Shown piece by piece: positions 1-64,000 of a stretch of DNA of 64,000 nt; position 1 is the first letter of the stretch; each line of letters begins with the position of its first letter. The stretch covers positions 1,302,001 to 1,366,000 of the forward strand of contig NZ_FOZD01000001.1 of the NCBI RefSeq assembly GCF_900113185.1. Direction: 5' to 3'. A program made the translations under genes and the position numbers. The notes below the pieces were generated by a model. The model did no database searches. It saw nothing but the letters and a program-made list of their open reading frames with translations, and was not told the DNA's origin. This DNA is from Agromyces sp. CF514 (GTDB lineage: Bacteria; Actinomycetota; Actinomycetes; Actinomycetales; Microbacteriaceae).

Positions 1-41
1 CTGCGTCTGCGGTCTGCGCCGACGAGCCGCCGCGCAGGCGA

Positions 42-47
42 TAGCCT
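42..47 (+). promoter_or_regulatory. Putative leaderless -10 box (TAGCCT)
   Basis: TAGCCT ends 7 bases before the ATG at 55. This is the spacing expected when transcription starts at the start codon itself. The same TANNNT arrangement recurs before other genes here. Confidence 0.45.
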
Positions 48-54
48 GACCGTC

Positions 55-147
55 ATGCCCGGCCCGATCGATCTCGTCACCGACCATCGGGTCGACGGCC
101 CCCGTCCCCGTCTCGTCGGTTCGCCGGGCGTGGGGGAGCGACGGTGA
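55..147 (+). CDS. Possible 30-residue leader ORF coupled to the next gene
   Basis: A short reading frame starts with ATG at 55, directly behind a leaderless-type -10 box, and ends with a TGA that overlaps the GTG start of the following membrane protein gene (GTGA junction at 144-147). The peptide has no recognisable domain and is rich in Pro, Arg and Gly. Its likely role, if any, is to bring ribosomes to the downstream start (translational coupling). The downstream gene also has its own purine-rich ribosome site (gggggag near 132), so the leader may be incidental. Confidence 0.35.
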   Translation: MPGPIDLVTDHRVDGPRPRLVGSPGVGERR

Positions 148-1565
148 CGGGGCCCGACGGGCGGCAGGCCAAATCGGGGCGAGCGGCCCGAACCGCGCGA
201 CGGCGTGCCGCGCGCATCCGCACCGAGAACGAGCTGCGCGACCTCGTGTTCGTCGAGGTGCCCGACACGACCGCTTCGGCGATCGCCCGTACCGCGGCCG
301 ACCTGTCGATCGCGTTCGCCGTCGGCGCCGGGGCGGCCTGGGCGTTGCTGCTCATCGCCGCGATCGTCGGCGACGAAGCCCTGGGGAGCCTCTCGCGCGA
401 GCGCGAGCTCGAGCTCGACGCGTTCCTCCGGGCGACGATCCCGCCGTTGTTCGTGCTCGCGGCGGTGATCTCGCTTGCGATCTCCCTCCTCGCCGCCGCC
501 GATGCAGCAGCGGCGTTGCGCCTCCTCGAACGCCATACGGCTGCGAAGCCGAACGAACTGCCGTCGGCGGCGCACCGCGCCCGACTCGCGACGCCGCCGG
601 CCCGATTCGTACGCCGTTCCGTGCTCGCGGTCGCGGTGATCGCGATGGCGGTCGGCGGGTTCCTCCTCTGCTTCGCGCTCCTCGACGAGGAAGGGCGCAT
701 CCCCGAGGTCTGGACCGTCGTCGCCGTGAGCGTGGTCGTCGTACTCGCCTGGCTCGTCGCGCGGCCCTCCCTGCAGCGCCTCGAGGAACGGCAAGGGGGC
801 CGTTCCTTCGCGCTCGAGCTCACCTGGAAACGATCGTTGGGGGCAGCGGACCTCGCCGAGTGGCGGCGTCGCGAGGCATCCGATGCCGTCGAACCGCCTG
901 CCGGGCTGCTCCCGTCGGCGAAGAACCGGAGCGCGCGCCCGCTCCTCATCGCGGTGTGCGCGCTCGGCGTCGCCCTCGTGCTCTGGTTCGTCTCGGTCTG
1001 GCTCAGGCAGCCGTGCAAGCGCTGCGACGAACGGTATTTCGACGAGCCGGTCGAGCGCTTCATCGACGGGCTGAGCCTCTGGGGCGGCATCGCGATCGCG
1101 CTCATCGTGGCGCTCATCGCCGTGCTCGCGGTCGTGCTGCTCGTGCAGACGCGGCGTGCCGAGCGGGCGGCGGTGCGGTGGGTGGCCGACGGCACGCCGC
1201 GGCGCGTGCCGGACGAGGTGGCCGAGCAACTTCTGCTCGGACAGCGGGCGGGGCTCTGGGCGTCGCGCGTGGTCATGGCCGCGCTCGTTCCGCCCGCCGT
1301 GTTCCTGGTTGCCGCAGCCCTGGTGGACCCCGAGCTGGGCATCCCGGGCGTCGCGACTTCGATTGCGCTCGCCATCCTCGTCGCCGCGACGGCAGTGGCG
1401 ACGGCGGTCGGCGCCGCCGACCTCACGCGCGCGGCGCGCGAACGGAACGCGCTGCGCGCCGCGCTCTCGCCGGGCGACCCCGACCTCGCCTCGATCGCCG
1501 CCCACGCCGCCGAGGCGCGGCTCCAACGCGCGAAGCTCGACCGACGCGCGCAGCGGGGGCGCTGA
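144..1565 (+). CDS. Multi-pass membrane protein of unknown function
   Basis: The gene encodes 473 residues from a GTG start preceded by gggggag at about 8 bases. After an Arg-rich N-terminus the protein shows roughly six to eight hydrophobic segments (around residues 50-75, 105-130, 155-185, 190-205, 270-290, 315-340, 385-405 and 410-430). They alternate with charged cytoplasmic-type stretches. The segment after the fifth helix contains a CKRC pair (around residue 292) that could form a disulphide or bind metal. No family was recognised. It is followed after about 70 bases by an independently promoted DUF4240 gene, so no operon partner is evident. The reading frame is clean and uses the codon bias of its neighbours. 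Confidence 0.75.
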   Translation: MTGPDGRQAKSGRAARTARRRAARIRTENELRDLVFVEVPDTTASAIARTAADLSIAFAVGAGAAWALLLIAAIVGDEALGSLSRERELELDAFLRATIPPLFVLAAVISLAISLLAAADAAAALRLLERHTAAKPNELPSAAHRARLATPPARFVRRSVLAVAVIAMAVGGFLLCFALLDEEGRIPEVWTVVAVSVVVVLAWLVARPSLQRLEERQGGRSFALELTWKRSLGAADLAEWRRREASDAVEPPAGLLPSAKNRSARPLLIAVCALGVALVLWFVSVWLRQPCKRCDERYFDEPVERFIDGLSLWGGIAIALIVALIAVLAVVLLVQTRRAERAAVRWVADGTPRRVPDEVAEQLLLGQRAGLWASRVVMAALVPPAVFLVAAALVDPELGIPGVATSIALAILVAATAVATAVGAADLTRAARERNALRAALSPGDPDLASIAAHAAEARLQRAKLDRRAQRGR

Positions 1566-1624
1566 GGATTCGCGGTGCCGGAGTGCCGGAGTGCCGGAGT
1601 GCGCCCGATGACGGTGGGTGTCCC

Positions 1625-1630
1625 TACGTT
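1625..1630 (+). promoter_or_regulatory. Putative leaderless -10 box (TACGTT)
   Basis: TACGTT lies exactly 6 bases before the ATG at 1637, with no ribosome-binding sequence between them. This is the signature of a leaderless transcript. Confidence 0.5.
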
Positions 1631-1636
1631 CGCTCC

Positions 1637-2143
1637 ATGACCGAAGTCGAGTTCTACGCCCTCATCGATGCTGCACGAGATGGCACCGCGCCCGAGTCGC
1701 CCAGCGCCGATCCCGACTCGCTCTTCGAACTGCTGAGCGAACGTACCGACGGTGAGGTCGAGGCGTTCGCCCGGGAGTTCCGGCGGCAGTTGGTGCGGCT
1801 CAACCGGTGGTCGGTGTGGGACGCCGGGTACGCCGCCTCTGGCGGACTGAGCGATGACGGGTTCCATTACTTCCGGTCGTGGCTGATCGGCAAGGGCGCC
1901 GCGGTCGTCGAACTCGCACTGGCCGACCCCGATCGCCTCGTGCCGTACCTCGACACCGATGAGCTCGAGAACGAACTCATCGAGTACGTGCCGCTCGACG
2001 TGCTCGACGAGCGCGGAGTCGAGGTCGACCCGGTGGCCGACGTCGAGCAGACCGACGGCGAGCCCGCCGGCGAGCAGTTCGACGAGGAGACGTCGGAGGA
2101 GCGGCATCCGAAGCTCACGGCCTGGGCGGCTGCGGCGCGCTAG
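1637..2143 (+). CDS. DUF4240 domain protein
   Basis: A 168-residue acidic soluble protein. It matches the DUF4240 pattern: an N-terminal 'MTEVEFYALIDAAR' helix, a central Trp-rich segment (LNRWSVWDAGYAA), then GGLSDDGFHYFRSWLIGKG and a downstream acidic region with a Y-P-L-D motif. Biochemical function is unknown for the family. The ATG at 1637 was chosen because a TACGTT box stands 6 bases before it and residue similarity begins there; the longer open frame upstream lies inside the preceding gene in another frame. The C-terminus is strongly acidic (many Glu and Asp after about residue 130). It appears to be a single-gene unit. Confidence 0.75.
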   Translation: MTEVEFYALIDAARDGTAPESPSADPDSLFELLSERTDGEVEAFAREFRRQLVRLNRWSVWDAGYAASGGLSDDGFHYFRSWLIGKGAAVVELALADPDRLVPYLDTDELENELIEYVPLDVLDERGVEVDPVADVEQTDGEPAGEQFDEETSEERHPKLTAWAAAAR

Positions 2144-2214
2144 GGCCTCGGCGCACTCGGCGGTTCCGGGGCAGCACTGAGGCGTGAGGGCCGCGGCCGG
2201 GGGAGGCTGAGCGG

Positions 2215-3072
2215 ATGAGCGGAGCCCTGTCCGACGCCGACGACACCGGGACGAACGAACCGGTCGGCTCGGAGCGCCCGGGATTCGACCTGCGGACCCG
2301 CGCTGTCGAGACCGTCGTGCTCGTGACATCCGTCGTCGTCCTGCGCGCGCTCGGCGTGCTGCTGCTCGTCGCCTCGTCGCAGGTCGAGGGCTCGATCGAC
2401 ATCCTGATCCCGTTCGTCGTCACGTTGTTCGACCCGAACCTGCTGGTGTGGATCGCGCTCACCGCAGCCGTGCAGTTCGGGCTGCGGTCGATGGGCCGTG
2501 GTGGGCGGTGGACGCTGATCGTGGTCGCCGCGCCCGTCGCGGTCCTGCTCGCGAACGCCGTGCGCGGCATCCCGAGCCTCGCGAACGCCGGACTCGCCGC
2601 CATGCTGGGCGACGCCGACTCCTGGAGCGACGCCGGGATCCTGACGCTCATCGTCGCGTTCGGCATCGCCTTCACCGGGGCGCTCCTCGGACGGGAACGG
2701 CGCACGTCGGCGCGGATCTCCGGCGGACTGATCGCGGTGAGCTGGCTGCTCGCCATGCTGCTCCTCTGGGAGGCCCTCGCCGCCGGCCTCTCCACGTGGG
2801 GTTCGAGCAGATCGCTGACGCCGGAGCAGGAGAATCTGTACGTCGTGACCGCCGTGGCGACGTTCGGCACCCTGATCGCCGGGTTCGTCTTCGCCGTGGT
2901 CAGCCGTCGGCCTGCGCTCATCATCATCGCGTGCGCCGTCGGACTCCTCGGCCTCGTCATCGCCATCGCGATGCCGGTTCCGGCGGATCGGTTCGACCCG
3001 AAACCGCCGCCCGCGACCGTCGACCCCGGCGGTGGCGGGGGCTGTCTCGGCGACAACTGCCTCGGCGGATAG
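2215..3072 (+). CDS. Multi-pass membrane protein with Gly/Cys tail
   Basis: The gene encodes 285 residues and begins with ATG at 2215 after a gggagg site. It shows about six hydrophobic segments (near residues 40-60, 63-85, 98-118, 143-160, 170-190 and 215-250). After the last helix come a proline stretch and a striking C-terminal tail of glycines with two cysteines (GGGGGCLGDNCLGG). Such a tail resembles short flexible or ligand-holding C-termini, but no family was recognised. The tail would lie on one side of the membrane as a free end. The next gene begins 56 bases later with its own ribosome site. Confidence 0.7.
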   Translation: MSGALSDADDTGTNEPVGSERPGFDLRTRAVETVVLVTSVVVLRALGVLLLVASSQVEGSIDILIPFVVTLFDPNLLVWIALTAAVQFGLRSMGRGGRWTLIVVAAPVAVLLANAVRGIPSLANAGLAAMLGDADSWSDAGILTLIVAFGIAFTGALLGRERRTSARISGGLIAVSWLLAMLLLWEALAAGLSTWGSSRSLTPEQENLYVVTAVATFGTLIAGFVFAVVSRRPALIIIACAVGLLGLVIAIAMPVPADRFDPKPPPATVDPGGGGGCLGDNCLGG

Positions 3073-3128
3073 TGTCGGAGCGTCTGCGCGCCGAGCCGAC
3101 CGCGTACCGTGATGCTCGGGGAGGGCCC

Positions 3129-3920
3129 ATGGACGGTGACACTGGTGCCGGCGCGGCGCTGAGCGGCCTGCGGGTCGATCGCGTGAGCGCGCACGTCCAC
3201 TTCGCGCACACCGAGCATGTGAACTGGGTCGTCTACTCGGGGCCCGACGGGGTCACGCTCGTCGACTCGGGCTACGTCGGCCAGCAGGGGCTGCTCGAAG
3301 CATCCCTCGCCCAGGTCGGCGTGAAGCCCGACGATGTCGACGTCGTGCTCATCACGCACGGGCACGCCGACCACCTCGGTGGGGCCGCCTGGCTCGCCGA
3401 GCACTTCGGCACGACGGTGCACGCTCACCCGCGCGAGCTCGCGAACGTGCATCGGGAGGTGTTCGAGCAGGTCGGAACCGGCCAGGTGCTGCGCAACGGC
3501 TGGCGGCCGGGCGTCGCCCCCTGGGCCTTGGCGATCGTGCCGTTGCTCGACGGGCGGGCCGACCTCGGGGTGCCGAGCGCGACGGAGCCCCCGGTGCGCG
3601 ACGGCCGCATCGACGTGCCCGGGCGGCCCCGGATGCGTCTCGTCGACGGGCACACGAGCGGGCACGCCGTGTTCGAGTTCGAGGGCGAAGGCGTGCTCGT
3701 CGTCGGCGATGCGTTCGTCACGGGGCACCGCACGTCGCCGTTGCAGGGGCCGCAGCTGCTGCCCTCGATGTTCCATCGCGATGCTGCACGGGTGGCGACG
3801 TCGCTCGACGGCATCGCCTCGTCCGAAGCGCGCGTCGTGCTGCCCGGGCACGGCGAGGCGTGGTTCGGCCCGGCGTATGCAGCGGTCGATGCGGCGGTCG
3901 ACGCCGGCTCCGCCTGGTGA
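3129..3920 (+). CDS. Metallo-beta-lactamase-fold hydrolase
   Basis: A 263-residue soluble enzyme of the metallo-beta-lactamase superfamily. The zinc motif THGHADH is complete (H77, H79, D81, H82). Later ligands are visible as DGHTSGHAVF, GDAF and the C-terminal LPGHGE. The N-terminal HFAHTEHVNWVVY segment is typical of the glyoxalase II/quorum-lactonase-like branch of environmental MBL hydrolases. It should hydrolyse an ester, lactone or thioester using one or two metal ions; the substrate cannot be told from sequence. ATG at 3129 follows ggggaggg, and the homologous region starts shortly after. Confidence 0.88.
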   Translation: MDGDTGAGAALSGLRVDRVSAHVHFAHTEHVNWVVYSGPDGVTLVDSGYVGQQGLLEASLAQVGVKPDDVDVVLITHGHADHLGGAAWLAEHFGTTVHAHPRELANVHREVFEQVGTGQVLRNGWRPGVAPWALAIVPLLDGRADLGVPSATEPPVRDGRIDVPGRPRMRLVDGHTSGHAVFEFEGEGVLVVGDAFVTGHRTSPLQGPQLLPSMFHRDAARVATSLDGIASSEARVVLPGHGEAWFGPAYAAVDAAVDAGSAW

Positions 3921-4030
3921 ACCAGGCCGACTCGACCGGCGCTCCCGGCTCGGTTCCGAGCCTCCGCACGGGGGCGCTGCGATACTGAGCTGTCGCTGCC
4001 GTGGCGACGCTCTCGGAGGAAAGGAATCGC

Positions 4031-4822
4031 ATGCGCGTCGCACCCCGCTGGTGGATCGGCATCCTCGTCTGGATCGCCTACGTGATCGTCGTCTTCACCG
4101 TCGGGCTGCTCTCGGGGGTGCCGTACGACCAGTACGGCGACAGCGGCGACACGCTCTTCCGGGCGCCCGTGCTGTTCCTCGCCGCGGGGGCCGTGCTGCT
4201 CGTCATCGCGACGAGCGTGCTGGGCTGGTGGAAGCCCGCGCTCCGCGAGGAGCGTCGCAGCCGGCACGCCTGGCCGATCATCGCGCCCGCGCTCATGGCG
4301 CTCTCGATCGTGATCTCCCTGGCCGTCGGGGTCGACTGGTCGGGCATCGACGGCGGCTACCTCGCCGGACTCCTGCTGCTCGGCGCGCTCGTCGGCTTCA
4401 ACGAGGAGCTCGTGACCCGCGGCATCCTGCTCACGAGCCTGCGCGGCACCGTGCGCGAGGTGTGGGTGTGGTTCACCACGAGCGCGCTCTTCGGGCTCAT
4501 GCACGCCACCAACCTGTTCTTCGGGCAGGAGCTGGTGCCGACGCTCCAGCAGATCGGCTTCGCATTCCTCGGCGGCACCGCCTTCTACATCGTGCGCCGC
4601 GTCTCGGGGAGCCTCATCTGGGCGATGGCGCTGCACGGCGCCTGGGACATCACGACCTTCGCCGTGGGCCATGCGCCGAGCGGAGCGGCCTTCGGGCTCA
4701 TCCTCGGCACGATCGGCGAGGTGCTCGCACTCGTGTTCGTCTTCTGGACGTTCCGGAGCAAGGGCGAGGATGCCGCGACGGCGCCGTCCGAGGTCGACGC
4801 GGCGCGGCCCGCGGCCGGCTGA
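4031..4822 (+). CDS. CPBP family intramembrane metalloprotease (first copy)
   Basis: A 263-residue polytopic membrane protein of the CPBP (CAAX protease and bacteriocin-processing, Abi) family. The family motifs are intact: EELVTR (EExxxR), FGLMH (FxxxH) and LHGAWD (HxxxD), with about seven to eight hydrophobic segments. Members cleave or process peptides within the membrane, and some protect against self-made bacteriocins. The ATG at 4031 follows aggaaagg; an upstream in-frame ATG would add ten hydrophilic residues. It converges with a paralogue at 4910-5728, and the two genes share one hairpin between their stops. A GATACT box near 3980 is a possible -10. Confidence 0.88.
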   Translation: MRVAPRWWIGILVWIAYVIVVFTVGLLSGVPYDQYGDSGDTLFRAPVLFLAAGAVLLVIATSVLGWWKPALREERRSRHAWPIIAPALMALSIVISLAVGVDWSGIDGGYLAGLLLLGALVGFNEELVTRGILLTSLRGTVREVWVWFTTSALFGLMHATNLFFGQELVPTLQQIGFAFLGGTAFYIVRRVSGSLIWAMALHGAWDITTFAVGHAPSGAAFGLILGTIGEVLALVFVFWTFRSKGEDAATAPSEVDAARPAAG

Positions 4823-4869
4823 CGCATCGGTCCGCACGCGCCGAACCCGCGCCATCGTGCGCGATGCGA

Positions 4870-4903
4870 AACGCCCGGCCTTCCACCTGGAAGGCCGGGC
4901 GTT
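4870..4903. terminator. Bidirectional hairpin between the two CPBP genes
   Basis: A perfect 16-base inverted repeat (4870-4885 and 4888-4903) sits between the stops of two convergent paralogues. It ends 7 bases from the leftward gene's stop codon. There is no T tract, as is usual in GC-rich actinobacteria. Confidence 0.8.
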
Positions 4904-4909
4904 CGTCGG

Positions 4910-5728
4910 TCAGGCGGAGGGCACGCTCGCACCGCCTGCGGACGGCGCCGTCGCGACATCCGTTCGCTCGTTCGAACCGCGGATCACGAAGGCGACGAAC
5001 GCGAGGCCGAGGAAGCCGGTGAACAGGTACACGACGTTCGCGATGGCCGCGATGTCGCCCGCGTGGCCGACGCCGGTCGCGAACACCGAGAAGTCCCAGA
5101 CGCCGTGCAGCACCATCGCCCAGACAAGCGAGCCGGTCGTGCGGCGCAGGATGTAGAACGCGGTGCCGCCGAGGAACGCCGCGAAGACCTGGATGGTCGT
5201 GTCGCCGGCGGGCGCGCCGAGCAGCACGTTGATGTAGTGCGACAACCCGAACAGGGCCGAGCTGATGAACCAGACCCATCCCTCGTGCAGGCGGCTGCGG
5301 AGCGCCACGAGCATGAGGCCGCGGTTCACGAGCTCTTCGGTGAACCCGACGAGCATCAGCACGACGGATGCCGCGAGGAACGCCCCGCTGTAGCTCGCCC
5401 AATCGGTGCCGGCGAGGTTCATCACGGCCGCGACCGCGACGAGGATCGGCACGAGGATCGGCCACCGGTGGCGGCTGCGCTGTCGATCGAAGAGCGCCGG
5501 ACGCCACCAGCCGAGCAGGCTCGTGGTGATCGCGAGCAGCACGGTCGCGACGATGAGCGACAGCCCGCCGCCGAAGAAGAGGTTGCCCGCGCTGTCGCCC
5601 CACTCCTGGTACGGGATGCCGCTCGCCGACTGGATCGTGAAGACCAGTGCGAGGTAGCCCAGCCAGATCGCCAGGCCGATCCAGATGCGGGGGCGGACCC
5701 GCAGGGCGGGGGCGGCGGTCGTGGTCAT
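4910..5728 (-). CDS. CPBP family intramembrane metalloprotease (second copy)
   Basis: A 272-residue membrane protein paralogous to the convergent gene at 4031-4822. It has the same motif set: EELVNR (EExxxR), FGLSH (FxxxH) and LHGVWD (HxxxD). The N-terminus (RPRIWIGLAIWLGYLALVF) closely parallels the other copy. Start ATG at 5728 is preceded by a strong ggaaggagc site on the minus strand. The two genes look like an inverted duplication that then diverged. Their head-on arrangement with a shared hairpin implies independent promoters at the outer ends. The substrate is unknown. Confidence 0.88.
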   Translation of the reverse strand: MTTTAAPALRVRPRIWIGLAIWLGYLALVFTIQSASGIPYQEWGDSAGNLFFGGGLSLIVATVLLAITTSLLGWWRPALFDRQRSRHRWPILVPILVAVAAVMNLAGTDWASYSGAFLAASVVLMLVGFTEELVNRGLMLVALRSRLHEGWVWFISSALFGLSHYINVLLGAPAGDTTIQVFAAFLGGTAFYILRRTTGSLVWAMVLHGVWDFSVFATGVGHAGDIAAIANVVYLFTGFLGLAFVAFVIRGSNERTDVATAPSAGGASVPSA

Positions 5729-6337
5729 GGGGCTCCTTCCGGAAGGGGCATGCGCCCGATTCGACTGTATCGGGCGGGATTTCTCAGGGTGGATCCGGAT
5801 GTCCCGCGTCATGATCCGGGGCATGCTGCATCTCTAGGGGTGAGGGCGGATGCCACCGCCCACGACCGAGAACAGGATCCACGCCATGACGACCCACCTG
5901 GAATACGTGACCGGGGCGCTCGGAGAGCGCACCGCGCTTCCGTGTGCCTGCGGGCGGGTCGCCGATCACCAGCGGCTGGGGTCTGCCGGGCTCGCCGCGG
6001 CATCCGCGGACCTGCCCCTCGGAGCCGGGCATGCGACCGGCCACCGTCGTCGCGCCGTCTCGCTGCGGCCCCTCACCGCTCGGGCCGCACGCGGGCGGCA
6101 CGCTGCCTGACGTCAGGCCGTGACCGACCGTCGCACGATGGGCTCGTCTGGGCGCATGCTCCATGAGCGGAGACCCCCCCCGGACTGGGGACATGTGGTG
6201 CAAATGAGCACGTCGTTACGCTTCGGACAGCGCGCACACGCGATGTGGGGCGCGGGCGCGCCGTCGGCCGTGCGAATCGCCGCGACCGGCAATGAGGTCG
6301 GGTAGCGCCCGGCCGTGGGCGCTGCTGGGGGTTCCCG
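5729..6337. other. Long intergenic stretch
   Basis: About 600 bases between the leftward CPBP gene and the rightward hydrolase gene. Only one weak candidate ORF (5886-6110) was found. Around 6165-6235 the composition is looser than in the genes, with a C8 run (about 6173-6180) and a T- and A-containing segment near 6205-6225. It probably holds the promoters for both flanking units. Confidence 0.5.
5886..6110 (+). CDS. Doubtful small ORF
   Basis: A 74-codon frame starting MTTHLEYVTGALGERTALP with a CACG motif and an Arg-rich C-terminus. Third positions are GC-rich, as in real genes here. However there is no clear ribosome site, no family similarity that I recognise, and the C-terminal half looks like random GC-rich translation. 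It is recorded because it is the only plausible coding frame in the surrounding 600 bases. Confidence 0.2.
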   Translation: MTTHLEYVTGALGERTALPCACGRVADHQRLGSAGLAAASADLPLGAGHATGHRRRAVSLRPLTARAARGRHAA

Positions 6338-7891
6338 ATGGGAGAGCACGTCATCCGTACCACCGGTGACGGTGAGTTGAAGAGCCCGACCGTGGAGGGC
6401 GTCGACCAGATCGTGCAGGACGCCGTGGCGGCCGGAAGCATCGTGATCTACTTCCACGGCGGGCTCGTGACCGAGAAGTCCGGCGTCGAGATCGCCGAAC
6501 GCCTCGGAAAGGAGTTCACGGGCGCGGGCGCGTATCCGATCCATATCGTCTGGCAGTCGGGGTGGTACGAGGTCATCCGCAACAACCTCTTCGAGATCGC
6601 GAAAGAGGAGTTGTTCGACCGACTGCTCAAGCGAGTCGTGTCGTGGGCCGTCGGCAAGGCGCGCGTGACCGACGGGGGTCGCGGCGTCGCCCTTCCGCCA
6701 GAGCAGTCCGTTCAGGACGAGCTCGCGAGACGCAAGCGCAAGGACGACCCCGAAGCGGGCGCCGAACCGTTCGCGGACGAACCCACCGAGCACGCCGCCC
6801 CGCTGACCGCGGAGGACGAGGACGCCTTCGTCCGCGACATCCAGACCGATCAGGATCTCAACCGGGCGCTCGCGGGAGCCCTCGCCGCCAGCAACGTCGC
6901 GATGAACCAGGAGGGGTCGCGTGGGGTGCCCGACGTGCCGCCGGAGCCGACCCGGATGGACCCTGCGGTGCTCGCCGAGATCGGCGAGGGCATCGGCCCC
7001 GACGGAGCCCGCGGAGGACTCAGCATCGTCGCGTTCGCGAAGAAGGCGTTCCAGGTGCTCACCGCCGTCGTCGGGCGATTCCGCGACGGCACCGACAGCG
7101 GCATGTACCCGACCGTCGTCGACGAGCTGCTTCGCGCGTTCTACATCGGCGACGCGGGCGGAGCGCTCTGGGATGCGATGAAGCAGGAGACCGCGGATAC
7201 GTTCGCCGCCGATGGAAACCGCGGCGGGCGGCTGCTCCTCGATGCGCTCTCGCGCGAGCTGCCGGCCGACGGCAGCGTCAAGATCACGCTCATCGGCCAC
7301 TCCACCGGTGCCGTGTTCATCGACAACCTCCTGCGCGAGGTCGTGCGCCGCCGCGAGAAGGGCGACTCGCCGCTGCCCGAGAAGACGAGGTTCCAGGTGC
7401 TCCTCCTGGCGCCCGCCTCGACGACCACGCACTTCGCCGAGACGCTCGCCATCGCGCGTCCGCTCATCGATCGCTTCCGAGTGTTCACGATGGATGACGA
7501 GCACGAACGGGCCGATCGGGTCGCCGGCGCGGTCTATCCCCGATCGCTGCTCTACCTCGTGTCGGGTGCGCTCGAGCGCGACTCGAAGGAAGCTTCGGCC
7601 ATGGTGCCCGTGCTCGGCATGGCGCGCTACTTCGACTCGAAGTCGGCAGGGCTGAAGAAACTGGTCGGCTCGCCGCTCGGCACGTCCGCCAAGCTGAAGG
7701 CGGTCGGCGAATACCTCGCGCAGCAGGACTTCGTCGTGCTCTCGCCGAGCGCCGACGGCGCGAAGGACGGATTCCGCACCGGCGCGACGAGCCACGGCTC
7801 GTTCGACAACGAGCCGCTCGTGGTCGCGAGCGTCGTCCACCTCATCCGCGACTACGCCGAGGATCCGGGCGAACCGGAACGGCGACCGTGA
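6338..7891 (+). CDS. Putative alpha/beta hydrolase of the caspase cluster
   Basis: A 517-residue soluble protein. Two features suggest an alpha/beta-hydrolase fold: an oxyanion-type YFHGG motif around residues 39-44, and a nucleophile elbow GHSTG with Ser near residue 322 inside a hydrophobic strand-turn-helix (KITLIGHSTGAVFID). The middle (about residues 110-220) is an acidic, low-complexity insert. LLLAPAST and later segments could supply further strands; the acid and histidine cannot be assigned with certainty. Its stop overlaps the GTG start of the caspase-like gene by four bases, so the two are almost certainly co-translated. It may act as a lipase or esterase effector or as a processing partner; this is inference. 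Confidence 0.7.
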   Translation: MGEHVIRTTGDGELKSPTVEGVDQIVQDAVAAGSIVIYFHGGLVTEKSGVEIAERLGKEFTGAGAYPIHIVWQSGWYEVIRNNLFEIAKEELFDRLLKRVVSWAVGKARVTDGGRGVALPPEQSVQDELARRKRKDDPEAGAEPFADEPTEHAAPLTAEDEDAFVRDIQTDQDLNRALAGALAASNVAMNQEGSRGVPDVPPEPTRMDPAVLAEIGEGIGPDGARGGLSIVAFAKKAFQVLTAVVGRFRDGTDSGMYPTVVDELLRAFYIGDAGGALWDAMKQETADTFAADGNRGGRLLLDALSRELPADGSVKITLIGHSTGAVFIDNLLREVVRRREKGDSPLPEKTRFQVLLLAPASTTTHFAETLAIARPLIDRFRVFTMDDEHERADRVAGAVYPRSLLYLVSGALERDSKEASAMVPVLGMARYFDSKSAGLKKLVGSPLGTSAKLKAVGEYLAQQDFVVLSPSADGAKDGFRTGATSHGSFDNEPLVVASVVHLIRDYAEDPGEPERRP

Positions 7892-8997
7892 ACCTCTACC
7901 ACTACGCCGTCGTCGTCGGCATCAACCGGTACCCGGGCGGGTACAAGTTGCTGCGCGGGCCGGTGGCGGATGCCCGGGCGTTCGCCACCTGGCTGACCGG
8001 TTCGAACAAGGGGGGCCTGCCCCGGGAGAACGTGTCGCTCATGCTGACGCCGCGCCCGTACCCGCGAAAGCTCGACGAGGCGAGCCCGCTGAAGGGACGG
8101 ATCGACTCCGCGCTCTGGAGTGCCCACAAGTCCCTGCGCGCCCGACTCGACGCGGCGCCCGAGGACCAGCGCAGTGCGCTCCGCGACCAGTCGCGGATCT
8201 ACCTCTTCGTCGCCGGCCATGGCGTCATGCCGCAAGGCGGCGACTCGGCCCTGCTCGATGCCGAGGCGGAACCCGGCCGGCAGACGAACCTCGGCCTCGA
8301 CAAGTACCTCGACTGGTTCCGACGCGACGGGCAGTTCGCCGAGGTCTGCATCCTCGCCGACTGCTGCCGCGGCTACGACCTGCTGGCCGAGCCGGGTGCG
8401 CCCGGCTTCGCACGGGCCGCCAGGGCGCCGGGCGACGTGAGCTACCTCTTCGCGCTCTCGACGAGCGCCGGCCAGCTCGCCTTCGAGGACAAGGCGACCG
8501 ACGCCGAGCAGTACCGCGGCCACTTCAGCCGTGCGCTGATGCAGGGGCTCGCCGGCGAGGCGACGGATCCCGACACCGGGGAGCTCACCGGCGATCGACT
8601 CATCGCCTACGCCCGGCGGATCGTCGCCGAACGGACGAAGGCACTCGGACCCGGCCGCGAGCAATCAGTGCCGCCGCCGCACACGAGCGGCACGCTCACC
8701 TTCGGCCCGACCAGGAAGGCCGCGGGCGCCGCTCGAGACGGAGAGCGGACCCCGCCGCCCGGACGCACCAAGCGGAAGGTCAGGATCGTCTTCCCCGACG
8801 GATTCACCGGTCGCGTCGAACTCGTCGCACCCGACGCATCGACCGAACTCTGGGACACCGCCGACGGCCCCCTGACGAGGTGGCTCTACGACGGCACCTG
8901 GTACGTGCAGCACGAGGGCACGGACATGGACACGAAGGGCTTCGCCGCCGACGGGCTCTTCACCGTCTCGGGGGAGGACTGCGATGTCCAGCTCTGA
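7888..8997 (+). CDS. Caspase-like (peptidase C14) protein
   Basis: A 369-residue protein with an N-terminal caspase/metacaspase domain (about residues 1-225). The opening YHYAVVVGINRYPG, the RGPVADARAFATWL helix, the catalytic His in VAGHG (H111) and the catalytic Cys in LADCCRGYD (C159/C160) are all visible. After a basic linker, the C-terminal 90 residues (from about 280) form a beta-rich module (VRIVFPDGFTGRVELVAP). It is expected to be a cytosolic cysteine protease, probably kept inactive until triggered. It starts with GTG overlapping the hydrolase stop, and its own 3' end overlaps the next gene by 14 bases. Similar bacterial proteins act in stress-triggered cell death or antiphage defence; that role here is inferred. 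Confidence 0.82.
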   Translation: MNLYHYAVVVGINRYPGGYKLLRGPVADARAFATWLTGSNKGGLPRENVSLMLTPRPYPRKLDEASPLKGRIDSALWSAHKSLRARLDAAPEDQRSALRDQSRIYLFVAGHGVMPQGGDSALLDAEAEPGRQTNLGLDKYLDWFRRDGQFAEVCILADCCRGYDLLAEPGAPGFARAARAPGDVSYLFALSTSAGQLAFEDKATDAEQYRGHFSRALMQGLAGEATDPDTGELTGDRLIAYARRIVAERTKALGPGREQSVPPPHTSGTLTFGPTRKAAGAARDGERTPPPGRTKRKVRIVFPDGFTGRVELVAPDASTELWDTADGPLTRWLYDGTWYVQHEGTDMDTKGFAADGLFTVSGEDCDVQL

Positions 8998-10576
8998 GAT
9001 CGGAACGGGGGCAGACGCCGGGGCCGGCGCCGGCGCCGCGGCGGGTGCCGCGGCGGGTGCCGGGGCAGGCTCCGCCCGCTCCGGGCGCCTGCGCATCACG
9101 TCGCCCGGCGCGAACCTGCAGGTGCTCGACGCCTACCTTCGACCTGTCGGCGTGCGCGGTGTGGGCTCGGTCGCCTCCGAACTCGCGGCCGGCGCCTACA
9201 CCGTGATCGGCGATCTCGAGGGGGTCAGCGTCTCGCGGGACGTACTCGTCCGGCCGGGCGGCGACCTCGAGGTGACGCTGGAGATCCCGCTGACGTCTGC
9301 GGCGCCCGTGCTGCGCCTGCCGACCTCCGACGAGCACGACGACCTGATCGCACGGGAGCTGACGCAGGCGCCCCCGCTGCCGGGCAAGTCCGTGCTCGTC
9401 ATCGTTCAGCGCGGCATCATCGGCGAGTCGATGGCGTCCTTCACGCAGTTGCCCTCGGTACGCGACTGGTCGGGCGGGACCGTCGAGCTGCCGAAACCGG
9501 TGGGGCAGGGCGAGCCGCTCAGGGCGGTGGGGTGGCGCCTCGACCTCGAGCCCGGCGCCTACCGCCTCCGGTGGGCCAGGAACGGGCGGCGCCCGGTCGA
9601 GCACGCCGTCTGGGCGGCGGCCGACCGCAAGATCGCGTTCTTCGTCCCGCAGGGCATCGCCGGCCCCGAGGTGGGACGGATGTCGATGCATCTCCTCGGC
9701 GCCAGGTCGAGTTACGACAGCGCGGGCCACCCGGCCGAGCTGGTCGAGCTCGGCCTGTCCCTCCTGCGCAGCGGGGTGAGGCCGGCCTCGCTCGACGAGG
9801 CGTCCGCGATGCTGAACAAGGGCCTGCCCCCGACCGCCCGGCTCTTCGCCGCGCTCGCCTTCGCCGCGAACCGCGACGTGCCGATCAGCCGGCGCACCGC
9901 GACCAAGCTGGCGTCGGCGATTCGGCAACTGCACGACGAGTTCGGGGACATGCCCGACCTCCTCGCGATCGGCCGGACCATCCCCGAGGCCGGCGTGACC
10001 GGGCTGATCGAGGAGCCGCCGATGCTGGGTGCGAGCATGGACCTGCTGCTCGCCGCCGACCGGGTGGACCCCGACGTGATCCCGCCGGGCTCGCTCGTCG
10101 AGTCGATCGTCGGCGAGCGGTTCGAGTCCCGGCCGTGGCTGCTCTGGAGGCCGGTCGCGATCGACGAGGCCGTCGAAGCCCGCGCCGCCGCCCGCCGCCT
10201 CCTGCGCTCGGGCTCACCGGGCGGTCGGTCGGCCGGCCGGTCGGTCGGCCTCACGGGCTCGAGGCGCGCCGACATCCTCGCCGCCACCGGGGGCGCAGTT
10301 GTGCGCCGCATGGAGGGGGCCGTCGGCGGCCTCGACGCGATGCACCTCCTCGACCTGCACGGCACCGGGCCGTCGATGCCGAACGCCCGTGAACCGGTGT
10401 CGGCGAGCGTGCTGCAGCGCGTCAAGAGCGTCGTCGAGTCCGTCGCGCCAGTCGTCGAGCTCTCCGAGGCGGATGCCGCGCACGCCCTCGGCGCCGACGA
10501 GATCGCCCTCCGGCTCTCGCTGCCCGAGGCCCTCGTGCAGCGCACGCTCGACGACCTGTACGGCGGAGGTCGGTGA
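8984..10576 (+). CDS. Third protein of the caspase cluster, unknown function
   Basis: 530 residues, unrecognised. It opens with an Ala/Gly repeat tail (about residues 8-31), followed by two beta-rich modules: RLRITSPGANLQVLDAY to about residue 100, and a second to about residue 230 with LDLEPGAYRLRWARNGR. These resemble surface or ligand-binding beta sandwiches. Residues 250-400 are helical, with repeated LAAADR and LAFAANRD patterns. The last 40 residues (ALGADEIALRLSLPEALVQ) look like a helix-turn-helix-like bundle. The gene begins 14 bases inside the caspase gene, so it is translationally coupled. It could be a sensor, scaffold or protease substrate for the caspase. Confidence 0.7.
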   Translation: MSSSEIGTGADAGAGAGAAAGAAAGAGAGSARSGRLRITSPGANLQVLDAYLRPVGVRGVGSVASELAAGAYTVIGDLEGVSVSRDVLVRPGGDLEVTLEIPLTSAAPVLRLPTSDEHDDLIARELTQAPPLPGKSVLVIVQRGIIGESMASFTQLPSVRDWSGGTVELPKPVGQGEPLRAVGWRLDLEPGAYRLRWARNGRRPVEHAVWAAADRKIAFFVPQGIAGPEVGRMSMHLLGARSSYDSAGHPAELVELGLSLLRSGVRPASLDEASAMLNKGLPPTARLFAALAFAANRDVPISRRTATKLASAIRQLHDEFGDMPDLLAIGRTIPEAGVTGLIEEPPMLGASMDLLLAADRVDPDVIPPGSLVESIVGERFESRPWLLWRPVAIDEAVEARAAARRLLRSGSPGGRSAGRSVGLTGSRRADILAATGGAVVRRMEGAVGGLDAMHLLDLHGTGPSMPNAREPVSASVLQRVKSVVESVAPVVELSEADAAHALGADEIALRLSLPEALVQRTLDDLYGGGR

Positions 10577-10625
10577 TGCCGGCAGGCCTCTTGCGGGCCG
10601 CACCTCCGCCCGGTCGGGCGATCCG

Positions 10626-11123
10626 CTACCAGCCGAACGAGCCGGGCCCGCCCTTGAACGGGCCGACGACGTTCGACGTGATCCAGCCGCCGTAGAAGCC
10701 GCCGGGCTGCGGCTCGACCGGCTCGCCGTCGACCGTGCAGGCCTCGACGAGGCCCGCGTAGACGGCGATGCGCCCGGAGAGCTCCTCGAACCCGGGCGAC
10801 GGCGACGGATACTCCCACGCGGCGTGCACCGCTCGATGCGGGCCGGCGACGAGGTCGTAGTACCGGGCCGACCCCTTGAACTCGCAGAACGACGAGCCGG
10901 CCGCCGGCACGACCGTGCCGGGCACGAAGTCGTCGATCAGCAGGTAGTACACGGGCGGATGACTCGTCTCGAGCACGCGCAGCACGTCACGCGTGTCGAC
11001 GATCGGCGCCCCGCCGAGGGCGATCGAGACCCGTGCGTCGACGGCCTCGACGCGAGGCGGGCGCGGGTAGTCCCACACGGACTCCTGGCCCGGAACGGTC
11101 GGCAGCGGCGTGGGGTGCGTCAT
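10626..11123 (-). CDS. DUF427 domain protein
   Basis: A 165-residue protein of the DUF427 family. Recognisable pieces are WDYPRPPRVE at the N-terminus, ETSHPPVYYLLIDD, FCEFKGSARYYDL and AAWEYPSPSPGFEEL, with the closing Trp-Gly region. DUF427 proteins are small beta-rich proteins of unknown biochemical role, common in actinobacteria. It sits in reverse orientation between the caspase operon and the STAND ATPase, so it is not co-transcribed with them. ATG at 11123 has TATCGT 7 bases upstream and no ribosome site, which argues for a leaderless transcript. Confidence 0.85.
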   Translation of the reverse strand: MTHPTPLPTVPGQESVWDYPRPPRVEAVDARVSIALGGAPIVDTRDVLRVLETSHPPVYYLLIDDFVPGTVVPAAGSSFCEFKGSARYYDLVAGPHRAVHAAWEYPSPSPGFEELSGRIAVYAGLVEACTVDGEPVEPQPGGFYGGWITSNVVGPFKGGPGSFGW

Positions 11124-11130
11124 GCGCGTC

Positions 11131-11136
11131 ACGATA
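11131..11136 (-). promoter_or_regulatory. Putative leaderless -10 box (TATCGT)
   Basis: On the minus strand TATCGT stands 7 bases before the DUF427 start codon at 11123. Confidence 0.5.
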
Positions 11137-11226
11137 CGCCGATCACCCGGCACGGACACCGGGTTGACGGAGCCGCCGCCCTCCGCAACGGGCCTTCGGT
11201 AGTCTGCCTGCATCGAAGGGGGTCGA

Positions 11227-14205
11227 ATGCCGAGGGAAGCCGTCGCCGTTCCGCTGATCGACATCGCGTCGACCGTGCTCTCCGGGCTCGTGCCCGCACC
11301 GATCCTGAAGATCGCCGAGGTCGTGGCCAAGGCCGCGGTCGACGGGCACAAACCCCCGGTCGCACGAACGGCGATCGCGGGCGCCAGACGCGAGCTCAGG
11401 CGATGGATCGCCGTCGAGGGCATCCCGAACGACGCGCTCGACACCGGAGCGCAGTTGGCGATCGACGCGCTCGCCGAATGGGGGCCGCTCACCGCCGAAC
11501 GGGTCGTCCGGTTCCGATCCGACCCCGCGGCGATCGCCGCCGACATCCTGACCCTGGCGGAGCGGGCGCAGCCGTCGGAGGGCGAGCGGGCGGTGTGCCG
11601 GCAGATCGTCGAGCGGGTGATCGCCGCGGTGCTCGCCGACGCCGACGCCCGAGCCGAACTGGGATTCGACCTGCAGGTCGGCACCGCCGTCGCCGTCGAG
11701 ACGCTGGGCGCGAAGATCGACCTGCTGCTCGACGGCGACGCCCCGAGCGGGCTCGAACTCGATCGGCTGCGCACGCGGTCGCGCGCAGGACTCGACCGCA
11801 TGGCCAACGCCCAGTTCGGCCGCCACGAGCTCGTCGGCTGGGATGCCTCTGAGGAGCCGGCACGCACGCTCGACACCTGGCGCTGGTCCGAGCAGGTCGA
11901 CCGCGCTCTCCGCTCGATCATCGCGGGATCGAACGGCGTCTTCGACGTCGAGCCGCTGCGCCGGATCCTCGCGCAGGCCACGATGCCGTTCGAGAGCCTG
12001 CGGGCGCGGCTCATCGACGCGAGGCTCCCCGACCTGCTCTCACGAGCCGCCGCAGCGCGGCGTGCGGATGCCGACGCCATCGATCCCGACGTGCTCACGT
12101 CGCTGCATTGGCTCGTCGAGCAGTGCGCGGCCCCCGAGTACCGCATCGTGCTGCCCGTCGTCGGGGGCTGGGGAACCGGCAAGACGACGGTGTCGCGACG
12201 CACGGCCGACGAGCTGTTCACCCGTGGCCGCTTCGTGATCGTGGTCGCGCCGGTGGCCCGGGCGGGCTTCGAGGACGAGCTCGCACGAGCCGCATCGGCC
12301 GTGCTCGATCGCCCGATCACCTCCGCCGCGCAGCTCGCGACGGAACTCGGCGAACTCGACCGGCATGCCGTCGTCGTCGTGGACGACGCCCACGAGTGGG
12401 GCGTCGAGGCCGGCTTCGCCGCCGCCCTGCAGCACGCGATCAGCGCGTCGACCGTCGGCGACCGCGTGCGGTGGGTGGTCTCGACGAGCGTCGAGCACTT
12501 CGACACGGTGCACGATCGCCGCAATCCCAGGTTCTGGGCCGAGTACGGCACCGAGGGGCGGCCAGACACCTGGCTCGACCTCGATCGCACGAACGTGGCC
12601 CAGCAGCTCGGGCGCGACATCCTCGTGACCGCGGCCCCCGTCGGCGACCGGCCGTCGATCAACGCGTACTTCGGCCTGCCCGGCGAACAGCGCGACGGCG
12701 GGTGGGAGCTGCTCTGCCAGCCGTTGCCCGCGTGGATCCAGGTCGAGATGAGCCGGCACCGGGGGCTGGGCTTCGGGCTCACCGAGGGGGAGTTCGCCGC
12801 CGAGTACTGGGACCTCGTGACCGAGCGCCTCGGCCCGACGCCGTGGATGGTGCGGTCGGCCGCGCAGGTGCTCGCGCTCCTCGACGAGCGGTTCGCGGCG
12901 ACCTGCGGCGAGCCGATCCCGGCGGCGGACCTCGAGCATCGGTTCGTCGGCGCACCCGAGACCGAGGAGCGGGTCGGGGTGTTCAGCCGCATCATCGGTG
13001 CGCTCACCGGCGCCCGGATCCTGCGCCGCGACGGCGAGCGACTGCAGCCGGGAGGGGACGTGCTGTGGGCCTCCCGACTCCTCGGCGCCGGCTGGGACGG
13101 CGACGTCTCGTCTTCGGCGGGCGTCATCGCGGCGATGGCACCGTGGCGCGCCGACGGCGACCGGAGCGTGGCGCGACTGCGGCAGGCCGTGCTGCGCGAA
13201 TGGCTCGTGCGGCTGGACTCCGACGGCGCCGTGGACTGGGACCTCGGCGAGGTGCTCGACGCGTTGTGGGACCGCAAGGGCGGCAACCCCGTGCTCTGGG
13301 GCGCCGCGCCGCGACTCTCCGTCGAGACGCAGCGCCGCCTCGTGATCCGCGCGAAGCGGTCGGTCGCGGCGATCGCCGGGGGCCACGACGTCTACCTGTT
13401 CCTCCGCTGGATGCTCGTCGCCCCCGACGGGGTCTGGAACCCCGGCGTCGCGGTCAGGATCGCGTGCGCCGTCGCGACGCAGGTCGCGGCATCCGGCCTC
13501 TCGCAGTACCTGGTCTCGGTGGTCGACCGCTACGCGCACGAGCTGGAGCTCTCGGATGTCGAGTCGGTGACGAGACTGCTCGTGCAGCTCGACGGTGCGG
13601 CGTCCGCGACCGGGTTCGCCGGGGAGTTCGTCGGCGTGTTCATGCGGGCCGCGACCTGGGTGCAGGGCGAGACCCTCGCGGTCGCCGCGCTGCGGCTGCT
13701 CGACCAGGGCGGCAACAGGAGCGGGAGCGCAGAGCCGAATCGGGCCGCCCCGGGGGAGACGCGGACCGCACCCCGCGAGTCGGCCTTCGCGCTGCTGGTG
13801 GTCGACGCCGTCGCGTCCTCGGTGATGAGCGACGACGTCGTCGACGGATACGAGACGCTCGTCGCCGCGCGCTGGTTCGGTTCGCGCGGGGACCTTCGAC
13901 CTGCCCAGCGCACAACGCGGAACGCCGCGCACCGGGCGCTCGGGCACGCCTACGGCAGCGCTCGTCACGCACCGCAGGTCGTCGAGATCGTCGATCGGCT
14001 GGTCGACGGCACCGACCGGACGCGACTCGAATCGGCGCTCTTCGTCGTGCGGCACACCCGGACGACCGGCGGCCTCGCCCGGGTGAGCGTCGACGAGGAC
14101 TTCCATCCCGCACTCCGCGTGATCAGTCGCCGGCGGGGCGAGCTCCCGCCCGCCCTCGTCGAGCGCTGGGTGCTGCCGCTCCTGGAAGCGAACGGCATCG
14201 ACTGA
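11227..14205 (+). CDS. STAND-type P-loop ATPase
   Basis: A 992-residue protein. Residues 1-170 are helical and resemble N-terminal helical domains of actinobacterial NACHT-like ATPases (CRQIVERVIAAVLADADARA). A P-loop GGWGTGKTT (Lys about 319) and Walker B AVVVVDDAHEW (Asp about 386-387) define the ATPase core, followed by a sensor-like WVVSTSVEHF segment. The last 450 residues are mostly helical, with several W-x-V and LL-x-L patterns suggesting degenerate repeats for ligand sensing. STAND ATPases are signal-triggered oligomerising switches in regulation, cell death and phage defence. ATG at 11227 follows gaaggggg, with TAGTCT near 11199 as a possible -10. Functional partnership with the upstream caspase genes is inferred from proximity. 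Confidence 0.78.
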   Translation: MPREAVAVPLIDIASTVLSGLVPAPILKIAEVVAKAAVDGHKPPVARTAIAGARRELRRWIAVEGIPNDALDTGAQLAIDALAEWGPLTAERVVRFRSDPAAIAADILTLAERAQPSEGERAVCRQIVERVIAAVLADADARAELGFDLQVGTAVAVETLGAKIDLLLDGDAPSGLELDRLRTRSRAGLDRMANAQFGRHELVGWDASEEPARTLDTWRWSEQVDRALRSIIAGSNGVFDVEPLRRILAQATMPFESLRARLIDARLPDLLSRAAAARRADADAIDPDVLTSLHWLVEQCAAPEYRIVLPVVGGWGTGKTTVSRRTADELFTRGRFVIVVAPVARAGFEDELARAASAVLDRPITSAAQLATELGELDRHAVVVVDDAHEWGVEAGFAAALQHAISASTVGDRVRWVVSTSVEHFDTVHDRRNPRFWAEYGTEGRPDTWLDLDRTNVAQQLGRDILVTAAPVGDRPSINAYFGLPGEQRDGGWELLCQPLPAWIQVEMSRHRGLGFGLTEGEFAAEYWDLVTERLGPTPWMVRSAAQVLALLDERFAATCGEPIPAADLEHRFVGAPETEERVGVFSRIIGALTGARILRRDGERLQPGGDVLWASRLLGAGWDGDVSSSAGVIAAMAPWRADGDRSVARLRQAVLREWLVRLDSDGAVDWDLGEVLDALWDRKGGNPVLWGAAPRLSVETQRRLVIRAKRSVAAIAGGHDVYLFLRWMLVAPDGVWNPGVAVRIACAVATQVAASGLSQYLVSVVDRYAHELELSDVESVTRLLVQLDGAASATGFAGEFVGVFMRAATWVQGETLAVAALRLLDQGGNRSGSAEPNRAAPGETRTAPRESAFALLVVDAVASSVMSDDVVDGYETLVAARWFGSRGDLRPAQRTTRNAAHRALGHAYGSARHAPQVVEIVDRLVDGTDRTRLESALFVVRHTRTTGGLARVSVDEDFHPALRVISRRRGELPPALVERWVLPLLEANGID

Positions 14206-14234
14206 CGACGCGGTCGGCGGCGGGCGATCCGAGG

Positions 14235-14993
14235 TCAGCGCGAGCGACGGGCGAGCAGCGTGGCGTCCTCGATGTCGACGGTCACGCCGTCGCGCACCGC
14301 CGAGCGGGGCCGCTGCTCGGCGACGAGCACCTCGAAGTCGGCGGGCAGGGCGGGCAGCAGGTCCGAGGCGAGGAACATCGCGTCGTGGTGGCTGGCCGAC
14401 AGGTGGGTGAACACGGGCGACGGCGCGTGCCCGACCACGAGCAGGTGCCCGCCGGGGGCGACGGCCTGCGCCAATCGGCGGGTGACGTCGACCATGCCCG
14501 CCTCGGGCGGGTGCAGGAAGTGCGTCGTCACGAGGTCGAACTCGCGGCCCGCGGGGTCGAACGCACGCGCGTCGACCCGCCACCAGTCCGTGCGGTCGGC
14601 GACGCCCGCCTGCTCGGCGTGCCTGGCGGCGCGGGCGAGGCCGTTCGCCGAGAAGTCCGCGCCCGTCACCCGCCACCCCTGCTGCGCGAGCCAGATCACG
14701 TCGCCGCCTTCGCCGCAGCCGACGTCGAGCGCGGTACCGGGGGACAGGGCGGATGCCTCGGCCACGAGCTGCGGGTTCGGCCGCCCGCTCCAGACCTGCG
14801 CGTCGCCCGCGTAGCGCTCGTCCCACGCGTCGGGCTCGAACATCTCGCGGGTGCCGGATGCCGCGGGCGAGCCCTGACGACCGGCGCCGTCGGGTTCGTG
14901 CTCGCCCGCGTCGACGTGTTCGTGGTGCTCGTGGGCCGGGTGCTCGTGCGCCGGCTGCTCGTGCGTGGAGTGCTCGGGCTGGTGGTGGCTCAT
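14235..14993 (-). CDS. SAM-dependent methyltransferase with His-rich N-terminus
   Basis: A 252-residue class I methyltransferase. The SAM site is TALDVGCGEGGDVIWLA (motif I), followed by GADFSANGLARA (motif II) and VDARAFDP. The domain opens with MFEPDAWDERYAG and resembles the tellurite-resistance/thiopurine-type small-molecule methyltransferases. The first 35 residues are unusual: about eleven histidines alternate with Glu, Pro and Ala. This tail could bind a metal such as nickel, zinc or copper. The ATG at 14993, which includes the tail, follows gagagga; starting later would lose it, but no internal ATG or good site is seen. The methyl acceptor is unknown. Confidence 0.82.
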   Translation of the reverse strand: MSHHQPEHSTHEQPAHEHPAHEHHEHVDAGEHEPDGAGRQGSPAASGTREMFEPDAWDERYAGDAQVWSGRPNPQLVAEASALSPGTALDVGCGEGGDVIWLAQQGWRVTGADFSANGLARAARHAEQAGVADRTDWWRVDARAFDPAGREFDLVTTHFLHPPEAGMVDVTRRLAQAVAPGGHLLVVGHAPSPVFTHLSASHHDAMFLASDLLPALPADFEVLVAEQRPRSAVRDGVTVDIEDATLLARRSR

Positions 14994-15307
14994 GGGTGAC
15001 GTGTCCTCTCGCTCCCTCGAGCGTAGGAACCCGCTGCCCCGAGCGCACGCGCGCGTGCCGTTTCGGCAACACGCGACATCCGTTCCAGGCCGGGGTGCCG
15101 CGGCTCGGACCCAGCGCCGCCGGCCGGTGGCGCGCTCGATCCCCCCAGATCCATCCAGCGTTGCACCGGCCGACGGCCGCCTCGGATCGCGAACGACACG
15201 GGGCCTCCGAGAGGGGTGACGGAGCAAACCCCGAAATGTGACACGATTCTCCGGAACCCGTTCGACCGCATCCCGAAGTCGAACCCGACGACCCGAGCGG
15301 AGCACCC
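14994..15307. other. Divergent intergenic region
   Basis: 314 bases between the leftward methyltransferase and the rightward sigma factor. No coding frame is supported and no confident promoter was identified. The stretch AAACCCCGAAATGTGACACG (15225-15244) is less GC-rich than its surroundings and is the likeliest promoter zone for the sigma gene. Confidence 0.4.
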
Positions 15308-15889
15308 ATGACCGCCGACGCGAACCCGGAGCGCAGCGATCCCGCAGAGACGCTGCGCGCGATGTTCGAGGAGCAGCCGCATCGACTGCGGCGCCGTGCC
15401 GTCAGCCTCGGACTGCGTCACCACGACGCCGAGGACGCCGCCCAATCGGTGGCGACGGCAGCGCTCGAGCACGTCGCCGAGGTGCGATCGGCCGAGGAGC
15501 CCGTGATCTGCGCGTGGGTCGACACCATCGCCCGCCGTGTCGTCGCCGACGAGTATCGGCGCCGAGACCGTGAACGTGCGTTCGTCGGAGGCATCGACAT
15601 CGGCCTCGACGCCGTGAACGACGATCGCGACGGTGGGCTCGGTGCGGCGCTCGGGCTCGTCTCCCGCAGTGCGGAGGCCGAGTGGGAGCAGCGCGACCGC
15701 GTGCTCGTGACGGCGAGGGCCGTGCAATCGCTGCCCGACGCGCTGCGCGAAGTGGTCGAACTGCGTTACGGGCGCGACCTCTCGACCCGGGGCATCGCCG
15801 AGCAGCTCGGCTTGACCGACGCGGCCGTTCGCCAGCGGCTCACCCGCGCTCGCACCGCCCTCGCCGCCGGCGTGACCGCCGCCCGCTGA
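15308..15889 (+). CDS. ECF-like sigma-70 family factor
   Basis: A 193-residue sigma factor with region 2 (LRRRAVSLGLRHHDAEDAAQ, then ICAWVDTIARRVVADEYRRR) and region 4 (LPDALREVVELRYGRDLSTR, then IAEQLGLTDAAVRQRLTRAR). It lacks region 3, as in ECF sigma factors. No anti-sigma factor gene is adjacent, so its control is not evident here. ATG at 15308 follows a weak gcggagc site. The 3' end of the gene is part of a 29-base tandem duplication that runs into the spacer. Confidence 0.85.
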   Translation: MTADANPERSDPAETLRAMFEEQPHRLRRRAVSLGLRHHDAEDAAQSVATAALEHVAEVRSAEEPVICAWVDTIARRVVADEYRRRDRERAFVGGIDIGLDAVNDDRDGGLGAALGLVSRSAEAEWEQRDRVLVTARAVQSLPDALREVVELRYGRDLSTRGIAEQLGLTDAAVRQRLTRARTALAAGVTAAR

Positions 15890-15925
15890 GCGGACGACCG
15901 CTGACCGCCGCCCGCTGAGCGGACG
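15873..15925. repeat. Tandem repeat, 29-base period, over the sigma gene end
   Basis: A 24-base block containing CCGCCGCCCGCTGAGCGG occurs at 15873-15896 and again at 15902-15925. The first copy encodes the sigma factor's last residues and its stop codon; the second lies beyond the stop. A third partial copy (CCGCTGAACGG) follows. The pattern looks like slipped-strand duplication. Confidence 0.8.
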
Positions 15926-15938
15926 GCCGCTGAACGGA

Positions 15939-15957
15939 CGGACGGCCTCGCCGTCCG
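15939..15957. terminator. Hairpin between convergent sigma and kinase genes
   Basis: An 8-base stem (CGGACGGC/GCCGTCCG) with a 3-base loop lies between the stop of the sigma gene (15889) and the stop of the leftward kinase gene (15982). It is a plausible bidirectional terminator without a T tract. Confidence 0.5.
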
Positions 15958-15981
15958 GCGGAGCTCAGCCGGTGGGCAGGC

Positions 15982-17034
15982 TCAGGGCGAGGTGTCGCGC
16001 GAGTCGCGCGACGGAACGGTCGCCGCGTCTCCGACCTCGGCCGTGACCTCTCCCGTGACCTCGACCGTGGCGGCCAGCGCCGTCGCAGCCGCGAGGCCGG
16101 GCTGCGCGCCCACGCCTCCGGCGCCGCGCGTCGACGCCGTGCCGCACGCGACCGCGAGGGCCAGGGCGTCGGCGATGCCGGCATCCGAGAGCCGTGCGGC
16201 GAGGAAGCCGGCCGCGAGGGTGTCGCCCGCGCCGACCGTGTCGACGAGCTCGCCCTCGACCGTCGGCGTCGCCGCGCGGGTGCGCTGCGTCTGGCCACCT
16301 GAGAGGCGTGCGGCGACCGCACCCTCGGCGCCGAGCTTGCAGACGACGACCGCGCCCTCGGGCATGACGTCGAGCAGCGCTTCGACCGCGGCGTCGAGGT
16401 CGTGAATGCGCGTGATGCCGCAGATCTCCTGCTCGTTGCCGAAGAACACGTCGACCGACGCGAGCACGCCGAGCACGCCGCGATCCCACTGCTCGGTCGG
16501 ATCGAAGTTGCCGTCGAGCGAGGTCGTCAGCCCGAGCGCGCGAGCACGGGCGAACAGCCCGGCGGCATCCGCCCAGAGGTCTTCCTGCAGGAAGTACGAG
16601 CCGACGTGCAGGTGCCCGAAACGGCTGAGCACGGCATCCGGAACCTCGGATGCCGCGATGCGACCGATCGACCCCATCGAGGTCAGGATCGCCCGGTCGC
16701 CGCCGGGCCTCGTCAGGTGCGTGGAGGCCCCGGTCGGCAGCTCGGCGTCGATGCGCACGAGCTCGGTGCCCACGCCGCGACGCGCGAGCTCGGCGTCGAG
16801 GAAGCTGCCGAAGGTGTCGTCGCCGCGCACGCTGAGCAGGCTGGTCGGCACGCCGAGGGCGGCGGCGCCGCACGCGGTGATCGCCGAGGAGCTGCCCATG
16901 GTGAGCGTCGTCGACGGCACGAGCTGCTCGTGCTGGCCGAAGCGCAGGTCGCCGTCGAGCTCGATGATGAGGTCGACGCAGAGCTCGCCGACCACGAGCA
17001 GCGGGGTCAGCGAGGGGGACGAGGCGTGAGCCAT
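15982..17034 (-). CDS. PfkB family sugar kinase
   Basis: A 350-residue ribokinase-family kinase. The N-terminal VVGELCVDLIIELDG strand and GSSSAITACGAAALG are typical. The C-terminal signature is DTVGAGDTLAAGF, whose Asp is the catalytic base. It should phosphorylate a sugar or ketose hydroxyl with ATP. The last 35 residues are a low-complexity Val/Glu/Thr tail. It is the last gene of a leftward operon: its ATG at 17034 lies 28 bases inside the tautomerase-like gene, and the isomerase gene precedes both. With the aldolase at 23384 it would complete an isomerase-kinase-aldolase route; this is inference. Confidence 0.87.
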   Translation of the reverse strand: MAHASSPSLTPLLVVGELCVDLIIELDGDLRFGQHEQLVPSTTLTMGSSSAITACGAAALGVPTSLLSVRGDDTFGSFLDAELARRGVGTELVRIDAELPTGASTHLTRPGGDRAILTSMGSIGRIAASEVPDAVLSRFGHLHVGSYFLQEDLWADAAGLFARARALGLTTSLDGNFDPTEQWDRGVLGVLASVDVFFGNEQEICGITRIHDLDAAVEALLDVMPEGAVVVCKLGAEGAVAARLSGGQTQRTRAATPTVEGELVDTVGAGDTLAAGFLAARLSDAGIADALALAVACGTASTRGAGGVGAQPGLAAATALAATVEVTGEVTAEVGDAATVPSRDSRDTSP

Positions 17035-17360
17035 TCGGTCCAGACTCCTTCGAATTCGATGGCGTTGCGGTGACCCCAGTCTCGTACAGCCGACTCGGCC
17101 GCGGCGCAGGCGGCGTCGACCGCTTCGACGCCGCGGTCGCCGCCGTGGATCGAGACGATCGGCCAGGCGCTGGTCGGCGCGGCGTCCGGTGCCGATCCGT
17201 GCGACGGCGCTCCGCTCGCGACGACGGCGGATGCCGCGACGAACGCCGCGAGCACGTCGCCGTCGCCGAGCGCGAGCGCCTGCGCCACGGCATCCGCCAC
17301 CGCGCCTAGCAGGTGCTGGCTCTCGGGGTGCGGCGGAGCCGTGACGGTGACGAGCGGCAT
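17007..17360 (-). CDS. Small tautomerase-superfamily-like protein
   Basis: A 117-residue protein beginning Met-Pro-Leu-Val-Thr-Val. A proline at position 2, exposed after Met removal, followed by a beta strand and an amphipathic helix (LLGAVADAVAQALAL), is the hallmark of the 4-oxalocrotonate tautomerase/MIF superfamily. The second half repeats the pattern (WPIVSIHGG, then VDAACAAAESAV), as in two-unit tautomerases. A role in isomerising or opening a sugar intermediate would fit the operon but is inference. Its start overlaps the isomerase stop (TGATG) and its end overlaps the kinase start by 28 bases, so the three are tightly coupled. Confidence 0.55.
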   Translation of the reverse strand: MPLVTVTAPPHPESQHLLGAVADAVAQALALGDGDVLAAFVAASAVVASGAPSHGSAPDAAPTSAWPIVSIHGGDRGVEAVDAACAAAESAVRDWGHRNAIEFEGVWTEWLTPRPPR

Positions 17361-18268
17361 CAGCTCGTGGCCAGCACGGACCGGTTCAGGAACGGCGGGG
17401 TGTCGGGGTTGCGCCCGGCTTCGAGGGCCAGCGCGAGCGCGAGGCGGTGCACGAGCACGAGGTTGGCCTGCGGGTCGAGGTCGTTCGAGTACACGGCGGC
17501 GCCGGTGGCGCGAACGTCGGCGACGACCGACTCGGGCACGTCGTCGAGGAACCAGACGAGCGAGTGCTCGCCGGCGCACGAGATCGGGCCGTGCTGGTAC
17601 TCCCAGACGGGGTACGACTCGGTCCAGAAGCCGGCGGACTCGCGCACCTTGAGGGCGGCCTCGTAGGCGACGCCGACGCCCCAGCGGTGGCCGAGGAACA
17701 CGACGTGCCGCAGCGTGGCGGGGTCGGCCGGGAGGTCGAGCGCGAGCGCTGCACGGCCGTCGGCCACGAGCGTCTCGGGTGCGGCGCCGATCGAGGAGCG
17801 CAGCACAGTGAGGCCGGTGGTGGCGAAGCGGGTCTGCACGATCGACTGCTCGTCGGCGAAGCCGAGGTGCACGGTGCGGTCGGCGCAGAGGCGGCCGAGC
17901 GGGGTGTCGGTGTCGCCGAGCAGCGCGGTGATGCGGTGCGTGTCGCGGAAGCGCTCGACGACCTCGACGACGTCGGCGGTGGTGCCCGAGCGCGAGATGA
18001 CGACGATGTGCTCGTCGTCGTCGACCCAGGTCATCTCGCTGGGGATCGCGGCGCGCGTCCGGCCGAGGCCCGCATCGTTGCGGAGGTACGCGTAGGCGTC
18101 GCCCACGTAGTACGAGGTGCCGCATCCGACGACGAGCACCTTCTCGCCGGCCGCGGGCAGCAGTGCGAGCTGCTCGGCGGGGAGGTCGAGGGCCTGGGCC
18201 CAGATGTCGGGCTGGCTGGTCAGCTCGGCACGGGTGATCTCACCCGGGCCGTCAACACGGTCATTCAT
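17360..18268 (-). CDS. SIS domain sugar-phosphate isomerase/deaminase-like protein
   Basis: 302 residues with two SIS halves. The first has KVLVVGCGTSYYVGDAY and the Ser-rich VVISRSGTTADVVE phosphosugar loop. The second has HVVFLGHRWGVGVAYEAALK, then PVWEYQHGPISC. This layout is that of the isomerase domain of GlmS and of the AgaS/FrlB-type ketosamine enzymes. It probably isomerises or deglycates a sugar or amino-sugar (phosphate). ATG at 18268 follows aaggaa. It is the first gene of the leftward operon, and the divergent promoter region carries the shared 16-base motif at 18319. Confidence 0.85.
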   Translation of the reverse strand: MNDRVDGPGEITRAELTSQPDIWAQALDLPAEQLALLPAAGEKVLVVGCGTSYYVGDAYAYLRNDAGLGRTRAAIPSEMTWVDDDEHIVVISRSGTTADVVEVVERFRDTHRITALLGDTDTPLGRLCADRTVHLGFADEQSIVQTRFATTGLTVLRSSIGAAPETLVADGRAALALDLPADPATLRHVVFLGHRWGVGVAYEAALKVRESAGFWTESYPVWEYQHGPISCAGEHSLVWFLDDVPESVVADVRATGAAVYSNDLDPQANLVLVHRLALALALEAGRNPDTPPFLNRSVLATS

Positions 18269-18318
18269 TGCGAGTTCCTTGATGTCAGCACCGCTGATGG
18301 CGGTGATATACGCAGATT

Positions 18319-18334
18319 CAATCAGAAATGAGCA
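18319..18334 (+). promoter_or_regulatory. Candidate DeoR-family operator, copy 1
   Basis: CAATCAGAAATGAGCA recurs exactly, in inverted orientation, at 26106-26121. Read on the minus strand, the surrounding bases show TG-containing steps repeating every 10 bases (TCTGctcatt, TCTGattgaa, TCTG), a direct-repeat style seen for DeoR-type regulators. It overlaps the probable -35 of the leftward isomerase promoter (a TATATC box follows on the minus strand) and lies upstream of the rightward promoter. Confidence 0.65.
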
Positions 18335-18348
18335 GATTATGGAAGTTC

Positions 18349-18377
18349 TTGACGAATTGGGATGGATGTTGCAAACT
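18349..18377 (+). promoter_or_regulatory. Probable sigma-70-type promoter of the ABC operon
   Basis: TTGACG (18349-18354) is followed after 17 bases by CAAACT (18372-18377). It lies in an AT-richer stretch 68 bases before the GTG start at 18445. Confidence 0.5.
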
Positions 18378-18444
18378 ACCTGAATCCAAGTGGCGCAGCG
18401 CAGCACCGCGACTCGCCGTTCCGATCACAAGAGGAGATCGCAGC

Positions 18445-19752
18445 GTGAAACTCAGTAGGAAGATGCTCGCCACCGTCGCCATCGCGATGGCCAGCACCGT
18501 GGCACTCGCCGGGTGCGCCGGGTTCGGCGGCGGGGGCAGTGACGAGGGCGACTCCGCATCGGGCGACCTCACCTTCACGACATGGGGGAGCGAAGCCGAG
18601 GAGATCGCGTTCAAGGACCTCATCGGCCAGTTCGAGGCCCAGCACGAGGGCACGAAGGTCAAGCTCAACGTGGTGCCGTACGACCAGATGTTCTCGAACA
18701 TCGACGCTCAGCTCTCGTCGGGCGACGCGCCCGACATCTTCCGAGTCGACTACGGCAACCTCGGCGTCTACTCCAGCCAGGACCAGCTGCTCGACCTCAG
18801 CTCGTCGTTCACCGACGACGAGGTCGCCGAGTTCACCCCCGCGATGTGGGAGGCCGTCTCGTACGACGGCAAGCCCTACGGCGTGCCGCACCAGACGGAT
18901 GTCTCCGCGCTGCTCGTCAACACCGACATGCTGACCGCGGCGGGCATCGACGTGTCGACCCTGCCCACCTCGCAGGACGACGCGTGGACGTGGGACCAGT
19001 TCGCCGACTTCGCAGCCGACCTCCGCACGAAGCTCCCCGCCGACAAGTACCCCTTCGTCTACAACTGGCAGCTGGGCGGCGCACCGCGCTGGCTGAGCTG
19101 GCTGTTCCAGGCCGATGGCGCGTTCCTCGGCGAAGACGGCAAGACCCCTGAGATCGACTCGGCCGCCGGCGAGAAGGCCCTCGACTTCACCAAGTCGTTC
19201 TTCACCGAGAACTGGGTGCCGCCGACCTCGTCGACCAAGTCGCCGACCTACGCCGACTCGCTCTTCACCGAGGGCACCGCGGCCATGGCGTTCCTCGGAT
19301 CGTTCCTCGTGCCCGACGTCGACAGCCTCGCGAAGTTCCAGTGGACCGCGATCCCGATGCCGAAGGACGAGCGCGGAGCGACCGACCTCGGCGGCAACGC
19401 CCTCGTCGCGACGAAGGACACGAAGAACCCCGAGCTGGCCGCCGAGTTCCTGAAGTTCATGGTCTCGGCAGATGCGATGAGCGAGTTCTGCGCCGCGACG
19501 AACGAACTGCCGACGCGCACCGACCTCGGTGGCGACGCGATCGACTTCGCCGTTCGCCCCGACGTGATGCCCGCATTCGTCGACCAGGCTGCGACCATTG
19601 AGCCCAGCGACGTCAAGCAGCTCACCTCGCCGGCCATGGCCGCGATCAACACCGCGCTGCAGGACCAGCTCGAGGCGGCCTTCATCGGCGGCCAGTCGAC
19701 GAAGGACACGCTGTCCAACCTCAACGACGCCATCAAGGAAGCTGCAGAGTAA
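18445..19752 (+). CDS. ABC sugar-binding lipoprotein
   Basis: 435 residues. The N-terminus is a lipoprotein signal peptide with lipobox VALAGC (Cys24), so the mature protein is anchored outside the membrane. The body is a family 1 extracellular solute-binding protein: LTFTTWGSEAEEIAFKDLI, then DAPDIFRVDYGNLG and PYGVPHQTDVSALLVNTDML. It delivers a carbohydrate to the two permeases that follow. GTG at 18445 was chosen because gaggaga lies 8 bases upstream and the signal peptide starts there. It is the first gene of a long rightward operon. The stop overlaps the next start (TAATG). Confidence 0.93.
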   Translation: MKLSRKMLATVAIAMASTVALAGCAGFGGGGSDEGDSASGDLTFTTWGSEAEEIAFKDLIGQFEAQHEGTKVKLNVVPYDQMFSNIDAQLSSGDAPDIFRVDYGNLGVYSSQDQLLDLSSSFTDDEVAEFTPAMWEAVSYDGKPYGVPHQTDVSALLVNTDMLTAAGIDVSTLPTSQDDAWTWDQFADFAADLRTKLPADKYPFVYNWQLGGAPRWLSWLFQADGAFLGEDGKTPEIDSAAGEKALDFTKSFFTENWVPPTSSTKSPTYADSLFTEGTAAMAFLGSFLVPDVDSLAKFQWTAIPMPKDERGATDLGGNALVATKDTKNPELAAEFLKFMVSADAMSEFCAATNELPTRTDLGGDAIDFAVRPDVMPAFVDQAATIEPSDVKQLTSPAMAAINTALQDQLEAAFIGGQSTKDTLSNLNDAIKEAAE

Positions 19753-20693
19753 TGACCACCACCACCGCCCGCGGCCGGGAGGGCGTCCAGGCGCCCGCCC
19801 GCCCGCGGGCGGCGCGCCGCGCCGCCCGCATCAAGGAATCCCTCGTCGGCTGGGGGTTCCTCACGCCGAACCTGCTGCTCATGGCGGTGTTCCTGTTCCT
19901 CCCGATCGTCTGGGCGGTGCAGCTGTCGTTCCAGGAGACCAAGGGCTTCGGCACCCCCGAGTGGGTCGGGCTCGACAACTACGTGAAGCTCGTCACCGAC
20001 CCGGTGTTCTGGCAGAGCTTCGGCAACACCATCGTGTTCACGATCCTCACCGTGCCGGTCGTCATGATCGGCGGCCTCGGCCTCGCGGTGCTGCTCAACT
20101 CGGTGCTGCCGGCCCGCGGCGTGTTCCGCACGGCCATCGTGCTGCCCATGGTCATCTCGGGCGTCGCCTCGGCGATGGTCGCGGTCATCCTGTTCTACGA
20201 GTCGAACGGCCTCATCAACAAGGTGCTCGCCGCGGTCGGGCTGAGCCCGGTCGCCTGGCAGTCCCAGGGCGTGCCGGCCATGATCTCGGTCGTCGTCGTG
20301 GCGATCTGGCTGCGCATCGGCTTCAACATGATCATCTACCTGGCCGGCCTGCAGGGCATCTCGCCCGAGGTCTACGAGGCCGCCCGCATCGACGGCGCCT
20401 CGCGCTGGCAGCAGTTCCGGTCGATCACGGTGCCGCTCGTCGGGCCCTCGTCGTTCTTCCTGCTGATCATGAACGTCATCGCGTCGTTCCAGGTCTTCGA
20501 CCTCATCTTCGTGATGACGGGCGGCGGGCCGGGCAACTCGACCTCGGTGCTCGTGACCTACGCGTACCGCAACGGCTTCCAGATCCGCGAGCAGGGCTAC
20601 GGCGCCGCGATCGGCATCGTGATCCTCATCATCACGCTCATCTTCACCTTCATCCAGTGGAAGACGAGCCGCACCCGTGACCTGGTCGAGTAG
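19752..20693 (+). CDS. ABC sugar transporter permease (MalF/UgpA type)
   Basis: A 313-residue inner-membrane permease with about six transmembrane helices. The EAA loop reads YEAARIDGASRWQQFRSITV, the site that contacts the ATPase. The N-terminal 30 residues are Arg/Ala-rich and cytoplasmic. The ATG overlaps the stop of the binding-protein gene by one base. No ATPase gene is present in the locus; sharing a general sugar ATPase of the MsiK type is common in actinobacteria and is inferred here. Confidence 0.93.
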   Translation: MTTTTARGREGVQAPARPRAARRAARIKESLVGWGFLTPNLLLMAVFLFLPIVWAVQLSFQETKGFGTPEWVGLDNYVKLVTDPVFWQSFGNTIVFTILTVPVVMIGGLGLAVLLNSVLPARGVFRTAIVLPMVISGVASAMVAVILFYESNGLINKVLAAVGLSPVAWQSQGVPAMISVVVVAIWLRIGFNMIIYLAGLQGISPEVYEAARIDGASRWQQFRSITVPLVGPSSFFLLIMNVIASFQVFDLIFVMTGGGPGNSTSVLVTYAYRNGFQIREQGYGAAIGIVILIITLIFTFIQWKTSRTRDLVE

Positions 20694-20702
20694 GAGCATC
20701 CC

Positions 20703-21623
20703 ATGACCCAGACCACAGCACTGCTCGAGATCTCCGAGGCCGAGATGCTCGGCGACCGCAAGGCGGCGAGGCTCCAGCGTCGGCGCGAACGCAAGGGCAG
20801 CACCATCGGCGCCCGCCGCGGCATCGTGTGGCGCACCCTCATCGCCACGCTCGTCGCGATCATCGTGCTCTTCCCGCTCTACTGGATGGTCGTCGTGGCG
20901 TTCTCGCCCCGCGGCGAGGTGTTCGAGCCGGGCCTGCGCTTCTGGCCCAGCACGTGGACCTTCGAGAACTTCGACAAGGTCTTCGCCCAGTACCCGGTCG
21001 CGACCTGGTTCGGCAACTCCGTCGTGATCGGCGTCTTCGTGACGGCCTTCACCGTGGTCGTCAACCTGCTCGCGGGCTACGCGTTCGCGCGGCTCAAGTT
21101 CCGCGGCAGCAACGTCGTGTTCCTGCTGGCGCTCGCGACGATGATGATCCCCGTGCAGGCGATCATGGTCGCCCAGTTCAAGCTCGTCTCGGGCATCGGC
21201 ATCTACGGCACCTACTGGGGCGTGATCCTGCCCGGCGCGGCCGCGGCGTTCGGCATCTTCCTGGCGCGGCAGTTCTTCATCGGCATCCCCGACGAGATCG
21301 TCGAGGCCGCGAAGATCGACGGCGCCGGTCACCTGCGCATCTTCATCCAGGTGGTGCTGCCGCTCTGCAAGCCGCTCATCGCGGTGCTCACGCTGCTGAC
21401 GCTCATGGGCAGCTGGAACGACTTCGCCTGGCCGCTCATCGCGCTGAAGGACAACGACCTGTTCACGTTGCCGATCGGCCTGCTCTACCTCAAGGGGCAG
21501 ACGGCGCCCGACTACAACTCGATCATGGCGCTCGCCCTCATCTCGGTGCTGCCGATGGTGCTCCTGTTCCTCTTCTTCCAGCGCTACTTCGTCCAGGGCT
21601 TCGCCCGGGCGGGAATCAAATGA
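20703..21623 (+). CDS. ABC sugar transporter permease (MalG/UgpE type)
   Basis: A 306-residue second permease, six predicted transmembrane helices, with EAA loop VEAAKIDGAGHLRIFIQVVL. The start ATG at 20703 follows ggagcatccc. It forms the heterodimeric membrane channel with the preceding permease. Its stop overlaps the ATG of the dehydrogenase gene by four bases, placing transport and catabolism on one transcript. Confidence 0.93.
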   Translation: MTQTTALLEISEAEMLGDRKAARLQRRRERKGSTIGARRGIVWRTLIATLVAIIVLFPLYWMVVVAFSPRGEVFEPGLRFWPSTWTFENFDKVFAQYPVATWFGNSVVIGVFVTAFTVVVNLLAGYAFARLKFRGSNVVFLLALATMMIPVQAIMVAQFKLVSGIGIYGTYWGVILPGAAAAFGIFLARQFFIGIPDEIVEAAKIDGAGHLRIFIQVVLPLCKPLIAVLTLLTLMGSWNDFAWPLIALKDNDLFTLPIGLLYLKGQTAPDYNSIMALALISVLPMVLLFLFFQRYFVQGFARAGIK

Positions 21624-22627
21624 CCCTCACGTACCTCAGCACCCTGCCCCTGCCCGACTCCTGGTTCGCCGAGCTCTCCGAGCGCCTGCCCGACGTCGAG
21701 GTGCACCGCCTCGCCGCGGGCGAGACGCCCGACCCCGCCCTGCTCGAACGGGTCGACCTGCTGCACACGAGCGAGTGGTTCCCCGAGGCATCCGCCGTGC
21801 CCGCGCTCAGGTGCGTGCAGCTCGACACCTCGGGGGTCGACCACGTCCGCCGCACGACGCTCTGGCAGACCGGCGTGCCGATCGCCACGCTCGGCGGCAT
21901 CGCCCCCGTGCCCATGGCCGAGTACGCGATGATGTCGATCCTCGAACTCGCACATCGGATGCCGCTCATCGAACGCCATCGTGCCGACCGCACCTGGCCG
22001 ACGAACGCCGACCGGCTCTCGTCGCTGACGCCGCGGCAACTGCCCGGCGCGACGGTCGGCATCATCGGATACGGCCGCATCGGACGCGAGATCTCGCGCC
22101 TCGCGACCGCGTTCGGCATGCACGTGCTCGGCCTCAGCCGCACCGGCGTTCCGGCGCCCGCCGACGCGAAGTTCGACACCGGGCGCCAGGCTCCGGGCGA
22201 GGACCGCGCCGAGATCCTCCCGATGGAGGCCCTGCCGGAGGTCATGCGTCGAAGCGACATCCTCGTGGTCGTCGTGCCCCTCACCGAGCTCACGCGCGGC
22301 ATGATCGGGGCCGAGCAGCTCGACCTGCTGCCCGACGGCGCGCTCGTCGTGAACATCGCGCGCGGCGGCATCGTCGACGAGCAGGCCCTGCTCGAGCGGC
22401 TGCGCGACGGCCGCATCGGCGGCGTCGCCCTCGACGTGTTCGACGAGGAGCCGCTCGGAGCCGAATCGGTCTGGTGGTCGGAACCCGGCGCGCTCATCAC
22501 GCCGCACGTTGCCGGACTTGCCCCGCAGTATCATGCACAGACGCTCGACCTCGTGGTCGAGAACCTGACCCGACTGGCTGAGGGCCGGTCGATCGTGAAT
22601 GAGGTTGATCGTGTCTCCGGTTACTGA
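21620..22627 (+). CDS. D-2-hydroxyacid dehydrogenase family protein
   Basis: 335 residues. The NAD-binding Rossmann loop GIIGYGRIGREI and the catalytic trio of the D-isomer 2-hydroxyacid dehydrogenase family are visible: Arg in NIARGGIVDE, Glu in DVFDEEPLG and His in ITPHVAG. It probably reduces or oxidises a 2-keto/2-hydroxy acid produced by the pathway. ATGA overlap with the permease gene upstream. Its last 28 bases overlap the longer start of the DeoR gene. The N-terminal catalytic half is less conserved, so the substrate remains open. Confidence 0.87.
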   Translation: MTLTYLSTLPLPDSWFAELSERLPDVEVHRLAAGETPDPALLERVDLLHTSEWFPEASAVPALRCVQLDTSGVDHVRRTTLWQTGVPIATLGGIAPVPMAEYAMMSILELAHRMPLIERHRADRTWPTNADRLSSLTPRQLPGATVGIIGYGRIGREISRLATAFGMHVLGLSRTGVPAPADAKFDTGRQAPGEDRAEILPMEALPEVMRRSDILVVVVPLTELTRGMIGAEQLDLLPDGALVVNIARGGIVDEQALLERLRDGRIGGVALDVFDEEPLGAESVWWSEPGALITPHVAGLAPQYHAQTLDLVVENLTRLAEGRSIVNEVDRVSGY

Positions 22628-23390
22628 ACCCCTGCTCGGCCCGAAGCGCCAGCGCGAGCTGCTCAACTACATCCGCACCTACGGTGCAGGCTCGGTCACC
22701 GAGATGGCGCGCCTGCTCGGCGTGAGCACGTCGACCGTGCGTCGCGACCTGAACGACCTGCAGGATCGCGGGCTCATCGAGCGCGTGCACGGCGGAGCGG
22801 CGCAGGTCGAAGACGACGTCGAGCCCCTGCGGCCGATCCGCGAGGTCGCGTTCGCCGAAGAGAAGCAACGCATCGGGCGCGCCGCGGCGGCGCACATCAG
22901 CCCGAACTCGACGGTGCTCATCACGGGCGGCACGACGACCGAGGCGATGCTGCCGTTCCTGGGCTCCATCCGCGGGCTCACCGTGCTGACGAACAGCCTC
23001 ACCGTCGTGAACCGGCTCTCCCAGTACTCCGACATCGACATCATCGTGCTCGGCGGCCTGCTGCGCCGGCAGGAGATGAGCCTGCTCGGGCACCTGACGA
23101 TCGCGGGTCTCGACGAGTTCGGCATCGACCAGGCGTTCACGGGCGCGTTCGGCGTGGACCCCGAGATGGGACTCACCGGAACGAACCTCTCCGAGACGCA
23201 GACCGACCGCTCGCTGGCGTCTTCGGCGATGCGCCTCACGGTGCTCGCCGACCACTCGAAGCTCGCGCAGCGCGGGCCCGCGCGGCTCGTGCCGACGTCG
23301 GGCATCTCGCGCCTGATCGTCGACGACGGGGCGGATGCCGCAGTGCTCCAGCGACTCCGCGACGCGGGGGTGACCGTCGAGACATGCTGA
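22599..23390 (+). CDS. DeoR/GlpR family transcriptional regulator
   Basis: A 263-residue regulator. The N-terminal winged helix-turn-helix is textbook DeoR: SVTEMARLLGVSTSTVRRDL followed by NDLQDRGLIERVHGGA. The C-terminal part is the sugar-phosphate-sensing domain (ITGGTTTEAMLPFL, NSLTVVNRL, VLGGLLRRQEMS, ADHSKLAQ). It probably represses the locus and releases DNA when a sugar phosphate builds up. The best operator candidates are the two 16-base motifs at 18319 and 26106. A GTG start at 22611, preceded by gagg, is an alternative to ATG 22599. Confidence 0.9.
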   Translation: MRLIVSPVTEPLLGPKRQRELLNYIRTYGAGSVTEMARLLGVSTSTVRRDLNDLQDRGLIERVHGGAAQVEDDVEPLRPIREVAFAEEKQRIGRAAAAHISPNSTVLITGGTTTEAMLPFLGSIRGLTVLTNSLTVVNRLSQYSDIDIIVLGGLLRRQEMSLLGHLTIAGLDEFGIDQAFTGAFGVDPEMGLTGTNLSETQTDRSLASSAMRLTVLADHSKLAQRGPARLVPTSGISRLIVDDGADAAVLQRLRDAGVTVETC

Positions 23391-24274
23391 CCGACACCGC
23401 TCGCCTGTTGGCGGGGGTGGGCGGGAGCCTGCCCGCCGTCGCCGCCTTCAACGTCATCACCCTCGAGTACGCCGAGGGCATCGTCGCCGGCGCCGAGCGC
23501 GCCGGACTGCCCGTGCTGCTCTCGGTCAGCCACAACGCCGTGCGGTTCCACGGGGGCCTCGCGCCCATCGCGGCCGCCTGCACGGCGCTCGCCGAGCGCG
23601 CCTCCGTCGGCGTCGGGCTGCACCTCGACCACTGCGAGGACGCCGCGCTCGTGCTGGAGTCGGCCGACCTCGGCTTCGGCTCGGCCATGTTCGACGCCTC
23701 GACCCTGCCGTACGAGCTGAACGTCGCCGAGACCGCTCGGGTCGCGGCGCTCGGCCGTGCACGCGGCCTCTGGATCGAGGCCGAGCTCGGCGAGATCGGC
23801 GGCAAGGACGGCGCCCACGCACCCGGCGTGCGCACGGACCCCGCCGAGGCGTCCGAGTTCGTGCGGGCGACCGGCGTCGACGGGCTCGCCGTGGCCGTCG
23901 GCACCTCGCACGCGATGACCTCGCGCACCGCCATGCCCGACACCGAGCTCATCGCCCGCATCGCTGCGGCCGTACCCGTGCCGCTCGTCCTGCACGGGTC
24001 GTCGGGCGTCGCCGACGACGCGATCCGCGCGACGGTCGCCGCCGGCATCCGCAAGGTCAACGTCGGCACGCAGCTGTCGGCCGCGTACACCGATGCGCTG
24101 ACCGCCCGTCTCGGCGGCGGCCCCGACCCGCGGGCCGCGCTGAAGCAGGCCCGCGAGGCGATCGCCGCGACCGTCGAGCACCTGTTGCAGGTCATCTCGT
24201 CGCCCGCGACGTTGCCGGAGTCCGCGACGTCCACCGCATCCGCGCCGGCGACCGTGCCCGAACGCACGCGCTGA
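23384..24274 (+). CDS. Class II fructose/tagatose-bisphosphate aldolase family protein
   Basis: A 296-residue zinc-dependent aldolase. Conserved pieces are VAAFNVITLEYAEGIV, GLHLDHCED (zinc and catalytic residues), VLHGSSGV and KVNVGTQL. It should cleave a ketose-1-phosphate or bisphosphate into DHAP and an aldehyde. GatY/KbaY-like length, with about 25 extra residues at the C-terminus that are low-complexity Ala/Thr/Ser. Its start lies 7 bases inside the DeoR gene. Substrate phosphorylation could come from the PfkB kinase at 15982 or the one at 30710. Confidence 0.88.
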   Translation: MLTDTARLLAGVGGSLPAVAAFNVITLEYAEGIVAGAERAGLPVLLSVSHNAVRFHGGLAPIAAACTALAERASVGVGLHLDHCEDAALVLESADLGFGSAMFDASTLPYELNVAETARVAALGRARGLWIEAELGEIGGKDGAHAPGVRTDPAEASEFVRATGVDGLAVAVGTSHAMTSRTAMPDTELIARIAAAVPVPLVLHGSSGVADDAIRATVAAGIRKVNVGTQLSAAYTDALTARLGGGPDPRAALKQAREAIAATVEHLLQVISSPATLPESATSTASAPATVPERTR

Positions 24275-24300
24275 GCGCAGCACCACGAAAGGAACCACCC

Positions 24301-24660
24301 ATGTCCGCAACCGTGTCCGGTCCGAGCTCGCACGAGGGCGAGCCGAGCGCCGCAGCCCTCCTCGAAGCCGGCGACATCGTCGGCCTCATGCGCGCGTGCC
24401 ACGACCGCCGCCTCGAGCGCGAGGGCATCCCCATGGTGCTCGGCTTCGTCGACGAGCGCCGCGAGATCCCCGCATCGACGGATGCCGCGCAGCTCGCCGA
24501 GGGCAACGCCTTCGCCGACGTCTTCGACCGCTACACCGACGCGCTCGTGCCGTTCGCGCGCGACGAGGACGAGGGCGCCGTGATCACCGCGATGCAGGTC
24601 GTCGCCTACACGCACTTCGCGCCCGGAGCGGCGCCCATCTCCGAGGAGGCCTCCGCATGA
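24301..24660 (+). CDS. Unknown 119-residue protein of the sugar operon
   Basis: An acidic, mostly helical small protein with no family I recognise. It contains HDRRLEREGIPMVLGFVDER and ends THFAPGAAPISEEASA. ATG at 24301 follows gaaaggaacc, a good ribosome site. Its stop overlaps the following deacetylase-like gene (ATGA), so the two products probably work together, perhaps as subunits. Codon use is that of the neighbours. Confidence 0.7.
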   Translation: MSATVSGPSSHEGEPSAAALLEAGDIVGLMRACHDRRLEREGIPMVLGFVDERREIPASTDAAQLAEGNAFADVFDRYTDALVPFARDEDEGAVITAMQVVAYTHFAPGAAPISEEASA

Positions 24661-25337
24661 CCCAGCCGTCGTTCACCGCCCAGCGCGAGCAGCTGCGCCG
24701 CGGCCACTTCATCCGCGTCGTGAACTACCACTCGACGCCGAACGGCGCCCGCGACGAGCTCGCGCGCGAGCTCGCCGGATTCGCCCGCGACTACGCGACC
24801 GTCACGCTCGACGACCTCGACCGGCTCTTCGAGACCGGCACCTGGCACAAGGACAAGCCCGGGCTGATCCCCGTGTTCTACGAGGGCTACCGCAACTCGG
24901 CCACCGTCGCCGCGCCGCTCTGCGACGAGCTCGGCCTCACGGGCTGGTTCCCGATCGCGACGTCGTTCGTCGACGCCGACGTCGAGCACCAGGAGGCGTT
25001 CGCCAGGGCGCACTGGATCTCGCTCGTCGAGGAGGACACCAAGGGCGGCCGCATCGCCATGGACTGGGACGAGGTGGCCGACCTCTCGAAGCGCCACGTC
25101 GTGTTCCCGCACACGGCGCATCACGAGGGCTTCGACACCGTGCTGTCCGATGCCGACATCGAACGCGAGGTCGTCGAGTCCAAGCGCGCGCTCGAGGCCG
25201 TCACCGGTCAGGAGGCGCCCGCGTTCGTCTGGCTGCACGGCTCGTCGTACGGGCAGAACCCGCGCCACGACGCCGCGGTGAAGGATGCCGGCTACCGGTA
25301 CCAGTTCGCCAACACGATGATCCACCGCGTGAACTGA
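24657..25337 (+). CDS. Degenerate polysaccharide deacetylase-like protein
   Basis: 226 residues with the general layout of a NodB-fold deacetylase: RVVNYHSTP at the first strand, FYEGYRNSATVAAPLCDELG where active enzymes have the TFDDGY metal site, TGWFPIATSFV, a late FPHTAHHEG region and a final FVWLHGSSYG. The two catalytic metal-binding aspartates are absent (FYEGY replaces FDDGY), so classical deacetylation is doubtful. It may have taken on another role such as epimerase, binding protein or a different hydrolase. Last gene before a strong terminator; ATGA-coupled to the 119-residue protein. Confidence 0.65.
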   Translation: MTQPSFTAQREQLRRGHFIRVVNYHSTPNGARDELARELAGFARDYATVTLDDLDRLFETGTWHKDKPGLIPVFYEGYRNSATVAAPLCDELGLTGWFPIATSFVDADVEHQEAFARAHWISLVEEDTKGGRIAMDWDEVADLSKRHVVFPHTAHHEGFDTVLSDADIEREVVESKRALEAVTGQEAPAFVWLHGSSYGQNPRHDAAVKDAGYRYQFANTMIHRVN

Positions 25338-25359
25338 CGCGTTCCACGCGGGAACGGAC

Positions 25360-25393
25360 CTCGGGGCCGCCGTCGCCTGACGGCGGCCCCGAG
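25360..25393. terminator. Strong bidirectional hairpin
   Basis: A perfect 15-base stem (25360-25374 with 25379-25393) and a 4-base GCCT loop lie between the convergent deacetylase-like and lectin-like genes. It ends 5 bases short of the leftward gene's stop codon. Confidence 0.85.
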
Positions 25394-25398
25394 CACCA

Positions 25399-26112
25399 TC
25401 ACGCGCGCGTCGGCACGCCCAGGTGGCGGATCCGCCCCGCGTCGTCGCGCCAGGTGAGCTCGGTCGTGCCGCCGTCGCGCGTCGAGGCTGCGGTGCGGGC
25501 GGTGCCCGGCGCGATGCCGACGGATGCCGCGCCGGCCGCCTCGATCAAGGCGCGAGCGGATGCCTCGTCGGCGAGCGGCGCTCCGGTCGCCGTCGGCGCC
25601 CACGACCGCTCGGGGTACCCCGCCGCGGTGGAGACGAGGTGGTGCGCGTCGCCTTCGGCGCCCTCGACGGTGAGACGCAGCACGCCGACCGCGTGCACGG
25701 CGGCGAAGCGCACAACGTGCGTCGCGGCATCCGTCTCCCGGCGTTGGAAGCCCGGGCCGGGCGACCAGTACCAGCTCTGCAGCACGCCGTCGGCGTCGAG
25801 CGCGAGCACCTCGAGGTGGTCGGGGCCGAGCGTGGACTGCACGATCAGCGCATCGACGTAGCGGTGTCCGGCCGCGAAGTGCAGGCCGGCGCTCCACGAG
25901 CCCGGCGGCACGTCGGGCGTCTCGAGCGGGTCGCTGTCGAGGTCGGCGTTGAACCAGAACACCCAGAGTCCGTCGTCGGCGTCGCAGGCGAGCAGTTCGA
26001 GGTTTCCACGGGCGCCGTAGACGCCCTGGGCGAGGCTGACGGGGCCCGCCGTGGGCCGATCGGCGCCCACCAGCGCAGATGAATTTGCAAGCATGTGCTT
26101 ATTCTTGCTCAT
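25399..26112 (-). CDS. Lectin/beta-propeller-like repeat protein
   Basis: 237 residues if started at ATG 26112, or 231 from ATG 26094. Two clear repeats, GNLELLACDADDGLWVFWFN and DHLEVLALDADGVLQSWYWS, have the alternating 'strand, D-x-D-G, W' form of tectonin/PLL-type beta-propeller lectins. No signal peptide is seen. It may bind the sugar substrate or have an enzymatic relative I do not recognise. A TACTGT box at 26128-26133 (minus strand) could be its -10. The 16-base operator motif overlaps the 26112 start, so the shorter form may be the real one. Confidence 0.6.
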   Translation of the reverse strand: MSKNKHMLANSSALVGADRPTAGPVSLAQGVYGARGNLELLACDADDGLWVFWFNADLDSDPLETPDVPPGSWSAGLHFAAGHRYVDALIVQSTLGPDHLEVLALDADGVLQSWYWSPGPGFQRRETDAATHVVRFAAVHAVGVLRLTVEGAEGDAHHLVSTAAGYPERSWAPTATGAPLADEASARALIEAAGAASVGIAPGTARTAASTRDGGTTELTWRDDAGRIRHLGVPTRA

Positions 26113-26121
26113 TTCTGATTG
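26106..26121 (-). promoter_or_regulatory. Candidate DeoR-family operator, copy 2
   Basis: The minus strand reads CAATCAGAAATGAGCA, identical to 18319-18334. It lies just upstream of the TATGTT -10 of the rightward gene and within the divergent promoter of the leftward gene, a position suited to repression of both. Confidence 0.65.
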
Positions 26122-26131
26122 TTTGTGACAG

Positions 26132-26137
26132 TATGTT
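26132..26137 (+). promoter_or_regulatory. Probable -10 box (TATGTT) of the FAH-GH4-IlvD operon
   Basis: TATGTT lies 24 bases before the ATG at 26162, leaving a short leader with gaaggaga as ribosome site. The region is AT-rich for this genome. Confidence 0.55.
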
Positions 26138-26161
26138 CGTGATTCACCCCGAAGGAGAGCC

Positions 26162-27001
26162 ATGAGAATCGCCCGCACCGTCGTCGACGGCCACGCCCGC
26201 ATCGTCGTGAAGGACGGCTCGACCGTTCGCCTGGCGCCGATCGACCACGCCGACGACGCGCTCGCCGCGATCGAGTCCGCGCGCACGGGCGTCGCGGCGA
26301 CCTGGCCCGAGATCGACGAGGCCCGCCTGCAGCTCACCGCTCCGGTCGCAGGCGCGGGCAAGATCATCGCCGTGGGCCTCAACTACGTCGACCACACCGC
26401 CGAGACGGGCATCGCGCAGCCCGAGCGGCCCCTGACCTTCGCCAAGTACACGACCTCGATCACCGGCCCGACCGACGACGTCGTCGTGCCCGACCACGTC
26501 ACGCAGGGCGTCGACTTCGAGGCCGAGCTCACGCTGCTCATCGGCCGCCGGTGCGGCGGCGCCACGCCCGCGACCCTCGACGACGTCGCCGCCTACACCG
26601 TGGCGAACGACGTTTCGGCCCGCGACGTGCAGTTCGGCGACGTGCAGTGGACCCGCGGCAAGTCGTTCGACACCTTCACGCCGCTCGGCCCGTGGCTCGT
26701 CACGCCCGACGAGTTCGGCGACCCCAGCGGCCACCGCATCTACGCCGAGGTCGACGGCGAGCTGCTCCAGGAGGACGACACCGCCGAGATGATCTTCGAC
26801 GTGCCGACCCTGCTCGCCTTCATCAGCGACGGCGTCACGCTCGAGCCCGGCGACCTGATCCTCACCGGAACCCCCGCGGGTGCCGGCGGCTTCCGCACCC
26901 CGCCCCGCTACCTGCAGCACGACCAGGTCGTGACCGCCGGCGTCGAGGGCATCGGCGAACTCCGCAACCGCTTCGTCTACCGCTCGCGCCTCGCCGCGTA
27001 G
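26162..27001 (+). CDS. Fumarylacetoacetate hydrolase family protein
   Basis: 279 residues. The conserved FAH-fold blocks are all present: VGLNYVDHTAETG, VDFEAELTLLIGR (metal-binding Glu residues), VANDVSARDVQ, GKSFDTFTPLGPWLV and ILTGTPAGAGGF. Family members hydrolyse or decarboxylate 2,4-diketo acids; some act on diketo-deoxy sugar acids in oxidative fucose and rhamnose pathways. Next to an IlvD-type sugar-acid dehydratase that role is plausible but inferred. First gene of the second rightward operon; ribosome site gaaggaga. Confidence 0.9.
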   Translation: MRIARTVVDGHARIVVKDGSTVRLAPIDHADDALAAIESARTGVAATWPEIDEARLQLTAPVAGAGKIIAVGLNYVDHTAETGIAQPERPLTFAKYTTSITGPTDDVVVPDHVTQGVDFEAELTLLIGRRCGGATPATLDDVAAYTVANDVSARDVQFGDVQWTRGKSFDTFTPLGPWLVTPDEFGDPSGHRIYAEVDGELLQEDDTAEMIFDVPTLLAFISDGVTLEPGDLILTGTPAGAGGFRTPPRYLQHDQVVTAGVEGIGELRNRFVYRSRLAA

Positions 27002-27029
27002 CACGCTGGAACCCACGCAAAGGAGCACC

Positions 27030-28394
27030 ATGGCCCACGATCGCGTTCTCGTCCTCATCGGCGCCGGATCCGCCGTGTTCACCCGCGGCCTGCTGGCCGA
27101 CCTCATCGGCGCCGAAGACCTCGGCGGCTGGGAGATCCGGCTCGTCGACGTCGACCCCGTCGCGCTCGACGTCGCGGCCGACCTCGCCGAGCAGATGGTC
27201 GCCGCACGCGGCGTCGGCGGGCAGATCCGCGTCGTGCGCTCGACCGACCGCCGCGCGGTGCTGCCCGGTGCCGACTTCATCGTCACGTGCGTGGGCGTGG
27301 GCGGGCGGCCCGCGTGGCAGCTCGACCACGAGATCGTGCAGAAGCACGGCATCTTCCAGCCCGTCGGCGACTCGATCATGCCCGGCGGCATCTCGCGCCT
27401 GCTGCGCACGACGCCCGTGCTCGTCGAGATCGCGCACGACATCGCCGAGCTCGCGCCCGACGCGTTCTTCTTCAACTACTCCAACCCGATGACGGCGAAC
27501 GTGCAGGCCATCCACCAGCAGACCGGCCTCGACGTCGTCGGGCTCTGCCACGGCATGCACCACATCCAGCGCGAGCTCGCGCAGCTCATCGACGCCCCGT
27601 TCGAGCGCACGTCGACGCTCTACGCGGGCATCAACCACCTCACGTTCATCTACGACTTCCGGCTCGACGGGCAGGACGCCTGGCCCGCCATCCGCGAGCG
27701 CGTGCGCCGCGAGCTCGCCGAGGCGCCCGACTCCGCCGACATCGGCAACATCTTCTACGAGACGCCCACCGCGTGGCACAACCCGTTCGCGTGGGAGCTC
27801 TTCGAGCGCTACGGCGCGTTCGCGGCCGCGGGCGACCGGCACGTGGTCGAGTTCTTCCCGGAGCGGTTCGCGAACGGCGACTACTACGGCAAGAAGCTCG
27901 GCATCGACGCGTTCAGCCTGCCCGAGATCCTGCAGTGGGGCGAGGACCGCTACCAGGGCATGAAGCGCCAGGCGCTCGGCGAGGAGCCGCTCGACCAGTC
28001 GATCTTCGAGCGCTCGGGCGGCGAGCAGGAGCAGCTCATCGCCATCATCCGCTCGATCACGTTCGACTCGCGCGAGATGTTCAGCTGCAACGTCGTGAAC
28101 AACGGCATGGTGCCCGGCCTGCCCGACTGGTCGGCCGTCGAGATCCCGGGCGTGGCGACCGCCCGCGGCATCCGCCCGATCTCGGTGCCCGACCTCGGCA
28201 AGCCGCTCACCGCGATCCTCGCGCGTCGGCTCACCTCGGTCGACCTCGCGGTCGAGGCGGCGCTCACGGGCGACCGCGGACTCGTCGTCGAGGCCATGAT
28301 CGCCGACGGTGCGATCTTCGACGCGGATGCCGCGGCAGCCCTCGCCGACGACCTGATCGCCGCCCAGGCGCAGCACCTGCCGAGGTTCGCATGA
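27030..28394 (+). CDS. Glycoside hydrolase family 4 enzyme
   Basis: 454 residues, the usual GH4 length. The N-terminal NAD-binding segment is VLVLIGAGSAVFTRGLLADL. NYSNPM, the metal-binding Cys in LCHGMHH and His in GINHLTF follow. GH4 enzymes cleave glycosides through a 3-keto intermediate using NAD+ and Mn2+. The CHG motif, rather than CNxP or CDMP, argues against a 6-phospho-glycosidase and fits import of an unphosphorylated glycoside by the ABC system. Ribosome site aaaggagc. Its stop overlaps the dehydratase start (ATGA). Confidence 0.9.
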   Translation: MAHDRVLVLIGAGSAVFTRGLLADLIGAEDLGGWEIRLVDVDPVALDVAADLAEQMVAARGVGGQIRVVRSTDRRAVLPGADFIVTCVGVGGRPAWQLDHEIVQKHGIFQPVGDSIMPGGISRLLRTTPVLVEIAHDIAELAPDAFFFNYSNPMTANVQAIHQQTGLDVVGLCHGMHHIQRELAQLIDAPFERTSTLYAGINHLTFIYDFRLDGQDAWPAIRERVRRELAEAPDSADIGNIFYETPTAWHNPFAWELFERYGAFAAAGDRHVVEFFPERFANGDYYGKKLGIDAFSLPEILQWGEDRYQGMKRQALGEEPLDQSIFERSGGEQEQLIAIIRSITFDSREMFSCNVVNNGMVPGLPDWSAVEIPGVATARGIRPISVPDLGKPLTAILARRLTSVDLAVEAALTGDRGLVVEAMIADGAIFDADAAAALADDLIAAQAQHLPRFA

Positions 28395-30229
28395 GCGCCC
28401 GCAACCTCGGCAAGGAGGAGCGCGAGGCCGCAACCGGAGCGAACGCCGGCTCGGGCCTCGCCGACGACGCCGCGTTCGCGGGTCGCACGGGCGTGCCGAC
28501 GCACGAGTGGGGCGAAGGCCTGCGCAGCCAGCAGTGGTTCGGCGCCGAGGGCAAGACGGGCTTCATGCACCGCTCGTGGCTGCGCAGCGAGGGGCTGCCG
28601 GACGACTCGTTCCGCGGCCGGCCGATCATCGGCATCGCGAACTCCTGGAGCGAGCTGACGAGCTGCAACATCCACCTGCGCGCGCTCGCCGAGCACGTCA
28701 AGCGCGGCATCTGGCAGGCGGGCGGCGTGCCGTTCGAGTTCCCGACGACCTCGGCCGGCGAGCCGATCGTGCGTCCGACCGCGATGCTGCTGCGCAACCT
28801 CATGGCCATGGACCTCGAGGAGACCCTGCGCTCGAACCCGCTCGACGGCGTCGTGCTGCTCGCCGGATGCGACAAGACCACCCCGGCGTACCTGATGGGC
28901 GCGGCATCCGTCGACCTGCCCTCGCTGCTCATCACGGGCGGGCCGATGCTGAACGGCAAGCACCGCGGCACCGACATCGGCTCGGGCACCTCGGTGTGGA
29001 AGTTCACCGAGGCGTACCGGGCCGGGCTCATGGACGACACCGCGATCACCGAGGCCGAGGGCTGCATGGCCCGCAGCCAGGGCCACTGCCAGACCATGGG
29101 CACCGCGTCGACCATGGCGTGCGTGTCGGAGCTCATGGGCATGCAGCTGCCGGGCACGGCGTCGCTGCCGGCCAACGACTCGCGCCGCGCGACCGCCGCC
29201 CACCTCGCCGGCCGCCGGATCGTGCAGATGGTCGAGGAGGACCTGCGCCCGTCCAAGATCCTCACGCGCGAGGCCTTCGAGAACGGCGTGCGTGCGAACG
29301 CGGCGCTCGGCGGATCGACGAACGCCGTCATCCACCTGCTCGCGCTGGCGCGCCGCGTCGGCGTCGAGCTGACCCTCGACGACTTCGACACGCTCGTGCG
29401 CGACATCCCGGTGCTGGCCGACCTGATGCCGAGCGGCCGGTTCCTCATGGAGGACTTCGAGTACGCGGGCGGCACCGCGGGCTTCGCCGAGACGCTGGGC
29501 GACCTGCTGCACCGCGACGCGCTCACGGTCACCGGCGGCAGCCTCGGCGAGAACTACGCCGGCGCCGAGGTGTTCAACCGCGAGGTCATCCGCCCGCTCG
29601 ACAACCCGGTCAAGCCCGTGGGCTCGGGCATCGCGGTGCTGCGCGGCAACCTCGCGCCGCGCGGTGCGGTGATCAAGCAGTCGGCCGCCGACCCGAAGCT
29701 CATGCAGCACACGGGTCGCGCGCTCGTGTGGGACTCGCTGCAGGACTACCTGCGCGACGCCGACGACCCCGATCTCGACGTCACGCCCGACGACATCCTC
29801 GTCGTGCGCAACGTCGGCCCGAAGGGCTACCCGGGCATGCCCGAGGTCGGCAACCTCGCCCTGCCGCGCAAGATCCTCGAGGCGGGCGTGACCGACATGG
29901 TGCGCATCTCCGACGCCCGGATGAGCGGCACCTCCTATGGCACCGTCGTACTGCACGTGGTGCCCGAGGCCGCGGCGGGAGGCCCGCTCGCGTTCGTGCG
30001 CACGGGCGACACGGTCACGGTCGACGTGGCGAACCGTTCGCTGCACATGCACGTCTCCGACGAGGAACTCGACGCCCGGCGCGCCGGGTGGGCCCCTCGC
30101 ACGGTCCCCGGCAGCGAGCGCGGCTGGACGCGCCTCTACATCGAGCACGTCACGCAGGCCGACGAGGGTCTCGACCTCGACTTCCTGCAGGGCGGCTCGG
30201 GGGCTGCCGTCGGCCCGCAGGCCTTCTAG
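28391..30229 (+). CDS. IlvD/Edd family sugar-acid dehydratase
   Basis: 612 residues. Three cysteines expected to hold an iron-sulphur cluster are seen in TSCNIH, LAGCDKTTPA and GHCQTMGTASTMA. Late motifs include MSGTSYGTVVLHVVPEAAAG. This last pattern, and the location, suggest the aldonate/pentonate dehydratase branch rather than amino-acid biosynthetic IlvD. It would convert a sugar acid to a 2-keto-3-deoxy acid. ATG 28391 overlaps the GH4 stop. The first 35 residues are a variable N-terminal extension before GLRSQQWF. Confidence 0.88.
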   Translation: MSARNLGKEEREAATGANAGSGLADDAAFAGRTGVPTHEWGEGLRSQQWFGAEGKTGFMHRSWLRSEGLPDDSFRGRPIIGIANSWSELTSCNIHLRALAEHVKRGIWQAGGVPFEFPTTSAGEPIVRPTAMLLRNLMAMDLEETLRSNPLDGVVLLAGCDKTTPAYLMGAASVDLPSLLITGGPMLNGKHRGTDIGSGTSVWKFTEAYRAGLMDDTAITEAEGCMARSQGHCQTMGTASTMACVSELMGMQLPGTASLPANDSRRATAAHLAGRRIVQMVEEDLRPSKILTREAFENGVRANAALGGSTNAVIHLLALARRVGVELTLDDFDTLVRDIPVLADLMPSGRFLMEDFEYAGGTAGFAETLGDLLHRDALTVTGGSLGENYAGAEVFNREVIRPLDNPVKPVGSGIAVLRGNLAPRGAVIKQSAADPKLMQHTGRALVWDSLQDYLRDADDPDLDVTPDDILVVRNVGPKGYPGMPEVGNLALPRKILEAGVTDMVRISDARMSGTSYGTVVLHVVPEAAAGGPLAFVRTGDTVTVDVANRSLHMHVSDEELDARRAGWAPRTVPGSERGWTRLYIEHVTQADEGLDLDFLQGGSGAAVGPQAF

Positions 30230-30230
30230 G

Positions 30231-30713
30231 ATGACGCCCGTGAAGACGGTTCTGGTGGTGGGCGCCGGAGGCATCCTCGCGCCCGCCGCGACCTCGCTCG
30301 TGGCCGGCGGCGCCGACGTGACCGGCATCGGCCGCAGTCGCGCCATGCCCGAGGGCGTGCATGCGCTGTTCGTCGACGCGACGGATGCCGCGGCCCTGCG
30401 CACCGCGCTCGGCGATCGCCGCTTCGACGAGGCGCTCGTCTACGGTCGCACGGTGACGGATGCCTCGATGCGGGCGCTGCGCGAGCGCGTGGCCAGCCGC
30501 GTGGCGTTCGTGCGCACGAGCGCCGGCGCCGACCCCGCGAACGGCGACCTCGACGTGCCCGACGACGTGCTGCAGCTCGGCTGGCACGAGCAGCCCGACG
30601 GCACGACGCGCTGGCACACGCCCGTCGAGGTCTCGGAGCTCGCCCTCGCCGTGCTCGGCGACGGCCGCCCGCGCATCCTCGGCGTCGTGCGGCCCTGGAG
30701 CGCCCGCCCGTGA
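30231..30713 (+). CDS. Small Rossmann-fold protein
   Basis: 160 residues starting one base after the dehydratase stop codon. The N-terminus TVLVVGAGGILAPAATSLV is a nucleotide-binding glycine-rich loop, followed by ADVTGIGRS, as in short NAD(P)-binding proteins. Only about half a normal dehydrogenase fold is present and no Tyr-x-x-x-Lys pair was seen, so it may be a binding protein or a reduced enzyme. Its last bases overlap the GTG start of the kinase gene (GTGA). Confidence 0.65.
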   Translation: MTPVKTVLVVGAGGILAPAATSLVAGGADVTGIGRSRAMPEGVHALFVDATDAAALRTALGDRRFDEALVYGRTVTDASMRALRERVASRVAFVRTSAGADPANGDLDVPDDVLQLGWHEQPDGTTRWHTPVEVSELALAVLGDGRPRILGVVRPWSARP

Positions 30714-31588
30714 TCGTCGCGCTCGCCCTCTCGCCGAGCCTCGACGTGACGTACGAGGTGGATGCGCTCGCCGTCGGCGACATCACCAGGCCGACCGCCG
30801 TCACGCGCGTCGCGGGTGGCAAGGCGCTGAACGTCGCCCGATCGGCTGCGGCGCTCGGCGCCGACGTGCTCGCCGTCGCGGCGCTCGGCGGCCCGACCGG
30901 CGAGTGGGTCGGCGACCTGCTCGCCGCGGACGGCCTCGCGGTCGAACCCGTCGAGCTCGCCGCGACGACCCGCACGTGCCTCGCGATCGTCGAGTCGCGG
31001 GCCTCCGCGACGAGCACCGACGTCTACGAGCAGGCCACGGCGCTGACCGCGGCGGAGTGGTCCGCGTACGTCTCGGTCGTGCGGGCCGTCGCCGCCGCGC
31101 GGCCCGGCGCGTGGTTCGCGCTCTCGGGGTCGATCCCGCCCGGCGTTCCGCTCGACGAGCTCGCCGAGCTGCTCGGCGCGCTGCGTGCCGGCGGCGCCCA
31201 CGTCGCCGTCGACGGTTCGGGCGCGGGACTGCGGGCCACCGTCGGCGGTGCCGACCTCGTCAAGGTGAACCGGTCGGAGGCCGCCGAGCTCCTCGGATCC
31301 GACCTGCCCGACGCCGAGACCGCGGCCGCCGCGGTTCGCGCACGGTACGGCGTAGCTGCGATCGTGACCGACGGCGTGAACGGCGCCTGGGCGTCCGCGC
31401 CCGACCACGACGGCCCGGCGCCCGCGCCGCAGGCGATCGGCCGGTTCCCCGCCGGCAGCGGCGACAGCTTCCTCGGCGGCCTGCTCGCCGCGCTCGACCG
31501 CGGCGACCCTCTGAGCACTGCGCTCGAACTGGCGGCGGACGCCGCCGAGCGCAACGCACGCGTGCCGGGACAGGCGATCCTGGGCTGA
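30710..31588 (+). CDS. PfkB family kinase, 1-phosphofructokinase/tagatose-6-phosphate kinase type
   Basis: 292 residues. The opening MIVALALSPSLDVTYEVD and RVAGGKALNVARSAAALG follow the FruK/LacC pattern. The C-terminal signature is FPAGSGDSFLGGLLA, with the catalytic Asp. It should phosphorylate a sugar phosphate with ATP, probably to supply the class II aldolase at 23384. This is the second PfkB kinase of the locus; the one at 15982 is of the ribokinase type. GTG at 30710 overlaps the upstream stop. Confidence 0.87.
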   Translation: MIVALALSPSLDVTYEVDALAVGDITRPTAVTRVAGGKALNVARSAAALGADVLAVAALGGPTGEWVGDLLAADGLAVEPVELAATTRTCLAIVESRASATSTDVYEQATALTAAEWSAYVSVVRAVAAARPGAWFALSGSIPPGVPLDELAELLGALRAGGAHVAVDGSGAGLRATVGGADLVKVNRSEAAELLGSDLPDAETAAAAVRARYGVAAIVTDGVNGAWASAPDHDGPAPAPQAIGRFPAGSGDSFLGGLLAALDRGDPLSTALELAADAAERNARVPGQAILG

Positions 31589-31667
31589 CGAGCCGCGAGC
31601 TCGGGCCGTCGGTCGCGCCGAGCGCGAGGCATCCGTCGTCATGATCGAGCGCACCGGCACCGTTGAC

Positions 31668-31673
31668 TAGCGT
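31668..31673 (+). promoter_or_regulatory. Putative leaderless -10 box (TAGCGT)
   Basis: TAGCGT ends 7 bases before the GTG at 31681, consistent with a leaderless transcript of the FosX-like gene. Confidence 0.5.
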
Positions 31674-31680
31674 GGGGTGG

Positions 31681-32130
31681 GTGACCAGCAGCGGACTCAG
31701 CCACGTGACCTTCATCGTGCGCGACCTCGATCGCATGGAGCAGATCCTCCTGACCGTGCTCGGGGCGAAGCGCGTCTACGACAGCGGCGAGCGCACCTTC
31801 TCGCTCTCGGCGGAGCGGTTCTTCCTCGTCGGCGACGGGCCGACGGCGACCTGGATCGCGATCATGCAGGGCGACGGCGGACTGCCCCGCAGTTACAACC
31901 ACGTGGCCTTCCAGGTCGAGCGCGTCGACCTGCCCGAACTGCGGTCGAGGATCGCCGAGCTCGGACTCGACCTCCGACCACCGCGCTCGCGGGTCGACGG
32001 CGAGGGCGAGTCGATCTACTTCTACGACGAGGACGGCCATCTGTTCGAGCTGCACGCCGGGTCGCTGCGCGAACGCCTCGCGGTGTACGAGCCGGGCGCT
32101 CCCGACCGAACGAGCCCGGCACGCCCGTGA
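31681..32130 (+). CDS. fosX: FosX-like fosfomycin hydrolase (VOC fold)
   Basis: 149 residues of the vicinal oxygen chelate superfamily. It aligns throughout with FosX: SGLSHVTFIVRDLD, TFSLSAERFFLV, YNHVAFQV, SIYFYDEDGHLFELHAG. Metal ligands are His8, the His of YNHVAF and Glu of FELHAG. Glu45 in LSAERFF matches the catalytic Glu44 of Listeria FosX. FosX opens the fosfomycin epoxide with water in a Mn2+-dependent way, giving resistance without thiol. GTG 31681 was chosen over the TTG at 31663 because homology starts here and the TAGCGT box fits. It is not on a visible mobile element. Confidence 0.88.
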   Translation: MTSSGLSHVTFIVRDLDRMEQILLTVLGAKRVYDSGERTFSLSAERFFLVGDGPTATWIAIMQGDGGLPRSYNHVAFQVERVDLPELRSRIAELGLDLRPPRSRVDGEGESIYFYDEDGHLFELHAGSLRERLAVYEPGAPDRTSPARP

Positions 32131-32176
32131 ACGGACCGGCGACGAGGTCGGAAGAGGGCGCGGCCCCCACTCGGAC

Positions 32177-32569
32177 TCAGACCTGGTCGGCGTGGCGGTG
32201 CACCACGCGCCATCCGCCGGGTTCGCGCCGATAGACCTGCGTCGCCCGGAGCGTGAACTTGCGGGGCGAGCCGTCGATCGACGCCGAGGCCCGCTCGTAC
32301 CCGACCGTGTACGCCATCTCGCCGATCACGTCGAACGAGATCAGCTCGAAGGCGTAGTCGGTGCAGTCCGAGAAGCTCCGCGAGAGCACCTCGAACGCCT
32401 CGACGAGCTCGGCGCGATCTGCGGCGTTGCGCCACGCGCCGAGCACGGTCACGGAGTCCGACTCCGACCAGATCGCACGGCGCGGGCCGTCGTCGCCGTC
32501 GAACATGGCGCGCTCGGCCGGTACGAACGCGCTCTGCAGCCACACCAGGAATTCCTCACGATCGCTCAT
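32177..32569 (-). CDS. SnoaL/NTF2-like protein
   Basis: 130 residues with the cone-shaped NTF2-like layout: an N-terminal helix (FLVWLQSAFVPAERAMFDGD), WSESDSVTVLGAWRN, FDVIGEMAYTVGYER and the C-terminal strand pair FTLRATQVYRREPGGWRVVH. Proteins of this SnoaL-3-type group often act on small molecules or have no known activity. ATG 32569 is preceded by ggagga about 11 bases upstream. It lies between the FosX-like gene, with which it converges, and the LuxR-type regulator. Confidence 0.78.
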   Translation of the reverse strand: MSDREEFLVWLQSAFVPAERAMFDGDDGPRRAIWSESDSVTVLGAWRNAADRAELVEAFEVLSRSFSDCTDYAFELISFDVIGEMAYTVGYERASASIDGSPRKFTLRATQVYRREPGGWRVVHRHADQV

Positions 32570-32634
32570 GGGTTCAGGATCCTCCGGTCGGAGGCGGCGC
32601 ACAATCACCGGACGCGTGTCCGCGGCATCCGTCT

Positions 32635-34806
32635 TCAGGTCGCGGGCGCCGCGACCGAGAGCAGCGCGAGCACCTCGGACTCCCGATGCTCGTCGTGCAC
32701 GGCCTGCGCGAGGTCGAGCGCCTCGAGGAGGATCGCCCGGCGCGTGGGCGTGGCGGGCGCCCGCTCGGCCTGCAGCAGCAGGATGCGGATGCGGCAGCGC
32801 GCATCGCCGAACCGTCGGAACTCCTGCACCAGCTCGTCGAGCTCGAGCTCGGGGTCGGCCCGTCCGATGAGCTGCTGCACCATCGCGGCGTGCGCGAGTT
32901 CGTGCTCGTTGTGCGAGGCGCGGGCGTAGTCGACGCACTCCGCGGCGAGCTCGGCCGCCCGGTCGAGGTCGATGCCCGCCTCGGCGGCCGTGAGGGCGAT
33001 CATGTAGCGCGCGTTGTTGACGTGCATCGCGTCGCCGGCGCGGCCGAAGTCGCGCATGGCGGCGGCGAAGTCCTCCATGGCGCGTTCCGGCGAGCTTCGG
33101 CGCAGTGCGACGCCGCGCATCTGGCGGGTCGCCGCGAGCTCCCAGTGGTCGCCGAGCTGCTCGGCGAGCGTCTCGGCCTCGGCGAGTCGTTCGAGCGCGG
33201 CCTGCTCGTGCTCGAGGTACGCCTCGGCCATGCCGGCCAGGTGCAGCGCCGCGAGCCGGTCGCGGTCCTCGACGGCGACGGCCGATGCGCGCTCGGCGAG
33301 CTCGGCGACCGCGTCGAGGTCGAGGAACGTGAGGGCGATGCCGAGCGCGAGCAGCTGCTGCGGCGTGGCATCGGCGATCACCTCGGCGTCGCGCGCGACC
33401 GCGGCGAGCGTGCGCACGCTGTCGACGTCCGAGCCGTACTGATCGACGCCGACGCCGAGCGAGGACGCCAGGGGCAGGGCGGTCGGATGCCGCGCGGCGC
33501 GTGCCCAGCGCACGGCCGCGTTCACCTCGGGGCAGAGGATCTCCGACGCATGCATCGCCTCGAGGCTGTCGTCGAGTCGCGCGCGGCGGGCGAACGGCAC
33601 GACGATCGCCTCGATGAACGTCGCGTGGCGCTCGAGCACGTCACGTGTGAGGTCGTCGTCGGTGCGCGCCCGTACGAAGTCGCGCAGCACCTCGAGCAGT
33701 CGGAACCGCCGCGGCGTGCCGCCGGTCGAGACGATGAGCGACCGGTCGAGCAGTCGCATGACCGTGCCGCCGGCGCCCGGGTGCGTGACGGCGAGCGCCA
33801 GGTCCATGTCGAACGTGCGCGGCAGGGCGGCGAGGCGTCGGAGCACGTGCTGCTCGTCGGCGTCGAGCAGGTCCCAGCTCCACTCGAAGGCGGTCTCGAG
33901 GGTGCGGTGCCGCCCGCCGGGTGCCGCCCGGTCGAGCGTCGCGAAGTCGTGCTCGAGTCGTTCGGCGAGCTCGGCGAGCGACAGGTGCCGAGCGACGGAT
34001 GCCGCGAGCTCGAGTGCCAGCGGCAGGCCGTCGAGCCGTGCGCAGATGCGTGCCGCCTGCTCGCGCTCGTCGGAGGTCGGCGGCGATGCCACGGCGCCGG
34101 GCCCGAGGCGTTCGAGGAACACGGCGACGGCGGGGGAGCCGGCGCCGTCCGCGGGCAGCGGGGCGAGCGCGATGACCGCCTCGGCAGGGTCGCCGATCGG
34201 CGTGCGGGATGTCGTGAGCACGCGCAGCCCGGGTGCGTGCGCGGTCGCGCGTGCGACGACCTCGCCGACCGCGGCGCCGACGCGGTCGACGTTGTCGAGC
34301 ACGAGCAGGTAGGGGCGGCTGCCGAGCGAGGTCGCGACGGCGTCGAGCGCGTCGACGCCCGGCGCGGACTCGAGGTCGAGCGCCCGGGAGATGCGTGCGA
34401 CGACGTCGGCGGGCTCGGCGTGCTCGAGTTCGACGACGACGGGAGCGCCCTCGACCGTCGAGGCCCGCGCGAACTCGAGTGCGAGCCGCGTCTTGCCGAC
34501 CCCGCCCGGCCCGGTCACGGTGGCCCAGTGCCGCGCTCGGACCGCGGCGGCGAGGCGCCCGAGGTCCGCCTCTCGCCCGATGAACGCGTTGTCGGGCACG
34601 CGGACGGATGCCGAGCGCAGGTCGATCGACGCGGTCACGAGTTCGGCGCGCGTCTCGGCGTCGAGCTTGCGGCGCAGGCTCGCGACGTGGCTCTCGACCG
34701 TGCGCACCGAGATGAACATCTCGGAGGCGATCTCGGGATTGTTCAGTCGCCGCTCGATGGCGGCGAGTACTGCGCGTTCGCGCGGTGTCAGGCGCGGGTT
34801 CGACAC
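32635..34806 (-). CDS. ATPase regulator with N-terminal LuxR-type helix-turn-helix
   Basis: 723 residues. A LuxR/GerE helix-turn-helix occupies residues 5-50 (LTPRERAVLAAIERRLNNPE, then IASEMFISVRTVESHVASLR). A P-loop TGPGGVGKTR at about 98-107 and a Walker B YLLVLDNVD follow, then LTTSRTPIG (sensor) and a long helical TPR-like region. This is a STAND-type transcription regulator. LuxR-type domains usually sit at the C-terminus; here it comes first. GTG at 34806 has TAGAAT 6 bases upstream. The neighbouring SnoaL-like and small genes are possible targets; no operator is evident. Confidence 0.87.
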   Translation of the reverse strand: MSNPRLTPRERAVLAAIERRLNNPEIASEMFISVRTVESHVASLRRKLDAETRAELVTASIDLRSASVRVPDNAFIGREADLGRLAAAVRARHWATVTGPGGVGKTRLALEFARASTVEGAPVVVELEHAEPADVVARISRALDLESAPGVDALDAVATSLGSRPYLLVLDNVDRVGAAVGEVVARATAHAPGLRVLTTSRTPIGDPAEAVIALAPLPADGAGSPAVAVFLERLGPGAVASPPTSDEREQAARICARLDGLPLALELAASVARHLSLAELAERLEHDFATLDRAAPGGRHRTLETAFEWSWDLLDADEQHVLRRLAALPRTFDMDLALAVTHPGAGGTVMRLLDRSLIVSTGGTPRRFRLLEVLRDFVRARTDDDLTRDVLERHATFIEAIVVPFARRARLDDSLEAMHASEILCPEVNAAVRWARAARHPTALPLASSLGVGVDQYGSDVDSVRTLAAVARDAEVIADATPQQLLALGIALTFLDLDAVAELAERASAVAVEDRDRLAALHLAGMAEAYLEHEQAALERLAEAETLAEQLGDHWELAATRQMRGVALRRSSPERAMEDFAAAMRDFGRAGDAMHVNNARYMIALTAAEAGIDLDRAAELAAECVDYARASHNEHELAHAAMVQQLIGRADPELELDELVQEFRRFGDARCRIRILLLQAERAPATPTRRAILLEALDLAQAVHDEHRESEVLALLSVAAPAT

Positions 34807-34812
34807 GGCGTC

Positions 34813-34818
34813 ATTCTA
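34813..34818 (-). promoter_or_regulatory. Putative leaderless -10 box (TAGAAT)
   Basis: On the minus strand TAGAAT lies 6 bases before the GTG start at 34806. It is one of the closest matches to consensus in this window. Confidence 0.55.
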
Positions 34819-34895
34819 GGACCGCGCCGGGCGGGCGGCACCAGTGCGATTCGACGCACCGATGCCGCCCGCCTGCGTGGCTGCGGCCGCACGGG

Positions 34896-35153
34896 TCAGA
34901 TCGCCGGCCGCGGTCCCCCGGGGCCGGGCGGCCGCATGGCGAGCCGGTGCACGAGACCCGCGAGCCGCGCGCGGACGCCAGCGCCGGTCGCGACGCGGGC
35001 CGCGGCATCCGCCCTGCTGGTAGGTCGGGCGGCCGCGCTCGCCGTCTCGGCCGTGCGCTCGAGGGCGATGCGTCGGTGCTCGAGGTCTCGGGTGAAGCTC
35101 GCCTCGTCGGCGATCCGGAGCTCGTGGACCCAGAAGTGGTCGCTGAGGTTCAC
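34896..35153 (-). CDS. Small basic protein of unknown function
   Basis: 85 residues from a GTG start with a very strong ribosome site (aggagaggaga) upstream on the minus strand. It opens NLSDHFWVHELRIADEASFT, followed by an Arg/Ala-rich helix and a Pro/Gly-rich end. No transmembrane segment or known domain is visible. The strong ribosome site and matched codon use support a real gene. It follows the methyltransferase gene by about 70 bases, so they may be co-transcribed. Confidence 0.6.
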   Translation of the reverse strand: MNLSDHFWVHELRIADEASFTRDLEHRRIALERTAETASAAARPTSRADAAARVATGAGVRARLAGLVHRLAMRPPGPGGPRPAI

Positions 35154-35222
35154 GGTGGTCTCCTCTCCTGTCGGGTGTGCTGCATTTCGCGGTGTCGCGC
35201 CGGATCGCGGGCCGGATCCCGG

Positions 35223-36065
35223 TCAGCGCCTGGTGGCGGTCACGAGCAGGTACTCCCAGCGCATCGCGCCGGAACCGTCGGCCCGCAGCTGCTCGTCGCC
35301 GTGCGCGGCGAGCGCGTCGTCGAGGGCCTGTACGGCCTCGGCGTCGTCGGCGATGCGGCGGTACACCGCGATCGTCGGCCCGTAGTGCGACTTGAAGTAG
35401 TCGCGGAACTCGGCGCCGCTGGCGAACCGGCCGATCTCGACCGTCTGCCGTACCGCGACCACGTCGGTCGCGCCGTCGACGAGCAGCGAGCGCACGTGCG
35501 CCTCGTCGCCCCAGCGCGGTGCGGGCGTCGCGCCCTCGGGCAGCGGCGGCGCATAGGGCTTCATGACCCCGAACATGCGGCCGATGAAGCCCTCGGGGGT
35601 CCAGTTCAGCAGTCCGATGCGCCCGCCGGGCCGCACGACGCGCAGCAGCTCGCTCGCCGCCGCCTCGTGGTGCGGCGCGAACATGATGCCCACGGTCGAG
35701 ACCGCCGCGTCGAACGAGGCGTCCTCGAACGGGAGGTCTTCGGCGTCGGCCTCGCGCCACTCGACCTCGACGCCGGCCTCGGCGGCCTTGCGGCGCCCGA
35801 CGGCGAAGAGCTCGGGGGCGAGGTCGCTCGCGACGACGGCGGCGCCCGCCACCGCTGCCGGGATCGACGCGTTGCCGCTGCCCGCCGCGATGTCGAGCAC
35901 GCGGTCGCCCGGGTGCACCCCGGTGGCGGCGACGACGCGCGGTCCGAGCTCCCAGATGAGGTCGGAGGCGAGCGTCGGGTAGTCGCCAGACGCCCACATG
36001 CTGCGGTGCTTGGCCTTGAGTTCGCGATCCGCCTCGGTTGCGGTGATCGCCGTGGTGTCCGTCAT
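35223..36065 (-). CDS. Class I SAM-dependent methyltransferase (UbiE-like)
   Basis: 280 residues. Motif I is VLDIAAGSGNASIPAA, with VVASDLAPEL (motif II), WREADAEDLPFEDASFD (motif III) and LLRVVRPGGRIGLLNW. The last third includes FKSHYGPTIAVYRRIAD, typical of actinobacterial UbiE/COQ5-type small-molecule methyltransferases. The methyl acceptor is not predictable. ATG 36065 follows gaggagc. It is followed by the small basic gene at 34896 in the same direction. Confidence 0.88.
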   Translation of the reverse strand: MTDTTAITATEADRELKAKHRSMWASGDYPTLASDLIWELGPRVVAATGVHPGDRVLDIAAGSGNASIPAAVAGAAVVASDLAPELFAVGRRKAAEAGVEVEWREADAEDLPFEDASFDAAVSTVGIMFAPHHEAAASELLRVVRPGGRIGLLNWTPEGFIGRMFGVMKPYAPPLPEGATPAPRWGDEAHVRSLLVDGATDVVAVRQTVEIGRFASGAEFRDYFKSHYGPTIAVYRRIADDAEAVQALDDALAAHGDEQLRADGSGAMRWEYLLVTATRR

Positions 36066-36186
36066 GCGGTGCTCCTCGATCCGGTTTCGGCGGGTCCTGG
36101 GCCCGCCGGTGATGACTGATGGAGCGAGTGTCGTGCGGGCGCGACGGCGCCGCATCCGTGCAGCACACGGAGATCTGCACGCAGGG

Positions 36187-36855
36187 CTACGGATGCCGGG
36201 GCGCGGTCGCCGGCTCCACGAGGGTCGCGTCGAGTCCGGCGATCAGCGCCTCGAGCCCCTGGTCGAAGGTCGCGAGGTCGCGCATGCCCGCGACATCGGG
36301 GGCGATCGCGGCACCGGGGCCGGACGACTCGCCGGCGGATGATGCGCCGCTGCGTGCTACGCGACCGCGCGCCCACACGACGAGGAACCCGGTCGCGTAT
36401 CCGTCGACGATGCCGAGGATCTGGCGTGCCTGCTCGCGGTCGAGGCCTGCGCGCTCAAGGCTGCCGACCACGTTCGCGAGGTGCGGGGCGACGGGCGCAG
36501 CGTCGTACGGCGCGAGCGCGAGCAGTTCGAACGCGTGGGGCACATCGACGGCGAGCTCGCGGTAGGCGCGCAGCGTCCGTCGGACGGCGTCCTGCCAGGA
36601 CTCGCCCGGCACCTCGCGCAGGGCGAGCCGCTCGATCAGTTGGGCGACGATCGCGTCGACGAGGTCGTCGCGGCTGCGCACGTGCGTGTAGAGGCTCATG
36701 GGCGCGCAGCCGAGCTCGGCGGCGAGCCGTCGCATGGTGAGCGTCTCGAGTCCGTCGCGTTCGACGAGCGCGATCGCGGCCGAGGTGACGTCGGCGCGGG
36801 TGAGCGTCTGACGCTGTTCGAGCGCGGTGCGGGTTGCCTCTTGACGGGACGCCAT
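36187..36855 (-). CDS. TetR family transcriptional regulator
   Basis: 222 residues. The N-terminal helix-turn-helix spans about residues 18-65: LTRADVTSAAIALVERDGLE then MRRLAAELGCAPMSLYTHVR. A C-terminal ligand domain of the TetR_C type follows. It is divergent from an amidase gene, with two abutting 17-base palindromes between them that are almost certainly its operator. The probable -10 (TACTGT) stands 7 bases before ATG 36855, so the transcript looks leaderless and autorepression is likely. Confidence 0.9.
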   Translation of the reverse strand: MASRQEATRTALEQRQTLTRADVTSAAIALVERDGLETLTMRRLAAELGCAPMSLYTHVRSRDDLVDAIVAQLIERLALREVPGESWQDAVRRTLRAYRELAVDVPHAFELLALAPYDAAPVAPHLANVVGSLERAGLDREQARQILGIVDGYATGFLVVWARGRVARSGASSAGESSGPGAAIAPDVAGMRDLATFDQGLEALIAGLDATLVEPATAPRHP

Positions 36856-36862
36856 GCGTGCA

Positions 36863-36868
36863 ACAGTA
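36863..36868 (-). promoter_or_regulatory. Putative leaderless -10 box (TACTGT) of tetR-type gene
   Basis: TACTGT on the minus strand lies 7 bases before the start codon at 36855. The palindromic operator begins 4 bases upstream of it. Confidence 0.5.
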
Positions 36869-36871
36869 TCG

Positions 36872-36905
36872 TCCGTACGCTGTACGGATCCGTACGGCGT
36901 ACGGA
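36872..36905. promoter_or_regulatory. Two abutting TetR operator palindromes
   Basis: TCCGTACGCTGTACGGA (36872-36888) is followed without a gap by TCCGTACGGCGTACGGA (36889-36905). Each has perfect 7-base arms (TCCGTAC/GTACGGA) around 3 central bases. The pair fills the divergent promoter region between the regulator and the amidase. Confidence 0.85.
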
Positions 36906-36925
36906 TACCCGAAAGGCAACACCGA

Positions 36926-38320
36926 ATGGACCTGTTCCGGCTCACCGCCACCGAGGCCGCCGATCTCATGCGACGACGCGAGCTCTCCCCGGTCGACCTG
37001 CTCGAGTCCGTGCTCGAGCGCACGGCGGCGACCGAGCCCGTGATCAACGCGGTCACCGAGCAGTGGATCGACGAGGCCCGGGCGGCCGCCGCGGCATCCG
37101 AAGCCCGGATCGCGGCGGGCGAGGCGCTCGGGGCGCTCGAGGGCATCCCGCTCATGCTGAAGGACGAACAGCCCGTCGCCGGTCGCCTCCTCGAAGACGG
37201 CTGTCTGCTCGAGCAGGGCCACATCGCCGACGAGACGCACCCCATCGTCGAGCGCATCCAGGCGGCCGGCGCCGTCATCCACGCGCGCACCACCACGCCC
37301 GAGTACTGCTGCGCGCCCGTGACGCACTCGAAGCTCTGGGGCGTCACGCGCAACCCGTGGAACCCCGAGTACACGCCCGGCGGCTCATCCGGCGGCTCGG
37401 GTGCCGTGCTCGCGGCCGGGTCGACCCTGCTCGCCACGGGCTCCGACATCGGCGGCTCGATCCGCATCCCGGCCTCGTTCAACGGCGTCGTCGGCTTCAA
37501 GCCGCCGTTCGGGCGCGTGCCCGGCATGGCCCCGTTCAACTCCGACACGTACTGCGCCGACGGGCCCATGGGGCGCAGCGTCGCGGATGTCGCGCTGCTG
37601 CAGAACGTCATCTCGGGCCCGTGGGTCGGCGATGCCGCCTCGCTCCGCGAGATCGCGGCCGTCTCGGGCGAGGTCGCGCCGCTCCGCGGCACGCGCATCG
37701 CGCTCTGCCTCGACCTCGGCGGCTACGACGTCGACCCGATCGTCGAGGCGAACACGCGGCAGGTCGCCGCCGCGCTGGTCGCCGCGGGGGCGCACGTCGA
37801 CGAGGTGACGCTGCCGTGGGGCCCCGAGCGGGTGCTCGCGACCGCGTGGCCGCACTTCGGCGCGGTCATGGGCCCGTTCATCGAGTCGATCGCCGAGGGC
37901 GACCCGGCCCGTGCCGAGCAGCTCATGCCGTACACGCGCGCGTTCGCCGCGTCGGCGGCGGACGGCGGCGACTACGTCGAGGGGCTCGTCGCCGAGTCGG
38001 AGTTCTACCGGCCGTTCGCCGAGCTCATGACCGGTTACGACGCGCTCGTCTGCCCGACCATCGCGACCACGGGCCTCGCCGCCGACGAGCCCTGCACCGA
38101 CAGCAGGGCGATCTTCTCGAAGCTCATGACGCTGCCGTTCAACGTGATCGGCCGCGTGCCCGTGCTCGCCGTGCCGTCGGGCATCGCCCCGAACGGCGTG
38201 CCGACGGGCGTGCAGATCGTCGGGCGGACCTATGACGACGCCGCGGTGTTCCGCATCGGCGCGGCGCTCGAGCGCGAGCTCGCGATGTGGACCGATGCCT
38301 CGTGGTGGCCCACGGTCTGA
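36926..38320 (+). CDS. Amidase signature family enzyme
   Basis: 464 residues. The Ser-cisSer-Lys catalytic set is complete: Lys79 (MLKDEQ), cis-Ser154 (TPGGSSGGSG) and nucleophile Ser178 (GSDIGGSIRIPA). The family hydrolyses amides, including aryl and fatty-acid amides and nitrile-derived amides. The ligand that releases the divergent TetR regulator is probably its substrate or a related toxic amide; that is inference. ATG 36926 follows gaaagg and sits 20 bases beyond the operator. A longer frame upstream would run through the operator and is rejected. Confidence 0.93.
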   Translation: MDLFRLTATEAADLMRRRELSPVDLLESVLERTAATEPVINAVTEQWIDEARAAAAASEARIAAGEALGALEGIPLMLKDEQPVAGRLLEDGCLLEQGHIADETHPIVERIQAAGAVIHARTTTPEYCCAPVTHSKLWGVTRNPWNPEYTPGGSSGGSGAVLAAGSTLLATGSDIGGSIRIPASFNGVVGFKPPFGRVPGMAPFNSDTYCADGPMGRSVADVALLQNVISGPWVGDAASLREIAAVSGEVAPLRGTRIALCLDLGGYDVDPIVEANTRQVAAALVAAGAHVDEVTLPWGPERVLATAWPHFGAVMGPFIESIAEGDPARAEQLMPYTRAFAASAADGGDYVEGLVAESEFYRPFAELMTGYDALVCPTIATTGLAADEPCTDSRAIFSKLMTLPFNVIGRVPVLAVPSGIAPNGVPTGVQIVGRTYDDAAVFRIGAALERELAMWTDASWWPTV

Positions 38321-38341
38321 CGCCGCCGCCCGACCGGCGGG

Positions 38342-39190
38342 TCAGGCCTGCGACGGCAGGCTCGGCGCGCCGGCGGGCCGGAACCCGGGCAGTCCGCGCC
38401 TCGCGATGAGCCACTCGGCCACCACGAGGTTCGGCAGCCAGCAGAGGAACGGCACCGCGGCGTACGCGTTCGCGAACACCGCGTCGAAGTCGAACCCGCC
38501 GCTCAGGAAGGGCAGCTGCGCCACGATGAGCAGCGGCAGCCAGATGCGTAGGGTCACGGCGGCGTAGGTGAGGGCGAAGTTGCGCATCATCCACGCGCGG
38601 TGGCCCGCGACATCCCCTCGCCTGATCGCCCGGTAGGCGAGTGTGCCGGTGACGAGCCACACGACGCCGAGCCCGCCGAAGCCGAAGAGGCCCACGAGGC
38701 CCGCGTCGTTCACGGGCGCGATCACGAGTGCGGCGAGCCCGCCGATGCCGACGGCGGTGAGGTACGTGCGGCCCGTCCAGCGATGCACCCGCGGATGCCG
38801 CGTGCGCAGGCCCCGCCAGAACTGCAGCGGCCCGAGCACGAGGGCGAGTCCGCCCGCGACGATGTGTGCGTAGAACGCGAGCTGGATCGGCCACGGCTGT
38901 TCGGCGTAGTTCGCCGCGAGTCCGCCCGACGGCTGCTCGGCGAGCGTTCGCAGCGAGGCCGTGAGGTACGGCACCACCGCGAACGCCGCGATGCCGAGCG
39001 ACGAGAGCAGCACCCATACCCAGGCGATGCGCGTGCCGAGCCTGGGTCGGGCGGGTCGGCCCGTCGCGGTGAGATCGGCGGCGGCTGCGACGGCGCCGGT
39101 GGGGTCGGCCGACTCGGCGGAGCCCGTGGGGTCGGATGTCGCGGGCGGCTGCGACGCGTCGGTGCTCGTGGATGTGCTCGTGGAGGTCAT
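38342..39190 (-). CDS. DUF2306 membrane protein (first copy)
   Basis: 282 residues. After a 60-residue Ser/Thr/Asp-rich N-terminus come about seven hydrophobic helices. Characteristic DUF2306 motifs are AHIVAGGLALVLGPLQFW and HPRVHRWTGRTYLTAV, with GHRAWMMRNFALTYAAVTLR near the end. The family is of unknown function; the His-x-x-x-His spacing resembles haem or quinone sites in integral membrane proteins, but no function has been shown. It converges with the amidase. A second family member occurs at 47515. Confidence 0.82.
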   Translation of the reverse strand: MTSTSTSTSTDASQPPATSDPTGSAESADPTGAVAAAADLTATGRPARPRLGTRIAWVWVLLSSLGIAAFAVVPYLTASLRTLAEQPSGGLAANYAEQPWPIQLAFYAHIVAGGLALVLGPLQFWRGLRTRHPRVHRWTGRTYLTAVGIGGLAALVIAPVNDAGLVGLFGFGGLGVVWLVTGTLAYRAIRRGDVAGHRAWMMRNFALTYAAVTLRIWLPLLIVAQLPFLSGGFDFDAVFANAYAAVPFLCWLPNLVVAEWLIARRGLPGFRPAGAPSLPSQA

Positions 39191-39300
39191 GGGTCGCACG
39201 GTACGAGCGCCCGACGATCGCGGACATCGGGTCAACCCCCGGATCGGATGGCGGGTTCAGCGCCCGGTCGGCGCCGCGCCGTGCCCGTGAACCGTGGCCC

Positions 39301-39759
39301 TCAGGCGAGCGCGCCCGGCCCCCGCGTCGGGACGACGTCGTCGAGGTCGTGCCGCACGCCTTCGGCGTCGACGAAGGCGAGCTGCAGCGGTTCGCCGGTC
39401 GAGCGCGAGGCGTAGACGGCGGCGGGCCCGAACCCGGTCGGGCGGAACTCGTCGCCCCAGTCGACCATCGCGGCGAGCACGGGCACGAGGGCGTGTCCGG
39501 CCTCGGTCAGCACGTACTCCTCGCGTTCGCGCTCGCCCGCGTCGCGGTACGGGCGTCGCTCGAGCACGCCGGCCTCGACCAGGCGCCCGAGGCGGTCGGT
39601 GAGGATGTCGGGTGCGATGCCGAGCCGCTCGCGGAACTCCGCGAATCTCGTGCGCCCCCAGAGCGCCTCGCGCACGATGAGCAACGACCACTTCTGGCCG
39701 AGCACGTCGAGGGTGCGCGCGATGGAGCAGCGCTGCAGGGAGGGGGCGACGGCGGACAT
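39301..39759 (-). CDS. HxlR family transcriptional regulator
   Basis: 152 residues with the HxlR winged helix: CSIARTLDVLGQKWSLLIV, TRFAEFRERLGIAPDILTDR and LVEAGVLERRPY. It is transcribed away from an MFS exporter/SDR operon, the usual arrangement for a local regulator of an efflux or detoxification unit. TAGACT 6 bases before ATG 39759 suggests a leaderless transcript. The inverted repeat 39777-39799 between the two genes is a likely operator. Confidence 0.9.
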   Translation of the reverse strand: MSAVAPSLQRCSIARTLDVLGQKWSLLIVREALWGRTRFAEFRERLGIAPDILTDRLGRLVEAGVLERRPYRDAGEREREEYVLTEAGHALVPVLAAMVDWGDEFRPTGFGPAAVYASRSTGEPLQLAFVDAEGVRHDLDDVVPTRGPGALA

Positions 39760-39765
39760 GCTGCG

Positions 39766-39771
39766 AGTCTA
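39766..39771 (-). promoter_or_regulatory. Putative leaderless -10 box (TAGACT) of hxlR-type gene
   Basis: TAGACT on the minus strand is 6 bases before the start codon at 39759. Confidence 0.5.
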
Positions 39772-39776
39772 CCAGT

Positions 39777-39799
39777 CTGACTAGGATATTCGGAGTCAG
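39777..39799. promoter_or_regulatory. Candidate HxlR operator
   Basis: CTGACT (39777-39782) and AGTCAG (39794-39799) form a 6-base inverted repeat with an 11-base AT-richer centre. It lies in the divergent promoter region between regulator and exporter genes. Confidence 0.5.
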
Positions 39800-39837
39800 C
39801 ATGCTAACTTGGGTTTTCCAATCCAGAGGAGACCGAG

Positions 39838-41109
39838 ATGAGCCTGGGCAGACGAGCGAGCTTCTTCACCGCGGCATCCGTCGCCGGCCTCGCACTCTGG
39901 GCCAGCGGGGCGCCCACGGTGGTCTATCCGCTCTACGCCGCCGAGTGGTCCGTGCCGCCCACGGTCACCACGGCGATCTTCGCGGTCTACCCGCTCGTGC
40001 TCGTGCCCGTGCTCATCGTCTTCGGCAACCTGTCCGACACGATCGGCCGCCGGGCCGTCATGCTCATGGGGCTCGCCGCGGTCGCGGCGGGAGCGATCGC
40101 GTTCGCCCTCGCGCCCGACCTCGCCTCGATCTTCGTCGGGCGGGCGCTCATGGGCGTCGGCGTCGGCCTCTCGCTCAGCCCCGCGACTGCGGCGATGGTC
40201 GAGTTCGGCGGTGCCGACGGTGCGAGTCGCGCCGCCTCGGCCACGACCGCGTCGACTGCGTCGGGCCTCGCCCTGTCGACGATCCTCGGCGGGTTCCTCG
40301 TGCAGTACGCGCCCGCACCGATGCACCTGAGCTTCTGGGTGCTCGTGGGCGTCACCGCCGTGGTCGCGGCCTTCGTCTGGGCGCTGCCCCGCCCTGTCCG
40401 CGACCCGGCGAACGGATCGTGGCGACCGCGCCCCCCTCGCATGCCGCGGGCCGAGCGGCGACCGTTCGTCGCTGGCACCCTCGGCATCGCCGCCGCCTAC
40501 GCCATGGGCGCGATCTTCCTCGCGCTCGGCGCCCAGATCGCGCGCGACCTCGTGCGTACGACCGATGCGTTCGTCGACGGCGCCGTCATCGCGCTCTCGG
40601 CGATCAGCATCGGGGTCGTCGCGCTCCTCGCCAGACGGATGCCGCCGCGCCTCGCCGTGACCATCGGACCCGCCCTCGCGGCCGCCGGCCTCGGCCTGCT
40701 CGTGTACGCGGGCGTCGCGCACTCGCTGCCCGCGTTCATCGCCGCCTCGCTCGTCGCCGGCGGCGGGTACAGCCTCATGTTCTCGGGCGGACTCGGGCTC
40801 GTCACGACCACCGCCCCCGCGCACGAACGCGCCGCGGTGATCTCCGCCGCCTACGTCGTCGGATACCTGGTGCAGGCGCTCGCCGCCTTCGGCCTCGGCG
40901 CGCTCGCCACGGCATACGGACTGCAACCCGCGCTCGAGGTCGGAGCGCCGCTCATCCTCGCGATCGGACTCGCCTCGTTCGCCGTCGCGAACCTGGGCCG
41001 TCGGCGCGCGGATTCGGGCGCACCCTCGGCTCCCGTCGCGGCTGCGGCATCCGCTGCGTCGTCACCGCTCCCGCTCACCCGCCCCACCCCGGAAGGAACC
41101 CCATCATGA
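39838..41109 (+). CDS. MFS transporter
   Basis: 423 residues, about twelve hydrophobic helices. The loop between helices 2 and 3 reads FGNLSDTIGRRAVMLMG, the MFS signature. FVGRALMGVGVGLSLSP in helix 4-5 is of the drug:H+ antiporter type. A Ser/Ala/Pro-rich tail follows the last helix. It probably exports a toxic compound recognised by the divergent HxlR regulator. ATG follows agagga. Its stop overlaps the SDR start (ATGA). Confidence 0.9.
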   Translation: MSLGRRASFFTAASVAGLALWASGAPTVVYPLYAAEWSVPPTVTTAIFAVYPLVLVPVLIVFGNLSDTIGRRAVMLMGLAAVAAGAIAFALAPDLASIFVGRALMGVGVGLSLSPATAAMVEFGGADGASRAASATTASTASGLALSTILGGFLVQYAPAPMHLSFWVLVGVTAVVAAFVWALPRPVRDPANGSWRPRPPRMPRAERRPFVAGTLGIAAAYAMGAIFLALGAQIARDLVRTTDAFVDGAVIALSAISIGVVALLARRMPPRLAVTIGPALAAAGLGLLVYAGVAHSLPAFIAASLVAGGGYSLMFSGGLGLVTTTAPAHERAAVISAAYVVGYLVQALAAFGLGALATAYGLQPALEVGAPLILAIGLASFAVANLGRRRADSGAPSAPVAAAASAASSPLPLTRPTPEGTPS

Positions 41110-41828
41110 CCCTCATCGACGGCAGCACGCTGCTCATCACCGGTGCGAACGGCGGACTCGGCACCGAGTTCGTACGCCAGGCACTCGATCGCGGCGCACA
41201 GCGCGTGTACGCCGCCGCCCGCACGCCGAAGGACTGGGCCGATGCCCGCGTCGTGCCGCTCGCGCTCGACGTGACGGATGCCGCCGCCGTCGCATCGCTG
41301 GCGGACCTCGCGCCCGATGTCTCCATCGTCGTGAACAATGCGGGCATCAGTCTGCCCGGGCCCACGCTCGCCGCGCCGATGGACGGCGTGCGCGCCATCT
41401 TCGAGACGAACGTGTTCGGCCCCCTCGCGATCGTGCAGCAGCTCGCCCCGGTGCTCGCCGCGAACGGCGGAGGAGCCGTGATCGACGTCCATTCCGCACT
41501 GAGCTGGCACGCTGGCGGCAATGTCTACAGCGCGACCAAGGCAGCCCTCTGGTCGCTCACCAACTCGCTTCGGCTCGAGCTCGCGGGGCAGGGCACGCAG
41601 GTGCTCGGCGCGCACCTCGGCTACACCGACACCCCCATGACCGCGGGGCTCGACGTGCCCAAGGAGCGCCCGGCGGACATCGTCGCAGCGATCTACGACG
41701 GACTCGAGGCGGGCGATCACGAGGTGCTCGCCGATCAGACGAGCCGGGCGCTGAAGGCCGCGCTCTCGGCGCCGCTCGAGCAGCTGTACCCCGAGCTGCG
41801 CGCGCAGGGGGCGTCGCGCGCCGGCTGA
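41106..41828 (+). CDS. Short-chain dehydrogenase/reductase
   Basis: 240 residues. The cofactor loop is TGANGGLGTEF, followed by NNAGIS, and the catalytic Ser-Tyr-Lys is seen as HSALSW with YSATKAAL. Family: classical SDR, oxidising or reducing a carbonyl or alcohol with NAD(P). ATGA coupling to the MFS gene indicates a detoxification operon that also reduces the exported compound or a relative. The C-terminus LYPELRAQGASRAG is typical of the quinone-reductase-like actinobacterial branch; that assignment is tentative. Confidence 0.9.
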   Translation: MTLIDGSTLLITGANGGLGTEFVRQALDRGAQRVYAAARTPKDWADARVVPLALDVTDAAAVASLADLAPDVSIVVNNAGISLPGPTLAAPMDGVRAIFETNVFGPLAIVQQLAPVLAANGGGAVIDVHSALSWHAGGNVYSATKAALWSLTNSLRLELAGQGTQVLGAHLGYTDTPMTAGLDVPKERPADIVAAIYDGLEAGDHEVLADQTSRALKAALSAPLEQLYPELRAQGASRAG

Positions 41829-41926
41829 GTCGGCCCGTGCTCAGTGCGGACCCCGGCCCTGTTCCGGGCAGGCCCTGACGCGGTCGGGCGGGCCCCGCGG
41901 GATGGTCTGGGCAGGCGGATCGGATC

Positions 41927-44488
41927 ATGGAACCTCGCACCCCAGTCACAGCTCGACTCCGACGGTCGACGACGACCATCGTCATCGGCGGTGCGCTCAG
42001 CCTGTTGCTGAGCGCGTGCGCGAGCGGCGCGAGCGGCTCGAGCGGTGCGGGAGCGTCCGCCTCCGTCGGCGTCGGCAGCATCAGCACCTGGCTCGCGGAG
42101 GTCGGCACGCGGTGGGAGGCGTTCGTCGACGGCAACCTCGCACCGCTGACCGACACCGGCATCGCGGTCGCCGGGTGGCTGGTCGGGCTCGCCGTCGCCG
42201 CCCGACTGGTGACGCTCATGCCGTGGGTGCGCGATCCGCGCATCACGAGGGCGGCCGGGCGTCGCCTCCGCATCGTCGGCTGGGCGCTCGTCGCCGCGAC
42301 GCCGATCGCGACGGTGATCGTGACCGCCTTCGCACGGGACGCGCTGTTCGTCTGGATGTTCGTCGGCGGCGCACTCGCGGTCGGCTCGGTCGTGGTGCTC
42401 GCGTTCGGGCTCGCGACGAGGTCCCGCATCGACGCGCACGTCATGTCGCCCGACGGCTCGACGAACAGCGCATGGTCGATCGATGCGCTCCTGCAGATGC
42501 GCGACCTCAACGCCGACGACCCGGGTCATCGGGTCGACCGACAGGACTCGCCAGATTTCGGCGAGTTCATCACGGTCGCCGACCGCAGCGGCAACGGCCT
42601 CGCCTCGGTTGCAGCCTGGGTCGTGCAGGTGCTGTTCAACGCCGCTCCGTGGATGCTCCAGGTCACCATGGTCGATCCGCTCTCGGCGATCGCGACCCTT
42701 CGCCGCAACGGACACCTGGCCGGCGAGGTGCATCTGCGGCTCGACTCGCGCGGCTTCGCCAGGGCGACGGATGCCGGGGCATCCGATCAGCATCGCAAGC
42801 TCCTCGCGCTGGCCGCCGCATTCACGGCGATGACGATGGCCGACCGCTACCCCGACGTCCGCGGCTTCTACCGCGCGACGAACTGGCGCTCGCTCGGCTA
42901 CCTCGCGATCGCGCAGATGGCCGACGATGACGACGAACGCGACCATTACCTCGACCGCGCGGTCGAGATCGAACCGCGCAGCCTCATCGTGGAGTACACG
43001 CGCGTGCAGGTCGAGTTCGTCGACGCGCGCGACCGGCACACCATGGAGGCGCTGATGGACCGCCTCGAGCCGGTCGTGAACCAGGCGGCGTGGGTGTGCG
43101 ACACGGACACGATCTTCCAGGCGCCGCCGCGGGACTGGCACGAGTACACGCTTCGGGAACGGGCGACGGATGCCGAGGGCCGCCCGCCGTTCGAGGTCGT
43201 GACGGAAGCCGAACGCAGCCCGTCGTCCGAGGGCGACGAGGATGCGGTGACGCCCGTGCCCGACCCCGACGCGGCGCCGGATCCCGACGACCCTCCGCGC
43301 GGCGAGCCGCACCTCATGCTCCTGCGCACCCTGCTGCTCTACGTCGCCACTGCGCGCAACTGGGCCGCGCTCGTCGACCTCGAGCCCGGTTCGCATCCGG
43401 TGGGCGACGACGGGCGCCGTGAGCGGATCCGCAGGGCCGCCGACGCGCTGGTGCGCCTGCTCGACGTCGAGACGGCGGCCCGATGCGCGCTCACGCGCCG
43501 GGAGTCGGTCTGGCTCGCGGCGCGCACGTCGATCCGACGCGATCCGGCGGCGGCACGGCGCGCCTGGGAGCGTCGCGAGCACGCGCGTCGCGATCCGGCC
43601 GGAGTGCTCATGCGCATGCGCGCCCGGGCGGCGCTCAGCTACGTGATCTTCGACGACGGCCCCGACCACGAGCAGCTCGTCGCGGCAGCCGACCCGACAC
43701 CCTCGTCGGGCTCGAGGGCGGCTGCGATGCCGCGCCTGGTGCGCCCGGCACGCGGCCCGCGGCCCACACGCGAACCGGTCGACATCCTCACGCCGTGGCT
43801 GGCCGAGACGAAGGCGTCGGGCGAGATCGAGATCCGCTACTCGTACGCGTGCTACCTGGCGCGACGGTCCCGCACCGCCCAGGGCGACGCCCACGCCCAC
43901 ATCGTCGACGAGGCGGCGCGCCGCGTCGAGGCGGCGCAGCTCGTCGACCAGTACCGCTCGATGGCCGAGTGGGATCCCGAGCTCAAGCACCTCGGCACCG
44001 AATCGTGCATGCGATCGCTCGTGGTGCGGCCGATCCGATCGTCGTGGGAGATCCGCCGGTTCGCCACGGTGAGGAGCGCGCTCGTCGCCCAGGGCATCCT
44101 CGAACCCGATCGGCTGGCCGCGACATCCGGGAGGCTCGACGGACTCCTCGAGGCGACCGAACTCCACGGGGACGAGTTCGGTCGGCTCCTGGACGCGTCG
44201 AGTCTGCTGCGGGCCATCGAGACGACGGATGTCGGCGGGCTCGCGCCCGATCAACGGCTGCGCGCGGCGCGCCACCTCGTCGACACCGGGTGTTCCGTCT
44301 CGTGCCTGCTCGTGCGCGTCGATCAGGATCCGGGCGAGCTGGTGGCGGAACTCGCCGCGGCCGTCTTCTGGGTGCCGACCGACGACGAGGTCACCCACGT
44401 GCGCGAGTTCGTCACCGCGGTTGCGCGAAGCCTCGCCGACGAGCGCGCTGCTGCGGGCTCGTCGTTGGCCGGCGCGACGGTGGCCTGA
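41927..44488 (+). CDS. Large membrane-anchored protein of unknown function
   Basis: 853 residues. The N-terminus resembles a lipoprotein signal (ALSLLLSACASG), with an Ala/Ser/Gly-rich stretch. However, three further hydrophobic segments follow (about residues 83-100, 118-138, 143-165), so the leader may be an ordinary membrane helix. The remaining 680 residues are soluble and helix-rich, with TPR-like patterns (YLAIAQMADDDDERDHYLDR). A WVVQVLFNAAPWMLQVTMVDP motif precedes them, and an acidic Pro-rich linker lies near residue 430. No family was recognised. The gene is alone, with no coupled neighbours. Confidence 0.7.
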   Translation: MEPRTPVTARLRRSTTTIVIGGALSLLLSACASGASGSSGAGASASVGVGSISTWLAEVGTRWEAFVDGNLAPLTDTGIAVAGWLVGLAVAARLVTLMPWVRDPRITRAAGRRLRIVGWALVAATPIATVIVTAFARDALFVWMFVGGALAVGSVVVLAFGLATRSRIDAHVMSPDGSTNSAWSIDALLQMRDLNADDPGHRVDRQDSPDFGEFITVADRSGNGLASVAAWVVQVLFNAAPWMLQVTMVDPLSAIATLRRNGHLAGEVHLRLDSRGFARATDAGASDQHRKLLALAAAFTAMTMADRYPDVRGFYRATNWRSLGYLAIAQMADDDDERDHYLDRAVEIEPRSLIVEYTRVQVEFVDARDRHTMEALMDRLEPVVNQAAWVCDTDTIFQAPPRDWHEYTLRERATDAEGRPPFEVVTEAERSPSSEGDEDAVTPVPDPDAAPDPDDPPRGEPHLMLLRTLLLYVATARNWAALVDLEPGSHPVGDDGRRERIRRAADALVRLLDVETAARCALTRRESVWLAARTSIRRDPAAARRAWERREHARRDPAGVLMRMRARAALSYVIFDDGPDHEQLVAAADPTPSSGSRAAAMPRLVRPARGPRPTREPVDILTPWLAETKASGEIEIRYSYACYLARRSRTAQGDAHAHIVDEAARRVEAAQLVDQYRSMAEWDPELKHLGTESCMRSLVVRPIRSSWEIRRFATVRSALVAQGILEPDRLAATSGRLDGLLEATELHGDEFGRLLDASSLLRAIETTDVGGLAPDQRLRAARHLVDTGCSVSCLLVRVDQDPGELVAELAAAVFWVPTDDEVTHVREFVTAVARSLADERAAAGSSLAGATVA

Positions 44489-44545
44489 CGGCGTGATCCT
44501 GGCCCGGGCGCGCGACGACCGGTCGCGCCGAGCGGGCGGGGCTCG

Positions 44546-44551
44546 CAGAAT
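44546..44551 (+). promoter_or_regulatory. Weak leaderless-type -10 (CAGAAT)
   Basis: CAGAAT is 6 bases before the ATG at 44558. It departs from TANNNT only at the first base; an identical arrangement precedes the carboxylesterase gene. Confidence 0.3.
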
Positions 44552-44557
44552 GAGTGC

Positions 44558-45628
44558 ATGACCAGCGAAGAGATCGGTGCACCCGCAACCGCTGCCCAAC
44601 GCGTCCGACAGCTGCGCCTCGTCGTGCACGCCGAGGACTTCGAGCGGGCGCTCGCCTTCTACCGGGATGCGCTCGGCATGACCGAGCAGGAGGCGTACGA
44701 CGGCGAGGGCGGCGCGAGGGTCGTGATCCTCGACGCGGGCCGCGCGACGCTCGAACTGTCGAATCCCGCGCAGGTCGCCTACATCGATCGTGTCGAAGCC
44801 GAGGGCCGGCCGAGCGACCGGCTGAGGATCGCGCTCGAGGTCGACGACGGGCCCGCGGTGACGGCCGAGCTCGTCGCGGCGGGCGCCGAGCTCGAGGCCG
44901 AGCCCCGCGAGACGCCGTGGCGCTCGGTGAACTCGCGACTTCGGGCGCCCGCGGACCTGCAGCTCACGCTGTTCCAGGAGCTCGATGCATCGGCGCCGGC
45001 GCCGGCGCCGGCGCCGGCACCGGCACCCGCACCCGCGCCCCAGGCGTCGGACGCGACGGATGTCCCGGATCCCGCGCCTGAGCGGGCCGCGCTCGGTGAC
45101 ATCATCGTGGTCACCGGGCCGTCGGGCTCGGGCAAGTCGACCGTCGGAGCCCTGCTCGCCGAGCGGTCCGGCCGTCGCGCCGTGCATCTCGAGACCGACC
45201 GGTTCTACTCGGCGATCCGGTCGGGAGCGGTCGCTCCCCACCTCCCGGAGGCGCATGCGCAGAACGAGGTCGTCGTCGCGACGATCGCGGCTGCGGCCGC
45301 GAGCTGGTCCGTCGGCGGCTACGACGTGGTCGTCGACGGTGTCGTCGGGCCGTGGTTCCTGCCTCCGATCGTCGACGCGGCCCGCGAGGTCGGAGCGCCG
45401 CTGCACTACGTCGTGCTCCGCCCCTCGGTCGACGCCACCGTCGAGCGGGCGAAGGCGCGCTCGGCCGGCGCCCTGCGCGACGAGGCGGTCGTGCGCGACC
45501 TGCACGGCCAGTTCGCCGACCTCGGAGCGCTCGAACCGCACGCCCTCGACACGACGGGGCTCGACGCCGAGCAGTCCCTCGAAGCGGTGCGGGCCGCGCT
45601 CGACGGCGGCGCGATGCGGATCGCCTAG
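44558..45628 (+). CDS. Fusion of glyoxalase-like (VOC) domain and P-loop kinase-like domain
   Basis: 356 residues in two parts. Residues 1-140 form a VOC fold (LRLVVHAEDFERALAFYRDA, then VVILDAGRATLELSN). An Ala-Pro linker of about twenty residues follows. Residues 180-356 are a P-loop domain: IIVVTGPSGSGKSTVGALLA, with VHLETDRFYSAI, YDVVVDGVVGPWFL and LRPSVDATVERAKAR. The second half resembles small-molecule kinases such as chloramphenicol phosphotransferase or gluconate kinases. Both domains can give resistance to small molecules. The stop codon overlaps that of the leftward response regulator gene by two bases (CTAG). Confidence 0.82.
   Translation: MTSEEIGAPATAAQRVRQLRLVVHAEDFERALAFYRDALGMTEQEAYDGEGGARVVILDAGRATLELSNPAQVAYIDRVEAEGRPSDRLRIALEVDDGPAVTAELVAAGAELEAEPRETPWRSVNSRLRAPADLQLTLFQELDASAPAPAPAPAPAPAPAPQASDATDVPDPAPERAALGDIIVVTGPSGSGKSTVGALLAERSGRRAVHLETDRFYSAIRSGAVAPHLPEAHAQNEVVVATIAAAAASWSVGGYDVVVDGVVGPWFLPPIVDAAREVGAPLHYVVLRPSVDATVERAKARSAGALRDEAVVRDLHGQFADLGALEPHALDTTGLDAEQSLEAVRAALDGGAMRIA
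44993..45042 (+). repeat. GCCGGC/CCGGCA simple repeat encoding an Ala-Pro linker
   Basis: Six-base steps of GCGCCG/GCACCC type encode alternating Ala-Pro between the two domains of the fusion protein. The repeat is slippage-prone and may vary in length between strains. Confidence 0.8.
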
Positions 45629-46284
45629 CGCTCCACCGTGCCGCGCCGAGCCTCGGTCGCCCAGATCGCGAGCTCGACGCGGTTGCGTGCGCCGATCTTG
45701 GCCATCGCGCTCGCGATGTGGGTCTTGACGGTGCTGAGCGAGATGTGCAACTCCCTGCCGATCTCGGAGTTGCCGAGGCCGCGCGCGACCGCCGCGGCGA
45801 CCTCGTGCTCGCGTTCGGTGAGGGGCGTCGACGGCGTCGCCCGCGGTTCGGGCTCGCTGCCGGCGAACGCCTCGATGAGGCGTACGGTCACGTTCGGGTC
45901 AATGAGCGCGTCGCCGCGTGCCGCTGCGTGCACGGCCTCGCGCAGCAGCACGGCTCCGGCGTTCTTCAGCAGGAACCCGCGCGCCCCGGCCCGCAGCGCC
46001 GCGTAGACGTACTCGTCGAGGTCGAACGTCGTGATCACGACGACGGGCATCGGGTCGACGACGCCCGGGCCCGCGAGCTCGCGCGTGGCGGCGATGCCGT
46101 CGGCCACCGGCATCCGGATGTCGAAGAGGCACACGTCGGGCCGCAGGTCGCGGGCCATCGCGACGGCCTCACCGCCGTCGACCGCCTCGCCGACGACCTC
46201 GATGTCGGGTTGCGCGTCGAGGATCATGCGCAGGCCCGTGCGCACCAGCTCCTGATCGTCGGCGATGAGCACGCGGATCGTCAC
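45625..46284 (-). CDS. NarL/LuxR family response regulator
   Basis: 219 residues. The receiver domain has Asp9-Asp10, the phospho-acceptor Asp55 (DVCLFDIRMPVADG) and Lys about 104 (FLLKNAG). The C-terminal LuxR helix-turn-helix reads LTEREHEVAAAVARGLGNSE then IGRELHISLSTVKTHIASAM. GTG 46284 was chosen over an upstream ATG because ggaggaa lies upstream and the kinase stop overlaps it (GTGA), the usual coupling of kinase and regulator. Targets are unknown; the neighbouring DUF2306 gene is transcribed in the same direction. Confidence 0.93.
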   Translation of the reverse strand: MTIRVLIADDQELVRTGLRMILDAQPDIEVVGEAVDGGEAVAMARDLRPDVCLFDIRMPVADGIAATRELAGPGVVDPMPVVVITTFDLDEYVYAALRAGARGFLLKNAGAVLLREAVHAAARGDALIDPNVTVRLIEAFAGSEPEPRATPSTPLTEREHEVAAAVARGLGNSEIGRELHISLSTVKTHIASAMAKIGARNRVELAIWATEARRGTVER

Positions 46285-47510
46285 GTCGTTCCTCCAGATC
46301 GGCTGCTCGCAGCCCATGCGGAACGCGGCAGCACCGCGGCGACCCGCCAGCCGCCGGGCCCTCCGCGGTCGTCGCCGCCGATCGGCCCGACCTCGCACGT
46401 TCCGCCGAGCAGCGTCGCGCGTTCGACCATGCCCGTGATGCCGTACCCGGGGCGCACCGGGGAGTCGGATGCCGCGGGCAGGCCGTCGTCGCGAACCTCG
46501 AGGTGCACGCCAGAGCCGTCCACCAGCACGTGCACGTCGACGCGCGTCGCGCTCCGTGCGTGCCTGCGGGCATTCGTGACGGCCTCCTGCGCGAGCCGGA
46601 ACACGGCCGCGCCGACCGCCGACGGCAGCCCGTCGAGATCGCCCTCGACCGTGACGGCCACCTCGAGCTCGCCCGGCTGACCCGGCGAACCCGGCTGACC
46701 CGGCGAACCCGGCGAACCCGGTGCGGCGGTCGCGAGCCGACGCAGGTCCGAGGCGGCCGGGGCCGGCATCCGCTCGCCCGGCTCGTCGTCGCGTCGCAGC
46801 ACGCGCACCATGGCCCGCATCTCGTCGAGGGTCTTCGAGGCCTCGGCCTCGATGGTGCGCAGCACGGCGGCCGCGGCATCCGGATGCGCGTCGGCGACGG
46901 CCAGGCCGGCCTGCGCCTGGATCGCGATCGCCGAGACGTGGTGGGCGACCGTGTCGTGCAGGTCGCGCGCGAGGTGCTCGCGCTCGAGCAGGCGCATGCG
47001 GTCGAGCTCACGGGCCCTGGCCCCCGCGCGCCAGCGGAACGCGAGCCCGAGCGACCAGACGGTGACCACGACCGCGATGCCGCCGATCACGTCGCCGAGC
47101 GCCTGCGGCCCGGTCAGGAACGACGCGGCCCAGCCCACGAGCACGAGCGCGCCGCCGCCGAGCATCGCCCGGCCCGACCCCCAGCGCATGACGGCGTAGA
47201 CGAGCAGCAGGAAGTACGCGGTCGCGTAGAGCTGCGGGTCGTCGCCCGTGACCAGGCCGAACAGGGTGCCCGCACCGAACGCGACGGCGAGCATCGTGAA
47301 CGGGCGCGAGCGCCGCCAGAGCAGGGTCGGCACGAGCAGCACCAGCACCGCGGCCCACGCCCACCGCCACGGCACCTCGGGCCGCAGCGCGGCCTCGACG
47401 ACCACGAGCGGCACGAGCACGCCGACGAGCGCCCAGTCGCGCCACACCCGGCGGGGCGGCGGCGGCACCGCGGCAGGCGCGTTCCACAGCGACCGCACGG
47501 GGCTCGTCAT
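46281..47510 (-). CDS. Sensor histidine kinase (NarX/DesK type)
   Basis: 409 residues. Four to five membrane helices occupy the N-terminal half (about residues 25-185). The HisKA_3 H-box is EREHLARDLHDTVAHHVSAI, and an HATPase domain follows (VFRLAQEAVTNARRHA, VRDDGLPA, GYGITGMVERATLLGG). A Pro-Gly-Ser-Gln repeat interrupts the linker (46670-46722). It phosphorylates the coupled response regulator. ATG 47510 is 6 bases after a TATCAT box, so the start is leaderless. The earlier frame beginning at 47534 is rejected because it lacks such a box. Confidence 0.92.
   Translation of the reverse strand: MTSPVRSLWNAPAAVPPPPRRVWRDWALVGVLVPLVVVEAALRPEVPWRWAWAAVLVLLVPTLLWRRSRPFTMLAVAFGAGTLFGLVTGDDPQLYATAYFLLLVYAVMRWGSGRAMLGGGALVLVGWAASFLTGPQALGDVIGGIAVVVTVWSLGLAFRWRAGARARELDRMRLLEREHLARDLHDTVAHHVSAIAIQAQAGLAVADAHPDAAAAVLRTIEAEASKTLDEMRAMVRVLRRDDEPGERMPAPAASDLRRLATAAPGSPGSPGQPGSPGQPGELEVAVTVEGDLDGLPSAVGAAVFRLAQEAVTNARRHARSATRVDVHVLVDGSGVHLEVRDDGLPAASDSPVRPGYGITGMVERATLLGGTCEVGPIGGDDRGGPGGWRVAAVLPRSAWAASSRSGGTT
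46670..46722 (-). repeat. Pro-Gly repeat in the histidine kinase linker
   Basis: Nine-base units encoding Pro-Gly-Ser or Pro-Gly-Gln are repeated tandemly (about five copies) between the dimerisation and ATPase domains. Likely slippage-derived and flexible. Confidence 0.65.
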
Positions 47511-47514
47511 GCCC

Positions 47515-48243
47515 TCATGATAGGTGCGCGGCATCCGTCGAGGAGGGCGTCGGGGGCGGCGTCGCGACCGAGCGCGGGCGTCGGCGCGGGCCGAACATGC
47601 CGATGCGCACGCGTCGCCGGATGACGACCTCCGCGACCGCGAGGTTGATCGCCCACCCGAGCGCCATGAGCGCGGTGTAGGCGAACTCGTCGGGCTCGCC
47701 GACCAGCAGCACCCACGGCATGATCGTGAGCACCTGCGTGCCGGCACCGAGCCCGATGGCGTAGGCGCGCGTCATCCACGCGCTGTGCACGCGCACGTCG
47801 CCGCGCCGGATCGCGAGGAACGCGACGACGATCGCCGCCGCCATGGCGGGCGCCAGCACGATGCGGATGAGCATGAGTGCAGGGCCGCTGTTCGCCGGAA
47901 GGTCGTAGGCGACGGCCATCCAGAGACCGGATGCCGCCGACACGAGCCCGGCCGGCGCGACCACCCGCCCGGCGAGCCGGTGCCAGCGGCGCCGCCTGAG
48001 CGAGGGTGCGAACTGCAGCGCGCCGAGCAGCAGGAACACCGTGGACCCGATGATGTGCGCGATGACCGGCACGGGGGAGTCGAAGAAGCGCGCGTTCTCG
48101 GCCGTGACCTCGGCGCCGGTGCCGAGCTGCACGAGGCGGCTCGAGCCAGCGGCCATGGGCACGAGCGTCAGCGCGATGAGCCCGGACGGCGCGAGCCATC
48201 CGGGGCGGCGGCGCATAGGCGGGGCTGGGGGGTTCTCGTCCAT
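47515..48243 (-). CDS. DUF2306 membrane protein (second copy)
   Basis: 242 residues with about seven hydrophobic segments. DUF2306 features: AHIIGSTVFLLLGALQFAPS, RRRWHRLAGRVVAPAGLVSA and VRVHSAWMTRAYAIGLGAG. It parallels the protein at 38342-39190, with the same order of motifs but a different N-terminus. The start at 48243 gives MDENPPAPP ahead of the first helix; an internal ATG at 48216 is possible. Its stop is 5 bases from the start of the histidine kinase gene, whose -10 box overlaps its end. Function unknown. Confidence 0.8.
   Translation of the reverse strand: MDENPPAPPMRRRPGWLAPSGLIALTLVPMAAGSSRLVQLGTGAEVTAENARFFDSPVPVIAHIIGSTVFLLLGALQFAPSLRRRRWHRLAGRVVAPAGLVSAASGLWMAVAYDLPANSGPALMLIRIVLAPAMAAAIVVAFLAIRRGDVRVHSAWMTRAYAIGLGAGTQVLTIMPWVLLVGEPDEFAYTALMALGWAINLAVAEVVIRRRVRIGMFGPRRRPRSVATPPPTPSSTDAAHLS
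47517..47522 (-). promoter_or_regulatory. Putative leaderless -10 box (TATCAT) of the histidine kinase gene
   Basis: TATCAT on the minus strand is 6 bases before ATG 47510, lying over the end of the DUF2306 gene. The kinase/regulator pair therefore likely has its own promoter. Confidence 0.55.
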
Positions 48244-48325
48244 GCTCCGATGCTCGCGAGCGGATGCCGCGGCGGCATCGGTCGGCGGGTCCGACCTGCC
48301 TCGGCCGATCGGCCGATCGCGTCGC

Positions 48326-51300
48326 TCAGCGACGGGGGGATGCCGGCGTGGTCGGCGCGTGCCGCCGGCGCGACGCGAGCACGACCAGGCCAGCAGCGAG
48401 GAGCGCGGCGGCGAGTGGCAGCGCCTCGAGGCTTCGGGGGCCGGTCGCGGGCAGTCCCGTCGCGTCGCCGGATCCGGCAGGTGCGCCTGGCCCGCTCGTG
48501 CCGGGGTTCGGCGGGATCACCGGCTCGCCCGGCGGGTCGGTCGGCGGCGGCTCGGTCGGGGCGGCTGCGACGTCCACCTGGAGGCTCGCTCGGGCGAGCG
48601 TGCCGTTCGCATCGAGCACGGTGTAGGGCACGACGGGCGTCGTTCCCGAGAACCCCGCGGCCGGCGCGAACGTGACTGCGCCGGTCGTCGGGTCGACCGT
48701 GAGCGTGCCGACGCCGTCGAGGGCGAGCGTGCGGCCGTCGGACGACAGCGCCTCGGGGTCGGCGCCGAGCGGCAGCTCCAGGCGCACCGACCTGGGCACG
48801 AGCGGCGCCGGAGCGCCGCCGCCCGCGTCGTTGCCGCTGACGTCGTTCGCCAGCACGTCGATGACCGTCGACTCGCCGGGCTCGGCCACGACGTTGTCGA
48901 CGCCGGCGACCGGCGTCACCGGGGTCACCGAGATCACGAGCAGCGCCGTGGCCGTCGTGCCGTTCGCGTCGGTGACGCCGTACGGCACCGGGGTCGCCTC
49001 GCCGACGAAGGTCGCGACGGGCCGGAACCCGATGCCGCCCGTGACGGCGTCGACCGTGTACTCGCCCTCGCCGGGCACGACGAGCGACCTCCCGTCGGCG
49101 CCGAGCGCGGTGCCGATCGGGGCACCGGCCGGCACGCGCAGGCGCACGCTCGTCGGATCGAGCCCGACCGCGTCGGACCCCGGCAGGTCGTTGCCGAGCA
49201 CGTCGACCGTGATCGGGGTCGCCTGCGGGGTCGCCGCGGCATCCGGTGACGGCACCGGCACGACGGGGGCGACCGAGATCGAGATGACGGATGTCGCGAG
49301 CGTGCCGTTCGCGTCGGCGACCGTGTACGGCACGGGCGTCGTGTCGCCGGTGAAGGACGGGACCGGCGTGAACGTGACGCCGCCCGCCCCGTCCAGCGCG
49401 TAGACACCCTCGCCCGCGATGGTGAGCACGCCCTCGGGCGAGAACGAGGAGCCGGCGGGCGCTCCCGGCGGCAGCTGGAGCGCGAGCGTGGCGGGCACGA
49501 GCGCGATGGCGGCCGTGCCCGGCTCGTCGTTCGCGAGGGGCTCGACGGTCGTCGCGGTGCCCTGCGCCGTGGTCGTGGAATCCGCGACCGCGGTCGGGGT
49601 CACGGGCGTCACGTGCACGATGATCGTCGCGTTCGCCGTGGCCCCTTCGGAATCGAGCACCGAGTACGGCGCCGGGGTCGTCGTGCCCACGAAGGCCGGT
49701 TCCGGCGTGAAGACCGCGAAGTCGACCCCCGGATCCAGCGTGTACGTGCCCTCGCCGCCGATCACGAGGGTGCGGCCGTCGGCCGAGACGCTCGATCCGG
49801 GCGGAGCGCCCGGCGGCAGCGAGAACCTGATCGACTCCGGCAGGAACACGGCGCTCGCCGAGGACGGCGAGTCGTTCGCCGTGAGCGGGCCCGAGGTCGG
49901 CGTGCCCTGCAGCGTGAAGATCTCGTCGACCGTGCCGATCGGCTGGCCGGCGGCGCTCACCGTCACCGTGATCGTCGCCGTGGCGACGGTGCCGTTGGCG
50001 TCGGCCACCGTGTAGGCCACGGGCGTCGCGACGCCCGAGAACGCGGCGTCCGGCGTGAACGTCACCCAGGCGTCGTCGCCGATCGCGTACGACCCCTCGC
50101 CGGGGATCACGAGCTGCCTGCCATCGGGACTCAGCGTCGACCCCGCTGGTGCCCCCTGAGGCATCACGAAGACGAGCGAGTCGAGCACGAGCGGCACCGC
50201 CGGATCGCCTGCGAGGTCGTTGGCGAGCGGCGCGAACCGCTCGGGCTGACCCATCGGCGTCGCGCGCGGGTCGTCGGTGGCCATAGGCGTCACCGGCGCG
50301 ACCTCGACCGTGACGCTCGCGGTCGCCGTGCCGCCTCGGGTGTCGTCGACCGCGTAGGGGATCGTCGTGGTCGCGCCGGTGAACGCGGGCTCGGGCGTGA
50401 ACGTCGCCACTCCGTCTGCGGTGACCGACCAGACGCCCTCGCCCGGGACGGTCAGCAGCCGGCCGTCCGCCGAGAGCTCGGTTCCCGCCGGGGCGGTCGG
50501 GGGGAGCGCGAAGCGAGCGCTGTCCGGAACGAGCGGGAACGGCTCCGACCCGGGAAGGTCGTTGTCGAGCAGGGGATGGCTCACCGGCACGCCCTGGAGC
50601 GTCGACGCGGCGTCGACCTCGGCGATCGGCGGGGGCGGGGTGACGAACGGGAAGTCGACGCCCTCGGCATCCGACTCGGTGAGCGAGAACTCGCGCTCGG
50701 GCAGCGGCGCGATGCCGGGCGGTGGCTCGACCACCGCGCGGTACGGCCCGGTCGCGATCAGCGCGGGCAGACTCCATGCGCCGGAGGCGCCCGACACGGC
50801 CGTGCCGACCACGGTGCCGTTCTCGTCGAGCACGGTCACGGTCGACCCCGCCAACGGCGCGTCGTCGAGTGTCACGGTGCCGCCGACGGCGAAGGTCTTC
50901 GCGACGAACCAGGTCTGGTACACGGGGAACCCGCTGCGCCACCTGAACGACATCGTGAGCGACGTGATCGGCACGCTCGGCGCGAACCACGCGGTCGCGC
51001 CGTCGGTGTCGGCGGCGCGCGCGTTGCCGATGAGCAGGCCGGTGGAGCCGCCGTCGGTCCACGACGGCCGATCGTTCAGGTCGGCCGCGTCGCAGGACGG
51101 TCCGCCGGTGCGATGGCAGGAGTTGTAGGACTCCTGGTAGCCCAGCGCCGCGACGGGCACGGGCTCGCCGTCGGCGCCCGTCGCCGAGAGCGTCACCTGG
51201 TCGGCATCGACGTCGCCGAGCACGAATGCCCAGCCCGACGCGGGGGTGGGTCGGGCGAACGTGTAGGTCGTGACGCCGGGCGAGGCGGCGTTGTTCGCTG

Positions 51301-51616
51301 CGGGGCGCTGGTTGAGGTACGTGCGATCCCGGCTCGACCCGAACACGGCGCCGACCGGCGTCGACGCGGCCTGCCAGGTCGAGGCGCCGCTCACGACCGT
51401 CGCGGTGCTCGAGGTCGACGTGAACGTCGTCGCCGGGAAGTTGCCCGGCATCGCGACGGTCCCGGTGAACGGGGCCGCGGCCGAGACGGCGAAGGTGCCC
51501 CACGTGTCGAGTTCCGCTGCGCTCGCCGCCGTCGCACCCGCGACGATGAGCGCGCCGGCGACCAGGGCAGCCCACCACCGCGCACGTGACCGACGGTTCC
51601 GTTGCGACGTCTGCAT
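48326..51616 (-). CDS. Six-repeat LPATG-anchored surface protein
   Basis: 1096 residues. A signal peptide (WWAALVAGALIVAGATAASA) precedes a DUF-like ectodomain containing an EYNSCHRTGG-type segment (SYNSCHRTGGPSCDA) and a SpaA-like module (around 260-310). Six tandem Ig/cadherin-like repeats of about 110 residues follow, each with a NDLPG-type start, a LxADGRxLxVPGEG core and a VPYTVxDANGT-type end. A Pro-rich wall spanner, LPATG (1055-1059), a hydrophobic helix and RRR complete a sortase substrate. It probably acts as an adhesin or structural wall protein. ATG 51616 has a gaggaa ribosome site buried in a small hairpin. Confidence 0.9.
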   Translation of the reverse strand: MQTSQRNRRSRARWWAALVAGALIVAGATAASAAELDTWGTFAVSAAAPFTGTVAMPGNFPATTFTSTSSTATVVSGASTWQAASTPVGAVFGSSRDRTYLNQRPAANNAASPGVTTYTFARPTPASGWAFVLGDVDADQVTLSATGADGEPVPVAALGYQESYNSCHRTGGPSCDAADLNDRPSWTDGGSTGLLIGNARAADTDGATAWFAPSVPITSLTMSFRWRSGFPVYQTWFVAKTFAVGGTVTLDDAPLAGSTVTVLDENGTVVGTAVSGASGAWSLPALIATGPYRAVVEPPPGIAPLPEREFSLTESDAEGVDFPFVTPPPPIAEVDAASTLQGVPVSHPLLDNDLPGSEPFPLVPDSARFALPPTAPAGTELSADGRLLTVPGEGVWSVTADGVATFTPEPAFTGATTTIPYAVDDTRGGTATASVTVEVAPVTPMATDDPRATPMGQPERFAPLANDLAGDPAVPLVLDSLVFVMPQGAPAGSTLSPDGRQLVIPGEGSYAIGDDAWVTFTPDAAFSGVATPVAYTVADANGTVATATITVTVSAAGQPIGTVDEIFTLQGTPTSGPLTANDSPSSASAVFLPESIRFSLPPGAPPGSSVSADGRTLVIGGEGTYTLDPGVDFAVFTPEPAFVGTTTPAPYSVLDSEGATANATIIVHVTPVTPTAVADSTTTAQGTATTVEPLANDEPGTAAIALVPATLALQLPPGAPAGSSFSPEGVLTIAGEGVYALDGAGGVTFTPVPSFTGDTTPVPYTVADANGTLATSVISISVAPVVPVPSPDAAATPQATPITVDVLGNDLPGSDAVGLDPTSVRLRVPAGAPIGTALGADGRSLVVPGEGEYTVDAVTGGIGFRPVATFVGEATPVPYGVTDANGTTATALLVISVTPVTPVAGVDNVVAEPGESTVIDVLANDVSGNDAGGGAPAPLVPRSVRLELPLGADPEALSSDGRTLALDGVGTLTVDPTTGAVTFAPAAGFSGTTPVVPYTVLDANGTLARASLQVDVAAAPTEPPPTDPPGEPVIPPNPGTSGPGAPAGSGDATGLPATGPRSLEALPLAAALLAAGLVVLASRRRHAPTTPASPRR

Positions 51617-51622
51617 ATCGAG

Positions 51623-51638
51623 ATTTCCTCAGGGAAAT
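51623..51638 (-). promoter_or_regulatory. Small AT-rich hairpin over a ribosome site
   Basis: ATTTCC and GGAAAT pair around a 4-base loop in the leader of the LPATG gene, so the GGAA of the ribosome site lies in a stem. The stem is only 6 base pairs and would be marginal at growth temperature. Confidence 0.45.
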
Positions 51639-51696
51639 TCGACGATAGGGGCTCCTCGGCCGCACCACAAGCGGCGCCTCGACCGACGCCCGGTGA

Positions 51697-52071
51697 TCAG
51701 GTGTCGCGTTCGCCCCCGCGGAGCTCCACCACGAGTCGGGCGATGTCGCGCACGAGATCGAGCGGCAGCGGCTTCGAGTAAGGCAGGTTCACGGTGTCCT
51801 TCGCCGCGCGCCACGGGGCGATGCGCGCCTCGAGTTCGCCCTCGGTGTGCGGCACCGGGTAGAGGCCGATGTGCTGCTTCCAGCCGGCGAAGTGCAGCCA
51901 ATAGCGGCCATGCACGGCGATGGCCGGGATGTCGTAGCGCAGCTTCTCCTCGGCACCCGGAAGCACCTCGTGGATCGCGGCGCGCACCGCCGCGAGGCGC
52001 TCGGCCGGCTCGCCCTCGAAGCCGGCGAGGTACTCGTCGACCGTGGTCGGCTTGACGGGTCGGTCGTTCAT
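51697..52071 (-). CDS. DUF1801 domain protein
   Basis: 124 residues. The family pattern is clear: VDEYLAGFEGEPAERLAAVR, EEKLRYDIPAIAVHGRYWLH, IGLYPVPHTEGELEARIAPW and TVNLPYSKPLPLDLVRDIAR. Such proteins (YdhG-type) have been linked to iron delivery or are uncharacterised. ATG 52071 overlaps the esterase stop (ATGA), so the two are co-translated, although no functional link is known. Third positions and length fit the family. Confidence 0.85.
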   Translation of the reverse strand: MNDRPVKPTTVDEYLAGFEGEPAERLAAVRAAIHEVLPGAEEKLRYDIPAIAVHGRYWLHFAGWKQHIGLYPVPHTEGELEARIAPWRAAKDTVNLPYSKPLPLDLVRDIARLVVELRGGERDT

Positions 52072-53462
52072 GAGACGTCCTCCAGGGTCAGCCCGCCGCG
52101 CCACCCGGCGCCGACGGGGATGTGCTGCTCGCTGATGCGCCCGCTGCGGGCGAACTCGACCCAGGCCGCGCGAAGCGGCGCGCCGGCGGCCACGAGGGTC
52201 GCGGCGCCGTCGGGCGCGACCAGGGCCGCGCGCGACCAGGCCGGCTCGTTCGGGAAGAGCAGGGGCAGCTCGATCGCGTGCGCGGCGCCGAGCGGACCGC
52301 CCGCGGGGCGCGCGTCGAACACGCCGACCTGCACGGAGGCGCCGCCCGCCGCGAGCAGCTCGGCGAACCGACGGCCTTCTCGCGCGTAGACGCGCTTCGT
52401 GGTCGCGCCCACGAGCACGCGGCGCGCGAGCCGCCCGACGAGGGGCACCCGGAACAGGCGTTCGAGCTTCGGCACGGTGCCGAGGAAGAACATCGTCTCC
52501 TCGGTCGTCCACGTCACGAGCACGTCGAGCCCGGCCGCACGGCGGCGCCAGACCCCGGGGATCTCGGCCTCGGCAGGCAGCGGCGCCTGGCCCGCCTCGG
52601 GGCCGAAGCTCATGCCCGAACGCAGGCCGTAGCCCGACCCCGCCTGCTTCGCGACGAGCTGCAGTGCGCCGATCTCGTCGGTCGTGGCATCCGTCGGGAT
52701 CACCCCGATCGCCTCGCGCATCTTCGCCTGCATCTCGTCGCGATCGGTGCGGATGCCGAACGGCGCGCTCTGCAGCACGACGCGCGAGACGAGGCCTTCG
52801 GCTCCGTCGGCCGCGAGCACGTGGGCGAGCGCGTCGGCGCCCGAGGACTGCCCGAAGACGGTGACCTGCTCGGGGTCGCCGCCGAACCCGGCGACGTGCT
52901 CGCGCACCCAGCGCAGCGCGGTCGCGACGTCGAGCAGCCCCAGGTTCGCAGGTCGCCGCGAGTCGGCACCGAGCCGGTCGCCGGCGAAGCCGAGCAGGCC
53001 GAGCCGGAACGTCGGGGCGACGACCAGCACGCCGTGCTCGCGGGCGAGCGCCGACGCGTCGAATCCGGGCAGGTCGCCCGCGTTCGAGACGTGCGCACCG
53101 CCGTGGATCCACACGAGCACCGGCACCGGGCCGACGGCGTCAGCGGGGCGCGTCACGGTGATGCGCAGGCAGTCCTCGTCGAACACCGCGCCCTCGAGGG
53201 GGTCGCCGAGCACGGCCGCGCTCGGGCTCGGCGGCTGCGGACAGGCGATGGTGGCGAGCTGCAGGTCGTCGGACGACGCCGGGTCGGGCTCGACCGCCTG
53301 CGGCCGGCCGAACCGGTCGGCCGTGGCGTAGCGGATGTTGCGGATGCGCTGCACGCCGTCGTCCTCGACGGCGACGAACGCACCCCACGGTGTCTCGACG
53401 GCGGTGAGCGAGGGCAGCCGGTCGGCGGCATCGTCGGGGCGCCGTGCGGTGAGGTCGGTCAT
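52068..53462 (-). CDS. Type B carboxylesterase
   Basis: 464 residues. The N-terminal VETPWGAFVAVED and RNIRYATADRFGRP are typical of carboxylesterase type B. The oxyanion motif is WIHGGAHVSNAG. The nucleophile is Ser206 in VTVFGQSSGADAL, a variant of the usual GESAG. The catalytic acid and His are less clear: DEIG and GAAHAIELPLL are candidates. No signal peptide, so it should be cytosolic and act on small esters. ATG 53462 has CAGAAT 6 bases upstream and no ribosome site. Confidence 0.85.
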   Translation of the reverse strand: MTDLTARRPDDAADRLPSLTAVETPWGAFVAVEDDGVQRIRNIRYATADRFGRPQAVEPDPASSDDLQLATIACPQPPSPSAAVLGDPLEGAVFDEDCLRITVTRPADAVGPVPVLVWIHGGAHVSNAGDLPGFDASALAREHGVLVVAPTFRLGLLGFAGDRLGADSRRPANLGLLDVATALRWVREHVAGFGGDPEQVTVFGQSSGADALAHVLAADGAEGLVSRVVLQSAPFGIRTDRDEMQAKMREAIGVIPTDATTDEIGALQLVAKQAGSGYGLRSGMSFGPEAGQAPLPAEAEIPGVWRRRAAGLDVLVTWTTEETMFFLGTVPKLERLFRVPLVGRLARRVLVGATTKRVYAREGRRFAELLAAGGASVQVGVFDARPAGGPLGAAHAIELPLLFPNEPAWSRAALVAPDGAATLVAAGAPLRAAWVEFARSGRISEQHIPVGAGWRGGLTLEDVS

Positions 53463-53468
53463 CGCACG

Positions 53469-53474
53469 ATTCTG
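53469..53474 (-). promoter_or_regulatory. Weak leaderless-type -10 (CAGAAT)
   Basis: CAGAAT on the minus strand lies 6 bases before ATG 53462, the same hexamer and spacing as before the fusion gene at 44558. Confidence 0.3.
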
Positions 53475-53509
53475 CCGGAGCGGTCCTGCCCCGGCCACCT
53501 CCCGAGGCA

Positions 53510-55513
53510 TCAGACCGCGTCCTCCCGGTCGGCAGCGGGTTCGCGCGGCGCGCCGCGGCGCGCCATGACGCCGGCCAGCACCAGCCCTGCGCCGAGCAGC
53601 CCGAACAGCGCGAGCGGCAGCAGGGCGGGCCAGCCGCCAGCGGCGTCGGCCGTGAGCGTCGCGAGCAGCACCGTGCGTGCGGGTGCGGTGGGTGCGGCAT
53701 CCGCGAGGCTCGTGAGCGCGCTCGGTGCGGTCGACGTGAGGCCTGCGACGAGGGCGACCAGTCCGATCGCGAGCGCGACGAGTCGGCCCGCACCGCCGAG
53801 CACGGCGGCGAGGCCCTGGTTGACGACGGCGAACACCGCCCCGACGACGAGGCTCGCGGCCGTGAACCAGATCCACTCCGAGGGGCCGAGGGGCACGGCG
53901 GCGAGCACGACGGCGGCCACGACCAGACCCTGCGCCGCGCCGACTCCCACTGTCGGCCCGAGGCTGCGACGGGCGATGTCCATCGACGATGCGCCGGTCA
54001 GCAGCCGACTCCGGGGAACGGCGGCCCGCGCGAACGCGAGCACCATCGCGCCGAACCACATCGCGATCACGGCGAACAGCGGTGCCGACGTCACTCCGCG
54101 CGTGGCGGCGTCGTGATCCGCGAGCACGGGCAGCGACACCACCGACGAGAGGGTCGCGATGTCGCTCGCGGAGTACGTCGGGATCTGCTCGGTCGCACTC
54201 GCGAGCCCGTCGGCCAGTTGCGCGGCGCCCGTGTCGAGCTGGTCCGCGCCGGTGGCGAGCGACTGCGCGCCGGCACTCAGCGATGCGGCGCCCGCATCGG
54301 CCTGGGCGGCTCCCGCCGCGACCTCGTCCGCACCCGCAGCGGTCTGGTCGAGTCCGTCGACGAGCGAGACGAGGCCGTCGGCGAGCTCGGCCGAGCCCGT
54401 GGCCACCTGGTCCGCGCCCGAGGCGAGCTGCCCGACGAGTGCGTCGGCGGCCTGCGCACGCGTGAGTGCGTCCTGCGCCTGGCTGCAGAGGCGACCAGGC
54501 GGGATCCGGCAGATCTCCGCGACCACGGCGGCGAGCCGGGCGGTCGCGTCGCCCAGGGCCGACGAGGCCTGCGCCGTGGCATCCGCGACTCCGGCGGCGC
54601 CCGCGGCGATCGCCGCCGAGTCGCCCGGGAGTGACTGGGATGCCGCGTCGAGCTCGCCGAGTCCCGCGTCGAGGGCCGACGCGCCGGTGTCGAGCGACTG
54701 GAGCCCGGTCGCGAGCTGCGAGGCGCCGCTCGCGAGCTGATCCGCTCCGGAGCTCAGCGAGGCGGCACCCTCGGACACCTGGTCGGCGCCGTCTGCGGCG
54801 TTGCCGATCTGCTCGTTGATCTCGTTGAACCCGGCGTAGACGTTTCCGAGGTACTGCGCCGTGAGCTGGCGGTTGAGCGACGAGACCGCGGTCTGCGTGA
54901 CGACCTCGGTGAGCGCCGGGTCGAGGTACGCGGATGCCGGGGTGGTCGCGATCTCGATGACGGCCTGCCTGGCCTGCGCCGCCGGTCCGCCCATCGAGGT
55001 CGCTGCGGCCGAGAACGACGCCGGGATCGTGATGACCGCGGCGTACCTGCCCGAGCGCAGCCCGGCCGCCGCGTCGTCGTCGTTGGTGAGCACCCACGTG
55101 AAGTTGCCGCTGTCGTCGTCGACCGGGGCGGTGGCCGCGTCGGTCGCGGGGGTCGCCGGCGCCGAAGGCGTCGCAGAGGGCGATGTCGATGCGGAGGCAG
55201 AGGGCGAGGCCGATGCGGCGGCCGAGGGCGACGCCGATGCCGACGGAGTGGCCGTGGGTGCCGGGGTGGAGGTCGCGCCGCCGGCGAGGAGTCCCGCCGC
55301 GAACTGGCGCCCGAGCGGCACCGTCGAACCGTCGACCGTGACGGGCACGTCATCGTTGACGATCGCGGCCGTGACGCGGTCGAGCGAGGTCGTCGGCTCG
55401 GTGAGCGCCCAGGTCAGCACGCCGCCGATGAGCAGCGGCGCCACGAGCACGCCGATCACGCCCAGCCGCGAGAGCCGCTCGGTGCCGGCCGTCGCCGAGA
55501 ACCGCCCGGGCAT
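53510..55513 (-). CDS. YhgE/Pip-like membrane protein
   Basis: 667 residues. A first transmembrane helix near residues 18-35 is followed by a large outer domain containing a Ser-Ala-Pro low-complexity stretch (about 83-115), a VITIPASFSAAATS segment and a long coiled series of ADQLASGASQLATGL-type heptads (245-420). Five helices close the protein. This is the YhgE/Pip layout, related to ABC-2-type exporters and to ESX-style Pip proteins. Its ATG overlaps the MMPL stop by one base (TGATG), so the two membrane proteins are made together and probably act in one envelope export system. Confidence 0.87.
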   Translation of the reverse strand: MPGRFSATAGTERLSRLGVIGVLVAPLLIGGVLTWALTEPTTSLDRVTAAIVNDDVPVTVDGSTVPLGRQFAAGLLAGGATSTPAPTATPSASASPSAAASASPSASASTSPSATPSAPATPATDAATAPVDDDSGNFTWVLTNDDDAAAGLRSGRYAAVITIPASFSAAATSMGGPAAQARQAVIEIATTPASAYLDPALTEVVTQTAVSSLNRQLTAQYLGNVYAGFNEINEQIGNAADGADQVSEGAASLSSGADQLASGASQLATGLQSLDTGASALDAGLGELDAASQSLPGDSAAIAAGAAGVADATAQASSALGDATARLAAVVAEICRIPPGRLCSQAQDALTRAQAADALVGQLASGADQVATGSAELADGLVSLVDGLDQTAAGADEVAAGAAQADAGAASLSAGAQSLATGADQLDTGAAQLADGLASATEQIPTYSASDIATLSSVVSLPVLADHDAATRGVTSAPLFAVIAMWFGAMVLAFARAAVPRSRLLTGASSMDIARRSLGPTVGVGAAQGLVVAAVVLAAVPLGPSEWIWFTAASLVVGAVFAVVNQGLAAVLGGAGRLVALAIGLVALVAGLTSTAPSALTSLADAAPTAPARTVLLATLTADAAGGWPALLPLALFGLLGAGLVLAGVMARRGAPREPAADREDAV

Positions 55514-58500
55514 CAGCCCGCGTCCGATCCGGCCGCCGCCGCGGCACCCGCCACGCCGACGGTCACGGCCTCGGCGCTCGATCCGGTGACGGATGCCGCG
55601 CGCACGGCGCATGCCGCGGGCAGCACGTCGCTCGCCCCACCGGGTTCGCGAGCCGAGACGACGATCGAGAGCGGGCGCTCGCCGTGTCGTTCGGCGTGCC
55701 CGTGCGCCTCCGCGAGCAGGGCGGCGATGCGCCGCCGCACGTCGGGGTCGCCGACCTCGTCGAGTCCGTCGACGAGCACGAGGTCCCGCGTGTTCCAGAG
55801 CGCCGTGCGCACGACCAGCTCGGCGCCGCGCGATCCGGCGAGGCCGGCGAACGCGGTGCGCGTGCGCACGGTCGCGGCTCGCGAGGGAAGCACCAGGCCG
55901 CACACCTTGAGGAGTCCGGCGGCGATGCCGCGCCTGGCGCCGAGCGCGAGCAGCAGTTCGCGGCGATCGCCGACGGTGCCCCCGAACACGACGAGCGCGT
56001 CGCCGGCCTCGAGGCGCGCGGTGAACCCGCGCGGCCGACCCGCGGCATCCGTCCCACCGGCGTCGGCTGCCCCGACCGCCCCGGCCCGACCGGCCGAGCG
56101 CCCGACCGACTCCTCGTCGCCGATCTCGACCTGCTCGACCTCGTCGCCCGGGTCGTCGTCGTGTCCGGCGACGCGCACGCCCTCGGCCGCGAGCACGTAC
56201 CGGTCGCCGGGCTCGGGCCAGTCCGCCAGGGCGAACTCCTCGGTGAGGCCCTCTCCCTCGATGTCGAACCCGGGCAGGGCCCGGTCGAGCCACGCGGGAA
56301 TCCACCAGGCGTGGTGCCCGAACAGCACGAGCACGGCCGGGATCAGGGTCATGCGCACGAGGAACGCGTCGATCGCGACGCCGACGGCCAGTCCGAACGC
56401 GATCGGCTGGATCGACGCGTCGCCGCCCGGCACGAACGCGACGAACACCGAGAACATGATGATCGCGGCCGCCGTGACGACCCGGGCGGAGGCGACGAAG
56501 CCGCGATGCACGGCACCCGTCGCATCGCGCCCGGCGGCGTCCTGGTGCACGTAGTCCTCGCGCATGCGGCTGACGAGGAACACCTCGTAGTCCATCGCGA
56601 GGCCGAACAGCACGCCCATCAGGATGATCGGCATGAAGCTGATCACCTGGCCGACGTCGGCCACGCCGAGCAGGTCGGCGCCCACCCCGTCGACGAACAC
56701 GAGGCTCGTGAGTCCGAACGCGGCGCCGATCGAGAGCACGTACCCGAGCGCGGCCGTCACGGGCACGACGATCGACCGGAACACCATCGCGAGCAGCACC
56801 AGCGAGAGTCCGACCACGAGCAGGCCGAACGGCGCGAGCGCCCCGGCGAGACGGTCCGAGATGTCGATGCCCGCTGCGGTGTAGCCCGTCACCGAGAGGT
56901 CGACGCCGAACTCGGCCTCGAGGTCGTCGTGCATGGCGCGCAGCGTCGACACGAGCTCCTTCGTCTGCTCCGAGTCGGGCGACCCCTCGGGGATCACCTG
57001 CACGATGCCCGTGTCGCCCGTCTCGTTCGGCGTCGTCAGGGGAACGGATGCCACGCCGGGCACCGCGGCGAGGGTCGCCCCCAGGTCGTCCATGAGCCCG
57101 ACCGGGTCGGTCGACTCGATGATGAGGCCCGTCACGATGAGCGGGCCGTTGAAGCCCGGGCCGAAGTGCTCGGCGATGAGGTCGTAGGTCACGCGCCCGG
57201 GTTCGCCCTCGTCGAGGGACCCCGCGTCGGGCAACGCCAGGCGCAGGTGCGCGGCCGGCACGGTCGCGAGCGCGAGCAGCCCGACGACGAGCACGACCGT
57301 CACGATCGGCCACCTCGTCACGCCGCGCACCCAGCCGCCGAAGAAGCCACGAGGGGCGGATGCCGCGGGCGCGCGATCGAGCGCCGGCTCGGCCGTCTCG
57401 GGCCGGGCGTCCGAGGCTTCCGTCGCGGGGTCCGACTCCGATCCCGCAGAGGCGTCGCTGCCGTCGGAGGCACGGTCGTGGTCTGCGCCCTCGTCGGGGT
57501 CTGCGCCCTCGTCGGAGCGTGCGCTCTCGTCGGAGCTTGCGCCCTCGTCGGAATCCGGCCGACCACCGGCATCCGTCGCCACCGAGGCATCCGTCACCTG
57601 CGTGGCATCCGTCGCCGGATCGGCACCGGGTCGGTACCGCTTCGCGACCACGTGCCACCCGGCGAACCCGAGCAGGGCCGGCGTGAGCGTGAGCGAGACC
57701 GCGACGGCCGTCGCCACCGCGAGGGCCGCGGCCACGCCCATGGTCGTGAGGAACGGGATGCCCGCGACCGCGAGGCCGAGCAGCGCGATGATCACGGTCA
57801 TGGCGGCGAAGACGACCGCCGAGCCGGAGGTCGCGACCGCGCGCGCGGCGGACTCCTCGACGTCGAGGCCCTGCTGCACCTGGTCGCGATGTCGCGACAC
57901 GATGAACAGGCCGTAGTCGATGCCGACCGCGAGGCCGAGCATGAGGGCGAGCAGGGGCGTCGTCGACGTGATCGTGAGGAACCCGGTGCCCGTCAGCACG
58001 ATCGCGAGCGACACGCCCACGCCGAGCAGCGCCGTGACGAGCGGGATGCCGGCGGCCGTGAACGACGCGAACGCCACGAGCAGCACGAGGTACGCGACGA
58101 GGATGCCGAGCAGCTCGGTGATGCTGATGCCCGTCGAGGTCTGTGCGAAGAGCTGCCCGCCGACGGCGACCTGCGACCCGTCGGGCAGCGCCTGCTCGAG
58201 GTCGTCGCCCGCGGCCTGCAGCGCGTCGGCCGTCTCGGGCGTGACCGACGTCGTCGACACCGAGAGCTGGATCGGCACGAGGGCCGCCGAGCCGTCGGGC
58301 GCGAGGTTCGCCGACCCGGGGGTGGCGTACGGCGAGCTCGCCCCCTCGACCTGCGGGATCGCCTCGATGTCGGCGATGGCCGCCTCGACGGCCTGCTCGA
58401 ATGCGGCATCCGTCACGTCGCCGCCGTCGGGCGCGACCGCGATGAGCTGGGCCGTGGCGCCGCTCACCTGGGGGAAGGTGCGGGCGAGCGCGTCGAGCGC

Positions 58501-58662
58501 GTCTTGGGACTCGGTGCCCGGGATGCTGTAGGTGTTGTCGGTGCCCTGGCCGATGAGCGCCGCGCCGGTGAAGCAGACGGCGAGCACGCCGAGCCAGAGC
58601 ACGAGCATTCGCACCCGTGCTCGAAAGGCCCATCGACCGAGTGCGTACAACGCGGAGGACAT
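55513..58662 (-). CDS. MMPL family transporter with degenerate ATPase-like tail
   Basis: 1049 residues. Two RND/MMPL halves are present, each with an outer porter loop and about six helices; GIDYGLFIVSRHRDQV and AMDYEVFLVSRMREDY are the paired Asp-Tyr motifs of helices 4 and 10 that carry protons. A charged Ser/Asp/Glu-rich insert (residues 350-420) lies between the halves. After the last helix a 200-residue soluble tail resembles an ABC-type ATPase, with DLVLVDGLDEV in the place of Walker B, but GGTVGDRREL replaces the P-loop, so it should not bind ATP normally. MMPL proteins export lipids or siderophores. Confidence 0.87.
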   Translation of the reverse strand: MSSALYALGRWAFRARVRMLVLWLGVLAVCFTGAALIGQGTDNTYSIPGTESQDALDALARTFPQVSGATAQLIAVAPDGGDVTDAAFEQAVEAAIADIEAIPQVEGASSPYATPGSANLAPDGSAALVPIQLSVSTTSVTPETADALQAAGDDLEQALPDGSQVAVGGQLFAQTSTGISITELLGILVAYLVLLVAFASFTAAGIPLVTALLGVGVSLAIVLTGTGFLTITSTTPLLALMLGLAVGIDYGLFIVSRHRDQVQQGLDVEESAARAVATSGSAVVFAAMTVIIALLGLAVAGIPFLTTMGVAAALAVATAVAVSLTLTPALLGFAGWHVVAKRYRPGADPATDATQVTDASVATDAGGRPDSDEGASSDESARSDEGADPDEGADHDRASDGSDASAGSESDPATEASDARPETAEPALDRAPAASAPRGFFGGWVRGVTRWPIVTVVLVVGLLALATVPAAHLRLALPDAGSLDEGEPGRVTYDLIAEHFGPGFNGPLIVTGLIIESTDPVGLMDDLGATLAAVPGVASVPLTTPNETGDTGIVQVIPEGSPDSEQTKELVSTLRAMHDDLEAEFGVDLSVTGYTAAGIDISDRLAGALAPFGLLVVGLSLVLLAMVFRSIVVPVTAALGYVLSIGAAFGLTSLVFVDGVGADLLGVADVGQVISFMPIILMGVLFGLAMDYEVFLVSRMREDYVHQDAAGRDATGAVHRGFVASARVVTAAAIIMFSVFVAFVPGGDASIQPIAFGLAVGVAIDAFLVRMTLIPAVLVLFGHHAWWIPAWLDRALPGFDIEGEGLTEEFALADWPEPGDRYVLAAEGVRVAGHDDDPGDEVEQVEIGDEESVGRSAGRAGAVGAADAGGTDAAGRPRGFTARLEAGDALVVFGGTVGDRRELLLALGARRGIAAGLLKVCGLVLPSRAATVRTRTAFAGLAGSRGAELVVRTALWNTRDLVLVDGLDEVGDPDVRRRIAALLAEAHGHAERHGERPLSIVVSAREPGGASDVLPAACAVRAASVTGSSAEAVTVGVAGAAAAAGSDAG

Positions 58663-58778
58663 CTGCCAGCCGTTTCGCCCGCCGCACGAGAAGGCTCGCG
58701 CGGCGGTAGTGCTCAGGCTAGGGGCGGCGCCGACACCGGGGCAAGCACCGGTTCAGGGGGTTTCGGGCATCGCCGGGG

Positions 58779-59504
58779 TCAGGCGACGTCGGCCTCGCCC
58801 GCAGGGCCGACCGCGTCGGCGACGGTCGCCGTGGCATCCGCGTACTCGGTGTCGACGAGGATCGGCAGGTGGTCGCTCGAGCCGCGCGGCAGGGTCTCGA
58901 CCTTGCGGATGTCGAAGCCGGCCGAGGTCGCGAGGTCGAAGTGCCCGCGGAAGAACTTGTAGCGCGTGTACGTGCGGCTGTCGCTGAGGGTCAGGTCGTA
59001 GCCTGCCTCGCGCACCTTCTCGGCCAGGTTGTCCTTGAAGATCGGGTAGTTGTAGTCGCCCACCATGAGCGTGGGCAGGTTCGGCCCGAGCAGTTGCAGC
59101 TCGCCGAGCGCGGCCTTGATCTGGTGGCGGCGCAGCGAGTTCAGCGCGGTGAGCGGTGCGGCGTGGAACGAGGCCACGATGGCCTCGCGCTCGTGCACGC
59201 GGTCGTAGAGGCGCGCGCCGAGCAGACGCTCGTGCGCGGGCCGCAGCACGCGGTCGTGCATCGACTTCTTCAGCGCGACCGTGCGCAGGTCTCGGATCTC
59301 GATGCGGTCGGGTCGGTAGTACACGGCGAGTCCGAGCCGGCTGCCCACGGTCGAGTGCGCGAGCCGCAGCCGGCCCTCGTGCTCGGCGAGGTCGAGGGTG
59401 TCGCATTCCTGCAGGCACACGACGTCGGGGGAGTAGCGCTCATCGAGCGCCGCGAGTTCGGAGATCGCGCGATGCTTGCGGAGGTTGTAGCTGATCACCA
59501 GCAT
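58779..59504 (-). CDS. Endonuclease/exonuclease/phosphatase family protein
   Basis: 241 residues. The EEP fold is visible: MLVISYNLRKHRAISELAAL, CLQECD (metal-binding Glu), LMVGDYNYP (catalytic Asp-Asn) and SSDHLPILVDTEY (catalytic Asp-His). It should cleave phosphodiesters in nucleic acids, nucleotides or phospholipids in a Mg2+-dependent way. No signal peptide, so cytosolic. ATG 59504 has a TATTCT box 6 bases upstream, one of the clearest leaderless promoters here. Confidence 0.9.
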   Translation of the reverse strand: MLVISYNLRKHRAISELAALDERYSPDVVCLQECDTLDLAEHEGRLRLAHSTVGSRLGLAVYYRPDRIEIRDLRTVALKKSMHDRVLRPAHERLLGARLYDRVHEREAIVASFHAAPLTALNSLRRHQIKAALGELQLLGPNLPTLMVGDYNYPIFKDNLAEKVREAGYDLTLSDSRTYTRYKFFRGHFDLATSAGFDIRKVETLPRGSSDHLPILVDTEYADATATVADAVGPAGEADVA

Positions 59505-59510
59505 CCGTTC

Positions 59511-59516
59511 AGAATA
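59511..59516 (-). promoter_or_regulatory. Putative leaderless -10 box (TATTCT)
   Basis: TATTCT on the minus strand lies exactly 6 bases before ATG 59504, with no ribosome site between. Confidence 0.6.
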
Positions 59517-59670
59517 GGACTCCGCGGTGTGATTCGGCTGGGGGTTGCGCTGCGAGTTCGCCGGGGGTTCACCGGGTGATCGCCGAATGACGGATGTCGC
59601 GGGCGGTCCCGCGCCACGCGCTCGCCGTCTCGTGCCGACGGCCGGCGCCCGCGGTGGCAGGATGACAGGC

Positions 59671-59709
59671 ATGCGGTTCGACAACGACGACGACGGGCGC
59701 CGATCGTGA
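59671..59709 (+). CDS. Possible 12-residue leader ORF
   Basis: ATG at 59671 opens MRFDNDDDGRRS and stops with a TGA that overlaps the GTG start of the NUDIX gene (GTGA, 59706-59709). CAGGAT ends 7 bases before this ATG. The NUDIX GTG has no good ribosome site of its own, so coupling through this leader would explain its translation. The same design is seen at 55-147. Confidence 0.35.
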   Translation: MRFDNDDDGRRS

Positions 59710-60425
59710 GCGATCTCGCGGGTGCGCGCGCCGAACTCGCCGCGCTCTGCGCTCGCGGCCTCACGTGGCACCCCGACTTCCCGAGGTTCCGAGCGGATGC
59801 CGCGGCCACGCGCCCGGCGGCCGTGCTCGTGCTCTTCGGGGTGCTCGACGCACTGCCCTCGCAGGCCGGCGGCGACGATCGTCCGGCCCTGGACGGCTCC
59901 GGCGAGGCCGCCGTCGCGCGCGAGCTCGACGTGCTGCTGCTGCGCCGGGCGGCGACGCTCGGCAGTCACCCGGGTCAGATCGCGTTCCCGGGCGGGCGCA
60001 TCGAGGCGTCCGACGACGGACCGATCGCGGGTGCGCTGCGCGAGGCCGCTGAAGAGACGGGCGTCGACCCCGACGGCATCGAGCCGCTCGGAACCCTGCC
60101 GCCGATGCCGGTGCCGGTGAGCAACCACCTCGTGACGCCGGTGCCCGCCTGGTGGACGCGTCCCTCGCAGGTCGCCGCCGTCGACCACGACGAGTCGGTC
60201 GAGGTGTTCCGGGTGCCGGTGGCCGACCTGCTCGATCCCGCGAACCGCGGCAACACGCAGATGACGTACGAGGGGCGCGTCTACCGCGGCCCGGCGTTCA
60301 CCGTCGGCGGCCGGGTCGTCTGGGGTTTCACCGCGCTCGTGCTCTCGCGCATGTTCGACGAGCTCGGCTGGGCCGTGCCGTGGAACGAGGAGCGCATCGT
60401 CGAGCGCGACGACCTCGACCGCTGA
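59706..60425 (+). CDS. NUDIX hydrolase, CoA pyrophosphatase-like
   Basis: 239 residues. The NUDIX box is GGRIEASDDGPIAGALREAA followed by EETG, with the catalytic Glu cluster. The preceding SHPGQIAFPGG is the extra motif (UPF0035) that marks CoA pyrophosphatases, which split CoA or its derivatives into adenosine diphosphate and phosphopantetheine. The GTG start at 59706 gives SDLAGARAELAAL; no in-frame start upstream is better. A Nudix gene of this form is a housekeeping cleaning enzyme. It is followed after 26 bases by an NAD(P)-binding gene with its own ribosome site. Confidence 0.9.
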   Translation: MSDLAGARAELAALCARGLTWHPDFPRFRADAAATRPAAVLVLFGVLDALPSQAGGDDRPALDGSGEAAVARELDVLLLRRAATLGSHPGQIAFPGGRIEASDDGPIAGALREAAEETGVDPDGIEPLGTLPPMPVPVSNHLVTPVPAWWTRPSQVAAVDHDESVEVFRVPVADLLDPANRGNTQMTYEGRVYRGPAFTVGGRVVWGFTALVLSRMFDELGWAVPWNEERIVERDDLDR

Positions 60426-60451
60426 CGTTCGTTCGTGCCAAGGGAGCATCC

Positions 60452-61195
60452 ATGAGAATCGCCGTCGCCGGAGGAACCGGAACCGTGGGGCGCCACGTCG
60501 TCGAAGCCGCGCGCGAGCGCGGGCACGAGGTCGTCGTGCTCACCCGCTCGAACGACGTCGACCTGGTCGCGGGCACCGGCGTCGCGGCCGCGCTCGAGGG
60601 CGTCGACGCCGTGATCGACACGGCGAACGCGAACGCCACCTCGGCCGATGCCGCGACGGCGTTCTTCACGACGACGACGCGCACGCTGCTCGCGGCCGAG
60701 CAGGCCGCGGGCGTCGGCCACCACGTGACGCTCTCGATCGTCGGCATCGACCGCGCGCCCTACGGCTACTACGCGGGCAAGCTCGCGCAGGAGCGGGAGG
60801 TCGAGGCCGGCGCGGTGCCGTTCACGATCATGCGCGCGTCGCAGTTCCACGAGTTCGCCGAGCAGATGCTCGGCATGCTCTCGTTCGCGGGCGTGCACCT
60901 CGCGCCGAAGATCGCGACGCAGCCCGTCGCCGCGTGGGAGGTCGGGCAGCGGCTCGTCGAGCTCGCCGAGCAGGGCCCCGCCGGACGCAGTCCCGACTTC
61001 GCCGGGCCGCAGCGCGAGGACGTGTCCGGCATGATCCGGCGGCTCGCGAAGGCCCGGGGACTGCGCGGCCCCGTGCTCGCCGTCGCGCTGCCCGGCAAGC
61101 AGTTCGCGGCGATGCGCCGAGGCGACACACTGCCCGGCCCGGATGCCGTGCTCGGCACGCAGACCTTCGACGCCTGGCTCGCCGAGCAGCGCTGA
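60452..61195 (+). CDS. NAD(P)-binding SDR-like protein
   Basis: 247 residues of the atypical SDR (NmrA/YwnB-like) group. The cofactor loop GGTGTVGRHVVEAAR begins at residue 7. VDAVIDTANANAT and HHVTLSIVGIDRAPYGYYAGK follow, with the Tyr-x-x-x-Lys-like pair YYAGK. Its reaction is not known; relatives act as redox sensors or ketone reductases. ATG 60452 follows agggagc. The C-terminal half has PVAAWEVGQRLVELAEQGPA and ends TFDAWLAEQR, both usual for this family. Confidence 0.86.
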   Translation: MRIAVAGGTGTVGRHVVEAARERGHEVVVLTRSNDVDLVAGTGVAAALEGVDAVIDTANANATSADAATAFFTTTTRTLLAAEQAAGVGHHVTLSIVGIDRAPYGYYAGKLAQEREVEAGAVPFTIMRASQFHEFAEQMLGMLSFAGVHLAPKIATQPVAAWEVGQRLVELAEQGPAGRSPDFAGPQREDVSGMIRRLAKARGLRGPVLAVALPGKQFAAMRRGDTLPGPDAVLGTQTFDAWLAEQR

Positions 61196-61206
61196 GCGCA
61201 GCGCGA

Positions 61207-61527
61207 CTACGGCGTGATCCCGTCGACGAAGGCCAGCGCGTCGGCGGCGATCGCGGCCCACCGATCGGCTCCGGCCTCGTACGGCACCACGGCCCACTCG
61301 CGCATGGGCCGGCCGCGCATGACCATGTTCTCGAGCGCGAGCTCTTCGATGCGGGCCTCAGACAGCTTCACCACGAGGCGCCCGTCGGTCGAGACGAACG
61401 CGAACAGCTTGCCTCGCACCGAGTAGCCCTCGGAGCCGAACATGCGGCCGACCGCGACATCCGCTCGGGCCCTCGCCTCGCCCGTCACGAGGTCGAGGCG
61501 CTCGAGGCCGCGTTCGCGATCGTCCAT
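61207..61527 (-). CDS. TfoX N-terminal domain protein
   Basis: 106 residues. It matches the TfoX N-terminal domain: VAVGRMFGSEGYSVRGKLFA then VVKLSEARIEELAL and a final ALAFVDGITP. In gammaproteobacteria TfoX controls competence; isolated N-terminal domains in actinobacteria have no known role. ATG 61527 has TAGCTT 7 bases upstream, which lies over the end of the GNAT gene, so it may be leaderless even though it follows that gene by only 10 bases. Confidence 0.85.
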   Translation of the reverse strand: MDDRERGLERLDLVTGEARARADVAVGRMFGSEGYSVRGKLFAFVSTDGRLVVKLSEARIEELALENMVMRGRPMREWAVVPYEAGADRWAAIAADALAFVDGITP

Positions 61528-61534
61528 GCGGCAG

Positions 61535-61540
61535 AAGCTA
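61535..61540 (-). promoter_or_regulatory. Putative leaderless -10 box (TAGCTT)
   Basis: TAGCTT on the minus strand is 7 bases before ATG 61527, partly overlapping the stop region of the upstream GNAT gene. Confidence 0.45.
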
Positions 61541-62053
61541 CGGCGTCGCGGCCGGGTCGGCAAGGGATGGGTCCGCGAGGCCGGCGTCGGCCTCGGCGGG
61601 CGTGGACGCTGCACCCCCGATTCCCCGGTCGTGCACGTCGTGCCAGCGCACCATCCACCGCTCGGGCTCGGCCAGGGGCTCGAACCCGAACTTCTCGTAG
61701 AGGCCGTGCGCGTCGGCGGTGGCCAGCAGCGAGCGGCGCAGCCCGAGCGGCTCGAGGTCGGCGAACACGCCCTCGATGAGCCCGACGCCGACGCCCTTGC
61801 CCCGAACCGACGGGTCGACGTACACGTCGCACAGCCACGCGAACGTCGCGGCATCCGTCACAATGCGGGCGTAGGCGACCTGCGCGCCGGTCGTCTCGTC
61901 GTACACGCCGTAGTTGCGGGATCCCGCGATCGCGGCCTCCTGCTTCTCGCGCGTGCGGCCGAGCGCCCAGTAGGCGTCGGTCGAGAGCCAGCGGTGCACG
62001 AGCGCGTGGTCGAGGTCGGCGGGGTCTGCGGAGAAACGGAATCCGGCGTGCAT
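61538..62053 (-). CDS. GNAT family acetyltransferase
   Basis: 171 residues. The acetyl-CoA motif is LCDVYVDPSVRGKGVGVGLI (R-G-K-G-V-G), with LLATADAHGLYEKFGFEPL in the last strand-helix. The acceptor could be a small molecule or peptide. The C-terminal 25 residues are an Ala/Asp/Pro-rich tail. ATG 62053 was chosen because conserved residues (HAGFRFSADPADL) begin here; the longer frame from 62116 adds a Cys- and Arg-rich stretch that is probably noncoding. Convergent genes are absent; TfoX-N follows closely. Confidence 0.87.
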   Translation of the reverse strand: MHAGFRFSADPADLDHALVHRWLSTDAYWALGRTREKQEAAIAGSRNYGVYDETTGAQVAYARIVTDAATFAWLCDVYVDPSVRGKGVGVGLIEGVFADLEPLGLRRSLLATADAHGLYEKFGFEPLAEPERWMVRWHDVHDRGIGGAASTPAEADAGLADPSLADPAATP

Positions 62054-62160
62054 CCCACCATCTTCGGGCACTCGGCACGGCCCGCGGCACGCATCGCGGG
62101 CCCATTGGCAGGTCATGACCGGTTCCTGGCAGGGACCGCACCCGCCAGGTGCGGGCCTGC

Positions 62161-62769
62161 CTACTTCGACATGTCGAAGCCAGTGACCGCGGGACCCGCA
62201 GGTTCGTACACGAGGTGCAGGGCACCGCTCGGAAAGGCGCGCGGCGGCTGCGCGAGGGCGAACGCGGCGGGCACCCCGAACCCGCCGCCGAACAGCCGCT
62301 TGCCGGAGCCGAGGGCCACCGGGTAGACGAACAGGTTCAGCCGGTCGACGAGCCCGGCCTCGAGCAGCGAGCGCGCGAGGTCGCCGCTGCCGATCACGTG
62401 GATGTCCTCGAAGCGGTCCTTGAGCGCCGCCACCTCGTCGAGGTCGCCGAGCGCGGTGGTGCCGGCCCAGCTCGGATCCGTGAGCGAGCGCGACACGACG
62501 AACTTCGGCATCGCGTTGAGCTTCACGGCGATGGGCTCCTCGCCGCGGTACGGCCAGAACCCGGCGAAGATGTCGTACGTGCGGCGACCGAGGAGCAGCG
62601 CGTCCATGCGGTCGATGCCCTCGCCGATCGCGGCGCCGTTCTCGTCGTCGAGGTAGTGGCCCTGCCAGCCGCCGAGCGCGAACGCGCCCGACTCGTCCTC
62701 GTCGGGACCGCCCGGCCCCTGGTAGACCCCGTCGAGCGTGATGAACAGGTCGACCGTGATGATCCCCAT
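62161..62769 (-). CDS. Dihydrofolate reductase/RibD C-terminal family protein
   Basis: 202 residues. The family pattern is present: ITVDLFITLDGVYQGPGG, MDALLLGRRTYDIFAGFWPY, FVVSRSLTDPSW and HVIGSGDLARSLLEAGLVDR. Proteins of this kind bind NADPH and reduce pteridine- or riboflavin-like substrates; the exact substrate is unknown. ATG 62769 follows a strong gaggggg site. An independent unit, divergent from the lipoprotein gene that follows. Confidence 0.9.
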   Translation of the reverse strand: MGIITVDLFITLDGVYQGPGGPDEDESGAFALGGWQGHYLDDENGAAIGEGIDRMDALLLGRRTYDIFAGFWPYRGEEPIAVKLNAMPKFVVSRSLTDPSWAGTTALGDLDEVAALKDRFEDIHVIGSGDLARSLLEAGLVDRLNLFVYPVALGSGKRLFGGGFGVPAAFALAQPPRAFPSGALHLVYEPAGPAVTGFDMSK

Positions 62770-62917
62770 GGCGTACCCCCTCGCATTCCGCGTCGACCGA
62801 ACGCCCGGGTGGGATCCGGCGCGACCATCATAGGAAGTCCATGGATGTTCCACAGGGGGTTGCGGGATGCCGCGGCCACACTGGTCGCACGCAGGCCACC
62901 GCCCGAAGGAGCAGGAC

Positions 62918-63799
62918 ATGACGACCGACCCCCGCTGGATCGACGCAGAGGGCAACGAGATCGACGAGGACCACCGCGGACTCGTCTACGACATCCGCAC
63001 GCTCGTCGACCGCCGACGCGCGCTCGGCATCTTCGGCGGGGTCGGGCTCACGGCGCTGCTCGCGGCCTGCGCGGCCGACCCCGAGCCGACGGCGACCGCA
63101 TCGCCGAGCGCGTCGGCCTCGGCATCCGCCACCCCGACGCCCACTCCGAGCGCGACCGCCGCCGCGTCCGGCCCGATCGACGAGGTGCCCGACGAGACCG
63201 GCGGGCCGTACCCCGGCGACGGCTCGAACGGCGTCAACGTGCTCGACGACTCGGGCATCGTGCGCAGCGACATCCGCTCGTCGTTCGGATCGTCGACGAC
63301 GGTCGCGCAGGGCGTGCCGCTCACGATCGCCCTCACGGTGCGCGATGCGGCGACGGGCAGCGCGCTCGTCGGCGCGGGCGTGTACCTCTGGCACTGCGAC
63401 CGCGACGGCGGCTACTCGCTGTACTCGAACGGGCTCGAGAACGAGAACTACCTGCGCGGCGTGCAGGAGACCGACGCGAACGGCACGGTGACGTTCACCT
63501 CGATCTACCCGGCCTGCTACACCGGCCGCTGGCCGCACATCCACTTCGAGGTGTACTCCGACGTCGCGACCGCCGTCGCGAGCGGGCCCATCGTGAAGAC
63601 CTCGCAGATCGCGCTGCCGCAGGAGACCGACGCCGCCGTGTACGCGACCGCCGGCTACGAGCAGAGCGTGCGCAACCTGTCGCAGGTGAGCCTGTCGACC
63701 GACAACGTGTTCAGCGACGACGGCGGCATCCACCAGATCGCGAACATGTCGGGATCGGCCTCGGCCGGGTACGCGGCCGCGCTCACGATCGGGGTGTGA
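62918..63799 (+). CDS. Tat lipoprotein with intradiol dioxygenase-like domain
   Basis: 293 residues. The N-terminal region has a twin-arginine RRRALGIFGG motif at about residues 34-43, a hydrophobic stretch and a lipobox LLAAC, so it is probably exported folded and lipid-anchored. A Ser/Ala/Thr/Pro linker follows. The C-terminal domain resembles intradiol ring-cleavage dioxygenases: GVYLWHCDRDGGYSLYS, FTSIYPACYTGRWPHIHFEV (the His-x-His iron ligands). Catechol cleavage outside the cytosol is inferred; secreted members are known from actinobacteria. ATG 62918 follows aaggagcagg. Confidence 0.88.
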   Translation: MTTDPRWIDAEGNEIDEDHRGLVYDIRTLVDRRRALGIFGGVGLTALLAACAADPEPTATASPSASASASATPTPTPSATAAASGPIDEVPDETGGPYPGDGSNGVNVLDDSGIVRSDIRSSFGSSTTVAQGVPLTIALTVRDAATGSALVGAGVYLWHCDRDGGYSLYSNGLENENYLRGVQETDANGTVTFTSIYPACYTGRWPHIHFEVYSDVATAVASGPIVKTSQIALPQETDAAVYATAGYEQSVRNLSQVSLSTDNVFSDDGGIHQIANMSGSASAGYAAALTIGV

Positions 63800-63851
63800 C
63801 CGGCGCCGCGTTCGCCGGGCGAGCGGATGCCGGTGGCGGCCGCCCGCGCGG

Positions 63852-64000
63852 TCAGCGGGCGCGGAACCGGCGAACGGCCTCGGTCGCGACCTCGTGGTCG
63901 ATCACGTCGGGCTCGCCCGACACGGTGATCGTGCCCACGAGCTCGCCGTCGACCCGGATCGGCAGCGAGCCGCCGTGCGCCCGGTAGATGTCGTGGTCGA
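63852..64000 (-). CDS. UPF0303-like protein, C-terminal fragment
   Basis: The window ends inside this gene; only the last 49 codons are visible. The read-out AHGGSLPIRVDGELVGTITV, then SGEPDVIDHEVATEAVRRF, matches the C-terminal signature of the UPF0303/haem-degrading domain family (AHGG-PIRV-GTITVSG). Its start and upstream region lie beyond position 64000, so function, length and promoter cannot be judged. Confidence 0.8.
   Translation of the reverse strand, partial: DHDIYRAHGGSLPIRVDGELVGTITVSGEPDVIDHEVATEAVRRFRAR

Follow-up and report, generated by a model that had tools for sequence, protein, structure and literature searches.

Introduction

Two described systems lie closest to the locus studied here. 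In Canu, a three-gene system (CanABC) from Klebsiella aerogenes, the CanAB caspase complex activates a gated enzyme, CanC (Tuck et al. 2025, PMC12799240). In the MoxR-vWA-VMAP systems, according to Kaur et al. 2020 (PMC7159879), a caspase domain stands constantly beside an alpha/beta-hydrolase gene.

The same pairing is found in the window, by which we mean the whole stretch of 64,000 nucleotides analysed here (G000:C1:1302001-1366000; GC content 66-76%), taken from the 4.3 Mb genome G000. The window encodes an alpha/beta-hydrolase, a caspase and a 530-residue protein, denoted the third protein, and the three genes together are referred to as the trio. A preliminary description of this DNA had considered the locus a candidate undescribed system, which does not hold for the pairing of caspase and hydrolase, known since 2020 from MoxR-vWA-VMAP (PMC7159879). 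It may hold for other parts of the locus, as the three-gene unit, the third-protein family and the lid of the hydrolase were not found described in a limited search of the open-licence literature. Work of Burroughs and Aravind from 2020 is said to be the source of pYEATS and other proteolytic systems, and may describe part of the trio.

Results

Gene layout of the locus

The hydrolase and caspase genes overlap by four bases (GTGA), and the caspase and third genes by 14 bases. These overlaps, the coordinates of the open reading frames (ORFs) and the GHSTG hydrolase were all as given in the preliminary description. The features of the locus are as follows.

6338-7891, plus strand: alpha/beta-hydrolase, 517 aa; conserved S322, D387 and H486; HGGL motif at residues 40-43
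6563-7258, plus strand: helical insert of the hydrolase (proposed lid), residues 76-307; much shorter in short-form relatives
6680-6685, plus strand: proposed caspase site R115-G116 in the hydrolase; R/K in 87/88
7010-7015, plus strand: proposed caspase site R225-G226 in the hydrolase; R/K in 87/88
7301-7303, plus strand: codon of the hydrolase nucleophile S322 in GHSTG; S in 87/88
7888-8997, plus strand: caspase (Peptidase_C14), 369 aa; GTG start; H111 and C160; acidic D28, D158 and E200
8749-8994, plus strand: C-terminal Ig-like module of the caspase (predicted), residues 288-369; homologous to Ig1 of the third protein
8984-8997, plus strand: 14 bases shared by the end of the caspase gene and the start of the third gene; same overlap in 34/68 loci
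8984-10576, plus strand: third protein, 530 aa; proposed regulator or scaffold of the caspase
9080-9301, plus strand: Ig-like module 1 (Ig1) of the third protein, from the AlphaFold2 model and hhalign
9371-9661, plus strand: Ig-like module 2 (Ig2) of the third protein, from the AlphaFold2 model and the hhalign comparison of Ig1 with Ig2
9716-10159, plus strand: helical domain of the third protein; carries PPML and PWLLW motifs
10403-10561, plus strand: C-terminal helical module of the third protein; weakly HTH-like in a few relatives, with extra domains after the core in others
10626-11120, strand opposite to the trio: inverted gene, labelled DUF427 in the preliminary description
11227-14205: STAND-type P-loop protein; K319 in GGWGTGKTT

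The three genes form a conserved unit

Genome contigs of GTDB were scanned with the hydrolase alignment, which gave 241 relatives, and the counts below describe the best 80 of these 241. The best 80 are spread over 12 phyla, namely Pseudomonadota (32), Bacteroidota (16), Actinomycetota (14), Chloroflexota (6), Armatimonadota (3), Verrucomicrobiota (2), Planctomycetota (2) and five further phyla with one each. A caspase is adjacent to or two genes from the hydrolase in 78 of the 80 loci, and in 77 its ORF lies directly downstream, including broken or contig-end-cut ones (L027, L052); the order caspase-third-hydrolase occurs once, at L042. There is no caspase at L023, and L089 stops at the contig edge. 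By HMM, the third family is present in 77 of the 80 loci, as 66 separate ORFs (two in pieces), ten fusions behind the caspase and one remnant (L027); it is lacking at L023 and, where the contig ends, at L052 and L089. The proposal of the preliminary description that caspase, hydrolase and 530-residue protein make up a unit was borne out by this co-occurrence, with all three genes present in 77 of the best 80 loci, one of these being the broken remnant.

The third-family HMM had been trained on most of the sequences later counted with it; in a five-fold hold-out, the HMMs recovered 69 of 69 third proteins and none of the reversed sequences. When the HMM was built from 56 non-actinobacterial sequences, it recognised the window's third protein at E 7.4e-44 and none of the reversed or shuffled sequences. 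Caspase and third protein are joined in one ORF at ten of the 80 loci (eight distinct sequences), and these ten fusions, all outside the training set, match the non-actinobacterial model at E 2e-33 to 1.5e-129.

The spacing of the genes is also conserved. Hydrolase and caspase are separated by -20 to +99 bases in 70 of 77 loci; six of the seven outlying distances are large overlaps, which we take for over-long ORF starts, and the seventh, L095, has a short caspase ORF. Considering that the same gene order recurs in other phyla and that the exact 14-base overlap of caspase and third gene recurs in 34 of 68 loci (ATG, GTG and TTG starts counted), the association of the trio is beyond chance. Distances between loci are correlated for each pair of the three proteins, with r of 0.82, 0.74 and 0.74 (57 of 69 loci after thinning), the largest r among 1000 permutations being 0.18, and shared host ancestry could be a part of the source of this co-variation. 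That the three-gene operon is a conserved unit is as good as certain.

Closer to the window, a genome of the same genus (G009) carries the trio in the same order, with identities of 65%, 66% and 55% to the window, and in a tree the window's hydrolase groups with those of Actinomycetota. Hydrolase relatives of about 30% identity adjoin caspases on rhizobial plasmids. Single-sequence searches with the third protein gave no relatives in plasmids or phages, and four pattern matches in viral contigs, none of them a relative. Run on 398 genomes of the family, the same search recovered only the window copy, apart from two weak matches in the Ala-rich N-terminus, and missed the copy of G009. A hydrolase search in 396 genomes of the phylum found no full-length copy besides that of the window, as a kind of search that overlooks distant copies.

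Several loci are irregular. In the broken copy at L027 (L027:2417-2965), the remnant of caspase and third gene is one short ORF, and the third gene is broken into two overlapping frames at L044 and into two ORFs at L050. A second caspase-like ORF lies near the trio on the opposite strand at L063, L079, L098 and L101 (E 5e-7 to 3e-11). At L023 (L023:9989-11539, Herbihabitans), the hydrolase has no neighbouring caspase or third gene where the contig runs on, and it is the only such orphan.

The caspase has acidic residues in the order of a MALT1 pocket

The caspase matched Pfam Peptidase_C14 at E 2.9e-8 (34.1 bits against a cut-off of 21.4). No other member of the trio exceeds a Pfam cut-off, and nothing else in the window's genome matches Peptidase_C14. 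H111 is found in 82 of 83 aligned caspases (with one gap), C160 in 83 and C159 in 78. With a domain above the gathering score and the His-Cys dyad that the preliminary description had reported as intact, the protein belongs to Peptidase_C14. The caspase profile had no match among PDB sequences at E 0.01.

In MALT1, the P1-Arg pocket comprises Asp365 in alpha1, Asp462 in L4 and Glu500 in L5 (PMC4357240). Three acidic residues of the trio caspase, D28 (82/83), D158 (83/83) and E200 (83/83), follow the order of these three, a correspondence by order and position and not by structure. D158 stands two residues before the catalytic C160, just as Asp462 stands two residues before Cys464, which we take to be the catalytic cysteine of MALT1. 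Because D158 is placed as Asp462 and the putative S1 residues are conserved, the caspase is predicted to cut after Arg or Lys.

In hhalign, the C-terminal module of the caspase and Ig1 of the third protein come out as homologues (96%, E 1.7e-9; 71 against 68 sequences). The ten caspase-third fusions were left out of this comparison, and the best of 20 shuffled-column controls reached a probability of 0.4%. From its homology to the modelled Ig1, the module is predicted to have an Ig-like fold.

The hydrolase carries a helical insert with two mixed R/K positions

An AlphaFold2 model of the hydrolase (69 sequences; pLDDT 91, pTM 0.92) has an alpha/beta core that is split by a helical insert, residues 76-307, between the strand 66-72 and the nucleophile strand 315-321. 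Conservation was read from 88 rows, comprising the window, G009, six rhizobial sequences and the 80 best of the 241 relatives, and the triad is present as S322 in 87, D387 in 83 and H486 in all 88. The nucleophile elbow, the triad and the fold model assign the protein to the alpha/beta-hydrolases, with the triad Asp placed by position alone. Among 69 long-form hydrolases, DUF900 of Pfam matches 20 and Abhydrolase_6 matches 13. Foldseek gave no whole-length relative for the hydrolase, the best match (E 0.11) being an unrelated fold and the best alpha/beta-hydrolases lying at E 0.7-1, and as such the label 'lipase' reflects a weak likeness.

The length of the insert separates two forms. The spacing from HGG to GHS is 256-307 residues in all 88 long forms and 117-144 residues in 14 of 15 short-form loci (13 distinct genes), with L107 having no such motif pair. 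In the tblastn alignment of one short form (G004), residues 29-80 and 246-450 aligned with almost nothing between, and the short forms lack the stretch that holds both R/K sites. At least three of them carry a C1 (papain-type) peptidase, at L009 by Pfam and at L020 and L021 by annotation. Short-form hydrolases lie within long ORFs at L008-L010, L012, L013, L020, L021 and L104-L113.

Within the insert of the long forms, column 115 has R in 62, K in 25 and P in one of 88 sequences, and column 225 has R in 64, K in 23 and L in one. These two are the only mixed R/K columns of the hydrolase (R and K together at least 75% in all), and at both the next residue is small (G, A, S or T) in all 88 sequences. 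Other conserved basic columns are nearly pure, with R247 in 88, R266 in 82 and K282 in 84, and the two-site picture was unchanged after thinning to 62 hydrolases. In the model, R115 and R225 are in coil, in loops of the insert at the ends of its variable middle, and the ten-residue blocks around them have mean pLDDT of 82 and 75, which stands for fair confidence and not for disorder, a point that counts against the mechanism proposed below. The only hydrolase without R or K at column 225 is that of L023, a single case with an ambiguous alignment and an R-A pair a few residues upstream. Cut sites were also sought within the caspase and the third protein, and neither has a mixed R/K column; its lack in the third family says little, since that family is very variable.

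Cleavage by the caspase after Arg or Lys is the expected specificity and agrees with the two R/K sites of the hydrolase; the S1-like residues and the hydrolase sites are two separate lines that point, at the level of sequence, toward Arg/Lys cleavage. A mixed R/K position could serve otherwise, for example by binding an acidic partner. The direction of regulation could also be the reverse, with the hydrolase active or signal-making first and a caspase cut of the insert ending, tuning or re-targeting that activity. The R/K site data fit activation and inactivation alike, and the short forms, some fused to another cysteine peptidase, dispense with the two-site stretch, as this reversal might have it. 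However, both sites fall inside the insertion, where cuts would spare the catalytic core, a pattern more in keeping with gating than with destruction, and the Canu and Hachiman precedents are activations (PMC12799240). We consider the reversed direction unlikely and prefer activation of the hydrolase.

The third protein is variable and has two predicted Ig-like modules

The third protein was modelled by AlphaFold2 from 55 sequences (mean pLDDT 85, pTM 0.83). Strands at 33-98 and 136-239 form two Ig-like modules, followed by a helical domain (249-376), a poorly modelled stretch near 412-465 and C-terminal helices (474-526). Ig1 and Ig2 resemble each other (hhalign 94.6%, E 7e-8). Conservation is much lower in the third family than in the caspase and the hydrolase. 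The profile of the window's third protein matched those of two rhizobial third-gene groups at E 1.2e-10 and 8.6e-9; between these two groups the match was only weak (E 0.012, probability 3.5%).

Foldseek gave partial matches to PDB entries, mostly of the tandem-Ig type and with no whole-length relative among the 50 matches listed, and further partial matches to phage structural proteins. The sequence profile of the family matches the C-terminal domain of gingipain R2 (E 4e-5). The resemblance concerns Ig1 (window 8984-9301), and gingipain R2 is an Arg-specific cysteine protease. Por_Secre_tail is matched by one of 55 family members.

The window's own third protein had no Pfam match at E 0.01, and neither it nor the hydrolase was matched by PADLOC or NCBIfam. 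Among 68 third proteins, pYEATS is found on four, HTH_24 is weakly matched by five, and six PADLOC models match one member each, the best being 'nacht' at E 3.9e-11. Single members have additions behind the core, namely trypsin with NucA (L016), trypsin with PLD (L014), Cpn60 (L043) and thermolysin M4 (L086). The chaperonin addition is a near-complete C-terminal domain of Cpn60 type in Bradyrhizobium cytisi (L043:5309-8815, E 1e-77), and the thermolysin M4 domain is that of Streptomyces pseudovenezuelae (L086:12341-14368). The toxic-type domains on some third proteins count for reading the trio as a conflict system.

The trio might belong to or derive from the MoxR-vWA-VMAP or EACC1 systems, with the third protein in the place of VMAP as a divergent substitute. 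Kaur et al. 2020 report an alpha/beta-hydrolase beside every caspase-bearing VMAP (PMC7159879), and the window's caspase weakly matches the NCBIfam model caspase_w_EACC1 (NF047832), at 36.6 bits against a cut-off of 140. Against such an origin, VMAP-C is absent from the families matched at E 0.01 by the 68 third proteins, that of the window included, and has no Pfam match in its genome, G000. VMAP-C is over the cut-off in two of 149 actinobacterial genomes (three at E 0.001), and around those two genes there is no hydrolase, caspase or third protein of the trio families, so that they offer no comparison with VMAP-linked hydrolases. Neither the hydrolase nor the third protein of the window matches EACC1, and the one match among 69 hydrolases (E 8e-4) is taken as chance. 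We regard this origin as improbable.

The STAND gene is a neighbour of an accessory trio

The preliminary description had placed a STAND ATPase with intact Walker motifs in the system. K319 does lie in GGWGTGKTT, and the protein has AAA-type Pfam matches under the Pfam cut-off (best E 1.4e-4, at residues 306-393). Its membership did not stand: among 60 genomes of the genus the gene occurs only in the window's own, being absent from the trio carrier G009, and phmmer found none in the other trio loci searched. In G351, a genome without the trio, the left-hand synteny ends at window position 6111 and the right-hand synteny begins at 10623. About 0.56 kb takes the place of the trio there, with an ORF that by eye is VOC-like, and the gap equivalent to the STAND site is filled by genes that, likewise by eye, resemble a cluster for sugar transport and metabolism. 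The genome G014 has the inverted gene about 0.3 kb from a methyltransferase-like gene (labels by eye), with no STAND gene; because their order is changed, G014 is not a clean empty site. Based on G009, G351 and G014, trio and STAND gene are separate accessory pieces, and the STAND and inverted genes are neighbours, not members of the trio. A caspase-hydrolase-STAND system with the STAND protein as sensor, for which only adjacency in the window speaks, is very improbable.

A gene of the metallo-beta-lactamase (MBL) fold at 3126-3920 was considered as a gated nuclease and set aside: its best PADLOC match is LmuA at E 4.7e-4, and it is retained in G351. We take it as a resident gene. An MBL-fold gene of 61% identity lies near the trio of G009 (L006:16235-17008), about 3.2 kb from it against about 2.4 kb in the window, and given these two genes and the copy in G351, the two trios may share one variable neighbourhood.

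The trio itself is accessory. A full-length hydrolase is found in two of 60 genomes of the genus, ten others matching only the second half of the model, which is the short form, and the content at the same site differs in G351. A role outside defence would make the trio a stress- or development-linked proteolytic pathway, for example one of programmed death or turnover, and carriers among the best 80 of 241 loci include Streptomyces and Kitasatospora, which are multicellular. Patchy presence, two instances of copies carried on plasmids next to IS21 elements, the different content in G351 and the swapped nuclease and protease domains on third proteins argue against it, and we give such a role little probability. 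The trio is likely a proteolytically triggered conflict or cell-death system, which may plausibly have an antiphage role.

Discussion

Proposed mechanism

The mechanism that we favour, at about even chances, is activation of the hydrolase through caspase cuts at R115 and R225, as part of an abortive defence. It is drawn from the R/K columns in the insert loops and the putative MALT1-like acidic S1 set, after the gating of the Canu pro-nuclease. The caspase, with its C-terminal Ig-like module, would cut after Arg or Lys and would pair with the third protein, which would serve it as regulator, sensor or scaffold. The hydrolase would be a pro-enzyme with a helical lid between the oxyanion-hole motif and the nucleophile, and the loop at each end of the lid's variable middle would offer one R/K-(G/A/S/T) site, R115-G116 and R225-G226. 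When triggered, probably by phage infection, the third protein may release or cluster the caspase, which would clip the lid, and the freed hydrolase may then damage the cell, most likely at membrane lipids, by which the invader would be stopped. On this mechanism, R115 and R225 are the predicted cut sites, and S322 and C160 would carry the activities.

A broader reading, which we hold tentatively and as somewhat less probable than the mechanism itself, is that of a pan-bacterial immune pathway. In it, a MALT1-like caspase held by an Ig partner would free a lid-gated pro-lipase through a double cut at R/K-G sites, and the Ig partner would be a plug-in board for extra effectors. The proposed pro-lipase would be likened to caspase-activated gasdermin as well as to gated pro-nucleases. 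The operon is found across 12 phyla among the best 80 of 241 loci, and for two of its three proteins no specific family model was found. If the mechanism is true, hydrolases join nucleases as effectors gated by proteases, and there is a reason for caspases and alpha/beta-hydrolases travelling together.

Comparison with known systems

The trio resembles Canu in having three genes and a caspase with a C-terminal Ig-like module, here predicted through its homology to the modelled Ig1. In Canu, the partner complexes with the caspase, and insertions that contain predicted cut sites probably block the third enzyme (PMC12799240). The effectors differ, that of Canu being an MBL-fold pro-nuclease with conserved glycines at its predicted cut sites, whereas that of the trio is an alpha/beta-hydrolase with R/K sites, and no MBL gene lies inside the trio. 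As to Avs/STAND-type systems, the trio genes have no STAND ATPase as a conserved companion.

MoxR-vWA-VMAP shares the pairing of caspase and hydrolase, but in Kaur et al. 2020 the caspase is mostly fused to VMAP (PMC7159879), and VMAP-C is missing from the trio's third family and from the window's genome. The alphaproteobacterial trypsin-NucA system (System 3 of the same study) has a counterpart in the trypsin and NucA domains at the C-terminus of one third protein (L016); the pair is the core of System 3, whereas in the trio it is one optional addition behind a conserved core.

With the MALT1 paracaspase and the orthocaspases of clan CD, the trio caspase shares the His-Cys dyad, the order of acidic residues and a predicted Ig-like module after the peptidase domain (PMC4357240, PMC12799240). 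It differs from MALT1 in having no visible death domain, in lacking a PDB sequence match at E 0.01, and in sitting in a bacterial operon. If the proposed mechanism is true, the trio would add a paracaspase-with-Ig immune module that is related in logic to MALT1 signalling.
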